A stretch of 64,000 bases of DNA from Streptomyces antimycoticus (GTDB lineage Bacteria; Actinomycetota; Actinomycetes; Streptomycetales; Streptomycetaceae), in contig NZ_BJHV01000001.1 of assembly GCF_005405925.1 (NCBI RefSeq), positions 4,960,001 through 5,024,000 of the forward strand, read 5' to 3'. The notes below the pieces were generated by a model. That model was not told the DNA's origin. It ran no database searches and was given only the letters and a program-made list of their open reading frames with translations. Shown here in pieces: positions 1 to 64,000 of the stretch. Position numbers and translations under genes: made by a program. The stretch's first letter is position 1, and each line of letters starts with the position of its first letter.

Positions 1-610
1 GCTCCGCCGGGCGCACCGCGCCCGACCACGCACCGGCGAACAGCAGATCCAGGGCCCGGACGGACGCCGTGTCCTCGATGACCGACACCACATCCCCTCC
101 CCCGCGCTCCGCGGAGGACCGGACCATGGCCACGCCGCCGTCCACGATCAGCATCTCCATGACCGCGTCGACGACCTTGACCTGCGTGTTCACATCGCTT
201 TCCATGGCGGCCCGGATCGCTGGGTCGGTGAGCGAAGCGGGCGTGCACAGCAGCCGTACCGGAATGCGCTCATGGTCCGGTCCGTTCAGCCGGCGCAGCG
301 CCGAGACCATGACCTCGGCCCGGTCACCGCCGGCGGGGAGGGCGATGCTGATGCCGTGCCGAGCCCGGTCGACGAGCGCCTCCACGGCGTTCGCAACGGC
401 CGCGTCATTCCCCTTCATCGTCACCACGGCGTGCCGGGCCACGGTGCGACGGTGCAGATTCACCGTCGATTCGATCAATTTACGGGCCTGGAGCAGAGCC
501 TGCACCACGCCGTCACGCCCCGGTTCGGGGCCGCCGGCTCCCGAAGCCGCGCTTATCGCCGCCTGTTCTCCCGCTCTCGCGGAAACAGGCGCCATTGCCA
601 AACCTGTCAC
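1..610 (-). CDS. Partial transcriptional regulator (N-terminal part, probably LuxR/TrmB-like)
   Basis: An open frame runs off the left edge, so about 203 codons of the N-terminal part are visible and the C-terminus is missing. The visible part is a soluble alpha/beta sensor-like region with a helical start and no recognised catalytic motif. Its style matches actinomycete regulators that have a PLD-like or TrmB-like middle domain and a C-terminal LuxR helix-turn-helix, but that helix-turn-helix would lie outside the window. I chose GTG at 610 because a GGGGG run sits about 9 nt upstream; ATG at 595 is the alternative. The family assignment is inference from overall character. Confidence 0.5.
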   Translation of the reverse strand, partial: MTGLAMAPVSARAGEQAAISAASGAGGPEPGRDGVVQALLQARKLIESTVNLHRRTVARHAVVTMKGNDAAVANAVEALVDRARHGISIALPAGGDRAEVMVSALRRLNGPDHERIPVRLLCTPASLTDPAIRAAMESDVNTQVKVVDAVMEMLIVDGGVAMVRSSAERGGGDVVSVIEDTASVRALDLLFAGAWSGAVRPAE

Positions 611-1157
611 GCTTATTACCCCCGTTATGACACAACGATCACCAGCGAACCTCGGACCGGTGGGCCCGGGATGCGGCTGGGAGGTTGAAGTGAGTGACCA
701 TCCCCCTGAATGGCCAGGTATGTCCCGTCGATAAAGGTTGAAAGGCGGAACACTTCAATCATCGATGCGCGGCCGACAGTAGTTCCCACTCCTACGCCAG
801 TCAATGCATCCGAGTTGGCCCAGAAAGAGCAGGTGGGCCGCCCCCTAACGCCCCCCCTTGGCCCCGCCGCGCGAACGCCCGAAGTTGTCAGCTAGCTGTA
901 GCGCAACCCCGGGGCTCCCCCGCCTCCACCGTCGCGATCATCACTGTACGTATCGATGAGGGTGCTTTCAGCGAGTGTCCCAGGCTGTTTCTGTCCTGTT
1001 ACTGCCAGCCAACACCGGGAATCGAGAATGACTCCGACAAGCCGCGAACCAGCGGGTCATATCGCTCCAAACCCATGCGGCGATCATCCACATGAGGAGT
1101 TCCCCATTCCTGGGTGACGGCCGCCACAATCCGGACCGAAGGCGATTGCAGCACGCG
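611..1157. other. Intergenic, no gene recognised
   Basis: This stretch between the partial regulator and the short LysR-type gene contains stop-rich, lower-GC sequence in all frames. No open frame has Streptomyces-like codon bias, and I saw no tRNA and no clear hairpin terminator. It probably carries the promoter of the leftward partial regulator, but no consensus promoter is convincing. Confidence 0.5.
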
Positions 1158-1415
1158 TCAGGCCGCGGCGCAGACGCCCTTCATGCTGTCGATCAGCGCG
1201 AGCACCGCACGTGCGGACGGAAGAATCATGCGACCTTCTCTGGTGAGCTGTGCACCGGTGGAGTCGCGCGTGAAAAGCTTGGTGCCCAGCATCTGCTCCA
1301 GGCACTTGATTTGGTAGCTGATGGCCGGTTGTGAATAGCCGAGCGCCTTGGCCGCTTGATCCATACGCCCTATCTCAGCGATGGATACGAAAGCGCGGAA
1401 CTCCCGCTCATGCAT
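1158..1415 (-). CDS. Short LysR-type DNA-binding protein (85 aa, HTH only)
   Basis: The protein is an N-terminal LysR winged helix-turn-helix: residues about 1-60 hold the typical pattern FRAFVSIAEIGRMDQAAKAL followed by SQPAISYQIKCLEQMLGTKL. LysR proteins are normally about 300 aa; here the frame stops right after the DNA-binding domain, with no effector-binding domain. Start ATG 1415 has a GGGGG ribosome site 8 nt upstream. Short stand-alone LysR-like HTH proteins are known next to actinomycete secondary-metabolite genes, so this may be functional rather than a truncation. No target gene is visible beside it, because the neighbours are a tRNA and a partial regulator. Confidence 0.7.
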   Translation of the reverse strand: MHEREFRAFVSIAEIGRMDQAAKALGYSQPAISYQIKCLEQMLGTKLFTRDSTGAQLTREGRMILPSARAVLALIDSMKGVCAAA

Positions 1416-1792
1416 TTTGCCCCCTGTCCGGCGACCACCAACCGGTGGCCGTCGAGAACCCGTCGCCAAGAACGCACGGGTTATCCGATCCGTCGAGACC
1501 ATATCAACGTACTCAATCTCGGAAGGCAACATCCGGTGCAGGAAGCTGCAATGCGACGGGCCGCGAAGACTTCACAAGAGCGGAACATGCTGCAACACCG
1601 GAGGTGAAGAACCCGGTCCCGAGGAAAGTTCACCCCGCGTTCACCGCACACAGCGCGAGTTGCCCGAACGCCCAAACGGAACCCTCCGGGACATGCCGCC
1701 GCCCGCCCGGCCGCGCTCTCCACCGGACGGACCCCACCGACCTGCCCCACGAGCCGCCCGAGTCGCCGACCGACGCGCTTCACCATCACGAA

Positions 1793-1817
1793 AGCCCGCC
1801 ATCGACGATGGCGGGCT
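1793..1817 (-). terminator. Hairpin downstream of tRNA-Thr
   Basis: Two 12-nt arms, AGCCCGCCATCG and CGATGGCGGGCT, are perfectly complementary with almost no loop. The hairpin lies about 75 nt beyond the 3' end of the tRNA. No U-run follows, as is common in Streptomyces. Confidence 0.45.
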
Positions 1818-1840
1818 AGTGATTCAGCCGTGGATGTCAA

Positions 1841-1870
1841 GCGCCCCGGAGGACAGACCATCCGGGGCTT
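1841..1870 (-). terminator. Terminator of tRNA-Thr
   Basis: Arms GCCCCGGA (1843-1850) and TCCGGGGC (1861-1868) enclose a 10-nt loop. The hairpin starts about 20 nt after the mature tRNA 3' end, which is the usual place for a tRNA terminator. Confidence 0.5.
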
Positions 1871-1891
1871 CTTCCCTGCTCGTGGGCTCAG

Positions 1892-1964
1892 AGCCGACTG
1901 TCGGGTTCGAACCGACGACCTTCGCTTTACAAGAGCGGTGCTCTACCAGCTGAGCTAAGTCGGC
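1892..1964 (-). tRNA. tRNA-Thr (anticodon TGT)
   Basis: The minus strand folds into a full cloverleaf: acceptor GCCGACT pairs with AGTCGGC, the D arm is GCTC...GAGC, and the T arm is GTCGG-TTCGAAC-CCGAC. The anticodon loop CTTGTAA gives anticodon TGT, which reads the ACA threonine codon. CCA is not encoded. The sequence TACACT just upstream (1974-1979 on the plus strand) could be the -10 box. Two hairpins follow the 3' end. Confidence 0.95.
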
Positions 1965-2073
1965 ATCCCCAGCAGTGTACCCGTCCCCGGGGCGTGATCC
2001 GTTCGAAAATTCCCGGGGCCCGCCTAGAGACAGAGCCGCCCTGTCCGGTATACCGTCACGCCAATCCACCTCC

Positions 2074-2089
2074 GGTGGACTAGACCCCT
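2074..2089. promoter_or_regulatory. dre-like DasR operator upstream of msiK
   Basis: GGTGGACTAGACCCCT resembles the DasR responsive element, whose consensus centres on TGGTCTAGACCA, with a conserved GAC-TAG-ACC core. It lies about 52 nt upstream of the msiK start. DasR, the GntR-type N-acetylglucosamine regulator, is known to control msiK in S. coelicolor, so this site is expected here. The assignment rests on motif likeness alone. Confidence 0.6.
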
Positions 2090-2140
2090 CCTTTACTCGG
2101 ATCGTCCGGCACGTTCCTGCCGGTGAAGGGACAGATCACC

Positions 2141-3277
<1,137 letters not shown>

Positions 3278-3300
3278 GCCCGCTGACCGGTCAGTCGTTC

Positions 3301-3345
3301 CGACGGCGCCGTTCGTCCGCTCCCCGCGGACGGGCGGCGCCGTCG
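3301..3345 (+). terminator. Terminator of msiK
   Basis: An inverted repeat with outer arms CGACGGCGCCG and CGGCGCCGTCG and a partly paired interior starts 23 nt after the msiK stop. No U-tract follows. Confidence 0.6.
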
Positions 3346-3360
3346 CGTTGGGCGGGGGGG

Positions 3361-3449
3361 CGGTTGTTGCCTTGCGCGAGAGGCGGTTGTCGCGTTGCGC
3401 GGGGGCGGTTGTTGCCTTGCGCGGGGGCGGTTGTTGCCTTGCGCGGGGG
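3361..3449. repeat. 22-bp G-rich tandem repeat (4 copies plus a degenerate fifth)
   Basis: The unit is CGGTTGTTGCCTTGCGCGGG plus GG. Copies start at 3361, 3384, 3406 and 3428; the first carries one extra base, the last two are identical, and a decayed copy follows to about 3471. Each unit ends in a run of five G, so the array has regularly spaced G-tracts. It lies between msiK and the next gene and has no coding character. Confidence 0.85.
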
Positions 3450-3643
3450 CGGTTGCTGCGTTGTTGCGTTGTCGATAAATTCCCCGACATATCGACCATT
3501 TCGACTCCGATCGTCAACCTCCCGATCGCCAAGGGTGGTTTTCCATCACCCAGCCTGGTGACGGAATGTCGCCAAATCGTCGCTCCTCGCTACGATCACC
3601 GCGTACCGCAGTCCCGTACCACCCACCCGCGAGGAACTACCCC

Positions 3644-4063
3644 GTGAACACCGCAGCCCGCCGCATCGGCAGAACGCTCGCTCTCGTCCTCCCCGTCGTG
3701 CTCGTCCTCTCCGGCACCCTCGCGGTCACCCGCGTCCCCTGGGCCTCGCCGAGCTCCGAGTCGCAGATCCTCACCGCCTCCTCCGACCGGGCGTCCACCC
3801 ACGCCACCCACCGGGCGCCGCATGAGCTGCTGCGCGACCGGCTGCTGGCCGAGCTCCAGGAGAAGAACCCCTCCGTGGCGCTCACCCACCTCCAGACCGC
3901 GACCGCCGAACGGCCCTCACTCGCCCAGCACTGCGCCTCCATCGCCCGTGCGCTGGGCCGCGCCGCGGTCGCCAAGTACGGCGGTGTGAGCCGCGCCCAG
4001 GCGTACGCCCGGCCCGTCTGCGACACCTCGTTCGCCTCCGGTATCACCCAGGCGTACCGCTGA
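3644..4063 (+). CDS. Small membrane-anchored or secreted protein of unknown function
   Basis: The protein has 139 aa. Residues about 8-30 form a basic start and a hydrophobic segment (LALVLPVVLVLSGTLAVTRV), read as a signal peptide or single N-terminal anchor, so the rest lies outside the membrane. The mature part is helical, with two cysteines (QHC near residue 92 and PVCDTSF near residue 127) that could form a disulfide. I recognise no known domain. GTG 3644 is chosen because GAGGA lies exactly 8 nt upstream, whereas the longer ATG frame at 3566 has no ribosome site and would bury the signal. It stands alone between msiK and a nucleotidyltransferase. Confidence 0.75.
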   Translation: MNTAARRIGRTLALVLPVVLVLSGTLAVTRVPWASPSSESQILTASSDRASTHATHRAPHELLRDRLLAELQEKNPSVALTHLQTATAERPSLAQHCASIARALGRAAVAKYGGVSRAQAYARPVCDTSFASGITQAYR

Positions 4064-4195
4064 CCGCGTCACCCGTCCCGCCGAGGCCGCGCGGCTCCCG
4101 CCGAGGCCCGTACCGCCCGTGCTCTTCCCGCTCTTGCCGCCGTTCTCGCTCCGGCTCCGCCTGCGGTGGTCCTCCCACCACATATGGTGCGGTTC

Positions 4196-4996
4196 ATGAG
4201 CGATGACGACGAGCGCAGACCCGGGCCTCCCCACCAGAGCGCGCGCCCCACACAAGCCGTCGTCCTGGCCGGAGGCCAGGGCTCACGGCTGCGTCCGTAC
4301 ACCGACGACCGCCCCAAGCCGATGGTCGAGATCCCGGGCACCGGGACCCCGATCATCGGCCATCAGCTGGCCTGGCTGGCCGCCGAGGGCGTCACCGACG
4401 CCGTGGTCTCCTGCGGCCACCTCGCCGCCGTCCTCCAGGACTGGCTCGAGACCGCGGACCTGCCACTGCGGGTGCGGACCGTCGTCGAGAAGGAGCCGCT
4501 GGGGCGCGGCGGCGGCCTGAAGTTCGCCGCGGCCAGACTCCCCGAGCCCGACCAGCCCTGGTACGCCACCAACGGCGACATCTGGACCCGCTTCTCGCTC
4601 CGCGACATGGCGGACTTCCACGACGAACGCGGGGCCACCGCCACGCTCGCCCTCGCCCGGCCGCGGATTCCGTGGGGCGCGGTGGAGACCAATGAATTCG
4701 GGCATGTCCTGGACTTCATCGAGTCGCCGCCCTCGCCGTATCTCATCAACGCGGGCGTCTACGTCTTCTCCGCCGCCTTCACCGCGCTGCTGCCCGACCG
4801 GGGTGACCATGAGCGCACCACGTTCCCGCGCCTGGCGCGGGAACGGCGGCTTGCGGGCTTCCCGCTGCCCCAGGGCGCGTACTGGCGGGCCATCGACACC
4901 GCGAAGGACCTGACCGAGGCCGCGAAGGAACTCGCCTCGGGCCCAGCACCACAAGGCCACGGCTCCTTCGGCACAGCACCGGTGCCACACGGCTGA
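4196..4996 (+). CDS. Sugar nucleotidyltransferase (NDP-sugar pyrophosphorylase family)
   Basis: The protein transfers a nucleotide to a sugar-1-phosphate. Residues about 20-45 contain the signature LAGGQGSRLRPYTDDRPKPM, with the nucleotide-binding GGxGxRL and catalytic lysine, followed by the metal-site region NGDIW and the sugar-binding YLINAGVYVF. At 266 aa it is a bare catalytic domain, without the C-terminal left-handed helix of ADP-glucose or GDP-mannose enzymes. The nucleotide and sugar cannot be told from sequence. Start 4196 (MSDDDE) is preferred; ATG 4184 and 4166 are possible. The C-terminal 20 residues are low complexity. Confidence 0.85.
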   Translation: MSDDDERRPGPPHQSARPTQAVVLAGGQGSRLRPYTDDRPKPMVEIPGTGTPIIGHQLAWLAAEGVTDAVVSCGHLAAVLQDWLETADLPLRVRTVVEKEPLGRGGGLKFAAARLPEPDQPWYATNGDIWTRFSLRDMADFHDERGATATLALARPRIPWGAVETNEFGHVLDFIESPPSPYLINAGVYVFSAAFTALLPDRGDHERTTFPRLARERRLAGFPLPQGAYWRAIDTAKDLTEAAKELASGPAPQGHGSFGTAPVPHG

Positions 4997-5555
4997 GCGG
5001 CCGCGCGCGGACGGCTGTGCGTGGGGGTGGGGCTCCCTGTCCCCGGTGCTGGGGGCTTCGGTCGTGGGGGCTCCGGTGCTGGGGGCTTCGGTGCTGGGGG
5101 GCTTCGGCGCTGAGGGGCTTCGCTGCTGGGTGCTCCGGCGGCCCCGTGCTCAGGTGCCCCGGTGCTCGGGGGCTCTGCTGCTCGGGGGCTCCGTGCCCGC
5201 TGCTCCGGGGCTCGGGCGGTGCTGGGCGTGGCTCGTCGTCCGCCCGCGGGCGAGGCGGTGTTGAGCGCGGACACGGGCGTCGTGCGCCCGTTGATCCCTC
5301 GTCCGCCTGCGGACTCGCTGTCGGCTCGCTGGCGAGGCGGTTGCCGAGCCCGGGCACGAGCCGCCGCCCTCCCTGCGGACTCGCCGCACGGGCTTGCCCC
5401 ACGGGGCTCGTCGTCCGACCGCGCGTCCGTCGTCCGACCGCGGGTGACGCGGTGCTGGGCGCGGGCACGGGCCGCTGCCCGCCCGCTGGTCCCTCGCCCG
5501 CCTCGGGCTCCTCGGACTCCTCGTACGCCCGGCGCGGTGCCCCGTTGGCCCCGGC
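4997..5555. other. Repeat-rich non-coding stretch between convergent genes
   Basis: The stretch separates the nucleotidyltransferase and the leftward DoxX gene. It is extremely GC-rich with many long but mutually overlapping open frames on both strands, which is a composition effect. It contains G-rich imperfect repeats (see 5043-5125) and the words GCCCGCCGACCC-like and CGCGGGC many times. I see no gene with homology-like sequence. Confidence 0.5.
5043..5125. repeat. G-rich imperfect tandem repeat (about 15-21 bp)
   Basis: The word GGTGCTGGGGGCTTC recurs with small changes five to six times (GTGCTGGGGGCTTCGG, GTGGGGGCTCCG, GCTGGGGGGCTTCGG). It contains regularly spaced G-runs and no coding signal. 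Confidence 0.6.
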
Positions 5556-7325
5556 TCAGCCGAGGAGGCCGCCCAAGGCGGCCTCGTCGGCGGCCGGGTC
5601 GCTGTAGGTCGACGTGTTGTCCTCCGGCGGGCCGCCCTCCGGGCCGCCCGCGGACATCCCTCCTCCGGCGCCGCCCAGCGACGACGGACCCGCCGTCGGG
5701 GCCAGGGGGTGGCGCGGAGAGCGGGGGGTGGTGCCCAGGCCCGGGCGCGACCGCGATCCGTTGCTGGGGCGGTCGGACGTACCGGACGCGGACCCCGTCG
5801 CGCTCGGCACCCCGGAGGAGGACGTCGACGCCGAGGCGGACGGCTTGGGGCGGTGCGGCAACCGCTCGCGCGGCGACGGCGCACCGGCCGAGCCGCCGCC
5901 CGTGCCCATTGGTCCGCGCTGCCCGCCGCGCGGGCTCTCCACGGACTTGCTGGGCAGCGGCGAGCCGGGCAGGTTGTTCGTCGGCATATCGCTCGGCTCC
6001 GGCGCCTTCACGACCTCCGAGGACCGTACGGCGGTGCCCAGCATCGAGCCCATCAGCAGCGTCAGCCCGGCGACCACCATCGCCATCACACCGCCGCGGC
6101 GCAGCACCCGGCGCCGCAGCTCCCACAGCTCGGCCCGGGGGCCGAGCCGCCGCCATGCCTCGCCGGCGAGCCGGGCGTCCGCCGAGTAGACCGGCGCGCC
6201 CGCGATGACCAGCGGGCTCCAGGCGGCGAGGTAGATGATGTCGGGCGCGTCGTAGACCGGCACCGTACGCCAGCTCACGGTGAGGATCAGCGCGGCGGAC
6301 AGCAGCGCGCCGAACGAGGCGGCCAGCCGCTGCCACAGCCCGAGCACGGTGAGCACCCCGACCACGATCTGCAGGAACGCCACGGTCAGCCCGGCGCCCA
6401 CCGGATGCTCCAGCGCCAGGTCGCGCAGCGGCTCCGCGATCGGCCAGGGGTGCAGCGTACGCAGCCAGGTGACCATCGAACCGCGCTCGCCGCCGTCGAA
6501 GTAGACGGGGTCGGAGAGCTTGCCCATCCCCGCGTAGACGGAGATGAAGCCGAGGAAGATGCGCAGCGGGAGCAGGACGACGCCGAGGTTCATCCGGCGC
6601 CCGGGGTAGTAGGCATGGCGTACGGACTCGGAGTGGCGGCGCGGGCGCGGCACCGCGGCGCTCCGCGGCTCGGGCCCGTCGCCGTCGATGGCGCCCGGTC
6701 GTCCGGAGGGCGCACCGCGCCGCTCCGCCCCGGCCGCCCGGGCCGCCGCGCTCGCACCGCTCGCCTCGGCCGGGCCGTCCGCGCCCGGACGGCGCCGCCC
6801 GCCGGACGACCTGGGCGCGTTCTCCGTACGGGAGCTGCGCGGGCCGATGACCGTGGGGGTGTCGTCGTCGAAGGCGATCCGCGGCAGCACCTGCGTGGCG
6901 CCCACGTCCTCGGCGCCCTCCCCGGACCGGGAACGGCCCAGGCCATCGGACAGGCCGTCGGACAGGCCGTCGGACAGACGGTCCGAAAGGCCGTCGGACA
7001 GACGGTCCGAAAGGCCGTCGGACAGACTGTCGGTCAACCCCTCGGCGGAGTACCGCACGGCCTGCAGCAGCCGGGTCGCCGCGGCGTCCCCGCCGGGGCG
7101 GGTGCGGCCGCTCCACACCACGGGCGGCCGACGCCGGCCCGGGGCCGGGACGCGGGTGAGCCGGGCCGTGTTCGTCAGCGCGCTGCTGACGACCGGGGCG
7201 CTGAGCTGCACCCGGAAGCTCGGGGCGTTGACGGCGACCTGCGCGGGATCGCATGGCACCTTGGCCATGGTCAGCTGTGGCTCGTCGTCGAATCCCCGCG
7301 CGCTTCCCGCCAGGGGCGAAGGCAT
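5556..7325 (-). CDS. DoxX-family membrane protein with long low-complexity tails
   Basis: The middle, about residues 240-440, is a four-helix DoxX-type membrane domain (LGVVLLPLRIFLGFISVYAG, then AFLQIVVGVLTVLGLW, then ASFGALLSAALILTVSW). One further helix follows (MAMVVAGLTLLMGSMLG) before a Ser/Pro/Gly-rich tail. DoxX proteins are usually 130-180 aa; here about 240 N-terminal and 140 C-terminal residues are disordered. The N-terminal part carries a tandem SDGLSDRL repeat (DNA 6940-7035). The function of the family is unsettled (redox-stress membrane complexes). ATG 7325 is a guess; TTG 7352 and ATG 7268 are alternatives. Confidence 0.8.
   Translation of the reverse strand: MPSPLAGSARGFDDEPQLTMAKVPCDPAQVAVNAPSFRVQLSAPVVSSALTNTARLTRVPAPGRRRPPVVWSGRTRPGGDAAATRLLQAVRYSAEGLTDSLSDGLSDRLSDGLSDRLSDGLSDGLSDGLGRSRSGEGAEDVGATQVLPRIAFDDDTPTVIGPRSSRTENAPRSSGGRRRPGADGPAEASGASAAARAAGAERRGAPSGRPGAIDGDGPEPRSAAVPRPRRHSESVRHAYYPGRRMNLGVVLLPLRIFLGFISVYAGMGKLSDPVYFDGGERGSMVTWLRTLHPWPIAEPLRDLALEHPVGAGLTVAFLQIVVGVLTVLGLWQRLAASFGALLSAALILTVSWRTVPVYDAPDIIYLAAWSPLVIAGAPVYSADARLAGEAWRRLGPRAELWELRRRVLRRGGVMAMVVAGLTLLMGSMLGTAVRSSEVVKAPEPSDMPTNNLPGSPLPSKSVESPRGGQRGPMGTGGGSAGAPSPRERLPHRPKPSASASTSSSGVPSATGSASGTSDRPSNGSRSRPGLGTTPRSPRHPLAPTAGPSSLGGAGGGMSAGGPEGGPPEDNTSTYSDPAADEAALGGLLG
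6940..7035 (-). repeat. 12/24-bp tandem repeat inside the DoxX gene
   Basis: The words GGCCGTCGGACA and GACGGTCCGAAA alternate, in frame, and encode about eight rounds of LSD(G/R). Because the unit is a multiple of 3, copy-number changes would keep the reading frame. Confidence 0.85.
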
Positions 7326-7513
7326 GCGGGCTTTTCTGGTCTCCACGCCCAACTAACCGAGTGACGGACGGGAAAGACACTGCCGGGGACGTCCCGATCT
7401 GTCCGAGGCCCGTCAAGATCATCGGCCGCGGGACCCGCCCGGGCCAGGGCACCCACGCCCCGGCCCACGCCCGACCGTGCGCGCCTTACGCCCGCATCGG
7501 GCCCGCATCACGG

Positions 7514-7741
7514 CCGCACCGAGCCCGCCTCGACCACACCCCACTCACACCACAACCGCACCCAGCCCGCCCCGACCACACCCCACTCACACCACAACCG
7601 CACCCAGCCCGCCCCGACCACACCCCACTCACACCACAACCGCACCCAGCCCGCCCCGACCACACCCCACTCACACCACAACCGCACCCAGCCCGCCCCG
7701 ACCACACCCCACTCACACCACAACCGCACCCAGCCTGCTTC
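7514..7741. repeat. 42-bp tandem repeat, five full copies plus a partial
   Basis: Units start at 7514, 7556, 7598, 7640 and 7682, with a partial sixth at 7724-7741. Copies 2-5 look identical; copy 1 differs at two positions. The unit starts CCGCACCCAGCCCGCC and contains CCACACCCCACTCACACC. It sits in the 0.8-kb gap upstream of the DoxX gene. The plus-strand translation is a 14-residue repeat, but no start, ribosome site or codon bias supports a gene. Confidence 0.95.
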
Positions 7742-7897
7742 ACGGCCGAACCGGGCCCGCGCCCGGGCCCGCGAGGTCGCGGAGCGCCTGGCAGACCCGG
7801 TGAAGTCGGCCCTGGGCCAGCGGACAGCCGACAGCGGCTCTCGGCCCGGAGGCGCCGCCGCCACGCGGGCGCTGAGGTCGGCCGCCGTCAGCCAACT

Positions 7898-7972
7898 CAG
7901 CCCCTCCGTCGATTGAGGGGCAACCCCAGCCCCTCCGGCGATTGAGGAGCGGGGTCTGGGGCGGAGCCCCAG
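7898..7972. repeat. REP-like intergenic element (GATTGAG type)
   Basis: Two near-copies, CAGCCCCTCCGTCGATTGAG and CAGCCCCTCCGGCGATTGAG, are followed by a GGGTCTGGGGCGGAGCCCCAG-like palindrome. I recognise this as a dispersed intergenic repeat commonly seen in Streptomyces genomes; the palindromic part may act as a terminator. Confidence 0.65.
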
Positions 7973-8108
7973 CCGGGGGCTCGGGCAACCGCACCGAGCC
8001 TGCTCCACGGCTGGAGCGAGTCGACGACACCCCTGCCAGGGGCCCGCCGGATCAAGCAGACCGCACCCCTTGCCGGTGGCCCGCCCCAAGGGCCAAGGCA
8101 CCAAGGCC

Positions 8109-8153
8109 CCGCGCCAAAAAGCCCGCGCCAAGGCCCCGCGCCAAAAGCCCGCG
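8109..8153. repeat. Short direct repeat next to rlmB stop
   Basis: Blocks AAGGCCCCGCGCC and AAAAGCCCGCGCC alternate twice in a row, just after the rlmB stop codon. Confidence 0.6.
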
Positions 8154-8154
8154 C

Positions 8155-9105
8155 CTACGCCCGGCGCCGAGCCGCCTCGTACAGGACCACGCCCGCCGCC
8201 ACGCCCGCGTTGAGCGACTCCGCGCCGCCCGGCATCGGGATCCGCACCCGCAGATCGCAGGTCTCGCCCACCAGCCGCGAGAGCCCCTTCCCCTCGCTGC
8301 CGACGACGATCACGAGCGGGCCGTCCAGCGCCTCGACGTCCTGGAGTTCGACCTCGCCGTCCGCGGCCAGCCCGACCACCGTCAGGCCCGCCTTCTGGTA
8401 AGCCTCCAGCGTCCGGGTGAGGTTGGTCGCGCGGGCGACCGGGGTGCGGGCGGCGGTGCCCGCGGAGGTCTTCCAGGCGCCCGCGGTCATCCCGGCCGCG
8501 CGCCGCTCGGGTACGACCACGCCATGGCCGCCGAAGGCGGACACCGAGCGGACCACGGCACCCAGGTTGCGCGGGTCGGTGACGCCGTCGAGGGCGACGA
8601 TCAGCGGGTCCTCGCCCTCGTCGAAGGCGGCCGCGCTCAGGTCCTCGGGGTGGGCGTACTCGTACGGCGGGACCTGGAGCACCACACCCTGGTGGTTCAG
8701 GCCGTTCGTCATCCGGTCGAGCTCGGGCTTGGGCGCCTCCATGAGGTGGATGCCGCCGCGGTCGGCGGCCAGCTTCAGCGCCTCGCGCACCCGGTCGTCG
8801 CTGTCGATGAACTGCTGCACATACAGGGTGTTCGCCGGAACGCCCTCGCGCAGCGCCTCGACCACCGGGTTACGGCCCACCACCAGCTCGCTCGAACCCT
8901 TGCCGCCGCGGCGCGCGACGGGGCGCTTGGCCGCCTGGCGGGTCCGCGCGTTGGCGATCCGCTGCTTGGCATGTCCCTTACGCATCTCGGCGGGCGGGGT
9001 CGGTCCCTTGCCCTCGAGGGAGCGGCGCCGCTTACCTCCGCTGCCGACCGTCGCACCCTTCTTGTTGCTGGTACGGCGGTTCCTGCGCTGGCTGTTGCCG
9101 GCCAT
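8155..9105 (-). CDS. rlmB: 23S rRNA (guanosine-2'-O-)-methyltransferase RlmB
   Basis: This 316-aa SpoU/TrmH-class SAM methyltransferase modifies the peptidyl-transferase loop of 23S rRNA. A basic, disordered N-terminal extension (residues 1-75, typical of actinobacteria) leads into the substrate-binding domain (about 76-150, starting [20 protein letters not shown]). The knotted catalytic domain follows, with [29 protein letters not shown] and [15 protein letters not shown] as motifs 1-3. ATG 9105 is the natural start. It lies downstream of cysS on the same strand; the 178-nt gap suggests a separate or weakly coupled transcript. Confidence 0.94.
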
Positions 9106-9283
9106 GAATGGTCACCTGTCTCTTCACTGCTCAGCGCTGCTCAGCAAGCGGCTCGGACGCCGAACGTCACCCGTCTGTGAGGTCAAAGGCGTCTGTGCGG
9201 TCATTTGTACGGTCACAAGTGTGCCGCCCGGGGCGCCGGGCGGCACAACACAGGAGGTCAGGGCCTCACGGGAGGTCAGGGCC

Positions 9284-10681
<1,398 letters not shown>

Positions 10682-10818
10682 GCATCAAGGGTAGTGGGAA
10701 GTGAACGGTGCCCTGTGCGCCTTCCCCGGCGGGGACACAGAAGCGTGACACTCGGGACGAAACCGGGGCGTGGGACGCGCGGACAGCAGCCGACGACGCC
10801 CCTGCCCCTTCGCCCCCG

Positions 10819-11319
10819 TTACCGCCGGACCACCAGCGCCGTGGCGATCGCGGCCAGGCCCTCGGCGCGGCCGGTCAGGCCCAGGCCGTCCGTGGTCGTA
10901 CCGGACACCGAGACGGGGGCGCCCACCGCCGCCGTCAGCGCCTTCGTCGCCTCTTCGCGCCGTTTGCCGATCTTGGGGCGCACGCCGATCACCTGGATCG
11001 CCACATTGCCGATCTCGAAGCCCGCGTCCCGCACGATCCGGGCCGCCTCGGCGAGCAGCGTGGTGCCCGCGGCGCCGGACCACTCGGGGCGGTCGGTGCC
11101 GAAGTGGGCGCCGAGATCGCCGAGCCCGGCGGCGGAGAACAGCGCGTCACAGGCGGCGTGCGCGGCCACATCGCCGTCGGAGTGGCCGGCCAGTCCGTAC
11201 TCTCCGTACTCATCGCCGCTCCACAGCAGACCCGCGCACCACAGCTCACGGCCCTTCTCGAAGGCGTGCACATCCGTGCCGATGCCCACCAGGGGGAGCG
11301 CCACCGCGTCAGAAGCCAT
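10819..11319 (-). CDS. ispF: 2-C-methyl-D-erythritol 2,4-cyclodiphosphate synthase
   Basis: IspF makes the cyclic diphosphate in the MEP isoprenoid pathway, releasing CMP. The 166-aa protein has the divalent-metal ligands of GIGTDVHAF (Asp16, His18) and the [12 protein letters not shown] motif near residue 45, and the conserved [14 protein letters not shown] stretch near its end. ispF starts 11 nt before the ispD stop, so the two are translationally coupled. Confidence 0.96.
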
Positions 11320-12103
11320 CGTTCGCCCTCCTGCGGGCCAGAACCGCCTCGGCCAGCACCAGATCCAGCGGCCGGGTCACCTTGAACGCCTCCTCATGGC
11401 CGGGGACGACCACGACCTCGACGCCGAGCCGCTCCACCATGCCCGCGTCGTCCGTCGCGCCCTCGCCCTCCAGGGCGATCTTCTCGTGGGCGGCCACGAG
11501 CGTGGCGCGGTCGAAGCCCTGCGGGGTCTGGACGGCGCGCAGCAGCGCCCGCTCGGGGGTGCCGACGACCGGCTCGGGCTCACCGGCCCGCTCCCCGGTG
11601 CGCGGCTCGACCTGCTTGACGGTGTCGGCCAGCGGCAGCGCCGGGACGACGGCGGGTGATCCGTCCCGTACGGCGGCGGCGACCGCGTCCACCGTGTCCA
11701 CGGGCACCAGCGGCCGCGCCGCGTCGTGCACCAGCACGGTGGTGACGGTCTCGGGGACGGCGGCCAGCCCCTTGCGCACCGACTCCTGGCGGGTCTCGCC
11801 GCCGGGCACGACCACCACCTCGGTGGTGTCGGTGAGGCTGCCGCTCAGCGGATACGCGTCCAGCAGCCGCCGCACCTCGTCGGCGCCGTCCGGCGGGGCG
11901 ACCACGACGACGAGGGAGACGGAGCGTGATCCGGCCATCGCCCGTACCGCGTGGACGAGCATGGGCGTGCCGCTCAGCGGGCGCAGCGCCTTGGGGGCGC
12001 CCGGGCCCAGCCGCACACCGCGGCCCGCGGCGGGGATCACGGCGGCGGTGCGGGCGGGTCGGCCGGACGCGCCGGAGCCGCCGTGATCCGGGGTCGCGGA
12101 CAT
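11309..12103 (-). CDS. ispD: 2-C-methyl-D-erythritol 4-phosphate cytidylyltransferase
   Basis: IspD activates MEP with CTP in the non-mevalonate isoprenoid pathway. Motifs are [21 protein letters not shown] near residue 20 (CTP loop), [11 protein letters not shown] in the middle, and [10 protein letters not shown] followed by FKVTRPLDL at the end. The length of 264 aa fits actinobacterial IspD. ATG 12103 is chosen because the conserved part starts soon after it; a longer frame exists upstream without a ribosome site. The stop overlaps ispF. Confidence 0.95.
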
Positions 12104-12431
12104 TGAGTTGGCGTTCAGGTTTGCTTCCTCAGCCGAGATGGGTATGGCCACAGCGTGCCGGGCGCGATGGCCCGACCGGCCCCTTCCGTGACGACCGGTC
12201 GAGTCAGCTGCCCGGGCCCGGCACACCTTGTACCGCGCACCGTGGCGTGGCTGAGCGCACCGGCACAGAGTGCGAAGACCGGGGGCTCGTAAGAGATCAC
12301 CGCGTGGAGATCCTAGAGATCACCGCACGGGGATCACAGCGTCCGGTGCGTACGCATGCCGCAGCGCCCGGCGACAGACGACTTAGCGGGAATAAGATGT
12401 CTGAGTCACTCGGGCACCACGGCATTGATAT
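12104..12431. other. carD-ispD intergenic, no gene
   Basis: No coding frame is supported. The sequence GAGATCACCGC occurs twice (around 12292 and 12314), with a related GGGATCACAGC after it. The stretch probably holds the ispD promoter. Confidence 0.4.
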
Positions 12432-12914
12432 TCAGGACGCGAGAACCTCGTCGAGCAGAGCCTCGGCCTTGTCCTCATTGGTGCTCTCGGCGAGAGCGAG
12501 TTCGCTCACCAGGATCTGGCGGGCCTTGGCGAGCATGCGCTTCTCACCGGCGGAGAGTCCGCGCTCACGCTCTCGGCGCCACAGATCGCGCACGACCTCG
12601 GCCACCTTGATCACATCGCCGGAGGCGAGCTTCTCGAGATTTGCCTTGTAACGACGGGACCAGTTCGTCGGTTCTTCCGCATACGGTGCACGCAGCACCT
12701 CGAAGACCCGATCCAGCCCGTCCTGGCCGACCACATCACGCACACCGACGAACTCCGCATTGTCCGCCGGCACACGAACCGTCAGGTCACCCTGAGCGAC
12801 CTTCAGCACCAAGTAGGTCTTGTCCACGCCTTTGATCTGGCGAGTTTCGATGGCCTCGATCAGCGCGGCCCCGTGATGGGGATAGACCACGGTGTCGCCA
12901 ACCTTGAACGTCAT
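12432..12914 (-). CDS. carD: CarD/CdnL-family RNA polymerase-binding regulator
   Basis: This 160-aa protein binds the RNA polymerase beta subunit and stabilises open complexes at housekeeping promoters. The N-terminal Tudor-like RNAP-interaction domain is [19 protein letters not shown] to about residue 60. The rest is the helical DNA-binding domain, with the conserved [17 protein letters not shown] and the acidic end. The start has GAAGGGG 10 nt upstream. It lies just upstream of ispD-ispF, the order usual in actinobacteria. Confidence 0.95.
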
Positions 12915-13510
12915 GTGACAGGTACCCCTTCCGTGGCTATCCAGGGTAACACGGGAACGCCTTCTTCTGAATGGCGTTTTCGCAGGTCAGGGCATATCTC
13001 GGGGCTTGACAAGTGCGGCCGGAACGTGCTGCACGGGGCGTGCGGAACCGGGTATTCGCAGGTGGGAGCGGCTGTCCGGGTACACGGAAACCTGCCCGTT
13101 ACGCACCCGAAGAAGCCCGGACGAGTGGGCGTACGTCCCGTTTTGCCGGAGTCCAGTCGATGGACTTCCGCTACTCCGTTCGGATCAGGAGCGAGCGATC
13201 CGGCCCCGATTCGCGAATTGATCACAGACTTGATCACACAGAGCGCATCAAGTGTGTGATCAATTCTCGGACATGCATGGATTCCTTACCGATAATCTCC
13301 CGTGTGAACGGCCGAGCCGATATTCGGGACTTCAGGACGGCGCCGTACGGACCTCGTAACGCACCCCGCAACCGGGCGCGCACGGGTGCGGGGTGCGGGG
13401 CCGAGCGCCTTGGGGCGGGTCGGGTGCGGGCCGAAGCAGGCGGATCGGTAATCTAAGCGCGCTGATCCAATCTTTACCTCGTCTACCTCGTCCTAGGAGA
13501 TGCCGCCGCC
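12915..13510. other. Divergent intergenic region with a large palindrome
   Basis: This region separates carD (minus) and the lipoprotein gene (plus). No gene is visible. Its composition is lower in GC than its surroundings. The main structure is the TTGATCACACA inverted repeat at 13230-13263 with an extra half-site at 13218. Confidence 0.5.
13230..13263. promoter_or_regulatory. Perfect 11-bp inverted repeat, candidate operator
   Basis: Arms TTGATCACACA (13230-13240) and TGTGTGATCAA (13253-13263) are separated by 12 nt; a third half-site TTGATCACA starts at 13218. The inner ACTTGATC and GCATCAAGT add a second nested symmetry. It lies 247 nt before the lipoprotein start and 316 nt before carD. 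No known regulator is assigned. Confidence 0.55.
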
Positions 13511-14233
13511 GTGAGCAGCAGCCTTCGACGCGGCGCCCTCGCCGCAGCCGCCATCGTGGTCTCGGTCGCCCCGCTCTCCGCCTGCGGAGCCGGGAACGAC
13601 GCACAGACGCTGGAGGTCAAGCCCGACAACGCCGCGACCGCTGTCGGCGATATCAAGATCCAGAACGCCACGTTGGTGACCCAGCCGGACCGCGACGCGA
13701 AGGGCCCGGCCGTCGTCACCGGCCGGCTCTTCAACAACGGCAAGGGGGACCAGACCGTCAAGACCATCACCCTCCCCGGCACCAATGCGCGGGTGAAGCT
13801 CAGCCCGGCCAAGGGCAAGAGCGGCCCGGTCGTCGTCCCGGCCGGCGGCTCGGTGGCCTTCGGCGGCGAGGGCAATGCCTCCGCCGTCATCAGCGACGGG
13901 CGCGAGGCCGCCCAGGACGGCAACGCGGAGCGGGTCGTCTTCGACCTCAGCTCGACCGGCAATATCCCGGTCACCGCGTTCGTGGTCCCGGCGACGAGCT
14001 ACTTCAAGGGCTGGGGCCCGTCCAAGCTGCCGACGGCCAAGCCGACGGGCTCGGCGACGCCCGGTGGCAAGCCGAGCGGTACGCCCAGTGGCAAGCCCAG
14101 CGGCACCCCGTCCGGCTCGGCGACCAACAAGCCGGGCGACACGGCGAGCGGCCAGCCGGGCTCCGAGCAGAGCAGCGGCGCCCCGAACGGCATCGCGACG
14201 GGCGAGCCGACTCCGAACGGCGACGATCACTGA
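13511..14233 (+). CDS. Secreted lipoprotein, possibly copper-chaperone-like
   Basis: The 240-aa protein has a lipoprotein signal: a charged start, a hydrophobic stretch and lipobox APLSAC with lipidated Cys near residue 25. The mature domain (about 35-165) is a beta-rich fold with VGDIKIQNATLV, VVTGRLFNNGKGDQTVKTI and VVPAGGSVAFGG, reminiscent of the DUF461/PCuAC copper-chaperone group. The classical copper ligands HxnMx21HxM are not obvious, so function is open. The C-terminus is a PSGTPSG-rich disordered tail. Start GTG 13511 follows AGGAG at about 12 nt. It lies before phoP-phoR but is transcribed toward it, ending at a strong terminator. Confidence 0.85.
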   Translation: MSSSLRRGALAAAAIVVSVAPLSACGAGNDAQTLEVKPDNAATAVGDIKIQNATLVTQPDRDAKGPAVVTGRLFNNGKGDQTVKTITLPGTNARVKLSPAKGKSGPVVVPAGGSVAFGGEGNASAVISDGREAAQDGNAERVVFDLSSTGNIPVTAFVVPATSYFKGWGPSKLPTAKPTGSATPGGKPSGTPSGKPSGTPSGSATNKPGDTASGQPGSEQSSGAPNGIATGEPTPNGDDH

Positions 14234-14272
14234 GACCGTCACCGGGGCCGGTCCCTGAGACCCGGCCCCGGA

Positions 14273-14320
14273 CATGCGCGAGGGCGGCCCTGGAGCTTTC
14301 CAGGGCCGCCCTCGCGCATG
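14273..14320. terminator. Strong bidirectional terminator between lipoprotein gene and phoP
   Basis: A perfect 22-bp stem with a 4-nt loop starts CATGCGCGAGGGCGGCC and closes around GCTT. It lies between two convergent genes, so it can serve both. Confidence 0.85.
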
Positions 14321-14340
14321 GGTCCGGCACGCCTTATGGC

Positions 14341-14411
14341 TTACGGCTCGAACTTGTAGCCCAGACCCCGCACCGTCACCAAATACCGAGGCGCACCCGG
14401 ATCGGGCTCAA
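14341..14411 (-). repeat. 71-bp duplicate of the phoP 3' end
   Basis: Bases 14341-14411 are identical to 14518-14588, which encode the last 23 codons and the stop of phoP. The copy is in the same orientation, 177 bp further downstream, and has no start or upstream phoP sequence. It is a gene fragment, not a functional gene. Confidence 0.97.
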
Positions 14412-14517
14412 CCCCCTCCCACGTGCGCCCCTCGCACCGCTCGGCCCCAGCGGGCCTCACGGGCTTCGGGACACTGTGCCGGACTCCGCCCGGCGGACCC
14501 GGGGGCTCGGGCCCGGT

Positions 14518-15198
14518 TTACGGCTCGAACTTGTAGCCCAGACCCCGCACCGTCACCAAATACCGAGGCGCACCCGGATCGGGCTCAATCTTGGCCCGGA
14601 GCCGCTTGACGTGGACGTCGAGCGTCTTGGTGTCGCCCACATAGTCCGCGCCCCAGACGCGGTCGATGAGCTGCATCCGGGTCAGCACCCGGCCCGCGTT
14701 CCGCAGCAACATCTCCAGCAGGTCGAACTCCTTCAGCGGGAGGTCCACCTTGCCGCCGCCGACCGTGACCACATGCCGGTCCACGTCCATCCGGACCGGC
14801 CCGGCCTCCAGGGCGGCGGGGGTGATCTCCTCCGGCTCACCGCGGCGGCGCAGTACGGCTCTGATCCGGGCGACCAGCTCACGTGAGGAGAAGGGCTTGG
14901 TCACATAGTCGTCGGCGCCTATCTCCAGCCCGACCACCTTGTCGATCTCGCTGTCCTTGGCGGTCACCATGATCACCGGGACATTGGACCGGCCGCGCAG
15001 CTGACGGCAGACCTCCGTACCGGGCAGACCCGGCAGCATCAGGTCGAGCAGCACCAGGTCGGCGCCGTTGCGCTCGAACTCGTCGAGGCCCTCGGGCCCC
15101 GTCGTCGCGATCGCGACCTCGAATCCCTCCTTGCGAAGCATGTACGACAGCGCGTCGCTGAACGATTCCTCGTCCTCGACGACCAGAACTCGGGTCAC
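14518..15198 (-). CDS. phoP: Phosphate response regulator PhoP
   Basis: This 226-aa OmpR/PhoB-class regulator has a receiver domain with acidic pocket Asp9, phospho-acceptor Asp52 (LLDLMLPG) and conserved Lys in YVTKPF, then a winged helix from about 130 to the end (FDLLEMLLRNAGRVLTR, KTLDVHVKRLRAKIEPDPG). On phosphate starvation it binds PHO boxes, activating phosphate scavenging and repressing antibiotic synthesis in Streptomyces. GTG 15198 overlaps the phoR stop by 4 nt (GTGA), indicating coupled translation. The last 71 bp are duplicated downstream. Confidence 0.97.
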   Translation of the reverse strand: MTRVLVVEDEESFSDALSYMLRKEGFEVAIATTGPEGLDEFERNGADLVLLDLMLPGLPGTEVCRQLRGRSNVPVIMVTAKDSEIDKVVGLEIGADDYVTKPFSSRELVARIRAVLRRRGEPEEITPAALEAGPVRMDVDRHVVTVGGGKVDLPLKEFDLLEMLLRNAGRVLTRMQLIDRVWGADYVGDTKTLDVHVKRLRAKIEPDPGAPRYLVTVRGLGYKFEP

Positions 15199-16493
15199 GG
15201 AAGGACCTCCGGGGCAGAGAGTGGTTCATTGGTGAAGGTCTCGTACGGCCGGCCGTGGTCCTCGCCATCGAGGTCTGCTCCGGTGTCGTACGACTCGCTC
15301 GACTCGCTCGGCTGGCTCCTCGAGCGGTCCCGGTCCCGTGCCGCACCGGCTTCCGGGAGTCTCAGGGTGAAGGTGGAGCCCTGTCCTTCGGCACTCCACA
15401 CGGTGACCTCCCCGCCGTGCGAGGCGGCCACATGCTTGACGATGGCGAGACCGAGCCCGGTCCCGCCGGTCTGCCGCGAGCGGGCCGGGTCGACCCGGTA
15501 GAAGCGCTCGAAGATCCGCTCGCGGTCCTTCTCGGAGATGCCTATGCCCTGGTCGGTCACGGCGACCTCGATCAGGTCCCCGCCGGTGGCGGGGATGCGG
15601 CGGGCGGCGATGCCGACGCGGGTACGGGCCGGGCTGTAGTTGACCGCGTTCTCGACGAGGTTGCCGAGCGCGGCGGCCAGCTGGCCGCGGTTGCCCCAGA
15701 CGTGCAGGTCGGCGGTGCCGCCCGTGGCCATCGTGATCTGCTTGGTGCCCGCCTGGTGGCGGCACCGGTCGATGGCCTCGGCGACGAGCTCGTCCACCCG
15801 GACCGGCTCGGCGTCCTCCAGCGGGTCGTCGTTCTGCACCCGGGAGAGGTCGATGAGCTCCTGGACGAGGCTGGTCAGCCGGGTCGCCTCGACCTGCATC
15901 CGGCCGGCGAAGCGGTTGACCGCCTCCGGGTCGTCGGACGCGTCCATCACGGCCTCGGACAGCAGGGACAGCGCGCCGACCGGGGTCTTGAGCTCATGGC
16001 TGACGTTGGCGACGAAGTCTCGTCGCACGGCCTCGATCCGGCGGGCCTCGGTGAGGTCCTCCACCAGCAGCAGGACCAGCCGGGAGCCCAGCGGGGCCAC
16101 TCTGGCGGACACCGCGAGCGCGTCCCCGCCCCGGCCGGTGCCGCGGCGCGGCAGATCCAGCTCGATCTGGCGGATCTCGCCGTCCCGCCGGGTGTCGCGG
16201 GCCATCGCCAGCATCGGCTCCACGGCCAGCTTGCCGCCGCGCACCAGGCCCAGCGCGTACGCGGCCGAGCTTGCCTTGACGACGGCGTCCGCTTCGTCGA
16301 GGACGACGGCCGAGGAGCGCAGCACTGACAGGACGGTGTCGACACCGGGCGGCAGCACGGCGTCGGTATGCAGTGAGGAGCGCGTAGGCTTCGCCTGTTC
16401 ACGCTCGCTCCAGCGGAACGCCAGCATGGCGATGACGCCGGTGCACAACCCGGCGAGCGCCGCCACTGCGGCGATCGCCGCGTTCACGTTCAT
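15195..16493 (-). CDS. phoR: Phosphate sensor histidine kinase PhoR
   Basis: The 432-aa kinase is anchored by one N-terminal transmembrane segment (residues about 5-26) and has a PAS-like region (50-150). The phosphorylated His166 lies in FVANVSHELKTP, and the ATP-binding domain has boxes NLVENAVNYS, DQGIGIS and GGTGLGLAIVKH. It has no large extracellular sensor loop, as is usual for Streptomyces PhoR. The Ser/Asp-rich C-terminal tail is disordered. It is the first gene of phoR-phoP and diverges from phoU. Confidence 0.97.
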   Translation of the reverse strand: MNVNAAIAAVAALAGLCTGVIAMLAFRWSEREQAKPTRSSLHTDAVLPPGVDTVLSVLRSSAVVLDEADAVVKASSAAYALGLVRGGKLAVEPMLAMARDTRRDGEIRQIELDLPRRGTGRGGDALAVSARVAPLGSRLVLLLVEDLTEARRIEAVRRDFVANVSHELKTPVGALSLLSEAVMDASDDPEAVNRFAGRMQVEATRLTSLVQELIDLSRVQNDDPLEDAEPVRVDELVAEAIDRCRHQAGTKQITMATGGTADLHVWGNRGQLAAALGNLVENAVNYSPARTRVGIAARRIPATGGDLIEVAVTDQGIGISEKDRERIFERFYRVDPARSRQTGGTGLGLAIVKHVAASHGGEVTVWSAEGQGSTFTLRLPEAGAARDRDRSRSQPSESSESYDTGADLDGEDHGRPYETFTNEPLSAPEVLP

Positions 16494-16566
16494 GCGTCCA
16501 GGTTATGCGGGCGGCGAGACCACTCCACAGCCCCGTGACGATCCCCTTGGTCATACGTTGCCGAGA

Positions 16567-16599
16567 GTTCACCGCGGCGTCGGTATCGGTTCACTCCGG
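16567..16599. promoter_or_regulatory. PHO-box-like direct repeats (phoR side)
   Basis: GTTCACCGCGG (16567), CGTCGGTATCG (16578) and GTTCACTCCGG (16589) are spaced exactly 11 nt apart, as PhoP direct-repeat units are. Outer units match the GTTCACC consensus; the middle one is degenerate. It lies 74 nt from the phoR start. Confidence 0.7.
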
Positions 16600-16651
16600 A
16601 CGTTTCGCCGGGCAGGTGTCACACGGGGCGGCCGGGGCCACGTTGCCGAGA

Positions 16652-16684
16652 GTTCACCTGGGAGTTAGGTGTGATTAACGCCGG
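16652..16684. promoter_or_regulatory. PHO-box-like direct repeats (phoU side)
   Basis: GTTCACCTGGG (16652) is followed by AGTTAGGTGTG (16663) and ATTAACGCCGG (16674), again with 11-nt period. The 18-bp word CGTTGCCGAGAGTTCACC precedes and includes the first unit of both PHO-like arrays (16556 and 16641), showing that the array was duplicated. Confidence 0.65.
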
Positions 16685-16808
16685 ATGCCGGAAGCGGACG
16701 CGTTCCGGCCGGAGCGTGGAAGTGTGGGGCCCTCGAGGGCAAAAGCCACGGAGATCTGCCAGAGACCTGTCAGAGATCGTCACCGAGAGTCAGTGAAAGA
16801 GGTCAGTG

Positions 16809-17486
16809 ATGCGGGACGCGTACCACGAGGAGCTTGATTCGATCGGGGACGGCCTGGTCGACATGGCCCGGCTCGTCGGTTCGGCCATCGGCCGTGCCAC
16901 CACTGCCATTCTCGACGCGGACCTCAAGCTCGCCGAGAGCGTCATCGCCGCCGACGAGAAGGTCGATGATCTGCAGCGGGATCTGGAGGGACGGGCGATA
17001 GCCCTGCTGGCCCGGCAGCAGCCGGTCGCCACGGATCTGCGGATCGTGGTGACCAGCCTGCGGATGAGCGCCGACCTGGAGCGCTCCGGCGACCTCGCGC
17101 AGCATGTCGCCAAGCTGGCCCGGCTCCGTTTCCCGGGCACGGCCGTGCCGCACGATCTGCACGCCACGATCCTGGAGATGGGCCAGCTCGCGCAGCGGCT
17201 GATGGCGAAGGCCGCCGAGGTCATCATCACCAAGGACGTCGACCTCGCGCTCCAGCTGGAGCAGGACGACGACGCGATGGACCTGCTGCACCGCGCCCTC
17301 TTCCAGCACCTGATGGACGACCGCTGGAAGCACGGCATAGAGACCGCCGTGGACGTCACGCTGCTGGGCCGTTACTACGAGCGGTTCGCCGACCACGCGG
17401 TCTCCGTCGCCAAGCGCGTGGTCTACCTGGTCACCGGTGAGCACGCCGACGAGATGTCCCCGCAGGGAGACGTCGAAGGGGCGTGA
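16809..17486 (+). CDS. phoU: Phosphate-signalling protein PhoU
   Basis: PhoU is a cytoplasmic helical protein that damps PhoR signalling and links it to phosphate uptake. The 225-aa protein is two PhoU three-helix repeats. The metal-binding E/D-rich motifs are visible, for example RMSADLERSGDLAQHVAKLA in the first repeat and GRYYERFADHAVSVAKRV in the second. ATG 16809 has AAGAGG 7 nt upstream; GTG 16806 is a less likely start. It diverges from phoR across the PHO-box region. Confidence 0.97.
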   Translation: MRDAYHEELDSIGDGLVDMARLVGSAIGRATTAILDADLKLAESVIAADEKVDDLQRDLEGRAIALLARQQPVATDLRIVVTSLRMSADLERSGDLAQHVAKLARLRFPGTAVPHDLHATILEMGQLAQRLMAKAAEVIITKDVDLALQLEQDDDAMDLLHRALFQHLMDDRWKHGIETAVDVTLLGRYYERFADHAVSVAKRVVYLVTGEHADEMSPQGDVEGA

Positions 17487-17597
17487 GCGTCCGCGACGGC
17501 GTGCATCGAAGCGCCGTCGACGCGCCCCTGCGCGCGGCCGCCGGGTCGTCGGCACCATGAAGAGCAGGTGACGTGACCCCTCCCGAGGAGGCGACGC

Positions 17598-17735
17598 ATG
17601 GCGGACCTCTCCAAGCCCGAAACCCCTCCGACCCACCCCGTCGGCAGCCCTGTCGGCGCATGCGGCTGCGGATCGGGCTGCGGCTGCGGCTGCCAGTCCG
17701 GCGGTCCGTGCCAGTGCGGCGGCTGCTGCGGCTGA
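17598..17735 (+). CDS. 45-aa cysteine-rich protein, metallothionein-like
   Basis: After a proline/threonine-rich start (MADLSKPETPPTHPVG), residues 22-44 hold nine cysteines in CGC, GCGCGC, PCQC and GGCCG patterns separated by Gly. The Cys density and CxC spacing point to metal binding, likely cytoplasmic, because no signal is present. GAGGAG lies 7 nt upstream of ATG 17598, which strongly supports a real gene. It follows phoU by 111 nt and ends before a strong terminator. The metal is unknown. Confidence 0.75.
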   Translation: MADLSKPETPPTHPVGSPVGACGCGSGCGCGCQSGGPCQCGGCCG

Positions 17736-17809
17736 CGGGCACGACCGTACGACGTACGTACGACCGGCAGGATCGGCGCGACCGCACGACCGGCATGACC
17801 GGCATGACG

Positions 17810-17845
17810 GAGGGCCTGGGACCGGATGACCGGTCCCAGGCCCTC
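17810..17845 (+). terminator. Terminator after the cysteine-rich mini-gene
   Basis: GAGGGCCTGGGACCGG and CCGGTCCCAGGCCCTC form a perfect 16-bp stem around ATGA. A second partial copy of the right arm (CAGGCCCTCTGCCG) follows at about 17865. Confidence 0.8.
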
Positions 17846-17942
17846 TGCCGTCGGCCTCGTGGGCCAGGCCCTCTGCCGTTCGGCCCCGTCGGCACGTCCC
17901 GCCCGAGGTGCGGTCGGCGCCGGATGCGGCGAGCCTGGTGCT

Positions 17943-18173
17943 ATGGAGGACAAGACCCCGGCCCCGGCCCGCGTGGTGGTGGACGAACCGCTGGACGGCC
18001 GCCGTCGTGTGCTGATCGACGGCCAGGACGTCGGCGTGGTGGTGAGCGCGGACGAACTCCGGCGGCTCCTGCAGCGCGCGGGTGTGCTGGAAGAGAACGC
18101 GACCCTCGACAACCCCGAGCTGATCGAATGGAACGGCGGCGGCCCCGGCGACTGGCCCGCCGCGCCCCGATGA
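17943..18173 (+). CDS. Small conserved-looking protein of unknown function (76 aa)
   Basis: The sequence is polar and mostly beta/alpha, with RRVLIDGQDVGVVVSADELRRLL in the middle and an acidic, Gly/Trp-rich end. There is no signal or membrane segment. Codon bias is typical and the frame is clean from ATG 17943, though the ribosome site is weak. I cannot assign a family. It sits downstream of phoU and the mini-gene and is closed by its own hairpin. Confidence 0.65.
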   Translation: MEDKTPAPARVVVDEPLDGRRRVLIDGQDVGVVVSADELRRLLQRAGVLEENATLDNPELIEWNGGGPGDWPAAPR

Positions 18174-18188
18174 CCTGACCCGCTCCCA

Positions 18189-18232
18189 GGTTCGGCGCCG
18201 GTCCCTCCCCTCGTGGGGACCGGTGCCGAACC
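18189..18232 (+). terminator. Terminator of the 76-aa gene
   Basis: Arms GGTTCGGCGCCGGTCCC and GGGGACCGGTGCCGAACC pair around TCCCCTCGT, starting 16 nt after the stop codon. Confidence 0.75.
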
Positions 18233-18631
18233 ATGGGGCGGCGGCGATCCGCGCCGGGCCGGCGCGGATCAGGTGCGGAGGCCGGATCCGTGGTCGATGC
18301 GACAGCCGTCCGGACGGGACCGGCTCCACGGATCTCTCGAACTCACACGACGAGCCCGCGACCGCCGTCTCGTGGCTCCGGCGCAACGTGTGACGTCGAC
18401 GAAAGCTGACCGAGAACTTGCGGTGTCATGGGTTGTCTCTCCGTGCGCTGAGCTGATGGCCTTGCTGAGCGGCTCATGGTGGGGTGCGCTACTGCGCCAT
18501 GATCCTGCCAGTTGTGCTTCTCACCGAGGAGGTTCCGGTATCGCATTACCGGCTTCACCGCTGGTCAGCCGTATAAAGTGAGTTTTCCGGTCCGGATGTT
18601 CAGAGCGCGGGGGAAGTAAGGAGTGGAGACC
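18233..18631. other. Upstream region of the STAND-WD40 gene, possible IS-end remnant
   Basis: No gene is supported. Composition drops to lower GC from about 18370, where GGCTCCGGCGCAACGTGTGA begins, which looks to me like the outer end of a transposon of the ISL3 type, but no transposase frame or partner end is seen. TATAAA at 18572 is a possible -10. Confidence 0.3.
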
Positions 18632-21600
18632 TTGAGTTCCGACTCGGGGGCACGCACAGCCTTCGCGGAACGCCTCGCGCTGCTGTACCGGGAGGCCGGC
18701 AACCCTCCCCTCAAGAGCGTGTCCGAGGCGGTCGTCCGACTCCAGCGGGCCGACGAGCGAGGGCGTCCCGTACGGGTCTCCGCCCAGCGGATCAGCGACT
18801 GGCGGCGGGCCAAGAACGTACCCGCCCAGTTCATCGCCCTCGCGGCCGTCCTGCTCGTCCTGATACCCGACGCCCGCCGCGCGCGGCCCGTGCCGGTGTC
18901 CAAGGGCCTGTACGACATGGCCCACTGGCAGCGGCTGTGGGAACGCGCGGTGGCCGACCCGGTCGGCGAACGCCCCGACCCGTCCGCGGAAGAAGAGGAA
19001 CGGCCCCCGGCCGAAACCCCGGCCGTCTCCGGTGGCGTCTGCCCGTATCGCGGACTGGCCTCGTACCGTCAGCAGGACGCCCGGTGGTTTTTCGGCCGCG
19101 AGCGGAGCACGGACGCCCTCGTCACGCAGCTGTGCGCGGCGGAGGAGACGGGCGGCCTGGTCGTACTCGTGGGCGCCTCCGGGGCGGGGAAGTCCTCCCT
19201 GCTGAACGCCGGCCTGGTGCCCGCGTTGCGCGAGAGGCGGGTGCTGCAGCTCGTGCCGGGCGCCGACCCGCTCGCCGAGCTGGCCCGCCGGATCCCCGAA
19301 CTCGCGGACGTCGTCCCCGCGTCGGCCGAACCGGAGGCGCGTCAGCCCGGCACCGAGGCCCGGGAACCCGGCACTCCCGGGTTCGCGCGCGCGGTGCGCG
19401 AGGCCGTCACGGCGTGGGCGGACCGCGAGACGTCCTCCGCCGCCCGTCCGGTGGTGATCGTGGATCAGTTCGAGGAGGCGTTCACCCTCGGCTCCGACGA
19501 GGCGGACCGGCGCGCGTTCATCCAGCTCCTCCACGCCGTCTGCACACCCGACGGCCCCGGCGAGCCGCCCCCCGTGCTCGTCGTGCTCGGCATCCGCGCC
19601 GACTTCTACGAGCTGTGCCTGGCCTATCCCGAACTGGCCGACGCGCTGCAGCACCGGCATATGGTGCTCGGGCCGCTGACCACCGCGGAGTTGCGCGAAG
19701 CGGTGACCGGCCCGGCCAAGGCCGTGGGGCTGGAACTCGAACCGGGACTGGCCGAGCTGATCGTCCGTGAAGTGAGCGCCGACAGCCCTCGGGGCACGCA
19801 TGACGCGGGCGTGCTGCCGCTCCTCTCCCACGCCCTGCTCGCCACCTGGCAGCGGCGCAAGGCGGGACGGCTGACGCTGGCCGGCTACCGCGCGGCGGGC
19901 GGCATCCAGGGCGCGGTGGCGGCCACCGCCGAACGCGCCTGGTCCGACCTCGACACCGAGGCGCGCACGGCCGCGCGACTGCTTCTGCTGCGGCTGGTCC
20001 GGCTGGGCGAGGACACCCAGGCCACCCGCAGGCGGGGGACGCGGCACCAGCTGGCGAAGGAGTCGACGGATCCGGGCAAGACGGAGGAATCGCTCGAAGC
20101 GCTGGTCCGCGCCCGCCTGGTGACGCTCGACGCGGAGACCGTGGAGATCACCCACGAGGCGCTGCTCCACGCCTGGCCACGGCTGCGCGACTGGATCGAC
20201 GAGGACCGGAACGACCATCTGGTGCGCCAGCGGCTGGAGGAGGACGGCCGGGCCTGGGAGGGCTCGAACCGCGACGCGTCGCTGCTCTACCGGGGCTCCC
20301 GCCTGGAGCAGGCCCACACCTGGGCGAAGACCGCCGGCGGCACCTATCTGACCCGCAGCGCGGTGGAGTTCCTGGCCGCGTCCGTCCGGCTGCGCAGGCG
20401 CACGGTGTGGCTCAGCCGGGGTGCGGTGTCGGCTCTGGTCGTCCTGGCGGTCCTGGCCGCCGGTACGGCGGTGGTCGCCTGGCAGCAGCGGGACGACGCG
20501 GTATTCGAGCAGGTGGTGACCGAAGCCGATCGCTTCCAGTACACGGATCCGTCGCTCTCCGCCCAACTCGCCCTGGTGGCACACCGATTGCGGCCGGACG
20601 ACGAGGCCACGAAGAACCGGTTGCTCTCGGTGGTGAACGCGCCGCTGGCCACCCCGCTCCACGGCCACACCGGCGCCGTCTACCTCACCACGTTCAGCCC
20701 GAACGGGCGGCTGCTGGCCACCGCCAGCTACGACCGGACCGTACGGCTGTGGGACGTGAGCGACCGGACCCGCCCCAAACCGCTCGGCAAACCCCTCACC
20801 GGCCATACGAGCTGGGTGAGCAGCGCGGTCTTCAGCCCGGACGGCCGCACCCTGGCCAGCGCCGGCGACGACGGCACGGTCCGGCTGTGGGACGTGCGGA
20901 ACCCCCGCCACCCGCGCCCGCTCGGCGCGCCCCTGTCCCGCCACGACGGCACGATCTATCTGCTCGCCTTCAGCCCGGACGGACGCACGCTGGCCACGGC
21001 CACGGAAGATCGCGTCGTTCGCCTCTGGGACATGAGCCGCCCGGGCCGGCCGAAGCCGCTCGGCGCCCTGACCGGCCACACCGCCGCCGTACGTTCCGTG
21101 GCGTTCAGCCCCGACGGCCGCACCCTGGCGGCCGGTGGCGACAACGGCACGATCAGACTGTGGAACATGGCCGATCCGCGCCGTCCCAAGCGGATCGAGA
21201 CGGTGCTGACCGGCCATAAGGACCTGGTGCACTCCGTGGCCTTCAGCCCGGACGGCCGGACGCTGGCCAGCGGCAGCGCGGACAACACCGTCCGGCTGTG
21301 GAACGTCGGCGATCCGCGTCGCGCGGAGCCACTGGGCTCGCCGCTCACCGGCCACACCGGCCCCATCTGGTCGGTGTCCTTCAGCCCGGACGGATCCATG
21401 CTCGCCGCCGCCAGCCAGGACAGCACGGCGAGCCTGTGGAACGTCAGCGATCCGGAGTACCCGTCGCAGGTCGGCGAGCCGCTCGCGGGCAGCAGCGGCG
21501 AGATGTACGCCCTGGGCTTCAGCCCCGACGGCCGCACCCTGGCCACCGGGACCGGCGACAACACGGTCCGCCTGTGGTCGCTGCCGACGTCGGACATGGT

Positions 21601-22624
21601 CGGCCGCAGCGGAGCGTTCCGCCCGGACGGACAGGTGCTCGCCACGGCCGGGCGGGACGAGAAGGTCCGGCTGTGGAACGTGGAGAAGCCCACCCGGCCG
21701 GTGCCACTGGGCAAGCCGTTCACCCCCGGCGAGGGCTCGATCCGTGAACTGACCTTCTCCCCCGACGGCCACACCCTCGCGATGATGACCGGCGACCGCG
21801 AGGTGCGGCTGTGGAACGTCACCGACCCGGCCCACCCCGTCGCCTACAAGCCGCCCGTCCCCCTGCGGACCCGGTTCGCCGGCGCCCTGGCCTTCAGCCC
21901 GGACGGGCGCGTCATGGCGACCGCGTACAACGACGACACCATCCAGTTGTGGAACGTCAGCGACCTGTCCCGGGTCCGCCGGCTCGGCGCGCCGCTCACC
22001 GGCCACAAGGGCTATATCAACTCCCTCGTCTTCAGCCCGGACGGCCGGACTCTGGCCAGCGGCAGCGCGGACAACACCATCCGGCTGTGGAACGTGACCG
22101 ACCCGCATCACGCGGTCCGACGAGGCCCGCGCGTCACGGGACACCTCGGCCCCGTCAACGCGCTCGCCTACAGCCCGGACGGCCGCACACTGGCCAGCGG
22201 CAGCGACGACAACACCGTCCGGCTCTGGAATGTCACCCGCTCCGGCAGGGCGACCCGGCTGCGCTCCCCTCTCACCGGCCACACCGACGCGATCGTGTCG
22301 CTGTCGTTCAGCCGGGACGGCAGCACCCTGGCGAGCGGCGGCAACGACAACACGGCCCGCCTGTGGGACGTCACCGTCCCGTCCAAGGCCACGCCCATCG
22401 GACAATCGCTGAGCCCCAACGCCAAGACCGGCAATTTCCTGTCGTTCAGCCGCGGCAACCGGATGCTCGGGGTGTCCAGCGGCGCCGACACGGTCCGGCT
22501 GTGGAGCCTGGACGTGGACGAGGCGGATCGTCGTATCTGCTCGATGTCCCGCGGCGTGCTGACACCGGAGAAATGGGACGAGTATCTGCCGCGGCTGTCG
22601 TACGAGCCTCCCTGCGGTCGGTAA
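18632..22624 (+). CDS. HTH-STAND NTPase with 14 WD40 repeats
   Basis: This 1330-aa protein combines an N-terminal helix-turn-helix-like region (residues 1-100, with VRVSAQRISDWRRAKNVPAQF), a STAND-type ATPase (about 135-560) and one transmembrane segment (about 590-610). It ends in fourteen WD40 repeats (about 665-1310). Walker A is VGASGAGKSSLL near 182 and Walker B is VVIVDQFEEAF near 279. Each WD40 unit ends in a variant of DNTVRLWNV; 14 units fit two 7-blade propellers. STAND proteins oligomerise on sensing a ligand, and WD40 is a usual sensor. TTG 18632 has AAGGAG about 9 nt upstream, better placed than for GTG 18623. Function, defence or signalling, is inferred. Confidence 0.88.
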   Translation: MSSDSGARTAFAERLALLYREAGNPPLKSVSEAVVRLQRADERGRPVRVSAQRISDWRRAKNVPAQFIALAAVLLVLIPDARRARPVPVSKGLYDMAHWQRLWERAVADPVGERPDPSAEEEERPPAETPAVSGGVCPYRGLASYRQQDARWFFGRERSTDALVTQLCAAEETGGLVVLVGASGAGKSSLLNAGLVPALRERRVLQLVPGADPLAELARRIPELADVVPASAEPEARQPGTEAREPGTPGFARAVREAVTAWADRETSSAARPVVIVDQFEEAFTLGSDEADRRAFIQLLHAVCTPDGPGEPPPVLVVLGIRADFYELCLAYPELADALQHRHMVLGPLTTAELREAVTGPAKAVGLELEPGLAELIVREVSADSPRGTHDAGVLPLLSHALLATWQRRKAGRLTLAGYRAAGGIQGAVAATAERAWSDLDTEARTAARLLLLRLVRLGEDTQATRRRGTRHQLAKESTDPGKTEESLEALVRARLVTLDAETVEITHEALLHAWPRLRDWIDEDRNDHLVRQRLEEDGRAWEGSNRDASLLYRGSRLEQAHTWAKTAGGTYLTRSAVEFLAASVRLRRRTVWLSRGAVSALVVLAVLAAGTAVVAWQQRDDAVFEQVVTEADRFQYTDPSLSAQLALVAHRLRPDDEATKNRLLSVVNAPLATPLHGHTGAVYLTTFSPNGRLLATASYDRTVRLWDVSDRTRPKPLGKPLTGHTSWVSSAVFSPDGRTLASAGDDGTVRLWDVRNPRHPRPLGAPLSRHDGTIYLLAFSPDGRTLATATEDRVVRLWDMSRPGRPKPLGALTGHTAAVRSVAFSPDGRTLAAGGDNGTIRLWNMADPRRPKRIETVLTGHKDLVHSVAFSPDGRTLASGSADNTVRLWNVGDPRRAEPLGSPLTGHTGPIWSVSFSPDGSMLAAASQDSTASLWNVSDPEYPSQVGEPLAGSSGEMYALGFSPDGRTLATGTGDNTVRLWSLPTSDMVGRSGAFRPDGQVLATAGRDEKVRLWNVEKPTRPVPLGKPFTPGEGSIRELTFSPDGHTLAMMTGDREVRLWNVTDPAHPVAYKPPVPLRTRFAGALAFSPDGRVMATAYNDDTIQLWNVSDLSRVRRLGAPLTGHKGYINSLVFSPDGRTLASGSADNTIRLWNVTDPHHAVRRGPRVTGHLGPVNALAYSPDGRTLASGSDDNTVRLWNVTRSGRATRLRSPLTGHTDAIVSLSFSRDGSTLASGGNDNTARLWDVTVPSKATPIGQSLSPNAKTGNFLSFSRGNRMLGVSSGADTVRLWSLDVDEADRRICSMSRGVLTPEKWDEYLPRLSYEPPCGR

Positions 22625-22721
22625 CGACGTTGCGAGAACGTTGCGTGATCGCGGTCACAACTCCTTATCGGAGGGAGGAGTCGGCTCCCACACGCGAGGA
22701 GCCGCGTTACTCTTAGGTACA

Positions 22722-22761
22722 GCCCGACCGCTGGTGCATCCCCCGTCGCCAGCGGTCGGGC
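22722..22761 (+). terminator. Terminator of the STAND-WD40 gene
   Basis: GCCCGACCGCTGG (22722-22734) and CCAGCGGTCGGGC (22749-22761) form a perfect 13-bp stem with a 14-nt loop. Confidence 0.75.
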
Positions 22762-22781
22762 GCTTCCATGCCAGGGGAAGC

Positions 22782-22816
22782 ACGTCAGGGGGAAGCACGT
22801 CAGGGGGAGACTCAAC
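22782..22816. repeat. 16-bp tandem repeat before the FkbM gene
   Basis: The word GGAAGCACGTCAGGGG recurs two and a half times just upstream of the methyltransferase start. Confidence 0.75.
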
Positions 22817-22842
22817 GCTGCCGGCGCAACGGTGCCGGCGCA

Positions 22843-23802
22843 ATGAACGAGAACGACCCTTCACCCCCTGGAGGCCCCGTGAGCCGCAGGCTCGACCAGG
22901 CCGCTCTGGACCTCGGCCGCGAGTACGTCCGCCATGCGCCCTGGAGCGCCGGAAAGCGGGCCCTGGTCGAGAACCACCTCAACGCCGCACTGCGGGACCG
23001 CCCCCTGCACCGCCTTGCCCGTACGCGCTTCGGCGCCACCTTCGCCGTCGACACACAGGACCTCATCCAGCGCTACCTGTACCTCTTCGGCGTCTGGGAA
23101 CCGCATATGACGCGGTGGCTCCAGCGGCGCCTGAAGCCCGGGGACGTCTTCGTGGACGTCGGGGCCAACATCGGCTACTACAGCATCCTGGCCTCCCGCC
23201 TCGTCGGGGCACGCGGCAAGGTGGTGGCGGTCGAAGCCTCGCCGACCTTCCACCGCATCCTCCTGCGGCACGCACGGCGCAACGCATGCGCCAACATCCG
23301 CGCGATCAACGCGGCCGTCTCCGACCGCGACGAGCTGCTGACGTTCATCCTCGCCAGCTCTCGCAACATGGGCGCGAACAGCGTCGTCCCCTACGACGGC
23401 CCGGCCGAGTCCACCTTCGAGATCGCGGCCCAGCCCCTGCCCCGCCTCCTCACCGAAGAGGAGATCGCCCGGGCCAGGGTGATCAAGATCGACGTGGAGG
23501 GCGCGGAAGGCGGCGTCGTCCGCGGCCTCCTCCCCCTGCTGGACAAACTGCGCCCCGACGCCGAACTGACCGTCGAGGTCACCCCCCAGCGCATGGCCGA
23601 CCTGGGCGACTCCGTCGAAGAGCTGCTGACGGCCCTGAAGGGCCACGGCTTCCACGTCTACCGCCTGACCAACGACTACGCGGCGGGCACCTACCCGGAC
23701 GCGCTCCGGCGCCCGCCGGAGGTGCCGATGCGCTGGCGGGGCCCGGTCACCGAGGAAAGCGACCTGGTCTTCTCCCGGGTGGACGCGGAGACCTTGCCCT
23801 GA
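22843..23802 (+). CDS. FkbM-family SAM-dependent methyltransferase
   Basis: Residues about 95-120 contain the SAM site VFVDVGANIGYYSILASRLV, followed by VVAVEASPTFHRIL and the FkbM signature VIKIDVEGAEGGVVRGLLPL near 215. FkbM enzymes O-methylate sugars, macrolides or glycoconjugates; the substrate here is unknown. The 319-aa length is slightly long because of an N-terminal helical extension. ATG 22843 lacks a ribosome site; GTG 22879 has GGAGG only 4 nt away, so the start is uncertain. It could serve the glycosyltransferases further right, but the distance makes this weak. Confidence 0.88.
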   Translation: MNENDPSPPGGPVSRRLDQAALDLGREYVRHAPWSAGKRALVENHLNAALRDRPLHRLARTRFGATFAVDTQDLIQRYLYLFGVWEPHMTRWLQRRLKPGDVFVDVGANIGYYSILASRLVGARGKVVAVEASPTFHRILLRHARRNACANIRAINAAVSDRDELLTFILASSRNMGANSVVPYDGPAESTFEIAAQPLPRLLTEEEIARARVIKIDVEGAEGGVVRGLLPLLDKLRPDAELTVEVTPQRMADLGDSVEELLTALKGHGFHVYRLTNDYAAGTYPDALRRPPEVPMRWRGPVTEESDLVFSRVDAETLP

Positions 23803-24294
23803 TCGGCTACGGAGGACCGCTAGCAGAGATTCCTGTACCCCTTCGTGTCCCGAGACGGCGGATCACCTCGGGGCACGCCCGTCAGCAGAGGCAGCGATCA
23901 GCGATCGCCACTCTTCGTCAACGACCCCTTATCTATAAGTCGTTGAGCCCCGACAGCAAGCTCGTCCTCTCGGTTCGCACCGCGTCTAGTCGCATACGTC
24001 ACATTCACGAGTGACGCATCAAGGGATCCGGCACTCCGTTCCCTACGATCCGTCAGCGACACTCCAGCAAGTAACGTTTCTGCACCTAGCCGCCCTCGAG
24101 GCACATCCGCTCAGGTCGTCGAAGGTGGCACGGTGTGCCGCCAACAGGACCCTCTAGTTGAAAGTTGACGAAGTCACAGATGGCGTAGCGCCCGGTAGGG
24201 TGCCGCTTATCAATCCGCCCCCGGGGGCCAGCATCCCTCGCGAATCTCCGCGGAGTCCACGACGGTCGTGGGCCCCAGGAAGGGGCGGAGCCCG
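23803..24294. other. Low-GC accessory island, left part, no gene recognised
   Basis: GC falls clearly below the neighbouring DNA and stops appear in all frames. An inverted repeat CGTCAC...GTGACG lies near 23997-24016. A 68-codon minus-strand frame exists here but has unbiased third positions and low plausibility. The composition suggests transferred DNA. Confidence 0.45.
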
Positions 24295-24426
24295 ATGGCG
24301 AAGAAGCACAACAAGCCAAAGGGGCACTGCCGCTGCAGCAGGCGGGACCAGTCGTATCGGATGGCCCGCTGGCTGGGTCCGGTCTACACGATCTACAAGA
24401 TCGTGCGAGACCACTGGACCGCTTGA
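24295..24426 (+). CDS. 43-aa basic small protein
   Basis: The frame starts ATG 24295 after AAGGGGCGGAG at proper distance and stops 7 nt before a perfect terminator, so it has all the marks of a real gene. The protein is basic (MAKKHNKPKGHCRC start), has one CxC pair, and a C-terminal aromatic helix WLGPVYTIYKIVRDHW. No family recognised. It may be a nucleic-acid-binding or mobile-element accessory protein, given the low-GC setting. Confidence 0.65.
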   Translation: MAKKHNKPKGHCRCSRRDQSYRMARWLGPVYTIYKIVRDHWTA

Positions 24427-24432
24427 CGCGAA

Positions 24433-24456
24433 GGCCCCGACCTAACGGTCGGGGCC
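24433..24456 (+). terminator. Terminator of the 43-aa gene
   Basis: GGCCCCGACC and GGTCGGGGCC form a perfect 10-bp stem around TAAC, 6 nt after the stop codon. Confidence 0.85.
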
Positions 24457-24931
24457 ACGCTGCAGCCGGTGTGCTGAGTCGAAGGCCTCACCTAGACCTT
24501 GGCCAGGCGACGGGTGGGGCCTTCGTCGTATCCGAGTGCTTGTTACCGCGACGCACAAAACGTGACTCCCATCACAAGCGAGCGCCGCGACGGACCCCAT
24601 CTTGCCCTGTGCCCCTCGGGCTATGCGACAGGCGATCGCGCATCAATTACAGAAGGTCACCGGAAAAACCGGAAAGAAACCAGCTCATTGGGGACGCGTC
24701 GACCGTCGACGTGACATAGCTCACATTACTTAGTGACTCAATGCACACTCGAACGGGTCCGAGCTTGGTCGCTTTGTGGCAACTTCACCTTGTTGGGAGA
24801 GCCCAGTTGAGCCGCCCGGTCGATGAGCGGAGGGACTCTACCGGTCGCCGCCGACAAGGGCACCAGCGATCGCGCCAGCGTCTGTCGCTGCCGTCGACCA
24901 CGGCGCCGCCTGATACGTCACAGGGGATGAC
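24457..24931. other. Low-GC accessory island, middle part
   Basis: No gene is supported. A second hairpin-like element (CGAAGGCC ... GGCCTTCG, 24479-24525) follows the terminator. Around 24710-24735 the sequence is AT-rich (GTGACATAGCTCACATTACTTAG) and may include a promoter. Confidence 0.4.
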
Positions 24932-25078
24932 TCAGCGACGCTTCTTGGGCTTCTTCTTCTGCGGCTTGTTCCATTCACCTCGGTGCAACTGGCAGCGGGA
25001 GTACCCAATCATCGCGGGCTTCTGGCATGGTTTCCCGGTCTTGGTGTTAGTTGATCCGCACTTAACCTGCTTACCCAT
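24932..25078 (-). CDS. 48-aa cysteine/histidine-rich basic protein
   Basis: ATG 25078 follows GAGGGGG at 5-6 nt. The protein begins MGKQVKCGSTNTKTGKPCQK and continues with MIGYSRCQLHRGE, giving three cysteines and a histidine (CG..T..G.PC.....G..C..H). This pattern resembles small zinc-ribbon proteins common in actinomycete mobile elements. The C-terminus is a Lys/Arg tail (KKKPKKRR). Nucleic-acid binding is likely but not proven. It stands alone in the low-GC island. Confidence 0.7.
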   Translation of the reverse strand: MGKQVKCGSTNTKTGKPCQKPAMIGYSRCQLHRGEWNKPQKKKPKKRR

Positions 25079-25257
25079 TTGGCCCCCTCGCCGGTCAGCG
25101 CCGTCTCAAGTCAATCGTCACCGGCTAAGGCCATGTGCCGTACTGACCGCAGACGCATGCGGCCGATTCCGAGTCCTCTGAGACCGGATCCCATCCTTCG
25201 CCGTCGGAGGTCCGCCACCGCCAACGCAGCCACGGGCAACTCATAAGGCGGACAGTG

Positions 25258-25872
25258 CTACTGGTCGTCGCGCGGCAGGTGGACCTTGGCGTCGTCGTAG
25301 GTCGCCTCGCCCGTCGGCTCGGCCAGCGCGTAGACCAGGTGCAGTACACCGGTGCGGAAGGTCGCGGAGGAGAGCAGTCTCAGCGGGATCGTGGTATCGG
25401 CCTCGTCGAACAGCCGCATGCCCTTGCGGACGGCGATCGGGTGGACCAGCAGGTGCAACTCGTCCAGCAGGCCGTGCGCCAGGAGTTGCCGGACGACGGA
25501 GACCGAGCCGCTCAGGGCGATGTCCCCGCCCGGTTCGCGCTTCAGCGCGGTGACGACGTCGGCCAGCTCTCCCTTGAGCAGTTCGGAGTTCCGCCAGGTG
25601 AACGTGAGGTCCTGGCGGGATGCGACGATCTTGCGGGCGTCGCCGAGCTTCTTGGCGAAACCGGCGTCCTCGCCGCCCTCCGCCTCACGGTCCGGCCACG
25701 CTCCGGCGAAGCTGTCGTAGGTCTTGCGGCCCAGGAGGAGGGTGTCGGCCGTGGCGAAGGACGCGTCGACGGCGGCGCCCATCTCGTCGTTGAAATAGGG
25801 GAAGTGCCACTGATCGGGCGCTTCCACGACTCCGTCGAGCGAGATGAACAGGCTGGCGGTGATCTTCCTCAT
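25258..25872 (-). CDS. Dihydrofolate reductase-fold (RibD C-terminal) family protein
   Basis: The 204-aa protein matches the stand-alone RibD-C/DHFR-like family: MRKITASLFISLDGVVEAPD at the start, TADTLLLGRKTYDSFAGAWP in the middle, and IALSGSVSVVRQLLAHGLLDEL near residue 125. These are NADPH-dependent reductases, often of unknown substrate. ATG 25872 is chosen as the conserved start; the longer frame runs through a tandem repeat. It follows the glycosyltransferase and GntR genes on the same strand. Confidence 0.88.
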   Translation of the reverse strand: MRKITASLFISLDGVVEAPDQWHFPYFNDEMGAAVDASFATADTLLLGRKTYDSFAGAWPDREAEGGEDAGFAKKLGDARKIVASRQDLTFTWRNSELLKGELADVVTALKREPGGDIALSGSVSVVRQLLAHGLLDELHLLVHPIAVRKGMRLFDEADTTIPLRLLSSATFRTGVLHLVYALAEPTGEATYDDAKVHLPRDDQ

Positions 25873-25894
25873 GATGCCCCTCCGGGGGGAAGCG

Positions 25895-25948
25895 GTCGGT
25901 GAGCTCTTCCTGGGTCGGTGAGCTCTTCCTGGGTCGGTGAGCTCTTCC
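25895..25948. repeat. 19-bp tandem repeat upstream of the reductase
   Basis: GTCGGTGAGCTCTTCCTGG occurs at 25895 and 25914, with a 16-nt third copy at 25933. It lies 22 nt before the reductase start codon. Confidence 0.9.
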
Positions 25949-26002
25949 ACCTCTCAGACCGGGGGCGCCGCACAAACTCATCGGTGCCGCCGCCCGGCAG
26001 GC

Positions 26003-26758
26003 CTAGCGCGCGTCGTAGCGCCAGCCGTCCATGGCGGCCAGGACCCGGGCCCGGGCCTCGACCACCGCGAAGCGGGCCGCGCGCTCGGCCTCGTCGGTGT
26101 GGGCGGACTGGCTGGTGACCTGGCCGGGCCACTTGCGGTAGAGCAGGCCGGTCTCGGCGGTGAACCAGCCGCGGCTGACCGCGTTGAGGGCCATGAGGAG
26201 GCCGGTGTCCTCGGATGCGGGGAGGGCCATCCAGCCGCCGAGGGCGAGGAGCAGGTCCCTGCGGACGAAGAGGGTGACGGGGTGGACCTGGGCGCGGTAG
26301 TCGTTCGCCCGCCAGAATTCGAGGAGGGCGCCGCGCGCGATGGGCCCCTGCGGCGGATCGCCCTCGAAGCCGACGGTGGAACCGTCGGGCAGCAGGTCCA
26401 GGGCGCGGCAGGTGGCCCAGCCGAGATCGGGGTGGTCGGTGAGCGCGCGGAGGTCGCGGGCGAGGGCGCCGGGGGTGAGCATGTCGTCGGCGTCCAGCAC
26501 CTTGACGTACTCGCCCTCGGCGCGGGAGAGCCCCATCGTGCGGGCCATCGCGGCCCGGCCGGCCCGGCCCTGACCGAAGCTGACGCGGGCGTCGTCGGGG
26601 ACGTAGGGGCGTACGGCGTCGGTCTCGCCGTCTTCCTGGATGACCCACTGCCAGTCCCAGCCGGCGGGCAGCTCCTGCTCGCGCAACGACTTGTAGGCGT
26701 CCGGCAGATGCTCGGCGCCGGGGGCGTGGACCGCGGTGATGACGGTGATGGTGTTCAT
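26003..26758 (-). CDS. Family 2 glycosyltransferase
   Basis: The 251-aa GT-A enzyme has the nucleotide-binding start ITVITAVHAPGAEHLPDAYKSL, the basic QGRAGRAAMARTMGLSRA stretch, and the metal-binding motif YVKVLDADDML (DxD) near residue 90. There is no membrane segment. The donor and acceptor sugars are unknown. It starts 25 nt after the GntR gene, so the two are probably co-transcribed. Confidence 0.9.
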   Translation of the reverse strand: MNTITVITAVHAPGAEHLPDAYKSLREQELPAGWDWQWVIQEDGETDAVRPYVPDDARVSFGQGRAGRAAMARTMGLSRAEGEYVKVLDADDMLTPGALARDLRALTDHPDLGWATCRALDLLPDGSTVGFEGDPPQGPIARGALLEFWRANDYRAQVHPVTLFVRRDLLLALGGWMALPASEDTGLLMALNAVSRGWFTAETGLLYRKWPGQVTSQSAHTDEAERAARFAVVEARARVLAAMDGWRYDAR

Positions 26759-26783
26759 ATGGTCCTCATGGTGTTCGGCATGG

Positions 26784-27569
26784 TCACCACCTCTTCAGGG
26801 GCGTGGTGAAGACGAGCTCCGTACGGTCTCCGCACAGCGTCACGTCGGAGACCTCCACGACCCGGTCGCGGATATCCGTACAGATCTTGCGCAGGACGAT
26901 CACCGACACACCCTTCTTCAGCCCGAGCGCTTCGGCCTCTTCCACCGTCGGCGGCCGGGCCGTGATCCGTTCCTCTATGCGGTCCAGCTCGATGCCGATC
27001 GTGTAGAGCTGATTCTGGGTGCCGCCGGGCCAGGGCTCGTTGGCGGCGTCGAGCAGATCCGGATTGACGGCCACCTCGTCGTGGACGAGGTACGAGTGCA
27101 CCAGGGCGAACGGCGCGTCCTCCTCGCGGCAGTTGGTGCGGTAGATCCGCTCCAGCAGCCGCGTGCCCATGGGGACCCCGAAGACGGAGGCCAGGTCCTG
27201 GTCGGCCTTCGCGTCGCGGTACTCGGCGTGGAAGGCGAGGTCGGTCACCTCCAGCCCGGTGTCATGCTCGGTGGACCCGGTCCGCAGCCGCTCCGCCGTG
27301 GACCGGCGCACCCGGTCCTTCTCCCACTGATGCCGATCGTTGCTCCGCATGACCCGCCGGCGCGGGGTGCGGACGAAGGTCCCGACCCCGTGCCGTCTGT
27401 CGATCAGCCCCTCGGCCACCAGCTCCGACAGCGCCCGCTGCAACGTCGGCACACTGGTCCGATACCGCGCCGCGAGCTTGTCCTCGGCCGGAAGCCGCTC
27501 CCCGGGGGTTAGCTGACCCGCACGGATGCTCTGCCGTAGGGCATCGGCGATCTGCTCGTACTTGGCCAT
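26784..27569 (-). CDS. GntR-family regulator with UTRA domain
   Basis: Residues 1-75 form the GntR winged helix (KYEQIADALRQSIRAGQLTPGERLPAEDKLAARYRTSVPTLQRALSELVAEGLIDRRHGVGTFV region), and residues about 100-255 form a UTRA effector-binding domain, which in relatives binds sugars or small metabolites. The start MAKYEQI is typical. UTRA regulators of this type often control their own gene and a short downstream operon, here the glycosyltransferase. A palindrome lies 54 nt upstream. Confidence 0.92.
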   Translation of the reverse strand: MAKYEQIADALRQSIRAGQLTPGERLPAEDKLAARYRTSVPTLQRALSELVAEGLIDRRHGVGTFVRTPRRRVMRSNDRHQWEKDRVRRSTAERLRTGSTEHDTGLEVTDLAFHAEYRDAKADQDLASVFGVPMGTRLLERIYRTNCREEDAPFALVHSYLVHDEVAVNPDLLDAANEPWPGGTQNQLYTIGIELDRIEERITARPPTVEEAEALGLKKGVSVIVLRKICTDIRDRVVEVSDVTLCGDRTELVFTTPLKRW

Positions 27570-27622
27570 GCGTAGCTCACCGTCCCGTCCCGGTTGTGCG
27601 GCCGCCGCGGACGATGTCAGCG

Positions 27623-27642
27623 TAAGTCCTTAAGAGGTCTTA
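27623..27642. promoter_or_regulatory. Candidate operator of the GntR gene
   Basis: TAAGTCCTTAAGAGGTCTTA is an imperfect palindrome with half-sites TAAG(T/A)CCT, the only AT-rich block in this stretch. Its position just before the GntR start suits autoregulation. Confidence 0.45.
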
Positions 27643-27699
27643 TCGCCCGATGAGCCACCGATCCCCCATTGGCCCGCGACCCGGGCCCGGCCCCCGGCG

Positions 27700-28074
27700 C
27701 CCGGCGCCCGGGAGACACTCAGCCGCCGTACCGCACGTGAGGAGATCATCGGCGCCCAGTGCTCCGGCGCGCTGGTGCTCTCCCGGCTCGGGCTGCTGGA
27801 TGGAATGCCCGCCTGCACGGACCAGAAGAGCCGCCCCTTCGTCGAGACCGGCGGCGTCACCGTGCTGGACGTCCCGTTCCACGCCGAGGGAAACATCGCG
27901 ACGGCGGGCGGCTGCCTGGCGTCCCAGTACCTCGCCACCTGGGTCATCACCCGAACCGTCGGGGAGGCCGCGGCGCGCGGCATCTTGGACTACGTGGCCC
28001 CGGTCGGCGAAAACGAGGAGACGGTCGAGCGCGCCCTACGAGCGGTCCACGCGGGCGAGGCGGCGTTGCGCTGA
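27700..28074 (+). pseudogene. DJ-1/PfpI family remnant, N-terminus missing
   Basis: The frame encodes the C-terminal two thirds of a DJ-1/PfpI (ThiJ-like) protein: the nucleophile elbow GAQCSGALVLSRLGLLDG and the motif FHAEGNIATAGGCLASQYLA. Full-length relatives have about 190-200 aa. Homology starts abruptly near 27700 with no start codon or ribosome site upstream, and about 70-80 residues are absent. I read it as a truncated pseudogene at the edge of a rearranged block. Confidence 0.7.
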
Positions 28075-28152
28075 GGGTCCGCGCAACGACGCTCGGGGCT
28101 GCCGTGCGCCGAAGCCCCTACCCGCGATGAAGCCGCAGGTAGGGGGCTGAGG

Positions 28153-28655
28153 TCAGGTGGCGTCGATGTCCAGCACGATCCGGCCGCGGGTGCGGCCTTC
28201 CTCCTGGAGAGCCCGCCAGGCGTCGGCCGCCTGCTCCAGCGGGTAGGAGCGGTTCACGGTGACGGACAACGTCCCGGACTCGGCGAGGTCGACCAGTTCG
28301 GTCAGCTCGTCGGCGTTCGCGCGCGCCCACACCAGATGGCCGCCCTGGTCGACGACGGTGAGGTCGGCCACGGAGACGACCCGCGCCGGGTCCTTCAAGA
28401 CCTGCTGCGAGACGGCCACCGCGTCGCCGCCGTAGCAGTCGAACGCCGCGTCGACACCCTCGGGCGCCAGCCGGCCCACGCGCTCGGCCAGGCCCTCGCC
28501 GTAGGTGACGGGTGTGACACCGAGCTCGCGCAGGAAGTCGTGGTTGCGCTCACCGGCGGTGCCGATGACCCGGGCGCCACGGGCGAGGGCGATCTGTACA
28601 CCGAGCGAGCCGACCCCGCCCGTGGCCGCGTGAACCAGGAGGGTGTCGCCCCCCG
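28153..28655 (-). pseudogene. Quinone-oxidoreductase C-terminal half (Rossmann domain)
   Basis: The minus strand encodes GDTLLVHAATGGVGSLGVQIALARGARVIGTAG-type NADPH-binding sequence and the end of a zinc-independent alcohol dehydrogenase/QOR protein, ending EGRTRGRIVLDIDAT. The sequence breaks at about 28655 without a start codon. The missing N-terminal half is next door, on the opposite strand. Confidence 0.75.
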
Positions 28656-28661
28656 GCGGAT

Positions 28662-28823
28662 TGGAAGGTCAGCGCCGGCGATCTGGACGGCGTCATGGAG
28701 GCTCGCTTTCCCCTCATCCCGGGCTGGGAGGTGGCCGGGGTCATCGAGGCCCGCGGCTTCGATGCCACCGAGTTCGAGGTGGGCGACGAGGTCGTCGGCT
28801 ACATCAACAAGGACTGGGGGTAG
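28662..28823 (+). pseudogene. Quinone-oxidoreductase N-terminal piece (GroES-like), inverted
   Basis: The plus strand reads WKVSAGDLDGVMEARFPLIP, then GWEVAGVIEARGFDATEF and VGDEVVGYINKDWG before a stop. This is the GroES-like domain of the same oxidoreductase family as the adjoining minus-strand fragment. The two pieces touch head to head, and about 40 residues at the start and 60 in the middle are lacking. An inversion plus deletion explains this. Confidence 0.7.
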
Positions 28824-28908
28824 TGCCGTAGGGCAATTGCCACACCTCGTCCGGCCGCCTGGCCGCCGCCGGCCACGCTGTGGGCGTGCTCCACGAAGCC
28901 CGGGGCCG

Positions 28909-29673
28909 TCAGGTCAGTTCCAGGCCTCCGTCGATGGTGAGGATCTGCCCGGTGAGCCAGGTAGTGGCTGGATCGGCCAGGCGCAGGATCCAGGCGGCGA
29001 CCTCGTCGGGGTCGCCGCGGCGGGCGAGGGGGATGCGGGAGGCTTCTTCGTGCTTGATTTGTTCGATGGTCTCCTGGGGGAGTCCGGCAGCGGCCAGGGC
29101 CTGGCTTTCCGTCGGGCCGGGGGCGAGGGCATTGACGCGGATGCCGTCGGCGGCGAGTTCCACCGCCCAGCTGCGGGTGAGCTGTTCGAGGGCGGCCTTG
29201 GACGCCGCGTAGTGGGCGCCGCCCGGCAACGGCCGGTGGCCGTAGGTGCTGGAGATGTTGACGATCGAGCCCCGGCTCCGGCGCAGGTGCGGCAGCGCCT
29301 CACGTGCCAGCAGGCTGGGGGCGACGACATTGAGGCCGAACAGGTCGGTGATGGCCCTGTCGGTGGTGTCGGCCAGCGGCATGATCTTGGTGGCTCCGGC
29401 GTTGTTGACCAGCACGTCCACCTGCCCCCAGCGATCAACCGCGGCGTTGACCACGTCCTCCGGTGCTCCTGGGCCGCTCAGGTCGGCCGAATGGGCGACG
29501 ATCGCGGGATGGCCGGCGGCGGTCTCCTCAAGAGCGTCGATTCGGCGACCGACTCCCAGGACCCGGGCACCGGCTTGGGCGAAGGCGCGCGCCGCGGCCC
29601 GGCCGATGCCGGATCCGGCGCCGGTGACGATGACAACGCGTTCGGCGAGATCTGCGGGGGGCTTGTCGCTCAT
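28909..29673 (-). CDS. Short-chain dehydrogenase/reductase
   Basis: The 254-aa SDR has the NAD(P) motif VVIVTGAGSGIGRAAARAFA, the structural NNAGAT, catalytic Ser (IVNISSTYGH) and the YAASKAA Tyr/Lys pair, and ends DGGLELT. The Ala-Ser-Ser-type pocket gives no hint of substrate. ATG 29673 has GAGGT 6 nt upstream; ATG 29694 is possible. It diverges from an ArsR-type gene, which probably represses it. Confidence 0.93.
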   Translation of the reverse strand: MSDKPPADLAERVVIVTGAGSGIGRAAARAFAQAGARVLGVGRRIDALEETAAGHPAIVAHSADLSGPGAPEDVVNAAVDRWGQVDVLVNNAGATKIMPLADTTDRAITDLFGLNVVAPSLLAREALPHLRRSRGSIVNISSTYGHRPLPGGAHYAASKAALEQLTRSWAVELAADGIRVNALAPGPTESQALAAAGLPQETIEQIKHEEASRIPLARRGDPDEVAAWILRLADPATTWLTGQILTIDGGLELT

Positions 29674-29692
29674 GACAACCTCAATGTTCGTC

Positions 29693-29710
29693 ATTCATAG
29701 AACATCGAAT
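29693..29710. promoter_or_regulatory. Candidate ArsR operator in the SDR/ArsR divergent gap
   Basis: ATTCATAGAACATCGAAT has dyad symmetry with ATTC/GAAT ends, in an AT-rich 45-bp gap between the two start codons. ArsR-type repressors commonly bind such short dyads over divergent promoters. Confidence 0.45.
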
Positions 29711-29718
29711 AACGTAAC

Positions 29719-30081
29719 ATGGTCTCCGTGAAACAGGCGCGACATCCCACTCCGGACGAGATCACCCTCATCGACGTGATGGGGGCGCTCAACGACCCCA
29801 TCCGGGTCGGCCTGATCCGTGTGCTCGCCGACGACCGCGAACACGGATGGGGCGAACTGCGTGCGCCAGTGGCCAAGTCCACCCTCAGCCATCACCTGCG
29901 CGTGCTCCGGGACGCGGGCGTCACCCGCACCCGGCAGGAAGGCACCCGCTGCTTCGTCACCCTGCGCAGCGACGACCTCAACGCCCGCTTCCCAGGGCTG
30001 CTGAACGCCGTTCTCGACGCCGCCCACCGCGACGACGTCGGCTCCCACGTCGGTCTCGCCGGCGACCCGCCGACCGCCTGA
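29719..30081 (+). CDS. ArsR-family transcriptional regulator
   Basis: The 120-aa protein is a single winged helix: DVMGALNDPIRVGLIRVLAD then APVAKSTLSHHLRVLRDAGV (recognition helix) and a wing TRTRQEGTRCFVTL. There is no ELCVC-like metal-binding cysteine motif, so it probably senses something other than arsenic. Its partner is the divergent SDR gene. A hairpin lies beyond the stop. Confidence 0.92.
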   Translation: MVSVKQARHPTPDEITLIDVMGALNDPIRVGLIRVLADDREHGWGELRAPVAKSTLSHHLRVLRDAGVTRTRQEGTRCFVTLRSDDLNARFPGLLNAVLDAAHRDDVGSHVGLAGDPPTA

Positions 30082-30132
30082 TGCCTCACGATCCTTGACG
30101 CTGAGGACCCATGGTGGGCCCAGGTCGCGAAA

Positions 30133-30173
30133 AGGCCCCTGGTCCGCGCCATAAGCGCAGGTCGAGGGCCTGA
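30133..30173. terminator. Imperfect hairpin between convergent genes
   Basis: AGGCCC...GGGCCT ends with a partly paired interior (CCGCGC cataa GCGC) lie between the ArsR gene and the leftward glycosyltransferase stop. Confidence 0.4.
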
Positions 30174-30181
30174 TCACAACG

Positions 30182-31153
30182 CTAGACGGCGGAAACCGCC
30201 GACGCCGTCGGGTCCTTCTCCTGGGCGAGAGAGCCGGCCGCGTGGCGGTGCGCCGCCAGTTCCTTCTCCAGCCGCTGGATGTGGTAGTGCTGCACCCGCG
30301 CCGTGCGCTGCAGGGCCATCACCGCGGTGAGGAAATGATCCATCTCGGCGGCCCGGGTGAGGATGTCGTCGGGCACGCGTTCGTCCGGCAGGCAGTTTTC
30401 CGCGTCCTGGCCGAGCACGGCCCGCGCCCAGCCACGGGTGATCGGCTTGAACAGGCTCGGATGGTTGGCCACGATCCGCGCCCGGATGGCCAGGTCGTTC
30501 TCGGCGGCCTCCACGTGCAGTCCCGTGTCCTTGTTGCGCGCCCCGAACAGCGGCTCATGGATGTGGTGGGCATCGAAGCCGTGCTCGACGCAGCCGACCC
30601 AGAAGTCCCAGTCCTCTCCGGCCCGCATGCTCTCGTCGTAGCCGCCCACGGCCTGCCACACCTCCCGGCGGAACAGCGAGCAGTAGAACATGATCAGCCG
30701 CTGGAGCATCAGTTCCCGGCTGTAGGCGGGGAGGGACATCGCCTGCGGGGGCAGATCGTCGTCGGTGAAGGTGAACACATCAGTGGAGGCGATCGCGATG
30801 CCGGGGCTGTCGTCCAGGACCGCGACGGTCTTCTCGAGCATCGTGGGAGCGATCACGTCGTCGGCGTCCAGCGGAAGGACGTAGCGGCCGGTGGCCGCCT
30901 CGATCCCGGTGTTGCGGGCGGCCGAGACGCCGCCGTTCGCCCGCTGGACGATGCTGATGCGCCGGTCGGGGTGGCGGGCGATCAGGGACCGGGCGACCTC
31001 GACGGTGTTGTCGGTGCTGCCGTCGTCGACGATGAGGAGCTCCCAGTCCCGGAAGGTCTGGGCAAGGATGCTGGACACGGCCTCGGGCAGATAGCGGGCG
31101 TAGTCATGGCAGGGGATGACCACCGAGACCACGGGGTCGGGATTGTGGGACAT
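30182..31153 (-). CDS. Family 2 glycosyltransferase (cluster gene 3)
   Basis: The 323-aa enzyme has the GT-A start VVSVVIPCHDYARYLPEAVS, the donor-site VDDGSTDNT, the metal motif PLDADDVI near residue 95, and the acceptor-side GGYDESMRAGEDWDFWV. The C-terminal 60 residues are helical. ATG 31153 is chosen since homology starts there; the longer frame is a 12-bp repeat. It is downstream of the secreted repeat protein and large glycosyltransferase on the same strand, suggesting a shared glycan pathway. Confidence 0.92.
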   Translation of the reverse strand: MSHNPDPVVSVVIPCHDYARYLPEAVSSILAQTFRDWELLIVDDGSTDNTVEVARSLIARHPDRRISIVQRANGGVSAARNTGIEAATGRYVLPLDADDVIAPTMLEKTVAVLDDSPGIAIASTDVFTFTDDDLPPQAMSLPAYSRELMLQRLIMFYCSLFRREVWQAVGGYDESMRAGEDWDFWVGCVEHGFDAHHIHEPLFGARNKDTGLHVEAAENDLAIRARIVANHPSLFKPITRGWARAVLGQDAENCLPDERVPDDILTRAAEMDHFLTAVMALQRTARVQHYHIQRLEKELAAHRHAAGSLAQEKDPTASAVSAV

Positions 31154-31179
31154 GCGCGGTCTTTCGGTTCGGGACGGGA

Positions 31180-31240
31180 ACGGGATCGGGAGTGGGATCG
31201 GGAGTGGGATCGGGAGTGGGAACGGGATCGGGGGTGGGAA
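31180..31240. repeat. 12-bp tandem repeat before the cluster glycosyltransferase
   Basis: GGGATCGGGAGT recurs four times with variants (GGGAACGGGATC, GGGATCGGGGGT). It occupies the leader region of the glycosyltransferase gene. Confidence 0.85.
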
Positions 31241-31332
31241 TCGGGCGGGCCGGAAGCCGGTGTTCCGAGCGCCGGCCGTCCCCCCGGGCCACTTCTGCGA
31301 GCCCACGGCCGGACACGGCGACGGTTCCTGCG

Positions 31333-31848
31333 TCAGCTGTGCGCGCGCTCCGCACGCTGGGGGGCGTGGGTGCCGGCCGCGTGCTCGTGCCGGTGGCCGA
31401 ACCCGCGCTCGAGTCCGGGGTCGTCGTCATCGACCCTGCAGAACCACCCGTAGTCCGGGATGGTGACGTTGCCGACGTTGCAGCAGTGCCCGTAGTCCGT
31501 GATCGTCATGTTGTTCACGGGCGGGCAGCAGTGCCCGTAGTCGGTGATGGTCATGTTGTTCACCGGCGGGCAGCAGTGCCCGTAGTCGGTGATGGTCATG
31601 TTGTTCACCGGCGGGCAGCAGTGCCCGTAGTCGGTGATCGTGACGTTGCCTATCGGATCGCAGGGGTGGCTGGTCGCGGGCGTAAGGGTGATGTCGCCGC
31701 TCATCGGCTGTCCTGAGTACCCATACGCCGCCGTCCCCGTCTGCGTGTCCGGAGCGATGGCGGCGTAGGCCGCCTCCGCGCTGCTGAGCAGTCCGGCCGT
31801 GGCCAGCGCGGCAGGCAGCGCCAGTGAGGTCATGACACGGGATTTCAC
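31333..31848 (-). CDS. Secreted cysteine-rich repeat protein with N-X-T sequons
   Basis: The 171-aa precursor has a signal peptide ending near residue 29 (ALPAALATAGLLSSAEAAYA). Its core is five repeats of 15 aa, variants of NMTITDYGHCCPPVN. Each repeat contains an N-V-T or N-M-T sequon, and the first four a double-cysteine or Cys-rich end. The C-terminal part has an Asp run (VDDDDP) and a His-rich, basic end. GTG 31848 follows AAGGAAAGG at 8 nt, and a near-consensus promoter sits 76 nt upstream. I know no family for it. With two glycosyltransferase genes beside it, a glycosylated surface or peptide product is plausible but inferred. Confidence 0.85.
   Translation of the reverse strand: MKSRVMTSLALPAALATAGLLSSAEAAYAAIAPDTQTGTAAYGYSGQPMSGDITLTPATSHPCDPIGNVTITDYGHCCPPVNNMTITDYGHCCPPVNNMTITDYGHCCPPVNNMTITDYGHCCNVGNVTIPDYGWFCRVDDDDPGLERGFGHRHEHAAGTHAPQRAERAHS
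31481..31660 (-). repeat. 45-bp in-frame tandem repeat
   Basis: The word CAGCAGTGCCCGTAGTC starts at 31481, 31526, 31571 and 31616, exactly 45 bp apart. Three copies are near identical and the outer two diverge. It encodes the 15-aa repeats of the secreted protein. Confidence 0.95.
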
Positions 31849-31923
31849 GGTGACACCTTTCCTTCGGGTGTGGGGGATATGCCTTGGAATGCCGGTGTAT
31901 TTCGCGGCACGGGCAGTAAAGTC

Positions 31924-31952
31924 ACCGTAAGTTTTGTCACTCCATGTGTCAA
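31924..31952 (-). promoter_or_regulatory. Housekeeping promoter of the secreted repeat gene
   Basis: On the minus strand TTGACA (31952-31947) and TACGGT (31929-31924) are separated by 17 nt, matching the HrdB-type consensus. It overlaps the end of the upstream glycosyltransferase gene region and points at the repeat-protein gene. Confidence 0.75.
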
Positions 31953-31957
31953 AATGA

Positions 31958-34371
31958 CTACTTACTGTGTGTGACGGTCAGGAGGGCGGGCTCCGGCTGC
32001 GGTGCGCCGTGGTGCGGATGCACCACTTCCAGATCCGGCAGCGCCCAGCAGGCGGTTCCCATGTCCAGGGCCATCGCGGCCAGCCCCTCCGTCTCGATGA
32101 GCTGCCGGTAGGGGAAGGACGGGAAATTGAGGCCGTCGCGGTGCAACTCCGCACGGACCAGCAACGCGGTTCCGCCGACCGAGTCGACGCGGACGAGTCC
32201 GCGTCCACGCAACTCGTCGAGATACGTCCGGCCGAAACCCCGGGGAGGCTGAAGGATGCCGTCGCGCAGCCACTGGGCCCAGTTGAGCGCGCCGGCTCCG
32301 GACTTGAGGACGAAGGTGTTGAGGTCGTACGTCGGCCCGCCGGGTGCGGTGGCGCAGTGCGGGACGACGATGTCCTTGCCCGCACCGAGCAGGCGCTGGA
32401 CGAGGTCCGCCGGGTAGCCGGTGACATCGACGTCGAGCCACAGCACCCACTCCTCGTCGGCCAGGGCCCGGGCGAGGAGATGGTTGCGCACCTTGGCCAG
32501 CACCGACCGGCGACGGCGCTGGATGCCCGGCTCCCAGCGGGCTCCGGCCAACTGGAGGCCGACGTCATGGTGGACGAGGGTCACCCGCCGGAACTCCCCC
32601 TCGATGCCGGGCAGGAGCTGCCGGAGCAGTTCCGGGGTCGAGTCCCTGCTGTCACCCTCCAGCAGGCCCAGCGAGATCGCCTCGCGCGGGTAGTCCAGCG
32701 TGCGCAGGCGGTCCAGATAGCCGGGCAGAAACGCGGCCGCGTCCTTGAGGGGCGTGAGCACCAGCACCGGAGGCCGCTCGCTCGCCGGTGCCGGGGCCGG
32801 CTCGGGGACCGGCTGCGGCTTCCGCCCGTGCGTGCTCGCGGCGCCCGCGGCGGTCTCGGCGTGCGCGATGTCCCCCGGCTCGAGCGGCAGCCGGGCCGCC
32901 ATGGCGAGCAACTGCCCGGCGTAGTCGCCGGGTTCGGCCCACACATGGGTCGCCACCTCGAAGTGCTCCGCGAAATGCGACTCGTCGAAGGTGTTGTTTC
33001 CGTGGCACACATAGGTGTACAGATCGGACGCGTCCACCGAGACGGCCCGGCAGCTTCGGACGATCTCCTCGGCCACCGGGGTGTCCTCGCCACGGCGCTC
33101 GGCCGGATAGCGCGGGAGCCGGTCCTTCGCGCACACCATCGACCCTTCCCAGACCCGCGCGCAGGAGATGGCGAGCTTGCGCCGGGCGGGCCACCACAGC
33201 CGCTCACGGGCGAGGAAGCACGCGTCGGCGCCGAGCGCGAGAATCGCCGCCATCTGGGTTTCCACCCGCTCCGGGTCGTACAGGTCGTCGTCGTCCCACT
33301 GGCACACGTACGGCCCGGTGGCCCGGTCCACCGCCTCATTGCGCAGTTCCCCAAGGTCCGTCGCTCCGGGGGGAGCCGGTGATGGCGGATCCGCGGGTCG
33401 CCCAGGTCACGGATGTGCTGCTCGAGCGCGTCATCGGTGCCGTCCTCCAGCACCACCAGTTCCAGGTTCGGATAGGTCTGAGCGGTGAAGCACCTGATCG
33501 CGCGGCGTGCCGTCGCCGAGCGGTCCTTGGTCACCATCAGGCAGGACACGGCCGGCGCCGGCGCACCCGAGGCCAGGCGGCGGCGCTGCGCCTCCAGGTT
33601 GAGCAGGCCGTCGGCGACCGGTTGCCGCTCCTGGCTCGCCCAGAACGGGAGCCGTCTGCCCGCCGAGACCCTCGGCGCGGTCGCGGTGTCGCAGGCCCAG
33701 CTGCCCGACCAGTGGTGCACGGCGTAGGCACGGTCGTAGTCGGCCTCCTGCGGGCCGAACAGCTCTGTCGCGTACGGGCTCACCTCCGGGTACAGGACCT
33801 CCGGGCCGACCACCGTGATCGAGTCCGGCTCCGGGGCACTGTCGACCGCTCTGGTGAGGAAGAACGGGCCGGTCGTATCGAGCGTGTGCGGCAGCTTGTG
33901 GGCGCCGACCAGCCGACGGTGCACATGGGCCGCCCAGAAGGGGTGGCCCGGCCGTGACGCGATGAACGCGTTGCCGACGATGCGGGTGAATCCGCGCTGC
34001 CGGGCCAGCAACAAGCGGGTGTGTGCCTCGGGTTCGCAGCCGAGGACGAGTTCGCGCCCGTCAAGGAGGTCGGAGACCGGCTTCAGGCACTCGAAATCCA
34101 GATCCACGTAGAGGCCGCCGAAATGGTCGAGCAGGAAATAGCGGATCGCGTCGGCCCGCATGATCGGTTCGGGATAGCCGTCGTAGACCGGCAGGAACCA
34201 CGGATAGTGCTCCTGGAGGAAGGCACGATTGTCCGCGTCCGTCCACAATCGGTAACCCCAGCCGGGGTGGTTCAGCCGCCAGGACTCGGCCCACTTCTGC
34301 CACGCCGGAGGGAGGTCGGCGTCTTTCCATGTCTGGTGAATCAAGGGGGGAATTGTCTTCTGTACCGTCAT
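31958..34371 (-). pseudogene. Three-domain glycosyltransferase (GT32-GT2-Anp1-like), frameshifted
   Basis: Read across one frameshift, the product would be about 800 aa. Residues 1-250 are a GT32/OCH1-like domain (TIPPLIHQTWKDADLPPAWQ, metal motif GLYVDLDFEC). Residues about 275-500 are GT2 (SCLMVTKDRSATARRAI, then QWDDDDLYDPERV). Residues about 540-780 resemble the Anp1/Mnn9 domain (VLVLTPLKDAAAFLPGYLD, LLEGDSRDSTPELL, LWLDVDVTGYP). The frame changes at the G run 33349-33352 (four G where five would keep the frame), so either the gene is broken or the assembly has an error. No ribosome site precedes ATG 34371. Confidence 0.8.
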
Positions 34372-34381
34372 TCGCACAGTA

Positions 34382-34398
34382 TGTCGGGTTGTCCGACA
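34382..34398. promoter_or_regulatory. Short dyad just before the large glycosyltransferase
   Basis: TGTCGG and CCGACA flank GTTGT, ending 11 nt upstream of the start codon. On the minus strand, TACTGT between dyad and ATG could be a -10 box, which would give a nearly leaderless mRNA. Confidence 0.35.
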
Positions 34399-34514
34399 GG
34401 CCGGATATCCCGTGATCCCCGTCGCCCGAGCAATCACCCGAACGGTGGGCTCGGCGCATTGCCGCCTGACCGCCCGATCAAGCAGCTCACTGCCCACAGA
34501 CGGCCCCAGCACAG

Positions 34515-34560
34515 CAGTAAGCCCCTACCAGCGGTTTCTCCGCTGGTAGGGGGCTTACTG
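34515..34560 (-). terminator. Terminator of gpmA
   Basis: CAGTAAGCCCCTACCAGCGG pairs with the following arm (one bulged G) around TTTCT, starting 9 nt after the gpmA stop. It also insulates the accessory cluster. Confidence 0.85.
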
Positions 34561-34568
34561 GCGTCGGC

Positions 34569-35330
34569 TTACTTCTTCTTGCCCTGGTTCTTGACCGCCT
34601 CGATGGCGGCCTTCGCGGCCTCCGGGTCGAGGTAGGTGCCGCCCGGGTTGACGGGGCGGAAGTCGGTGTCCAGGTCGTAGGAGAGCGGGATGCCGGTGGG
34701 GATGTTCAGGCCCGCGATGTCGGCGTCGGAGATGCCGTCGAGGTGCTTGACCAGGGCGCGGAGGGAATTGCCGTGGGCGGCGACCAGGACGGTGCGGCCG
34801 GTGAGCAGGTCCGGGACGATGCTGTCGTACCAGTACGGCAGCATGCGCTGGACGACGTCCTTGAGGCACTCGGTGCGCGGGCGCAGCTCCGGCGGGATGG
34901 TCGCGTAGCGCGGGTCGTCACTCTGGGACCACTCGGCGCCGTCCTCGAGCGGGGGCGGCGGGGTGTCGTACGAGCGGCGCCACAGCATGAACTGCTCCTC
35001 GCCGAACTCGGCGAGGGTCTGGGCCTTGTCCTTGCCCTGCAGCGCGCCGTAGTGGCGCTCGTTGAGGCGCCAGGAGCGGCGGACCGGGATCCAGAGGCGG
35101 TCGGCGGCCTCGAGGGCGAGCTGCGCGGTGCGGATGGCCCGCTTCTGGAGGGACGTGTGGACCACGTCGGGGAGCAGGCCGGCGTCCTTCAGCAGCTCAC
35201 CGCCGCGGACAGCCTCCTTCTCGCCCTTCTCGTTCAGATTGACGTCCACCCAGCCGGTGAACAGGTTCTTCGCGTTCCACTCGCTCTCGCCATGGCGGAG
35301 GAGGATCAGCTTGTACGGTGCGTCGGCCAT
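34569..35330 (-). CDS. gpmA: 2,3-bisphosphoglycerate-dependent phosphoglycerate mutase
   Basis: This 253-aa glycolytic enzyme interconverts 3- and 2-phosphoglycerate. The phosphohistidine motif is [12 protein letters not shown] (His13), followed by the substrate lid [15 protein letters not shown] and the second catalytic His in [12 protein letters not shown]. Length and motifs are standard. ATG 35330 (MADAPYK) is the conventional start; the frame continues upstream without support. Confidence 0.97.
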
Positions 35331-35474
35331 GCCGCCGAGCCTACTGGACCGGTCTGAGGGGGTCGGTTGACGGACCCCGTCAATTCGCTGGCGATGCGGG
35401 GGCGGCGTCGGTAAGTTGCGGATCTTGGTGGCGCCACTTACAGGTTGTGGCATGTACAGGGGGGGAGTCGTCCG

Positions 35475-36940
35475 GTGCCCGTCGCTCGACTGAAACAGGC
35501 CGCGAAGGAGAGCGTCTCGGGGTTGCCCCGGGAGTTCTGGTGGCTGTGGACCTCCACGCTGGTCAATCGGCTGGGCGGGTTCGTGGCCACGTTCCTTGCC
35601 ATGTACCTGACCGTGGACCGAGGCTATTCGGCGATGTTCGCCGGGCTGGTCGGGGCGCTGCACGGGCTGGGCGGGGCGGTGTCGGCGGTGGTCGCCGGGG
35701 TGCTGACCGACCGGCTGGGGCGGCGGCCCACGCTGCTGGTCTCGCAGGTGTCGACGGCGGTCACGGTCGCCGTGCTGGGCTTCGTCCAGGACCCGGTCGC
35801 CATCGCCGTCGTGACCTGTCTGGTGGGGATGACCAGCAACGCGTCACGGCCCGCGGTGCAGGCGATGATCGCCGACATTGTCCGCCCCGAGGACCGGGTG
35901 CGGGCCTTCGCCCTCAACTACTGGGCCATCAACCTCGGCTTCGCCGTCTCCGCGGCGGCGGCCGGGCTGATCGCGAGCCACGGCTATCTCACGCTCTTCC
36001 TGGGCGACGCCGGGATGACGCTGCTGTGCGCGGTCATCGTCTTCGCCAAGGTGCCGGAGTCCCGTCCGGAGCGGGGTGGCGCCGCCGCCGGAGATGGGGA
36101 TGGGGGTGGGGACGGGGCAATGGACGCGCTGGAGCCGGAGGTCGGGCTGGGCTCGGTGCTGCGGGACCGGCGGTTCATGGCCGTGGTCGGGCTGTCGTAT
36201 CTGGTCGCGACCCTCATCCAGCAGGCGTTCGTGGCGCTGCCCGTGGCGATGGGGGCGGAGGGGCTGTCCAGCACCGACTACGGCATCGCGATCGCGACCA
36301 ACGGCGCGCTGATCGTGGCCGTACAGATCCCGGTGACGCGGTTCCTCGAACATCGCGATCCGGCGCCGCTGCTGATGGCCTCCGCGCTGCTGACCGGAGG
36401 GGGCTTCGGGCTGACCGCCTTCGCCGGGTCGGTCGGGATGTACACGGTGGCCGTGACCGTCTGGACGGTCGGCGAGATCATCAACTCCCCCACGCAGATG
36501 GGGCTCGTGGCCCGGCTCTCCCCGACCCAAGCGCGCGGCCGCTACCAGGGGATGTACAGCCTGTCGTGGTCCCTCGCCTCGCTCACCGCACCGCTGGTGG
36601 GTGGCGCGGTCATGGACCGCTTCGGGGCGGACGCCCTGTGGGCGGGCAGCGCCGTGGTGGGGGTCGTGGCGGCCGGGGGTACGCCGCGCTGGGGCGTGCG
36701 ATGCGGAGCCGGCCCGAGGCCGGCGGATCTGGGGGCGAGGGTTCTGGGGGCGAGGGTTCTGGGAGCGGGGTGGATACCGGTGCGGGCGTCGAGGTGGACG
36801 CCGAGGTGGGCGCGGCCGCTGAGGGTGAGGTCAGTGCCGGAGGCGGGGCGGGTGCGGTCGGTGTGGCTGCCGGTAGCGGGGCGGCCGGGGCCTCCGGTGG
36901 CGGGGCGCGCGCCGTCGGCGCGGGGCCGGTGGCGGGATAG
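35475..36940 (+). pseudogene. MFS transporter with C-terminal frameshift
   Basis: Read in two frames this is a 12-helix MFS exporter of about 488 aa: motif [12 protein letters not shown] after helix 2, then alternating hydrophobic helices to AGSAVVGVVAAGG near residue 405. The frame then shifts at the G run 36675-36679; the other frame continues GYAALGRAMRSRPEAGG and ends in a Gly/Ala/Glu-rich cytoplasmic tail. All transmembrane helices lie before the break, so the protein may still work with an altered tail. GTG 35475 follows GGGGGAG. The substrate is unknown. Confidence 0.8.
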
Positions 36941-37057
36941 GGACTGCCTGACGTGCCGGGGCGCGCGGTCGGCGCGGGGGCTGCCACCGGTGGCTGCGCG
37001 GGCGGTCGGGCGGGGGCGGGCGAGGGTGGCGGTGGCTAGGGGCGCGGCCCCGTGCGC

Positions 37058-39130
37058 TTACGGCGCGGACCTGGGGATGACGGGCTCGATGTGGATGGGC
37101 GGGGGCAGTGGGGGCTGGTAGGTCGGGATCGTCTGCCGGTCCGGGAAAGTGGGCCGCTGGTAGGTCGGGTACGGAGCGGGATCCGTACCGGTGCCGCCGC
37201 CCGGCTGGTAGCGGTCGTTCCACCGGGTCACCGGGATCCGGGGGTAGCTCGGCTCGTCCTTGTTCGCCCACAGCGCGAACGTCCACCCCGTCATCACCAC
37301 CAGCACGGTGAGCGCCAGCGCCCCTACGGCGACGATGCGCCGGCGCGCGGGGCCGGTGACCTCGGGCGTGATGCTGATCCGCCGCGCCTTCTCCCCTGGC
37401 ATCGGCCCGTCCGCCGTACCCCTGGCCGGGCAGGGCAAGGGTGCGCGTTCGTCCACGCCCAGGGCGGCCAGGTGCAGCCCGAGCCGCTGGGTCTGGCCGG
37501 GCAGCCGCACGGCGGTGTCGGCCCAGGTGCGGATGGTTTCGGGGGCGATGCCGTCGGGCGGTACGAGGATGCTGGGGCCGGTCCAGTTCATGGCCCAGTA
37601 CGCGGTCCCCCGCGCGACCAGTTGCGCTCCGATCAGCACGGCCAAGGCGTCGGCCAGGAAGCCGAGCGGATCGTCGCGTTCGGTCTGCTCGGGGTGGGGC
37701 GTCCGCTCACCGTGCGACAGACGGGAGTTGAGGGCGCGGGCGAGGGGCATACGGCGACCGCCGTCCAGCAGCCGCAGCACCCGTTGGACCGTGAGCGCGT
37801 CCGGCTGGGCGGCTGGTCCCGCTTCCGGCTCCGGGAACCGCTCTGCTTCCGGCTCCCCGATCGGCACCGCTTCCGGCCCCGCCTTCTGGTGTCCCGCCCC
37901 CTCCGCCTCCTCGACCCCGCGCACCACCTCGGCCAACGGGGTGAGGATGCGCGTCGCGCGGTACTCGGCCAGTTCGGTGAGCCAGTCCCGCCACGGCACC
38001 CGCTTCCCCGCGTTCGGGCCGGACAGCATGACGCGGCCCAGCGCGACCGCGTACCGCGGCTGTAGGGAGAGGGGGTCCGGGGTGAGGGGATCCGGGGACG
38101 GGGCGTCCGGGAAAAGGGGCTCGGCGCCGGGCTCCGGGGCGGGCAGGCGCGCCAGCCGTTCCAAGCGGGTGGCCAGCGCCGGATGCGCGTCGTCGGGGTC
38201 GGCGGGCCGCTCGACGGCACGGGCACGTAACACGGCCAGCGGCTCCCGCACTTCGGGGGCCTCGACCATATGGGCGAAGGCGCGGAACGGATCGTCGGGG
38301 ATCCGGCCCGTCGCCCGGCGCATCGGGGCGAGGAAGTCCGCCAGGAACTCCTGCCACGCCGCCTCCAGCGCCGCCGTAGAGCGCAGCGCGTCGGCCATGG
38401 CGCCCGGGCCGGCCACCCGGGCGGCCTCGCGGTCGGCCTCCAGCTCCTGCCGCCGCCGGACCGGGCGGGTGAGCCAGCGGAAGACGCGGGTGTAGAGGCC
38501 GAGCAGCAGCAGGGGCCAGCCCGCGTACAGCCGCACCAGGTGGTTGGCGGCCGACGCCTCCTGGATCGCCTGCCGGGCGGCGTCCAGCCCCGCCGCACCC
38601 CGGTGGGCGACCGCGCCGAAGCGGCTGTGGCGGCGGGAGAAGTGGCCCAGCTCATGGGCGAGGACGGCGCGCAGTTCGGCGGGCGACAGACAGGCCAGCA
38701 GGGGCATTCCGAGGTAGAGGACGCGTCGGCCGGGGGCGAGCCCGAGGAGTGGTGCGTCCTCGGTGACGGCGGCGTTGACCTCGGCGGTCAGCCGGATCCG
38801 GGCGGGCGGGCGGGTGCCGACGGCGAGGGCCAGCTCCTCGACCGTGCGCCATAGCTCCGGTGCCCCGCGCCGGGTCACCGTCACCGCGTCCTCGCGCGAT
38901 ACGGCGGGGCGGGCGGTGCGGATCACCGCCCACACCATGCCGAAGACGATCGGGGCGAACGCCGCGCAGGCGGTGACGACGCTCATGGGCGGCGTCTGGA
39001 CCCCCGGCTCCGCCGCGGTCCATAAGGCCGCCGCGAGGAAGGCGCCCCAGAGCAGCACCATGGCCGCGACCAGCGCGTAGAAGACGGCGAGCAGGGCGAG
39101 GGCGAGAAGAGCGCGCGCGGCGGCGATCAT
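37058..39130 (-). CDS. M48-family membrane metalloprotease
   Basis: The 690-aa protein has two N-terminal membrane helices (about 5-35 and 48-70), and a zinc motif HELGH in ELRAVLAHELGHFSRRHS near residue 160. A further hydrophobic pair follows (LVRLYAGWPLLLLGLYTRVF) with the third zinc ligand region ELEADREAARVAG. A late transmembrane helix (about 620-640) precedes a Pro-rich external tail. HtpX/CAAX-like M48 enzymes degrade or process membrane proteins. It overlaps the sigma-factor stop by 4 nt, so the two are coupled. Confidence 0.9.
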   Translation of the reverse strand: MIAAARALLALALLAVFYALVAAMVLLWGAFLAAALWTAAEPGVQTPPMSVVTACAAFAPIVFGMVWAVIRTARPAVSREDAVTVTRRGAPELWRTVEELALAVGTRPPARIRLTAEVNAAVTEDAPLLGLAPGRRVLYLGMPLLACLSPAELRAVLAHELGHFSRRHSRFGAVAHRGAAGLDAARQAIQEASAANHLVRLYAGWPLLLLGLYTRVFRWLTRPVRRRQELEADREAARVAGPGAMADALRSTAALEAAWQEFLADFLAPMRRATGRIPDDPFRAFAHMVEAPEVREPLAVLRARAVERPADPDDAHPALATRLERLARLPAPEPGAEPLFPDAPSPDPLTPDPLSLQPRYAVALGRVMLSGPNAGKRVPWRDWLTELAEYRATRILTPLAEVVRGVEEAEGAGHQKAGPEAVPIGEPEAERFPEPEAGPAAQPDALTVQRVLRLLDGGRRMPLARALNSRLSHGERTPHPEQTERDDPLGFLADALAVLIGAQLVARGTAYWAMNWTGPSILVPPDGIAPETIRTWADTAVRLPGQTQRLGLHLAALGVDERAPLPCPARGTADGPMPGEKARRISITPEVTGPARRRIVAVGALALTVLVVMTGWTFALWANKDEPSYPRIPVTRWNDRYQPGGGTGTDPAPYPTYQRPTFPDRQTIPTYQPPLPPPIHIEPVIPRSAP

Positions 39131-39852
39131 CGGCGCTCCCGCATGCCGTCGGGACCGCCGTTACGGGCGGCGTCGGACCGGAAACCGTTACGGACGTCCG
39201 ACCGGAAACCGTTCCGTGCGTCCCCCCGGAAGCCGTCCGACAACCACTCCGCGGCCCCGTACAGCGCCGCCGTCAGCGGGTCCTCCGGTGTGCGGGTCAG
39301 CAGGCGCTCGGTCGGACGGCCGAGCTCCGGGGAGACGTCCAGCATCAGGCTCAGCCGGGCGCGGGCCTTGTTGAGGTTGCTGCCGACGCTGCCGACCGAG
39401 ATCCCCAGCTCGGCGGAGATCGCCCGATAGCTCATGCCCTCGAGCGAATGCATGACGACCACCTGACGCTGGCGCGGCGGCAGCGTGCCGAGGGCGCGCA
39501 GCGCGGCCAGTGCCTCGGCGGTCTCCTCCACGGTGGCGGTCGGGGCGGCCGGGACGGTCGTCTCGGCCATCTCGACCGGCTTCCAGCGGAACCACCAGCG
39601 CCGCCCGTCCTTCGACAGCTTGCGCCGCATGGTGGTGGTCACCCATGCCTCGGGCGAGGCGTACGCCCTGACCTCGGGCCAGCGGCGCATCGCCTCGATG
39701 TACGCCTCCTGCACGGCGTCCTCGGCGTTCTGCCGGTTGCCGCTGACCATCACCGCGCGGGCGGCCAGCCAAGGGTAGGTGCGGGCGTAGAAGGCGTCGA
39801 ACTCCTCCTCGAACTCGCCGCCGCACGCGGTCTCCTCGACGGTGTCACTCAC
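39127..39852 (-). CDS. ECF sigma factor (SigE-like, actinobacterial group)
   Basis: The 241-aa protein has sigma region 2 (FDAFYARTYPWLAARAVMVS with NAEDAVQEAYIEAMRRW) and region 4 (LPPRQRQVVVMHSLEGMSYR then AELGISVGSVGSNLNKARAR). It directs RNA polymerase to a specific regulon. No separate anti-sigma gene is seen; the flanking membrane proteins are candidates. The C-terminus carries a NGFRSD repeat. GTG 39852 overlaps the upstream small gene by 8 nt, and the stop overlaps the protease start. Confidence 0.93.
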   Translation of the reverse strand: MSDTVEETACGGEFEEEFDAFYARTYPWLAARAVMVSGNRQNAEDAVQEAYIEAMRRWPEVRAYASPEAWVTTTMRRKLSKDGRRWWFRWKPVEMAETTVPAAPTATVEETAEALAALRALGTLPPRQRQVVVMHSLEGMSYRAISAELGISVGSVGSNLNKARARLSLMLDVSPELGRPTERLLTRTPEDPLTAALYGAAEWLSDGFRGDARNGFRSDVRNGFRSDAARNGGPDGMRERR

Positions 39853-40090
39853 CCCGACCGCCCCCGTCCCGCTCCTCCGCCCGCCGCCTTATGGTCAGCG
39901 CCGCGCCGTCGGGGCGGTGGTCGGTGAGCACCGTGCCCGGTGCCGTTCTGCTCACCAACTCGGCCAGCGTGCGCGCCCGGAGCCGTTCGCCCGAGCGCGC
40001 CGCCAGCCAGCGGATGACGTCCCCCATCAGCCGTAGCACCCCCACCGTCACGACCGTTGCCACCGTGAGCCACGGATTGTCCATGAGCAC
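39845..40090 (-). CDS. Small membrane protein upstream of the sigma factor (81 aa)
   Basis: Residues about 5-25 (NPWLTVATVVTVGVLRLMGD) form a single membrane helix; the rest is basic and soluble (RSGERLRARTLAELVSRTAP). GTG 40090 has GAGGAG 8 nt upstream, a strong site. No family is recognised. Its 8-nt overlap with the sigma gene suggests a role in controlling it, perhaps as an unusual anti-sigma partner; this is inference. Confidence 0.75.
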   Translation of the reverse strand: MLMDNPWLTVATVVTVGVLRLMGDVIRWLAARSGERLRARTLAELVSRTAPGTVLTDHRPDGAALTIRRRAEERDGGGRGE

Positions 40091-40199
40091 CGTTGTGTCT
40101 CCTCTTCATGGTTCCCGGCCGCCGGAGCCGGTTCACCATGTAGAGGCGTCATGGACCGTATTTCTTCACCGCGTTTCTCACCGTGTTTTCGGGGAGATG

Positions 40200-41939
40200 T
40201 CAGCCGATCGCGCGCTGCGCCTCGTACAGATTGCGGGGGTGGACGGCCTCAGGGTGGCCATAGGACTCGATACGGGAGTGCAGCGGACCGGTGAAGTCCG
40301 GGACGTCGATCTGGCCGAACTGCCGGACCTCGCTGATCCCGACCGTCGCGCTGTACGGCGCGATGTCGTCGATCTTGACGCAGCCGGCCCGCTGATTGCT
40401 GACCGTGACGTTCCAGTGGGTGAACCGCGCACCGTAGAGCGGGCCCGCGCTCGCGTCGCCGCCGTGGGCCCCCGTGTTGTCCACGGTGATCTCCGTACGG
40501 ACGTTGGCGAAGGGCATCCCGCGGTGGGTGTCGAAGGTGCCCATCTCCATCCGGCCGCGCGACCAGACGTTGTAGCTGGACAGCCCCTCCACGTTGATGC
40601 CGTGCAGCGACGTCCCCGCCGGGGCCGGGACGGTGCGCTGAGCCAGCACGAAGTCCTCCACGAGGTTGTCGTGCGAGCCCTCGCGGCAGCAGTAAGGATG
40701 ATGGCTGCCGCGCCCCGTCACCCGGGTGCGGCGCAGGGTGCACGCCTTGGCGGCGACGAGCAGGAAGCCGTTGTCGACGTTGTTGACGGTCACGTCGTCC
40801 ACCCAGCAGTCCCACGCGCACTGCAGCGCGACGCCGTTGTACCCCTTGTCCAGCAGATGCTGCGACTGCGGGGTCTCGACGACGTCGAGGGTGATGCCCT
40901 CGACCCCGGAGCCGGTGACCGGGCGTACGAGCGTGGTGAACCGGGGCTTCCAGGCGGGCCGGGCATCCAGCGGGAGCGGACGGTCCAGGGTCACCCGGCG
41001 GCGCCGCCGGTCGACGGAGACGACGCGGCACGGCCATTCGTAAGGGACGTACGAGGTGAGCTTGGTCTTGTCGGCCCAGACGTAGTCGGCGGCGCCCTCG
41101 ACGTCACCGGCCATATGGCGCAGGAGGGAGTGGGTGTCGTCGTCGGCGAGCTGGAACAGCACGCGGTCGCCGCGGCGGAGGGCGGACGGGTCCTCGACGG
41201 TCACCGTCCAGTCCCCGCGGCGGGCGGGGGCGGCGAGATCGGTGAGGGTGTGCCCCTCGTCGCGCTTGTTGCCCGTCCAGCCCTCGAACGGCCACGCCTG
41301 GGCCCGGATCGCGTCGGTCAGGGAGCGCCAGCGGGCGTCCGGGCAGATCCAGATGAGCCCGCCGGCCCAGGACCAGGACGACTTGTTCCCGCCGTAGCGG
41401 CTGCCGTACGGGCCGATCAGCTCGGTGAGGCTGCGGGTCGCGTGGAGGGTGGTGCGGCCGCTGCCCGCGCCGCGCAGCACGACGTTGTCGTAGCCGAGGC
41501 GGATGACGTCGTCCACGCGGTACGTCCCGGGCGGCACCAGGACCGTGCCGCCGCCGCGCCGCCCGGCCGCGGCGATGGCGCGGTTGATCGCGGGGGCGGC
41601 GTCCGTGGAGCCGTCGGGCCGGGCGCCGTAGTCGCGGACGTCGGCGACGACGGGCAGTCGGGGGAAGTGGGTACGCCCACCGAGGAATCCGGCGCGCCCG
41701 ACGTAGGGAATCTGCGGATGGGTGTAAGGCCGGGCGCGGAACTCACGCCAGAGGGGGGACGTCTGCGCCCCGCCGGAGGTGCCCGCCCCGCCCGGGGCGC
41801 CCGGTCCGGCGGCGGTACGCGATGCGGCCGCCGCGTCCGTGGCGGTCAGGAACGGGGCGCCCGTCCCCAGGAACGTGGCGCCCGCCGCCACGCCCATCGC
41901 GCCGCCGAGCAGTCGCCTTCTGTTGATCTCCGTGCCCAT
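40200..41939 (-). CDS. Tat-exported right-handed beta-helix protein (pectate lyase/GH28-like)
   Basis: The 579-aa precursor starts with a twin-arginine signal (NRRRLLGGAMGVAAGATFLG). The mature part opens with the GH28/pectate-lyase-superfamily entry motif VADVRDYGARPDGSTDAAPA and VLVPPGTYRVDDVIRL. Beta-helix coils follow to the end (NVVLRGAGSGRTTL, WVDDVTVNNVDNGFLL). It probably binds or cleaves an extracellular polysaccharide; catalytic Asp pairs are not certain. A transcript of its own is likely. Confidence 0.88.
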   Translation of the reverse strand: MGTEINRRRLLGGAMGVAAGATFLGTGAPFLTATDAAAASRTAAGPGAPGGAGTSGGAQTSPLWREFRARPYTHPQIPYVGRAGFLGGRTHFPRLPVVADVRDYGARPDGSTDAAPAINRAIAAAGRRGGGTVLVPPGTYRVDDVIRLGYDNVVLRGAGSGRTTLHATRSLTELIGPYGSRYGGNKSSWSWAGGLIWICPDARWRSLTDAIRAQAWPFEGWTGNKRDEGHTLTDLAAPARRGDWTVTVEDPSALRRGDRVLFQLADDDTHSLLRHMAGDVEGAADYVWADKTKLTSYVPYEWPCRVVSVDRRRRRVTLDRPLPLDARPAWKPRFTTLVRPVTGSGVEGITLDVVETPQSQHLLDKGYNGVALQCAWDCWVDDVTVNNVDNGFLLVAAKACTLRRTRVTGRGSHHPYCCREGSHDNLVEDFVLAQRTVPAPAGTSLHGINVEGLSSYNVWSRGRMEMGTFDTHRGMPFANVRTEITVDNTGAHGGDASAGPLYGARFTHWNVTVSNQRAGCVKIDDIAPYSATVGISEVRQFGQIDVPDFTGPLHSRIESYGHPEAVHPRNLYEAQRAIG

Positions 41940-42114
41940 GAACCAGCCCCGCCTTCCATGGATGTGAACGCAGTTCAGGTGAGAGACGGCGTGAGAATGC
42001 CATGGGGCAGGGGTGTGCGGAAGGGGTCGCGTCAGGATGGACGTACCTCAGGCATGGCAAGGAGGCGCGTCAGGGCCGTACATCAAGCGCGCGCGGAACG
42101 CGCCTCGCCGACGT

Positions 42115-42636
42115 TTACTTCGCCGCGTCCCGGGTCAGATTGCTGAACGCCTCAAGGTTGCGCGTCGATTCGCCGCGCGCCGTCCGCCAGGCGTACTCCT
42201 TACGGATGGCGGTCGCGAACCCCATCTCCAGCAGGGTGTTGAAGCTGCCGTCCGCGTTCTCCAGCACCGTGCCGAGCAGCCGGTCCACTTCCTCCGGGAT
42301 GACCGCGGCGAGCGGCAACTTGCCCACCAGATAGATGTCGCCGAGCTGGTCGATCGCGTAACTCACCCCGTAGAGCCGGGTGTTGCGCTCCAGCAGCCAG
42401 CGGTGGACGGCCTCGTGGTTCTCGTCGGGATGGCGGACGACGAAGGCGTTGACCGAGAGGGAGTGCCGGCCGACCCGCAGCGAGCAGGTGGTCGACAGCT
42501 TGCGGGTGCCCGGGAGCGTGACGACGTACGTGCCGTCCTGCGGGCTCTCCCACTCCAGTTCGGCGTCGTTCAGCGTCCGCTCGATGACGGCCCGGGGGTC
42601 GGTCTTGGGCGCGATGTCAGCCTTGGGGTCAGCCAT
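42115..42636 (-). CDS. YbjN-domain protein
   Basis: The 173-aa protein belongs to the YbjN/type III chaperone-like fold: [38 protein letters not shown] and [10 protein letters not shown] mark its beta-alpha pattern. Function is unknown; in actinobacteria it regularly follows mshA. Start 42636 (MADPKADI) overlaps the mshA end by 8 nt, so translation is coupled. Confidence 0.9.
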
Positions 42637-43990
42637 GGGCCGATCGTAGGCGACGCCGCTCACGCATCGCCTCCGCGTAGACGTCCGCCGTCGCCGCGGC
42701 GGCCGTGTCCCACCCGAAGGACTCCGCGTGCCGGGCCGCCGCCGCGCCCATCCGTTCCGCCCTCCCCGGTTCGCTCGCGAAGGGGCGCAGGGCGCGGGCG
42801 TAGTCGGCGGGGTCGTGGCCCTGGATCAGCGTGCCGCTGACCCCGTCCCGTACGGCCACCGGCAGACCGCCCACCGAGGCCGCCACGACCGGGGTGCCGC
42901 ATGCCTGGGCCTCGATGGCCACCAGCCCGAAGGATTCGCTGTACGACGGCATGACCAGCACGGACGCCGCCCGGTACCAGTCCGCGAGCTCGTCCTGCGC
43001 ACAGGGCGGCCGGAACCGGACCACATCGCAGATCCCCAGCCGCGCCGCCAGCTTGTGCAGCCCCTCGGGCTTGGCCAGGCCGCTGCCGCTGGGGCCGCCC
43101 ACCACGGGCACGACCATGCGCTCGCGCAGCGAGGGGTCCTCCTCCAGGAGGTGGGCGACCGCGTGCAGCAGGATGTCGGGGGCCTTGAGCGGCTGTATGC
43201 GCCCGGCGAAGAGGGGTATGAGCGCGTCGGCCGGGAGGCCCAGCCGGGCCCGGGCGGCGGCCCGGCCGTCGGCGGGGCGGAAGCGGTCGAGGTTCACCCC
43301 GGGGTGAACGACCGCGACCAGCTCGCGCGCCGCCTCGTAGTGGTGCACCAGCTCGTCGGCCTCCCCGCCGGTGTTGGCGATCAGCCGGTCGGCGGCGCGG
43401 ACGATCTGCTGCTCGCCGATCACGCGGGCCGCGGGCTCGGGGGTGTCGCCCGCCGCCAGCGCGGCGTTCTTGACCTTGGCCATGGTGTGCATGGCGTGTA
43501 CCAGCGGCACTCCCCAGCGCTCGGCGGCCAGCCAGCCGACATGGCCGGAGAGCCAGTAGTGGGAGTGGACGAGATCGTAATGGCCCGGCCGGTGCCCGGC
43601 CCACGCCCGCATGACCCCGTGGGTGAACGCACACAGCTGCGCCGGCAGCTCCTCCTTGGCCAGCCCCTCGTAGGGCCCCGCGTCCACGTGCCGGACGAGC
43701 ACACCGGGGGCGAGTTCGACGGATGGGGGCAGCGCGGCGGTGGTGGCCCGGGTGAAGATCTCCACCTCGATGTCGATCGCGGCCAGCCGCTTGGCCAGCT
43801 CGACGATGTAGACGTTCATCCCCCCGGCGTCGCCGGTGCCGGGCTGATGCAGCGGCGAGGTGTGCACACTGAGCATCGCGATCCGCCGCGGCCGCCGTGG
43901 AATGCGGCGAGGCCGCTGGTGGGGCGGTGCGCCGAACGGTATATGGGACCGGCCTCGCAGACCGCCGAGCCGGGACGCGTGCTGGCTCAC
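42629..43990 (-). CDS. mshA: D-inositol-3-phosphate glycosyltransferase MshA
   Basis: MshA adds N-acetylglucosamine to inositol-3-phosphate, the first step of mycothiol synthesis. This GT-B family 4 enzyme of 453 aa shows [20 protein letters not shown] near residue 50, [14 protein letters not shown], the donor-site [19 protein letters not shown] and the EX7E motif [23 protein letters not shown] 43990 is preceded by AAGGAGG at 10 nt. mshD, the last mycothiol gene, is also in this window. Confidence 0.96.
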
Positions 43991-44132
43991 CGAGCGTTAC
44001 CTCCTTGACGGGGCGGGCTCCCTCCTCGGTCGTTAACACCGGAACTTATGGTTCCCATTTCCGCTTTGCCAAAGCGTGACGTTCTGATACCCGTCGGCCA
44101 CGCCCCGTCCGCCCCCGCATAGGCTCTGCGCC

Positions 44133-44945
44133 ATGCCCGCCCGCGTTCCCCCGCCGTCCCGTCCGATCGGTTCGGCGACCCGTGGGACGACCAACCCCAA
44201 TCGGCTGCGCCGGATGGACCGGTGGATCGCGGCGGCCCACGGGGCCGCGCTGCGGCGGGCCGGGGAGGCGCCGGTGGCGGTGGATCTGGGGTACGGGGCG
44301 GCCCCGTGGACCGCCGTCGAGCTGCTGGACCGGCTACGGACCGTACGGGCCGGGGCCCGCGTCGTGGGGGTCGAGATCGACCCCGGGCGGGTGGCCGCCG
44401 CGCGACCGTACGAGCGCGAGGGGCTCACCTTCGCCCACGGCGGCTTCGAGGTGCCGCTGCCCGGCGGGGCCCGTCCGGCGCTCATCCGGGCGGCCAATGT
44501 GCTGCGGCAGTACGAGGAGGGCGAGGTCGCCGCCGTATGGCGGCGGCTGTGCGCCCGGCTGGCGCCCGGCGGGCTGCTGGTGGAGGGCACCTGCGATGAG
44601 ATCGGGCGGCGGCATGTGTGGGTCGCGCTCGACGCGGCGGGCCCGCGCACCGTGACCTTCGCGGCCCGCCTCGGCTCCCTGGAACGCCCCTCCGACCTGG
44701 CTGAACGACTCCCCAAGGCGCTGATCCACCGCAATGTGCCGGGCGAGGCGGTGCACACCTTCCTGCGCGACTTCGACCGCGCCTGGGCGGCCGCCGCCCC
44801 GTACGCGCCGCTCAGCGCGCGCCAGCGCTGGATACGCAGCGCCCAGACGCTGCGCGCACAGGGCTGGCCGCTCGCCGACGGCCCACGGCGCTGGCGCCAG
44901 GGCGAGGTCACGGTGCGGTGGGAGGCACTGGCGCCCCGGGGCTGA
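44133..44945 (+). CDS. Class I SAM-dependent methyltransferase
   Basis: The 270-aa protein shows motif I as VAVDLGYGAAPWTAVELLDRL near residue 50, the acidic VVGVEIDPGRV, and a post-motif LIRAANVLRQY, all methyltransferase features. A basic N-terminus (RPIGSATRGTTNPNRLRRMD) may bind nucleic acid or lipid. The substrate is unknown. It diverges from mshA across a 140-bp gap. Confidence 0.85.
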   Translation: MPARVPPPSRPIGSATRGTTNPNRLRRMDRWIAAAHGAALRRAGEAPVAVDLGYGAAPWTAVELLDRLRTVRAGARVVGVEIDPGRVAAARPYEREGLTFAHGGFEVPLPGGARPALIRAANVLRQYEEGEVAAVWRRLCARLAPGGLLVEGTCDEIGRRHVWVALDAAGPRTVTFAARLGSLERPSDLAERLPKALIHRNVPGEAVHTFLRDFDRAWAAAAPYAPLSARQRWIRSAQTLRAQGWPLADGPRRWRQGEVTVRWEALAPRG

Positions 44946-44981
44946 CGGCTCCGGTCGAGGCTGTGCCTGTGCGGACAGGGC

Positions 44982-46472
44982 CTAGGCGTCCGCCGTACCA
45001 CCCTGGGCCTTCGCCACGCCCGGCGTGCCCGGGGTGCCCCCTTCCGCGTCGGGGTCGGCGCCCGCCGCGTACTCCTCGCTGATCTCCTTCGGCCCGAACG
45101 GCCACACCTTCTCCACCCGCGCCCACAGCACGAACGCCACACACCCCGCCGCGACCCAGGCCAGCGACCATTCGATGGGGTGCCGTCCGGGGGAGTTCTT
45201 GTCCGCGTAGCCGTAGATCACCACCCAGCCCACCAGCGCCACCACGCTCGGCAGCGGATAGAGCCACATCCGGTACGGCCGCCGCAGCCCCGGCTGGCGG
45301 CGGCGCAGCACCGTGACGGCGACGATCTGCGCCAGAGCCTGCACGATCACCATGACCGTGGTCAGCAGCTGGATCAGCGTGGCCAGATCGGTGTGGCGGC
45401 CGATCAGGAAGCCGATCGCGGTGACGACACCCATCGTGGCCAGGCCCAGCATGGGGAAGCGATGGCGCGGATGGAGCGTGCCGTACGGACGGAAGAAGAC
45501 CCGTTCGCGGGCGGCGTCGTACGGCACCCGGGAGCCACCCAGCAGCCCGGCGAAGACGGACGCGAAGGCCGTGATGAGGATGAGCACGGTGACGACGTCG
45601 GCCGCGCCTTTCCCCCAGGTCTCCTCCAGCACCGCCGAGGCGACGGACTGGGAGGCCACCGAGCCGGGCTCGGTCATCTCATGCCAGTCGACGACGCCGA
45701 GGGTGCCGATCTGCAGCAGCAGATAGATCCCCATGATCCCGGCGATCGAGGTGACGATCGCCCGCGGCAGGGTGCGGCCGGGGTCCTTGATCTCGGCGCC
45801 CATGTACGCGGCGGTGTTGTAGCCGAGGTAGTCGTAGATCCCGATGGTCAGGCCCGCGGCGAACCCGGTCCAGAAGTGACCGCTGCTCAGTTCGAAGGCA
45901 TGGTCCGGATAGGTGAACGCCTGCCCCGCGTCGAAGTGGCTGAAGGCGGCGACGATGACCAGGACCACGGAGGCGATCATCACGCACCACATGACGGCCG
46001 TGATCCGGGCGATGTGCTCGACCCCCCGCCACAGCAGCCCGATGACCAGGACGATGACGCCGAGTCCGACCAGATCGCCCTGGGTCTGCGTCATATCGGG
46101 CCACAGATAGCCCAGATACTGCACCAGACCGACCACACCCGTGGACATGATCAGCGGGATGAACAGCATCGCCGTCCAGACGAACAGGAACGGCATCAGC
46201 TTGCCGCTGCGGTACTGGAACGCCTGGCGCAGATACACATAGCTGCCCCCGGCCCCCGGCAGCGAGGCCCCCAACTCGGCCCAGATCAGCCCGTCGGCGA
46301 GCGCGAGCACCGCGCCCGCGACAAAGCCGATGACGGCCTGCGGTCCGCCGAAGGCGGCGACCATGAGGGGGATGGTGACGAACGGGCCGATGCCGCACAT
46401 CTGGCTCATGTTGATGGCTGTCGCCTGGAACAGGCCGATACGGCGGACGAATCCGCCCTCGGTGCCGGACAT
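44982..46472 (-). CDS. APC-superfamily amino-acid permease
   Basis: The 496-aa protein has about 12 membrane helices; the first half begins FQATAINMSQMCGIGPFVTIPLM, with the unwound-helix G-I-G substrate motif of APC carriers. An internal GAEIKDPGRTLPRAI loop and a charged C-terminal tail follow. The likely role is uptake or exchange of an amino acid or polyamine. ATG 46472 has GGAGG 5 nt upstream and is preferred over ATG 46484. Confidence 0.92.
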   Translation of the reverse strand: MSGTEGGFVRRIGLFQATAINMSQMCGIGPFVTIPLMVAAFGGPQAVIGFVAGAVLALADGLIWAELGASLPGAGGSYVYLRQAFQYRSGKLMPFLFVWTAMLFIPLIMSTGVVGLVQYLGYLWPDMTQTQGDLVGLGVIVLVIGLLWRGVEHIARITAVMWCVMIASVVLVIVAAFSHFDAGQAFTYPDHAFELSSGHFWTGFAAGLTIGIYDYLGYNTAAYMGAEIKDPGRTLPRAIVTSIAGIMGIYLLLQIGTLGVVDWHEMTEPGSVASQSVASAVLEETWGKGAADVVTVLILITAFASVFAGLLGGSRVPYDAARERVFFRPYGTLHPRHRFPMLGLATMGVVTAIGFLIGRHTDLATLIQLLTTVMVIVQALAQIVAVTVLRRRQPGLRRPYRMWLYPLPSVVALVGWVVIYGYADKNSPGRHPIEWSLAWVAAGCVAFVLWARVEKVWPFGPKEISEEYAAGADPDAEGGTPGTPGVAKAQGGTADA

Positions 46473-46603
46473 CCGGACCTCCATTGCCCTAGCGCGCCAC
46501 CGTGAGAGGAGTTGAAAGTAAGGAAACTTTCCAGTCGCGTCAAGGAGGTTGGACGAAACAGGGTCGGGGCGCAGCGCGGGGTGCGGGGCGGCGGCTCGGG
46601 CCG

Positions 46604-47452
46604 TCAGGCCACCGCCGCCGCGCCCGCCAGCACCCTCAGCGCCTCCGCCGTCGCCGACCCCTCGTCGGCCGTGTACGTGCACAGCATCTGCCCCGGGTCG
46701 GCGGGCAGGACGAACGCCTCGAACCGCAGCACCAGCTCCCCCATCTCCGGATGGCGGAACCGCTTGACGCCCCGCGTCCGCTCCTGCACCTCCTGGGCCT
46801 CCCACCGCCGCCGGAACTCCTCGCTCCGCTCCAGCAGCTCATGGGTCACCCGGCACACCCGTGAGTTGCCGGGGTGGCGCCCGACCTCCGCGCGCAGCCC
46901 GGCCACCGTGTCGTCGGCGACCTCGGCCCAGTTCGGATGGATCTCCTTGAGCCGGGGATCGAGGAAGACCAGCAGCGGGCCGTTGCGCCGCTCCTCGGGG
47001 ATCGCGGGGTAGTCGATGCAGAGCCGGGTGCCGAGCCGGTTCCAGGCCAGGATGTCCATCGCCGGACCGTAGACATAGGCCGGGACATTGCCGTCCATCG
47101 CGTTCAGCAGCTGCTGGATCTCCGGCCGTACGCGCGGCCGAGGGTCGGGGCCGGCCGCTCCGCCGCGCTGCCGCGGCAGGGTGATGTTGCGCAGATACGT
47201 GTGCTCGGACGGGGTCAGCCGCAGCGCCCGAGCCAGTCCGTCGACCACCGAGTCCGAGATGGCCGGGGCCCGGCCCTGCTCGATACGGGTGTAGTAGTCG
47301 ACGCTGATCCCGGCCAGCTGGGCTACCTCCTCACGGCGCAGCCCCCGCACCCGGCGCCGCACGACCCCCTCCGGCAGCCCGAGCTCGGCCGGGTCGAGCG
47401 CGGCGCGGCGCGCCTTGAGAAACGACTTGATCTCCGGTTCGCCATGGCCCAT
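46604..47452 (-). CDS. XRE-type regulator with MmyB-like ligand-binding domain
   Basis: The 282-aa protein starts with an HTH (GLRREEVAQLAGISVDYYTR, IEQGRAP) and continues with the MmyB-type C-terminal domain (VPAYVYGPAMDILAWNRLG), ending near LRFEAFVLPADPGQML. Such regulators usually control a neighbouring dehydrogenase or oxidoreductase, here the divergent aldo/keto reductase. ATG 47452 is the typical start (MGHGEPEIK). Confidence 0.93.
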   Translation of the reverse strand: MGHGEPEIKSFLKARRAALDPAELGLPEGVVRRRVRGLRREEVAQLAGISVDYYTRIEQGRAPAISDSVVDGLARALRLTPSEHTYLRNITLPRQRGGAAGPDPRPRVRPEIQQLLNAMDGNVPAYVYGPAMDILAWNRLGTRLCIDYPAIPEERRNGPLLVFLDPRLKEIHPNWAEVADDTVAGLRAEVGRHPGNSRVCRVTHELLERSEEFRRRWEAQEVQERTRGVKRFRHPEMGELVLRFEAFVLPADPGQMLCTYTADEGSATAEALRVLAGAAAVA

Positions 47453-47564
47453 CCGTCCATTATCCGCGCGCCGCCCGCTTCTGGGCCGGACAGGTGGTTC
47501 TGGCAGACCCAGGTTGAGCCGGGCCTGGTGAGGTGTCCGCCCGGACCCGAGGCTGAAGGCGCAC

Positions 47565-47640
47565 AGGGCCATGGACAGCAGACGCCATGGACAGCAGAGA
47601 CCGGCCATGGACAGCAGACGCCATGGAAATCAGCGGAAGG
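47565..47640. repeat. ATGGACAGCAGACGCC tandem repeat before the reductase
   Basis: CCATGGACAGCAGACGCC and close variants recur three times in the divergent gap, together with a CCATGG core each time. This could be a set of operator sites. Confidence 0.6.
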
Positions 47641-47648
47641 CACCAGCC

Positions 47649-48674
47649 ATGAAGCGCAGGATCCTCGGTGGGACGGGCATCTCGGTGAGCGAGTACGCCC
47701 TGGGCGCGATGATGTTCGGCGCCATCGGCAACCCCGACCACGACGACTCGGTACGGATCATCCACCGCGCCCTCGACGCGGGCATCAACTTCGTCGACAC
47801 CGCCGACGTCTACTCCGAGGGCGAGTCCGAGGAGATCGTCGGCAAGGCCCTCAAGGGCCGCCGCGAGGACATCGTCCTGGCCACCAAGGCCCATTTCCCG
47901 ATGGGCGAGGACCCCAATGAGGGCGGCAACTCACGGCGCTGGATCACCCAGGAGATCGAGTACAGCCTACGCCGCCTGGGCACGGACTACATCGACCTCT
48001 ACCAGATCCACCGGCCGGACCCCACGACGGACATCGACGAGACGCTGTCGGTCCTGTCCGATCTGGTCCGGGCGGGCAAGGTGCGCGCCGTCGGGTCCTC
48101 CACCTTCCCGGCCGAACAGATCGTGGAGGCCCAGTGGGTCTCCGACCGGCGCGGGCATGTGCGGTTCCGCAGCGAGCAGCCGCCGTACTCGATCCTGGCG
48201 CGGGGCGTGGAGGCGGCGGTGCTGCCGACCGCGCAGAAGTACGGGATGGGCGTGCTGAGCTGGGGCCCGCTCTCCGCGGGCTGGCTCACGGGCCGCTACA
48301 CCAAGGCGTCCGACGTCGATCTGTCGGGCGGCCGGGCGGCCGTGGAGAAGGACAAGTTCGACCCCTCGCTGCCCGGCAACGCGCGCAAGCTGGAGGCGGT
48401 CGGCGCGCTGTCCGAGCTGGCCTCCGACGCCGGGCTCTCGCTGCCGCATCTGGCCATCGCCTTCGTACGGGCCCATCCGGCCATCACCTCGGTGATCATC
48501 GGCCCGCGCACCATGGAGCAGCTGGAGGATCTGCTCGCCGGGTCCGAGGTGGAGCTGAGCCAGGACGTCCTGGACCGGATCGACGAGATCGTCCCGCCGG
48601 GCACCGACCTCAACCGGGACGACAGCTACTACCTGCCGCCGGCGCTCGCGGACAAGAGCCTGCGCCGCCGCTGA
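47649..48674 (+). CDS. Aldo/keto reductase
   Basis: The 341-aa TIM-barrel NADPH enzyme shows the tetrad region: FVDTADVYSEGESEEIVG (Asp, Tyr), IVLATKAHF (Lys) and DYIDLYQIHRPDP (His). The C-terminal cofactor site SVIIGPRTMEQLEDLL is present. ATG 47649 follows GGAAGG. The XRE regulator beside it is its probable repressor or activator. Confidence 0.94.
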   Translation: MKRRILGGTGISVSEYALGAMMFGAIGNPDHDDSVRIIHRALDAGINFVDTADVYSEGESEEIVGKALKGRREDIVLATKAHFPMGEDPNEGGNSRRWITQEIEYSLRRLGTDYIDLYQIHRPDPTTDIDETLSVLSDLVRAGKVRAVGSSTFPAEQIVEAQWVSDRRGHVRFRSEQPPYSILARGVEAAVLPTAQKYGMGVLSWGPLSAGWLTGRYTKASDVDLSGGRAAVEKDKFDPSLPGNARKLEAVGALSELASDAGLSLPHLAIAFVRAHPAITSVIIGPRTMEQLEDLLAGSEVELSQDVLDRIDEIVPPGTDLNRDDSYYLPPALADKSLRRR

Positions 48675-48691
48675 CCGGTCCCGAGGGCGGT

Positions 48692-49141
48692 TCAGGACGG
48701 CCGCAGGGCGTGCAGCAGCGCGTCGACGAGCGTGCGGTCGTGGTCGTAGGAGAGGCGGAGGCGGGCCGCGTCCGGGGGCAGCCAGAGCAGGCGGTCGACC
48801 TCGCGGTTGGGTACGAAGGTCTCGTCGTCGACGGCCTCCGCCGCCCAGTAGCGGACCTCCTTGGGGCGGCCCTTGGCCATGTAGTGGAGGGTGGGCAGCA
48901 CCGCCCCCGGGGCGCAGCCCATACCGGTCTCCTCGACGACCTCGCGCACGGCGCCGTGCAGCGCGTCCTCGCCGGGCTTCAGCTTGCCCTTGGGGTGGGA
49001 CCAGTCGTCGTAGCGGGGGCGGTGGACGAGGGCGATCTCCAGCCCGCCGCCGTGCGGGGACCGTCGCCACAGCACACAGCCCGCCGCCAGAATCGTCCCG
49101 GTGTCCGCTCCCCCGTCACCACGGGAATCTGACCGGTTCAT
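48692..49141 (-). CDS. Nudix hydrolase (MutT1-like)
   Basis: The 149-aa protein contains the Nudix box GKLKPGEDALHGAVREVVEE followed by TGMG (GX5EX7REUXEEXGU), preceded by the MutT-like WSHPKGKLK. Relatives clean oxidised or damaged nucleotides, or act on diadenosine polyphosphates. Actinobacterial MutT1 can carry a C-terminal histidine-phosphatase domain; this protein lacks it. It sits beside the ppk-CHAD pair. Confidence 0.92.
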   Translation of the reverse strand: MNRSDSRGDGGADTGTILAAGCVLWRRSPHGGGLEIALVHRPRYDDWSHPKGKLKPGEDALHGAVREVVEETGMGCAPGAVLPTLHYMAKGRPKEVRYWAAEAVDDETFVPNREVDRLLWLPPDAARLRLSYDHDRTLVDALLHALRPS

Positions 49142-49224
49142 CCACCGTCTCCCTCCCCGGTCTCCGCCGCATTCTTCGTACGTATGCGTCGTCTCTTCCT
49201 ACCGCTCGCCCCGGGCGGCCGCCG

Positions 49225-50988
49225 TCAGGAGGCTCTGGTGGCCACGCGCCGCCAGATCCGGCCGAACGCGAAGCGGGCCGCCTCGACCTCATGCCGCTGA
49301 TCGGCGTGGAGCACGCCCAGCGCGTACGCCGTCGCCGGGGCGATCCGGGGCGTACGGGCGGCCGCCGCCGCGGCGGCGGCCGCCTCGGCCGCGTCGCGGT
49401 GGCGCTCCAGCGCCTGCCCGGCGGCCAGCAGCCGTACGGACAGCGGCGGCTCGGCGTCCGCGGGGCCGGACCCGGCCGGCCCGGACCCACCTGGCCCGCC
49501 TGCCCCGTCCGGCTGCTGCCACACCTGGTCGAGCACCTCCAGGGCGTACCGCCGCAGCCGCAGCAGATGGCGCACCTGGTGCCAGGGGGCGTCCTGGCGC
49601 TCGCTGGCGGGCGGGGCGTCCGCCGCCGAGGTCGCGGCCAGGCCGTGGACCAGCGCCTCCGCGTTGTACGGATGTCCGGCGCGGATCAGCGGCAGCGCCT
49701 CCACCGCCTCGGCCAGCCGCCGGTTCGCCAGTTCGGCGAGCGGCGGCAGCACCTGCCCGGCGGGGCGGGCGGCGTTGGCCTCGTCGAGCGGGGCGTCGGA
49801 GGCGAGCAGGGCGACGGTGTCGGCGACCGCGTGGAAACGGGAGGAGCCGAGCGCCTCCAGGGCCGCGGTGTGGGCCCGGGTCCGGGCCAGGGTGAGCTGG
49901 CGCTCCAGCAGCGCTCCGGCGCGGGCCGCGCCCACGGTCAGCGCCCCGCCGCGGGCCTCCTCCTCGGCACCGGCCCGCTGGTGGGCCGTGCCCGGCCGGC
50001 CGGGCCGGTCGGTCTTCTCGCCCTTGGCGGTCCGGCCGCTCTTGTCACCGCGCTCGCCACGCCGCCGTCCGGCCGCCCGGGCCTCGTCCCCGGACGTTCC
50101 GGCCGCGCCCTCGGCGCCGCCGCCCGGATCGGCCGGACCGGACCGCGCACCCTGCCCCCCGACAGGGTCCGCGGCTCCGCTTCCCGGCGCACCGGCGGCC
50201 AGGGAGACACTGCGGCGCGCGGCACGGGTGGAACGGGGCGGGGCGGCGGCGGCAGTACCTGCAGCGCCTGCGGTACCTGCAGCGCCTGCGGCCCCTCCGG
50301 CGCCCGCGGTGCCGGAGGGGCCGCGGGCGCCGTCGACCGCGACCGTGACCCCGCCGCGCGCGGTGCGCGCCGCGCTCATGGCATGCGCGCCGTTCGTGGC
50401 GGCCTCGGCGGGCCACTCACCGGAGCTCGCGGACTCGGCGGCCGTCCCCTCTCCCTGCGACGACCGGTCCGAGGGCCCGCCCGCGCCCGAGAGCCGGTAC
50501 AGGGCGCCGCGCAGCCGGTCCAGCCGCTCCGCGTAGGCGTGCTCCCGCGCCAGCGTGCCCGACAGCCAGGCCAGCTCGGTCCGCAGCTCATCGGACCAGG
50601 CCGTATCGGTGAGCGGGCGGTAGACGTAGAGTGCGCCGCTGATCCGCCGTGCGGCGCGGCGCAGCAGCCGGGCGGCCTCGGCCGCCTCCTGCACATCGGA
50701 GCCGCTCTCGCGGTGCAGCCGCAGGCTGCGGAGGAAGTCCCCGGCCTGGGCGTGCAGATACGCCGACAGCACCTCACCGGCCGTCGCCGACTCCCACGAA
50801 GGTGCCGCCTCGGCCCCCGCCGCCCGCTCCGCCGTCCCCCGGTCCGTCGTCACACCCCGGTCCGTCGTCACACCGCGCTCCGGCACACCCCGGTCCGTCA
50901 TGCCGTCCGCCCCTGGGCAGGGCGGGGCGGCGGCCGGATCCGCGGCGCCCGTCATCCCGGCCGGTGACAGGTCATGTCGTTGAACCAC
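49225..50988 (-). CDS. CHAD-domain protein with low-complexity insert
   Basis: CHAD (conserved histidine alpha-helical domain) binds polyphosphate through basic and histidine residues. The 587-aa protein has one helical half around residues 55-165 ([20 protein letters not shown]) and a second from about 350 ([40 protein letters not shown]). Between them lie about 160 Gly/Ala/Arg-rich residues. GTG 50988 follows GGAGG at 8 nt and overlaps the ppk stop by 17 nt, so it is coupled to ppk. Confidence 0.88.
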
Positions 50989-53221
50989 GCCGTCGCCTCC
51001 GGGCGTCGATGAGCATCTCCTGAACGTTCCGCAGCGGCTGGCCTTCCGCGTCCGTCGCATGCCGTGTCCACTCGCCGTCCGGGCCCAGATGCCAGGAGGA
51101 GGTGGAGTCGGACATCCCGGTCTCCAGCAGGCGGTTGAGGGCGGCGCGGTGGCCGGGGTCGGTGACCCGCACCAGCGCCTCGATCCGGCGGTCGAGGTTG
51201 CGGTGCATCATGTCGGCGCTGCCGATCCACACCTCCGGCTCGCCGCCGTTACCGAACGCGAATACGCGCGAATGCTCCAGAAAGCGTCCGAGGACCGAGC
51301 GGACCCGGATGTTCTCCGAGAGCCCGGGGACGCCCGGCCGCAGCGCGCAGATGCCGCGCACCCACACATGGACCGGCACTCCGGCCTGCGAGGCCCGGTA
51401 GAGGGCGTCGACGACGGCCTCGTCGACCATCGAATTGACCTTGATCTTGACGTAGGACGGGCGCCCCGCCCGGTGGTGGGTGATCTCCTTGTTGATCCGG
51501 GTGATCAGCCCGTCGCGCAGCGACTTGGGGGCGACCAGCAGCCGCCGGTAGTTCTCCCGCCGGGAATAGCCGCTCAGCCGGTTGAAGAGGTCGGAGAGGT
51601 CCGCGCCGACCTGGGAGTTCGCCGTCAGCAGCCCCAGGTCCTCATACAGCCGGGCGGTCTTGGGGTGGTAGTTGCCGGTGCCCACATGCGAGTAGCGGGT
51701 CAGGGTGTCGCCCTCCTGGCGGACCACCAGCGACAGCTTGCAGTGGGTCTTCAGGCCGAGGAGGCCGTAGACGACATGGCAGCCGGCCTCTTCCAGCTTC
51801 CGCGCCCACTTGATGTTGGCGTGCTCGTCGAACCGCGCCTTGATCTCCACGAGCACCAGCACCTGCTTGCCCGACTCGGCGGCGTCTATCAGCGCGTCGA
51901 CGATCGGCGACTTGCCGGAGGTGCGATAGAGCGTCTGCTTGATCGCGAGCACGTCCGGATCGGCGGCCGCCTGCTCCAGGAACGCCTGCACGGAGGTGGA
52001 GAACGAGTCGTACGGGTGGTGGAGGAGGACGTCCCGCTCGCGCAGCGCCGCGAAGATGTCGGGCGGGGACGCGGACTCCACCTCGGCGAGATCCCGGTGG
52101 GTGCCCGCCACGAACTTGGGGTACTTCAGCTCCGGCCGGTCCAGCGCGGCTATCCCGAACAGCCCGGTGAGGTCGAGCGGCCCCGGCAGCGGATAGACCT
52201 CGGCGTCCGAGATCTTCAGCTCGCGCACCAGCAGGTCCAGCACATACGGGTCGATGGACTCCTCGACCTCCAGCCGCACCGGGGGCCCGAAGCGGCGGCG
52301 CAGCAGTTCCTTCTCCAGGGCCTGGAGGAGGTTCTCGGCGTCGTCCTCCTCGACCTCGAGGTCCTCGTTGCGCGTCACCCGGAACATGTGGTGCGCGAGC
52401 ACCTCCATCCCCGGGAAGAGCGCCTCCAGATGCGCCGCGATCACGTCCTCCAGCGGCACATACCGCTGCGGCGCCGCCTCCAGGAACCGGGAGAGCGACG
52501 GCGGGACCTTCACACGTGCGAAGTGATCATGCCCGCTCACGGGGTTGCGCACCACGACCGCGAGATTGAGCGAAAGCCCCGAAATATAGGGGAAGGGGTG
52601 CGCCGGGTCCACCGCGAGCGGGGTCAGCACGGGGAAGATCTGCTGCCGGAAGAGGGTGAAGAGGCGGGACTGCTCCTTCTCGGTCAGATCCGGCCAGCGG
52701 ACCAGATGGATGCCCTCCTCCGCGAGCGCCGGGGCGACGTCCTGCTGATAGCAGGCGGCGTGCCGGGCCATGAGCTCACGGGACCGGTTCCAGATCAGAT
52801 CCAGCACCTCGCGCGGCTGCAGCCCGGAGGCCGAGCGGGTGGCGACCCCGGTCGCGATGCGCCGCTTGAGGCCGGCGACCCGCACCATGAAGAACTCGTC
52901 CAGATTGCTGGCGAAGATCGCCAGGAAGTTGGCCCGCTCCAGCAGCGGGGTGGAGGGGTCCTCGGCCAGCTCCAGCACCCGCTCGTTGAACGCCAGCCAG
53001 CTGCGCTCCCGGTCCAGGAACCGCCCCTGCGGCAGCTCCCCGCCCACCAGGTCGGGCCCGGCCCCCTCCTCGTACGAGTCCAGGTCGGCGTCGAGGTCGG
53101 GGTCGAGCGAGCGCACCGGTGGCGCGGCCACAGCACGCGGCCGATGGGCCGCGATGGACCCGACCGAGGGCTGGCGCTGGGGCTGGGGGGAAACCGATGC
53201 CTGACCGCTGCTGTCGCTCAT
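50972..53221 (-). CDS. ppk: Polyphosphate kinase
   Basis: Ppk reversibly polymerises the gamma-phosphate of ATP into polyphosphate. The 749-aa protein has the N-terminal, head and two PLD-like domains. The autophosphorylated histidine is in [20 protein letters not shown] (His about 512), with the second His in the C-terminal domain. ATG 53221 is chosen (MSDSSGQ); no strong ribosome site is visible. It is followed by an overlapping CHAD gene, a pairing that suggests a polyphosphate-binding partner. Confidence 0.96.
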
Positions 53222-53395
53222 GAATTCATTGTTCCGCGCCGGAGGCGAAGACGGCGTGGCGGAAGCTGGTGCGGAAACGGCACGGAGCCTCCGGTTCGAC
53301 GAATTCGGCACAGCGGGCTGCATTCAGTGATGCTCGCAACCAAGGTTGAATCGCCGGTAACGGACACATGGCGCGTAGGAAATCGGGACCCATCC

Positions 53396-53451
53396 CCCAG
53401 GGGTCCGACCCCCTGGGGTTCCGCCCTCTTGAGCCCCCGGGCCGGGGGCTC
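53396..53451. terminator. Hairpins between ppk start and mshD stop
   Basis: Two palindromes follow one another: CCCCAGGGG ... CCCCTGGGG-like at 53396-53419, and GAGCCCCCG ggc CGGGGGCTC at 53432-53452. The second abuts the mshD stop and probably terminates mshD. Confidence 0.6.
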
Positions 53452-53453
53452 GC

Positions 53454-54386
53454 TCAGGTCTCGGTCCGGTACATCAGGTCCGTCTCATGGGTGACGAAGC
53501 CGAGCCGTTCGTAGACCGCGACCGCGGCGAAGTTGTCGGCGTCCACATAGAGCATCGCGGTCGGCAGCCCCTGGGCGGCAAGGTGCCGCAGCCCGACCGA
53601 CGTGAGCGCCTTACCGAGCCCGCCACCCTGCGCGTCCGGCCGCACGCCCACGACGTACACCTCCCCCAGCCGCTCCTCGGCATGCACCTTGGTCCAGTGG
53701 AAGCCGACGATCTGCCCCTCGCGCTCGGCCAGGAAGAACCCCGCCGGATCGAACCACGGCTCGCTCTTACGGTCGTCGAGGTCACGCTGGGTGAGTGAGC
53801 CCTGCTCGGGGTGGTGGGCGAAGGCCGCCGCGTTCGCCGCCAGCCAGGCGGCGTCGTCCTCACCGGGCCGGAAGGTCCGTACGGTCACGCCCTTGGGCCA
53901 TGCGGGCTCCGCGAGGCCCAGCTCCGCGAGCGACCCCAGGGGCCGGCGCATCTGGCGCAGCTCCCGGAACAGCGTCAACCCCAGCACCTGCGCCAGATGG
54001 CGCGCCGAGGCATGCCCCCCGTGCGCCCACACCCGCAGCCGCTTCCCCGATTCCCTCAGCAGGGTCACTCCCAGCGCCCGGCCATGCCCCTGCCCGCGGT
54101 GCGCCGGGTGCACGACCAGCTCGGCGGCCGGGGCCTCCACCGGGTCGGTGTCCTCAAGCTGCGCGTATCCCACCAGCTCCCCGCTCGGCTCCCGCAGCAC
54201 CAGATGCCGCACCCCCTCCCGCCGCCCCCGCAGCTGCAGCCGCCCCTGCTCGGACACGGCCTGCTGACCATCGGCGTGCGCGGACTCCGCGACCAGCCGC
54301 AGCACATCCTGCGCCTCGGTGGGCGTCAGCTCCTCCAGCACATCGAGCCGCCGGGCACCGGATGTCTCGTTCACCACGTCATTCAT
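53454..54386 (-). CDS. mshD: Mycothiol acetyltransferase MshD
   Basis: MshD acetylates the cysteine amine of Cys-GlcN-Ins to finish mycothiol. The 310-aa protein is two fused GNAT domains: the first with ELVVHPAHRGQGHGRALGVT, the second with the CoA loop VVGVRPDAQGGGLGKALTSV and VYERLGFVTHETDLMY at the end. ATG 54386 (MNDVVNET) is the conserved start. It diverges from the nucleotidase gene. Confidence 0.95.
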   Translation of the reverse strand: MNDVVNETSGARRLDVLEELTPTEAQDVLRLVAESAHADGQQAVSEQGRLQLRGRREGVRHLVLREPSGELVGYAQLEDTDPVEAPAAELVVHPAHRGQGHGRALGVTLLRESGKRLRVWAHGGHASARHLAQVLGLTLFRELRQMRRPLGSLAELGLAEPAWPKGVTVRTFRPGEDDAAWLAANAAAFAHHPEQGSLTQRDLDDRKSEPWFDPAGFFLAEREGQIVGFHWTKVHAEERLGEVYVVGVRPDAQGGGLGKALTSVGLRHLAAQGLPTAMLYVDADNFAAVAVYERLGFVTHETDLMYRTET

Positions 54387-54581
54387 GGGGCCGAGCCTAC
54401 GGCGGCCCCCTTGTGCGGCAAGCCGCTGCACAATTTCGTACCGGCGAGTCACCCGGCTGACCCATCGGACCACCCCGTCGACGACCGGCCATCAGCTCTT
54501 CACCTCATCCCCCTGCCCCGCTACGCGCGTTGACCGTAAGCTGCGCCCCACCATCCATCACGGGGCACACAAGGGGACGAC

Positions 54582-56402
54582 ATGCCAGCGAGACCTCAAC
54601 GGCGCGGGGCGGCACGCCGGTTGGCCACGGGAGTCGCGGTGCTGGCCGCCGCGGCCGGGGTGCTGACCGCCGTGGGCCCGGCGGGCGCGGACACCGCCGC
54701 CGCCTCGGACAAGCACCGGCCCGGGCGCACCGTCGACGTACAGCTGCTGTCCTTCAACGACCTGCACGGAAACCTGGAGCCCCCGCAGGGCTCCTCCGGC
54801 ACCGTCACCGAGACCCAGCCGGACGGCACCACCAAGACCATCCCGGCGGGTGGGGCCGAATACCTGGCCGCCTCCCTCCGTAACGCCCGTAAGGGCCACG
54901 ACTACTCCGTCACCGCCGCCGGCGGCGACATGATCGGCGCCAGCCCGCTGCTGTCCGGCCTCTTCCACGACGAGCCGACCATCGAGGCGCTCAACAAGCT
55001 GGACCTCGACGTCACCGCGGTCGGCAACCATGAATTCGACGAGGGCCGCGCCGAGCTGAGCCGGATTCAGAACGGCGGGTGCCACCCCAAGGAGGGCTGC
55101 TACGAGAAGGGCAAGACCTTCCCGGGCGCCGACTTCCCCTACCTCGCCGCGAACGTCACCGACGAGAAGACCGGCAAGCCCATCCTCAAGCCCTACACCG
55201 TGTGGAAGCACAAGGGCGTGAAGATCGGCTTCATCGGGGTCACCCTGGAGGGCACCCCGGACATCGTCACCGCCGAGGGCGTCAAGGGCCTGAAGTTCCA
55301 CGACGAGGTCGAGACGGTCAACAAGTACGCCAAGGAGCTGCAGCGCGAGGGCGTGAAGTCGATCGTCGCGCTCATCCACGAGGGCGGGCTGCCCGCCTCC
55401 GCCTCGTACAACGACGACTGCGACAACGGCGGTGCGGGCAAGGGCATCTCCGGCCCCATCGTCGACATCGCCAAGAACATCTCACCCACGGTCGACGCCC
55501 TGGTCACCGGCCACACCCACCAGGCGTACACCTGCACCATCCCGGACCCGTCCGGCACCCCGCGCACGGTGACCTCCGCGGCCTCCTTCGGCCGTCTCTA
55601 CACGGACACCACGCTCACCTACGACCGCCGCACCGGCGACATCGTGCGGACGAACGTGAAGGGCGCCGACGCGGCGAACCACGTCGTCGACCGCGACCAG
55701 CCCAAGGCCCCCGACATGACCTCGCTCATCGGGCGCTGGAACAAGCTGGCCGCCCCGATCGCCAACAAGCCGGTCGGCTACATCTCCGCCGACGTCAACG
55801 GCCGCGGCTCCACCGCGTACGAGACGCCCCTGGGCGACGTCATCGCCGACGGCCAGCTCGAAGCGCTCTCCCCGGCTGACAAGGGCGGCGCCCAACTCGC
55901 CTTCATGAACCCCGGCGGCATCCGCTCCGACCTCGCCCACAAGGCGTCGGGCAGTGAGGGCGACGGGGTGGTGACCTACGGCGAGGCGTTCACCGTCCAG
56001 CCGTTCACCAACATGATGAACGTGATCGACCTGACCGGCTCCCAGCTCATCTCCGCGCTCCAGCAGCAGGTCAGCGGCTCCAACGAGGCATCCCCGAAGA
56101 TCCTCCAGGTCTCCAAGAGCCTCACCTACACCCTGGATCTGACCAAGTCCGGCAAGGACCGGATCGTCACGGACACGGTGAAGCTGAACGGTGAGCCGAT
56201 CGACCCCGCCAAGACCTACCGGGTCGCGATGAACGAGTTCCTCGCGGGCGGCGGCGACGGCTTCCCCGCCTTCAAGGACGGCAAGAACAAGCTCGTCGGC
56301 GCCTCCGACCTGGACGCGTTCACGGCCTACCTGGGCGCGCACTCGTCGCAGTCCTCGCCGCTGGACCCGCCGAAGGCGGACCGCATCACGATCGTGAAGT
56401 AG
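54582..56402 (+). CDS. Secreted 5'-nucleotidase / metallophosphoesterase (UshA-like)
   Basis: The 606-aa exported protein has a signal (RLATGVAVLAAAAGVLTAVG) and the dinuclear-metal motifs LLSFNDLHGNLEP, VGNHEFDEG and VTGHTHQ, then the C-terminal substrate domain (YGEAFTVQPFTNMMN, FLAGGGDGFPAF). It releases phosphate from extracellular nucleotides. Relatives are PhoP-regulated; an 11-nt-period weak PHO-like string (54446 on) is visible but not convincing. ATG 54582 follows AAGGGGA. Confidence 0.94.
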   Translation: MPARPQRRGAARRLATGVAVLAAAAGVLTAVGPAGADTAAASDKHRPGRTVDVQLLSFNDLHGNLEPPQGSSGTVTETQPDGTTKTIPAGGAEYLAASLRNARKGHDYSVTAAGGDMIGASPLLSGLFHDEPTIEALNKLDLDVTAVGNHEFDEGRAELSRIQNGGCHPKEGCYEKGKTFPGADFPYLAANVTDEKTGKPILKPYTVWKHKGVKIGFIGVTLEGTPDIVTAEGVKGLKFHDEVETVNKYAKELQREGVKSIVALIHEGGLPASASYNDDCDNGGAGKGISGPIVDIAKNISPTVDALVTGHTHQAYTCTIPDPSGTPRTVTSAASFGRLYTDTTLTYDRRTGDIVRTNVKGADAANHVVDRDQPKAPDMTSLIGRWNKLAAPIANKPVGYISADVNGRGSTAYETPLGDVIADGQLEALSPADKGGAQLAFMNPGGIRSDLAHKASGSEGDGVVTYGEAFTVQPFTNMMNVIDLTGSQLISALQQQVSGSNEASPKILQVSKSLTYTLDLTKSGKDRIVTDTVKLNGEPIDPAKTYRVAMNEFLAGGGDGFPAFKDGKNKLVGASDLDAFTAYLGAHSSQSSPLDPPKADRITIVK

Positions 56403-56418
56403 TCGCCCGACGCCTGCC

Positions 56419-56452
56419 GATGGCCCGGCCGCCACAAGCGGCCGAGCCATCG
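56419..56452 (+). terminator. Terminator of the nucleotidase
   Basis: GATGGC and GCCATC flank GGCCGC cacaa GCGGCC, giving a nearly continuous stem; convergent genes on both sides share it. Confidence 0.7.
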
Positions 56453-56457
56453 TCATG

Positions 56458-57642
56458 TCAGCGCAGCGCGGCCTCGATCAGATCGGCGGCCCGTCCGGTT
56501 CCGCCCTCGGCCCGCACCTCGTCCCGCAGCCGCGCCGAGACGCGCGCGACCTCCGGATCCGCGGTGAGCTCGGTCAGAGCGGCACGCAGCACCTCGGCGG
56601 TGGCATCCGCCGTGTCGATACGGCGGGCCACGCCCAGCTCCACCAGCCGGTCGGCGTTCATGGCCTGTTCGGCCCCCTGCGGCACGGCGATCATCGGACA
56701 GCCGGTGTACAGCCCCTCGTTGCTGCCGCCCATCCCCGCATGGGTGATGAACGCGTCGGCCCGCTCCAGAATCGCGAGCTGGGGCACCCAGTCGCGCACC
56801 TCGACATTGCCCGGGACCTCCCCCAGCTCACCGGGGTCGACGTACTTGCCGATCTGCAGCACGACATGCCACCCGGGCAGATCCCCGAAGGCCGCGACGC
56901 ACTCGCGGTAGAAGGCGGCCTGCCGGGTGTACGCCGAGCCCAGGGAGATCAGCAGCACCTTCTCCGCGTCGGCGGGGCGCTGCCACCCGCCCTGGTCGGC
57001 ACGGTCCCCGAGGCAGGGCCCGACGAACGTCACGACCTCGGTGTTCACCCGGTCCGCGTTCGGCTGCATCGCGCACGGGATGAGCGCGACACAGCTCGGC
57101 GGCATCCCGGAGAAGGCGTTCGGCTCCGTGGTGGTGGCGCCGGACTCCACGAGCCAGGTCGCGAACTTCTCCTGATATGCGTCCGCGCCGGGAAGGCTCA
57201 TGATCTGCGCCCCGATCTCGTCGTGGTAGCCCTCCCAGCCCACGATCGTCGGTGACAGCTGGACCAGCGGGCGCCCCTGCGCCTCGGCGAGCGCACGGGC
57301 GGCGTACGCGCCGATGTCGTACAGATACACATCGGCCGGGTCGCGGTCGTACACGGCGCGCAGTTGGGGCAGGACGCGGATGGCGTCGTCCAGGAACAGC
57401 GTCATCGCGGCGATCGGGTCCTCCGGCCAGTCGTTGTCGGCGACCGGGAGGGTGGACTCGAACGGCACGAACTCGGCGCCGGTCGGCTTGATGACGTCCG
57501 CCATGAAGGGGTCGTTGGCGTACGTCACCCGGTGCCCGCGAGCCACGAGCTCGCGGATGACCTCGAGGCTGGGGAGGGTGTGGCTGATGGCGGGGATGCC
57601 GACCATGGCGATATGGGCACGGCGACGGGACGGACGTGACAT
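56458..57642 (-). CDS. Macrolide-type glycosyltransferase (MGT family)
   Basis: The 394-aa GT-B, family 1 enzyme resembles macrolide-inactivating glycosyltransferases (OleD/Mgt). The catalytic His lies in MVGIPAISHTLPSLEVI (His21) and the donor signature is ITHAGMGGSNEGLYTGCPMI with VPQGAEQAMNADRLVELGVA. It adds a sugar from UDP-glucose or similar to a hydrophobic acceptor, a self-resistance function in antibiotic producers; the substrate here is unproven. Upstream is a short leader peptide and a nested inverted repeat placing the start codon under likely translational control. Confidence 0.9.
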   Translation of the reverse strand: MSRPSRRRAHIAMVGIPAISHTLPSLEVIRELVARGHRVTYANDPFMADVIKPTGAEFVPFESTLPVADNDWPEDPIAAMTLFLDDAIRVLPQLRAVYDRDPADVYLYDIGAYAARALAEAQGRPLVQLSPTIVGWEGYHDEIGAQIMSLPGADAYQEKFATWLVESGATTTEPNAFSGMPPSCVALIPCAMQPNADRVNTEVVTFVGPCLGDRADQGGWQRPADAEKVLLISLGSAYTRQAAFYRECVAAFGDLPGWHVVLQIGKYVDPGELGEVPGNVEVRDWVPQLAILERADAFITHAGMGGSNEGLYTGCPMIAVPQGAEQAMNADRLVELGVARRIDTADATAEVLRAALTELTADPEVARVSARLRDEVRAEGGTGRAADLIEAALR

Positions 57643-57762
57643 GAGAGATCACTCGTTTCAGGTCTACGGCGAGATGGACACGACGACCCGGCGCACGGGC
57701 GTGGTCACCGGTGCGCCGGAGAGAGCGGCGTGTCAGCCGTAGATCTGAAGAAACGAGTCCAT
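57643..57762 (-). promoter_or_regulatory. Leader-peptide translational attenuator of the glycosyltransferase
   Basis: Two arms pair: 57736-57758 (the leader codons) and 57651-57670, whose reverse complement GCCGTAGACCTGAAACGAGT matches the first but for one base and a 3-nt insertion. Inside them a second hairpin pairs CCGGCGCAC (57688-57696) with GTGCGCCGG (57711-57719). The downstream arm ends 8 nt before the start codon, so the pairing would hide the ribosome site. A ribosome stalled on the leader would free it. Confidence 0.7.
57733..57762 (-). CDS. Nine-residue leader peptide MDSFLQIYG
   Basis: ATG 57762 opens a 9-codon frame ending TGA at 57733, entirely inside the outer arm of the attenuator. 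Length, position and the coding/pairing overlap are like the leader peptides of inducible erm and similar macrolide-resistance genes, where a drug-bound ribosome stalls. No strong ribosome site precedes it; TACCGT 7 nt upstream could be a -10 box for a leaderless mRNA. No homology to a known leader is claimed. Confidence 0.6.
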   Translation of the reverse strand: MDSFLQIYG

Positions 57763-58335
57763 GCGGATGACGGTACCCCGGCCGCTACCCGGCCCGCCTC
57801 TCCTTTTTCCGGCCTCAGCAAGCGCTAAGTGCCCGCTCAGTGCCGGGGCCTAGCGTCACGTACGCGACGGGCCGTCCGTTCTCCCTCCCTCTCCCGACGG
57901 ACCGTCGCACCTTACGTTTCGTGTCCGTGGCCGGAACCGGACGGGGCCCCCGGGACCACCGGCGGGTGGCCGCAGGACGGCGGGAGGAGGCGGGGTCGCA
58001 GGGGTGGTGTCCTGGACGCTTTCGCATATGTGCGGCGCCAACCCCCGGCCCACACCGCGCCCCCGGGCACCGGCCCCGTAAATAGGCGGTCCAGGGCGCC
58101 GCCCCGGAGGCCCCGCCCCCGGCACCCACCACGAACAGCAGGCGCACCACCCACGCACCCGCACCCGCACCCGCACCCGCACCGGCACCGGCACCCGCAA
58201 GCCGGACCGGCATCGCGCCGTGCCCCGCCCGCCCCCGGAACCCACGCCGAACCCCCACCATCCCCGGGCCGACCCCGCCTACCCTGGTGGCTTCTTCGAT
58301 ACGGCCGGCAACAGTCACCGGGGGGACGGGGCCTC
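57763..58335. other. Intergenic before the NACHT gene, hexamer repeat
   Basis: No gene is supported. From about 58141 to 58200 a CACCCG/CACCGG hexamer repeats roughly nine times. The open frames seen on both strands here come from this repeat and the high GC. Confidence 0.5.
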
Positions 58336-60804
58336 ATGGATCCCGCAGCGATACACACACTGGTCCAGGAACTCTTCGTCGCCGAGGGGCCGGTGGACCG
58401 GCCCGTGCGCATCGCCTCGCTGGTCGCCTTCCAGGGCGACCGCCGCACGCTCACCGAACGGGACCTGCCCCGGATCGCCGCCGCGCTCCTTGCCGCGCTC
58501 CTTAAGGAGGCCACCGAAGGGGGCGTCGCTCAGAAACGAGAGCCGGCGCACCCCGAGCTCACCGACGCACTCGCCCGCACCCTCCACGCCCTCGGCACCG
58601 TCGACCTGGACGACCTGCGGGCCGTCCGCCTCGGCCCCGAAGCCTTCGCCCGCCACCTCGCCATCGCCGCGCCCGACGCCGACGAGGGGCTGGACGCGGA
58701 CGACGCCCGGGCGTACGCCTCGCTGCGGGAGGCCGTCTGCGGGCACATCCTGCGCTTCCTCGTCCGCCGCTCCCCCTTCGTCACGGCCGCCGAGGACGCC
58801 GCGTTCGAGGAGCGCTACGCCCGGGACATCGTGGCCGCCCACGACCATCTGACGATCTACGGCATCGATCTGGCCCACTCCCCCGACAGCTGGCCGCTGG
58901 ACGCCGCCTATCTCAGCCTGGAGACCGAGACCGACGCGGGAGGCCCGAGCGCCCCCGCCGAACAGGCCCTCGCCGGACGCGAAAGGGTGCTGCTGTGGGG
59001 CGTGGCAGGGTCGGGCAAGACCACGCTGGTGCAGCGGCTCGCGGTGTCCGTGGCACGCGGTGACCTCCCGGTCCCGCTGGCGGGGCTGCGCGGGCGGGTC
59101 CCCTTCGTGCTCCCCGTGCGCCGGTTCCGCCGCGACGGCTTCCCGGAGCCGGACGCCTTCCTGTCCGCCGTCCGCTATCCGCACACCGCCGCCCAGCCGC
59201 CGGGATGGGCCGAGCGGGTGCTGTCCCACGGGCGCGGGCTGCTGCTCGTGGACGGGGTGGACGAGGCCCCGGAGGGGGAGCGTGAGCGGCTGCGGGAGGC
59301 GCTGCGCGAGCTTCCGGCGCGCTATCCGGGAAATATCTGGCTGGTCACCTCGCGCCCCTCGGCCGTACGGGAGAACTGGCTGGCCTCGGAGCGCTTCACC
59401 GAGCTGAAACTCTCCCCGCTCAGCCGCGAGGGGGTCACCGCGTTCATCCGGCGCTGGCATGCGGCCGCCCGCCAGGACATCACCGACGGTGCCGATCTGG
59501 ACCGGCTGAGTGGTTACGAGGAAACGCTGCTGGACGCCGTGAGGATTACCCGGGACCTCGGCCGGCTGGCCACCAATCCACTGATGTGCGGTCTGCTGTG
59601 CGCGCTGCACCGGGACCGCCGCGGCTATCTGCCGCGCGGCCGGAAAGCCCTCTATGACGCGGCCCTTTCCATGTTGCTGGAACGGCGCGACCGCGAGCGC
59701 GCCATGCTGCCGCCGGAGGGAATCGACCTCCCCCAGGAACCGAAGATCCAGCTGCTGCAGAAGCTGGCGCACTGGATGCTCGTCAACGGCCGGTCCGAAA
59801 TGGACCGGACCACCGCCGTCGAGACGCTCGGCCGGCACCTCCCGGCCATTCCGCACGCGGCGCGGCAGGGCGGGCCGGAGGAGATCTACCGACATCTGCT
59901 CAATCGGACCGGTCTATTGCGCGAGCCCACACCCGGTTCGGTCGATTTCGTGCACCGAACGTTCCAGGACTATCTCAGCGCGAGAGCGGTCGTCGAACGA
60001 CACGATTTCGACTTCCTGATCGACCACGCACACCTGGACGACTGGGAAGAAGTGATCAGAATGTCGGTCGCTCTCGCCCGCCCCGATGAATGCGGCTACC
60101 TCCTGGAGGGGCTGCTGGCGGCCCGTAAAGACGCCCGGCCGGTCCATGCCCGCCATCGCAAACTCCTGGCGGCCGCATGTCTGGAACACGCGACGGAGCT
60201 GGACCCCGAGGTGCGTTCCCGGGTGCATCGCTATACCCGCGATCTGGTACGCCCGACCTCGCTGGAAGCGGCCCGCGCGCTGGGCTGGATCGGGCCTATC
60301 GTGCTGGAAATGCTGCCCGATCCCAGCGGCGTATCCGATGAGGAGGCCCACCGGCTGGCCGTCACCGCCACCTCGATAGCCGACGACCGCGCCATCGACT
60401 ATCTCGTCCGGCTGCGGGACCGCGCCTCCTGGGCGGTACGGGCGCAGCTCGCGGGCGCCTGGCGGCGATATGACACCGATCGTTACGCCGAGGAAATCAT
60501 CGGCCATCTCGATGAGCGGGAACTCGACTTTCCGGTGTCGGACCTGGAGGAGCTGCGGGCGCTGCGCCGGCTCGGCGGCCGCCCCTGCGTCCAGATAGCC
60601 GGTGCGCTCACCCCGGACCAGCTTGCCGAGGGCCTGGTGGCGGAGCGGCTGACCGAGCTGTGGCTCGCCTACGACCTGGGCGCGGACCTGGACCTGAGCT
60701 GGCTGGCCGCCTTCCCCCGGCTGCACACCCTGCGGCTGAGCCACCGCAATACGGGGGTGACCGGGGTCCCGGAGGGCGTCCAGGTCATCGTGGCGGGCGC
60801 GTAA
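58336..60804 (+). CDS. NACHT-domain NTPase (STAND family)
   Basis: The 822-aa protein has a helical N-terminal domain (residues 1-200) and a NACHT ATPase: Walker A LLWGVAGSGKTTLVQRL near 220, Walker B GLLLVDGVDEAPEG near 300, and the sensor-type LVTSRPSA. A winged-helix-like and helical C-terminal region follows (FVHRTFQDYLSARAVV) with short repeat-like beta/alpha units at the end (LHTLRLSHRNTGVTGV). Bacterial NACHT proteins include anti-phage defence proteins. No toxic effector domain is obvious. ATG 58336 follows a G-rich site. Confidence 0.9.
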   Translation: MDPAAIHTLVQELFVAEGPVDRPVRIASLVAFQGDRRTLTERDLPRIAAALLAALLKEATEGGVAQKREPAHPELTDALARTLHALGTVDLDDLRAVRLGPEAFARHLAIAAPDADEGLDADDARAYASLREAVCGHILRFLVRRSPFVTAAEDAAFEERYARDIVAAHDHLTIYGIDLAHSPDSWPLDAAYLSLETETDAGGPSAPAEQALAGRERVLLWGVAGSGKTTLVQRLAVSVARGDLPVPLAGLRGRVPFVLPVRRFRRDGFPEPDAFLSAVRYPHTAAQPPGWAERVLSHGRGLLLVDGVDEAPEGERERLREALRELPARYPGNIWLVTSRPSAVRENWLASERFTELKLSPLSREGVTAFIRRWHAAARQDITDGADLDRLSGYEETLLDAVRITRDLGRLATNPLMCGLLCALHRDRRGYLPRGRKALYDAALSMLLERRDRERAMLPPEGIDLPQEPKIQLLQKLAHWMLVNGRSEMDRTTAVETLGRHLPAIPHAARQGGPEEIYRHLLNRTGLLREPTPGSVDFVHRTFQDYLSARAVVERHDFDFLIDHAHLDDWEEVIRMSVALARPDECGYLLEGLLAARKDARPVHARHRKLLAAACLEHATELDPEVRSRVHRYTRDLVRPTSLEAARALGWIGPIVLEMLPDPSGVSDEEAHRLAVTATSIADDRAIDYLVRLRDRASWAVRAQLAGAWRRYDTDRYAEEIIGHLDERELDFPVSDLEELRALRRLGGRPCVQIAGALTPDQLAEGLVAERLTELWLAYDLGADLDLSWLAAFPRLHTLRLSHRNTGVTGVPEGVQVIVAGA

Positions 60805-61024
60805 GGGCAGCGGCCCGGAGGTGCGGCCCCCTGGGGTTTCTCCGGCGGTCAGGCGCCTGAGCGCTCCTAGGCCCCTGAGCGGCCCCTGCCTCCCGTTCGC
60901 CCCCGCGCCGGGCCGGAAAGTCCAGGGAAACCCCCAGGGCCCGCAGAACCCCGCCAGGGCCCCTCAGGGGCGCGCCTGCGGATAAGGCCGCTGCTCCGCC
61001 CGCACAAATCCGCCCGCACAAAAG
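60805..61024. other. Non-coding spacer between NACHT and clpC genes
   Basis: The 220-bp stretch contains short repeated words (CCCCTGAGCG, CGCCCGCACAAA twice) and no gene. Confidence 0.5.
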
Positions 61025-61061
61025 GGGGCCGCCCCGGACCGGGATGGTCCGGGGCGGCCCC
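61025..61061 (-). terminator. Terminator of clpC
   Basis: GGGGCCGCCCCGGACC and GGTCCGGGGCGGCCCC form a perfect 16-bp stem with a 5-nt loop, 25 nt after the clpC stop. Confidence 0.9.
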
Positions 61062-61085
61062 AGGCGTGGGCGCGGCGTCGCCGCG

Positions 61086-63611
61086 TCACGCCTCCTTGCT
61101 GAGGTTCGGGCCCGCGCCACCGGCGGCGGACTCGATCGGCGGAGTGTCGGGCAGCGCCGACTTCTCCTCGCCGCGGAAGGTGAACTTCTTCTCCTCACCC
61201 TCGCCCTCGGTGTCCACGACCACGATGTGGCCCGGACGCAGCTCGCCGAAGAGGATCTTCTCCGAGAGCACGTCCTCGATCTCGCGCTGGATCGTCCGGC
61301 GCAGCGGCCGGGCGCCCAGCACGGGGTCGTAGCCCCGCTTGGCGAGCAGCTTCTTGGCGTCGCCGTTGAGCTCGATGCCCATGTCGCGGTCCTTGAGCCG
61401 CTCGTCCACCTTGGTGATCATGAGGTCGACGATCTGGATGATGTCTTCCTCGGTGAGCTGGTGGAAGACCACGGTGTCATCGACACGGTTCAGGAACTCG
61501 GGGCGGAAGTGCTGCTTCAGCTCCTCGTTGACCTTGTTCTTCATCCGCTCGTAGCCGGTCTTCACATCGCCCTGGGCGGCGAAGCCCAGGTTGAAGCCCT
61601 TGGAGATGTCCCGGGTGCCGAGGTTGGTGGTCATGATGATCACCGTGTTCTTGAAGTCCACGACCCGGCCCTGGGAGTCGGTCAGCCGACCGTCCTCCAG
61701 GATCTGCAGCAGCGAGTTGAAGATGTCCGGGTGGGCCTTCTCGACCTCGTCGAAGAGGACCACGGAGAACGGCTTGCGGCGCACCTTCTCGGTGAGCTGG
61801 CCGCCCTCCTCGTAGCCCACGTATCCGGGCGGGGAGCCGAAGAGCCGCGAGACGGTGTGCTTCTCGCTGAACTCCGACATGTCGAGCGAGATCATCGCGT
61901 CCTCGTCGCCGAAGAGGAATTCGGCGAGAGTCTTGCTGAGCTCGGTCTTACCGACACCGGACGGGCCCGCGAAGATGAACGAGCCACCGGGGCGCTTGGG
62001 GTCCTTGAGGCCCGCACGCGTGCGCCGGATGGCCTGGGAGAGCGCCTTGATGGCGTCCTTCTGGCCGATGACGCGCTTGTGCAGCTCGTCCTCCATGCGC
62101 AGCAGCCGGGAGGACTCCTCCTCGGTCAGCTTGAAGACCGGGATGCCCGTGGCCGTGGCCAGGACCTCGGCGATCAGCTCCTCGTCGACCTCGGCGACGA
62201 CGTCCATGTCGCCGGCCTTCCACTCCTTCTCCCGCTTCGCCTTGGCGGCCAGGAGCTGCTTCTCCTTGTCGCGCAGACCCGCGGCCATCTCGAAGTCCTG
62301 CGAGTCGATCGCGGACTCCTTCTCCCGGCGCACATCGGCGATCTTCTCGTCGAATTCGCGCAGGTCCGGCGGTGCGGTCATCCGGCGGATCCGCATCCGG
62401 GAGCCGGCCTCGTCGATCAGGTCGATCGCCTTGTCCGGCAGGAAGCGGTCCGAGATGTAGCGGTCGGCCAGGGTGGCGGCCGCGACCAGAGCCGAGTCCG
62501 TGATCGAGACGCGGTGGTGCGCCTCGTAGCGGTCCCGCAGGCCCTTGAGGATCTCGATGGTGTGGGGCAGCGACGGCTCGGCGACCTGGATGGGCTGGAA
62601 GCGGCGCTCCAGGGCCGCGTCCTTCTCCAGGTACTTGCGGTACTCGTCGAGCGTGGTCGCGCCGATGGTCTGCAGCTCGCCCCGCGCCAGCATCGGCTTG
62701 AGGATGCTGGCGGCATCGATCGCGCCCTCGGCGGCACCCGCACCCACCAGGGTGTGGAGCTCGTCGATGAACAGGATGATGTCGCCGCGGGTGCGGATCT
62801 CCTTGAGCACCTTCTTCAGGCGCTCCTCGAAATCACCGCGGTAGCGGGAGCCGGCGACCAGGGCGCCCAGGTCCAGGGTGTAGAGGTGCTTGTCCTTGAG
62901 GGTCTCGGGCACCTCACCCTTGACGATCGCCTGGGCCAGTCCCTCGACGACCGCCGTCTTGCCGACGCCGGGCTCGCCGATGAGGACCGGGTTGTTCTTG
63001 GTGCGGCGCGAAAGCACCTGCATGACCCGCTCGATCTCCTTCTCGCGCCCGATGACCGGGTCGAGCTTGGATTCGCGGGCGGCCTGGGTGAGATTGCGGC
63101 CGAACTGGTCCAGGACGAGCGAGGTGGAGGGAGTGCCCTCCGCCGGGCCGCCGGCGGTGGCGGCCTCCTTGCCCTGGTAGCCGGAGAGCAGCTGGATGAC
63201 CTGCTGCCGCACCCGGTTCAGATCGGCGCCCAGCTTCACGAGGACCTGGGCGGCGACGCCCTCGCCCTCGCGGATCAGGCCGAGCAGGATGTGCTCCGTA
63301 CCGATGTAGTTGTGGCCGAGCTGAAGGGCCTCGCGGAGCGACAGCTCCAGGACCTTCTTGGCACGGGGGGTGAAGGGAATGTGCCCGGACGGGGCCTGCT
63401 GGCCCTGCCCGATGATCTCCTCCACCTGCTGGCGGACCGCCTCGAGCGAAATCCCGAGGCTCTCCAGGGCCTTAGCGGCGACACCCTCACCCTCGTGGAT
63501 CAGGCCCAGGAGGATGTGTTCGGTGCCGATGTAGTTGTGGTTGAGCATCCGGGCTTCTTCCTGAGCCAGGACGACAACCCGCCGCGCGCGGTCGGTGAAC
63601 CTCTCGAACAT
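61086..63611 (-). CDS. clpC: ATP-dependent Clp protease ATPase subunit ClpC
   Basis: ClpC is the AAA+ unfoldase that feeds substrates to ClpP. The 841-aa protein has the double Clp-N repeat ([20 protein letters not shown] with two [12 protein letters not shown] copies), Walker [17 protein letters not shown] near 212, a UVR/middle domain ([20 protein letters not shown]), and the second AAA domain with [12 protein letters not shown] near 550. The C-terminal D2-small domain ends with a short acidic tail. ATG 63611 follows GAGGAG at 9 nt. Confidence 0.97.
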
Positions 63612-64000
63612 CGTTAATCGCTCCTCAGAGCGGTCAGAAAGATCGGGGACGATCCCCTCCCTGTCCTTCCGCATGCTAGTCCCGCAACCCGGGACAGCTC
63701 ATTCCAACTGCCGACAACCGTCCGGATCACCCCCGCTCGCGCGGGGCAAACAGCCACTGGCTTCCTGCCCGAACAGCCGACAACTGCCTTAACCCGATGG
63801 TGCGAGACGATGTTCCCGCAGGCCAGGCATCTACGCCCACCGCCAGTACGCCGATGGCGAACGCCGCTTCCTCCCGACACGCGGACCGCCCCTCCCCACT
63901 AGGGATGTCTTACCCGCAAGCACAGATACTCCATGCCGTGGGGCCCGGTTCCATCCGCTACGGGCGAACAACCTTGCGCCCGTTCACCGGCCCTGCACGG
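63612..64000. other. Upstream region of clpC to the window edge
   Basis: No gene is visible. It probably carries the clpC promoter: TAGCAT (63673-63678 on the plus strand reversed) is a weak -10 candidate. The 29-nt CRISPR-repeat-like element lies within it. Confidence 0.4.
63723..63751 (-). repeat. Lone type I-E CRISPR-repeat-like element
   Basis: On the minus strand the 29 nt begin GTTTGCCCCGCGCGAGCGGG and end GTGATCCG, with the 6-bp palindrome CCCCGC/GCGGGG and the 29-nt length of Streptomyces type I-E repeats. No second copy is found within the remaining 250 nt on the right or the sequence to the left, so there is no array here. The symmetrical core could also be a regulator site for clpC. 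Confidence 0.35.

Follow-up and report, generated by a model that had tools for sequence, protein, structure and literature searches.

In Streptomyces antimycoticus and its relatives, the region upstream of a macrolide-family glycosyltransferase gene is probably a ribosome-mediated translational attenuator, a one-step hairpin that would be opened by a ribosome stalled on a short leader. The stretch of DNA that was analysed, hereafter the window, comprises 64,000 nucleotides; comparison of its sequence with those of its relatives documents the leader, its reading frame, its pairing with a downstream arm, its conservation and its link to the glycosyltransferase gene. In the mechanism that we infer, as regards mRNA start, stalling, drug and direction of switching alike, the mRNA would begin at the leader ATG or within a base of it, as set by the promoter; without drug, the nine-codon leader would be quickly translated and the ribosomes would depart, and the vacated codons, chiefly CAG-ATC-TAC-GGC, would pair with an arm in direct contact with the glycosyltransferase gene's ribosome-binding stretch and so hold down translation of that gene. 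If a drug, most likely a macrolide antibiotic, detained a ribosome on the leader, that ribosome would cover these codons, the arm would be released and the macrolide-inactivating enzyme would be produced. Macrolides are suggested as the inducer because of the enzyme family. Inducible macrolide resistance is said to have been described in S. lividans by Jenkins and Cundliffe in 1991.

The locus, the fold and the promoter

The minus strand, which the preliminary description did not specify, holds every element, including the leader, both arms, the inner hairpin and the glycosyltransferase; in reading direction, the features are as follows.

57803..57810, minus strand: A-rich box GGAAAAAG, a weak WblC box match (score 7 of 10)
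57770..57775, minus strand: -10 hexamer TACCGT, 7 nt before the leader ATG (sequence)
57733..57762, minus strand: leader ORF MDSFLQIYG plus TGA, nine codons, which form the upstream arm (sequence; conserved in relatives)
57750..57758, minus strand: extension of the upstream arm, inside the DSF codons (repeat search)
57736..57749, minus strand: main part of the upstream arm, the QIYG codons and the two preceding bases (repeat search)
57726..57734, minus strand: 5' side of a second helix, beginning at the leader stop (repeat search; fold)
57688..57719, minus strand: inner G+C-rich hairpin, arms 57688-57699 / 57708-57719 (repeat search; fold)
57677..57685, minus strand: 3' side of the second helix (repeat search; fold)
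57659..57670, minus strand: downstream arm GCCGTAGACCTG, complementary to the QIYG codons at 11 of 12 positions (repeat search and arm registration)
57647..57659, minus strand: GAAACGAGTGATC, an extended Shine-Dalgarno-like stretch adjoining the arm, near-complement of GATCACCTCCTTTC (sequence)
56458..57642, minus strand: macrolide-family glycosyltransferase, 394 aa (TIGR01426 and nearest solved structures)

The preliminary description of this locus had placed a nine-codon leader within one arm of an inverted repeat, ended the other arm 8 nt before a glycosyltransferase start and set an inner hairpin between the two; each of these was located, the leader at 57762-57733 (-), the arm end at 57651 with a gap of 8 nt to the ATG (57642-57640, minus strand), and the hairpin as listed. 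The glycosyltransferase itself was likewise confirmed and assigned to the macrolide family by TIGR01426 (macrolide family glycosyltransferase), scoring 382 bits against a curated cut-off of 260; oleandomycin glycosyltransferases are its best solved relatives (E 1.7e-133). In the NCBIfam model NF033129 for macrolide-inactivating Mgt the window enzyme reached 513 bits, below the curated cut-off of 700; scores elsewhere were 781 and 651 bits for two common Mgt copies (L011 and L010) and 529 bits for the leader-bearing homologue L003. The enzyme probably disables macrolide antibiotics, its presumed substrates. A divergent ORF on the plus strand (58337-60804) contains the P-loop GVAGSGKTT and by eye has the look of a NACHT-type ATPase.

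The main arm (57736-57749, 14 nt) is 93% complementary to 57657-57670 and its extension (57750-57758, 9 nt) 100% complementary to 57651-57659; the leader codons pair with 57670-57651. This long extension is typical of MDS-type leaders and is lacking in most others. The fold of the minus strand from 57762 to 57600 was calculated at -70.5 kcal/mol (z -4.65; equalled by 0 of 200 dinucleotide shuffles). The arrangement of leader and repeat is more than chance, since leader and pairing recur in relatives. The sequence GGCTGGATCACCTCCTTTCT, which we take to be the 16S 3' end, has six copies in the organism's own genome. A search of Rfam with positions 57500-58000 gave no match at gathering score; the two sub-threshold hits, of 18.8 bits (gathering 40) and 13.9 bits (gathering 70), were both on the plus strand.

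The distance from the end of the -10 hexamer to the leader start codon is 7 nt in 40 and 6 nt in 20 of the 60 same-genus leaders, found in a search that had required a hexamer at 4-11 nt; it is also 6-7 nt in 71 of 72 actinobacterial matches, for which the hexamer was not a search requirement. Most starts of WblC-activated promoters in S. coelicolor lie 7-8 bp past the -10 element (PMC7157823); since the hexamer-ATG spacing fits this distance, transcription probably starts with the leader ATG, and the mRNA is, to judge from this spacing, probably leaderless. A WblC/WhiB7 box model (GAAAWY 3 nt before a TKGMNN -35, then 16-19 nt and TANNNT; maximum 10) scored at least 8 in 65 of 111 distinct promoters, compared to 0.34% of mononucleotide shuffles; the window scored 7.

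Conservation of the leader and its gene

Homologues at E ≤1e-140 were found in 89 of 392 genomes of the same genus, and 77 homologues of at least 66% identity (L001-L007, L031-L100) served as the sample of upstream regions. The preliminary description had proposed looking for a conserved leader and pairing upstream of related genes, and both were found: 60 homologues carry the leader, 16 are without it and one is masked, and 49 of the 60 leaders have the arm (at least 9 of 12 pairs), compared to 0 of the 16 homologues without leader (Fisher p 1.2e-9) and 1 of 20 common Mgt copies. One leader search accepted only peptides ending in YG or EIY with a TAnnnT hexamer whose last base lay 4-11 nt ahead of the start codon; a second was open to other endings and did not need the hexamer, and a scan of the leaderless rows on looser terms brought up no other leader version. 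The arm is weak in the remaining 11 leader-bearing homologues; the count of 49 may be too low, since L098 was scored as weak yet reaches 11 of 12 pairs under a different start placement.

The 60 leaders start with ATG (59) or GTG (1) and all stop with TGA; two have 7 residues, 31 have 8, 26 have 9 and one has 10. They end in QIYG (43), QLYG (13) and, once each, PIYG, QFYG, EIYG and REIY; the Q(I/L)YG end is thus present in 56 of 60, and the residues before it vary. At position N-2 the residues are I (45), L (13), F (1) and E (1), i.e., Ile or Leu in 58 of 60. The variant leader MAYREIY of L049 has an altered end and lacks a good arm. The Tyr codon remains TAC in 13 of 58 rows despite an arm partner C instead of T, a hint of selection on the peptide itself; as a caveat on Tyr conservation, the leader searches had largely fixed this residue. 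Sensing of a glutamine or tyrosine shortage was set aside, given one Tyr codon, mostly one Gln codon, and a drug-modifying enzyme downstream.

A DNA pattern with a free gap of 9-18 nt matched once each in 55 of the 392 genomes, and its reversed control matched in none; all 55 matches lie 85-234 nt upstream of a glycosyltransferase homologue on the same strand, and in all 55 the gap length is divisible by three. A pattern for 8-residue leaders, applied to 84,980 species genomes that overlap in part with the 392, gave 75 matches, 72 of them in Actinobacteria; the other three are metagenome-assembled non-actinobacteria without hexamer and without such a glycosyltransferase gene. The enzyme check was limited to 68 actinobacterial matches, the other four having at most 169 bases downstream; the enzyme is clear in 67, its aligned portion being roughly 61-81% identical (some sequences end early), and a weak fragment in one (L199). 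Leader and gene were seen in Parafrankia, Frankia, Micromonospora, Nocardia, Sphaerimonospora and Sphaerisporangium, among others. Two loci with a leader are perhaps decaying copies: L199, where the enzyme matched as a fragment only, and L175, where the enzyme N-terminus is unmatched and the -10 element altered. On an enzyme tree of 109 proteins, 81 of them labelled as leader-bearing and the masked L006 counted among those without, the leader label requires 4 changes, compared to 25.1 for shuffled labels.

The 16 homologues without both leader and arm, 15 of which by eye stand behind another resistance-type gene, provide a natural comparison; a loose ribosome-binding-stretch pattern fits all 16. 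Twelve appear, by eye, right behind a Vat-like streptogramin acetyltransferase (L002, L044, L053, L054, L056, L058, L063, L064, L066, L077, L082 and L094) and three right behind an apparent ABC-F gene (L087, L092 and L100). Five of the Vat-like neighbours were translated and one was scored, at 245 bits in NF000311, below the cut-off of 300. No uORF for leaderless translation with a -10 hexamer was found in the 1.5 kb before five Vat-linked copies that have no leader.

Outside this sample, no leader was found before 14 more distant loci (L101-L114), and inspection of the 320 nt upstream of L008 and of the common Mgt copies (L009-L028) showed none either. In place of the leader, a palindrome of the GAGACGTCTCGTCTC kind, likely a repressor site, immediately precedes the start in many of these common Mgt copies. 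A sister group picked by eye (L101-L107, L109, L114 and L008, i.e., 10 of the 15 loci L008 plus L101-L114) shows, in 8 of its 10 rows, an arm-like sequence that reaches at least 9 of 12 pairs; a conserved block around CGGCGTTTnCCTGCCGTAGACCTCTATCCAAGGAAG precedes the start in this group. No sister-group leader was found within 500 nt; within 3 kb and allowing at most two mismatches to the arm's complement, 3 of 9 rows gave one match each, the nearest 713 nt upstream. In the sister group, the arm may predate the leader and serve some other function.

Pairing between leader and ribosome-binding region

The pairing set was drawn from 60 plus 72 leader rows; ten rows lacking a readable enzyme start motif or sequence were excluded, as were L040 for the same reason, 19 duplicates and L049 with its odd end, leaving 101 rows. 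In 87 of the 101 rows, the 12-nt stretch that best complements the last four leader codons forms at least 9 Watson-Crick pairs with them; its commonest distance from the glycosyltransferase start is 16 nt. The interval between this arm and the start contains AAACGAGTGATC or a variant of it, nearly complementary to what we take to be the 16S 3' end. The direct pairing of leader codons with the region before the start, as originally proposed, is thus seen in the window and in its relatives.

Judged from these sequences, codon choice in the leaders bears a signal of pairing: of 72 distinct leaders, 32 have T as the last base of the codon preceding CAG, compared to 4.1% of 1859 codons in three window genes, and CTC is used by all 11 distinct QLYG leaders in the set that was not chosen by DNA pattern. 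The association of T before CAG with A after the arm is at most suggestive (Fisher p 0.097). Energy tests were based on the 81 of 101 rows that passed filters for arm quality, distance and length, reduced to 67 by removal of near-copies. The pairing energy of leaders with their own arms is -20.51 kcal/mol, against -19.53 kcal/mol when arms are swapped; 0 of 20,000 permutations were as good, a figure that, like the other permutation and binomial figures here, is uncorrected for kinship, which inflates the p values. The outcome is the same when MDS leaders are excluded (61 rows; 0 of 20,000) and weaker for QIYG leaders alone (53 rows; 204 of 20,000). When each leader was set against 50 synonymous recodings, the pairing of the natural codons surpassed the recoded mean in 55 of 67 rows, and 95% of the recodings in just 21 of 67.

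The registered pairing, swaps and recodings were used because the middle of the alignment is not alignable; RNAalifold with the 67 sequences returned three invariant local pairs and no covarying pair, and the leader-arm helix was absent from its consensus. The preliminary description had staked its reading on conservation or covariation of the two arms, and by this criterion it was not refuted; conservation is clear, and the signal of covariation is mixed, with positive swap and recoding tests set against the RNAalifold result. By the swap and recoding tests and the lack of an arm in the 16 leaderless homologues, the leader-arm pairing looks to be under selection.

Assignment to the translational attenuators is consistent with a short upstream ORF that is in frame and conserved, and with a leader that pairs with the ribosome-binding region, though only the adjoining arm changes its openness. 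The helix has a mean probability above 0.5 in 64 of 67 rows, which had been chosen for good arms. The median cost of opening the start region in the 67 rows is 12.0 kcal/mol for the free RNA, 7.9 with the leader covered and 8.5 with the leader shuffled; the corresponding values in the window are 18.6, 8.9 and 9.3 kcal/mol. Covering the leader cuts the opening cost by at least 2 kcal/mol in 53 of 67 of these good-arm rows, and the natural leader exceeds the shuffled leader by at least 2 kcal/mol in 49 of 67. On covering, the arm alone opens (unpaired fraction 0.10 to 0.49); the unpaired fraction from arm to start codon barely moves, with medians of 0.53 and 0.52. In 40 of 58 rows, the Ile/Leu codon has no pairing partner for its first base.

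The leader could, as a tentative reading that we hold possible, carry two codes: an ultra-short leaderless uORF would act both as a Q(I/L)YG-UGA arrest peptide, stalling macrolide-bound ribosomes at the termination step, and as antisense of the ribosome-binding region, and WblC and leader would together form a two-step antibiotic gate in Streptomyces, Frankia-type, Micromonospora, Nocardia and Sphaerisporangium-type genomes. If true, this would be a new class of drug-sensing leader; one short sequence looks to be under both peptide and antisense-RNA selection, and its conserved peptide end is available as an arrest candidate. The results point to a compact form of control, present in many soil actinomycetes, through which macrolide glycosylation would become inducible.

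Alternative readings and known systems

A stress sensor of the toiL kind, in which a ribosome held by any drug class or by a shortage opens the start and the peptide senses nothing, would suit the pairing that extends along the leader in the window; toiL answers at least five drug classes, which is ascribed to pairing of the whole uORF (PMC12121999), and WblC promoters respond to translation-targeting drugs (PMC7157823). Against this, the Q(I/L)YG end is conserved while the earlier residues vary, and TAC is kept opposite a mismatching arm, with the caveat that the searches largely fixed Tyr; on balance, a multi-drug sensor appears rather doubtful. The long G+C-rich hairpin between leader and gene could also be read as a terminator in msrD fashion, since transcription attenuation is known for msrD, lmrC and other ARE ABCF genes (PMC10314930, PMC12421871); yet no T run follows the hairpin or the arm in the window, and the arm adjoins the ribosome-binding stretch close to the start, which leaves a terminator very unlikely.

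Still less likely is a hairpin that constantly lowers translation and takes no part in drug sensing; it would account for the strong fold and dispense with the induction that we infer, but it would have no need of a translated, in-frame ORF with a conserved end. Least likely of all, leader and arm might be conserved as DNA, in a promoter or operator, with the pairing incidental. Such an origin could explain why the sister group keeps a GCCGTAGACCTC-like sequence without leader; the in-frame leader and its stop, the codon choice, the swap test and the joint absence of arm and leader argue against it. The translational attenuator thus remains the preferred reading.

Precedents for its single parts are found in several leader systems. 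In the translational attenuation of cat-86 and cmlA, one hairpin hides the ribosome-binding site until a leader-stalled ribosome breaks it; these respond to chloramphenicol, and their leader and enzyme are unlike those of the window. The erm leaders are longer and work through alternating hairpins, whereas single direct pairing and a different peptide are seen here. They are alike in that a macrolide-stalled leader (ErmCL, ErmBL) opens translation of a macrolide-resistance gene (PMC12121999), as stalling would do in the window. A parallel in design is toiL-topAI of E. coli, where the codons of the leader base-pair with the following gene's ribosome-binding site, which a stalled ribosome opens (PMC12121999); it differs in serving a toxin-antitoxin gene pair, in the Shine-Dalgarno sequence of toiL itself and in its many drug classes (PMC12121999), compared to a resistance-type enzyme and a probably leaderless leader here. 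The idea of a drug-sensing attenuator put forward in the preliminary description is in this respect refined: the conserved in-frame leader, the macrolide-family gene and the direct pairing stand in its favor, and the one-step switch that pairs leader codons with a ribosome-binding site is not new, being known from toiL/topAI (PMC12121999).

MsrDL (MYLIFM-UAA) is likewise a very short macrolide leader; a ribosome arrested on it, at the termination step, masks the first half of a hairpin, and N-3 and N-2 (Leu, Ile) are suggested as drug sensors (PMC10314930). Its Ile at N-2 matches the Ile or Leu of 58 of 60 leaders here if Leu is counted as alike, a resemblance and not a test; MsrDL differs in its UAA stop and its transcription terminator (PMC10314930), compared to TGA throughout and no terminator seen in the window. 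The uORFs of are5sc, tiaA and wblC in Streptomyces similarly precede drug-response genes with ribosome-mediated attenuation (PMC12421871, PMC7157823); are5sc and tiaA differ by their LSAP drugs, predicted terminators and peptides MLV and MVGDDDISG (PMC12421871, PMC7157823). Among the matches listed, judged by title and the start of the abstract in a search with subscription literature mostly outside its coverage, no paper described a leader before a macrolide glycosyltransferase. As far as the literature searched shows, the new element is the combination of this peptide, the gene downstream of it, the probably leaderless start and the WblC-like promoter.
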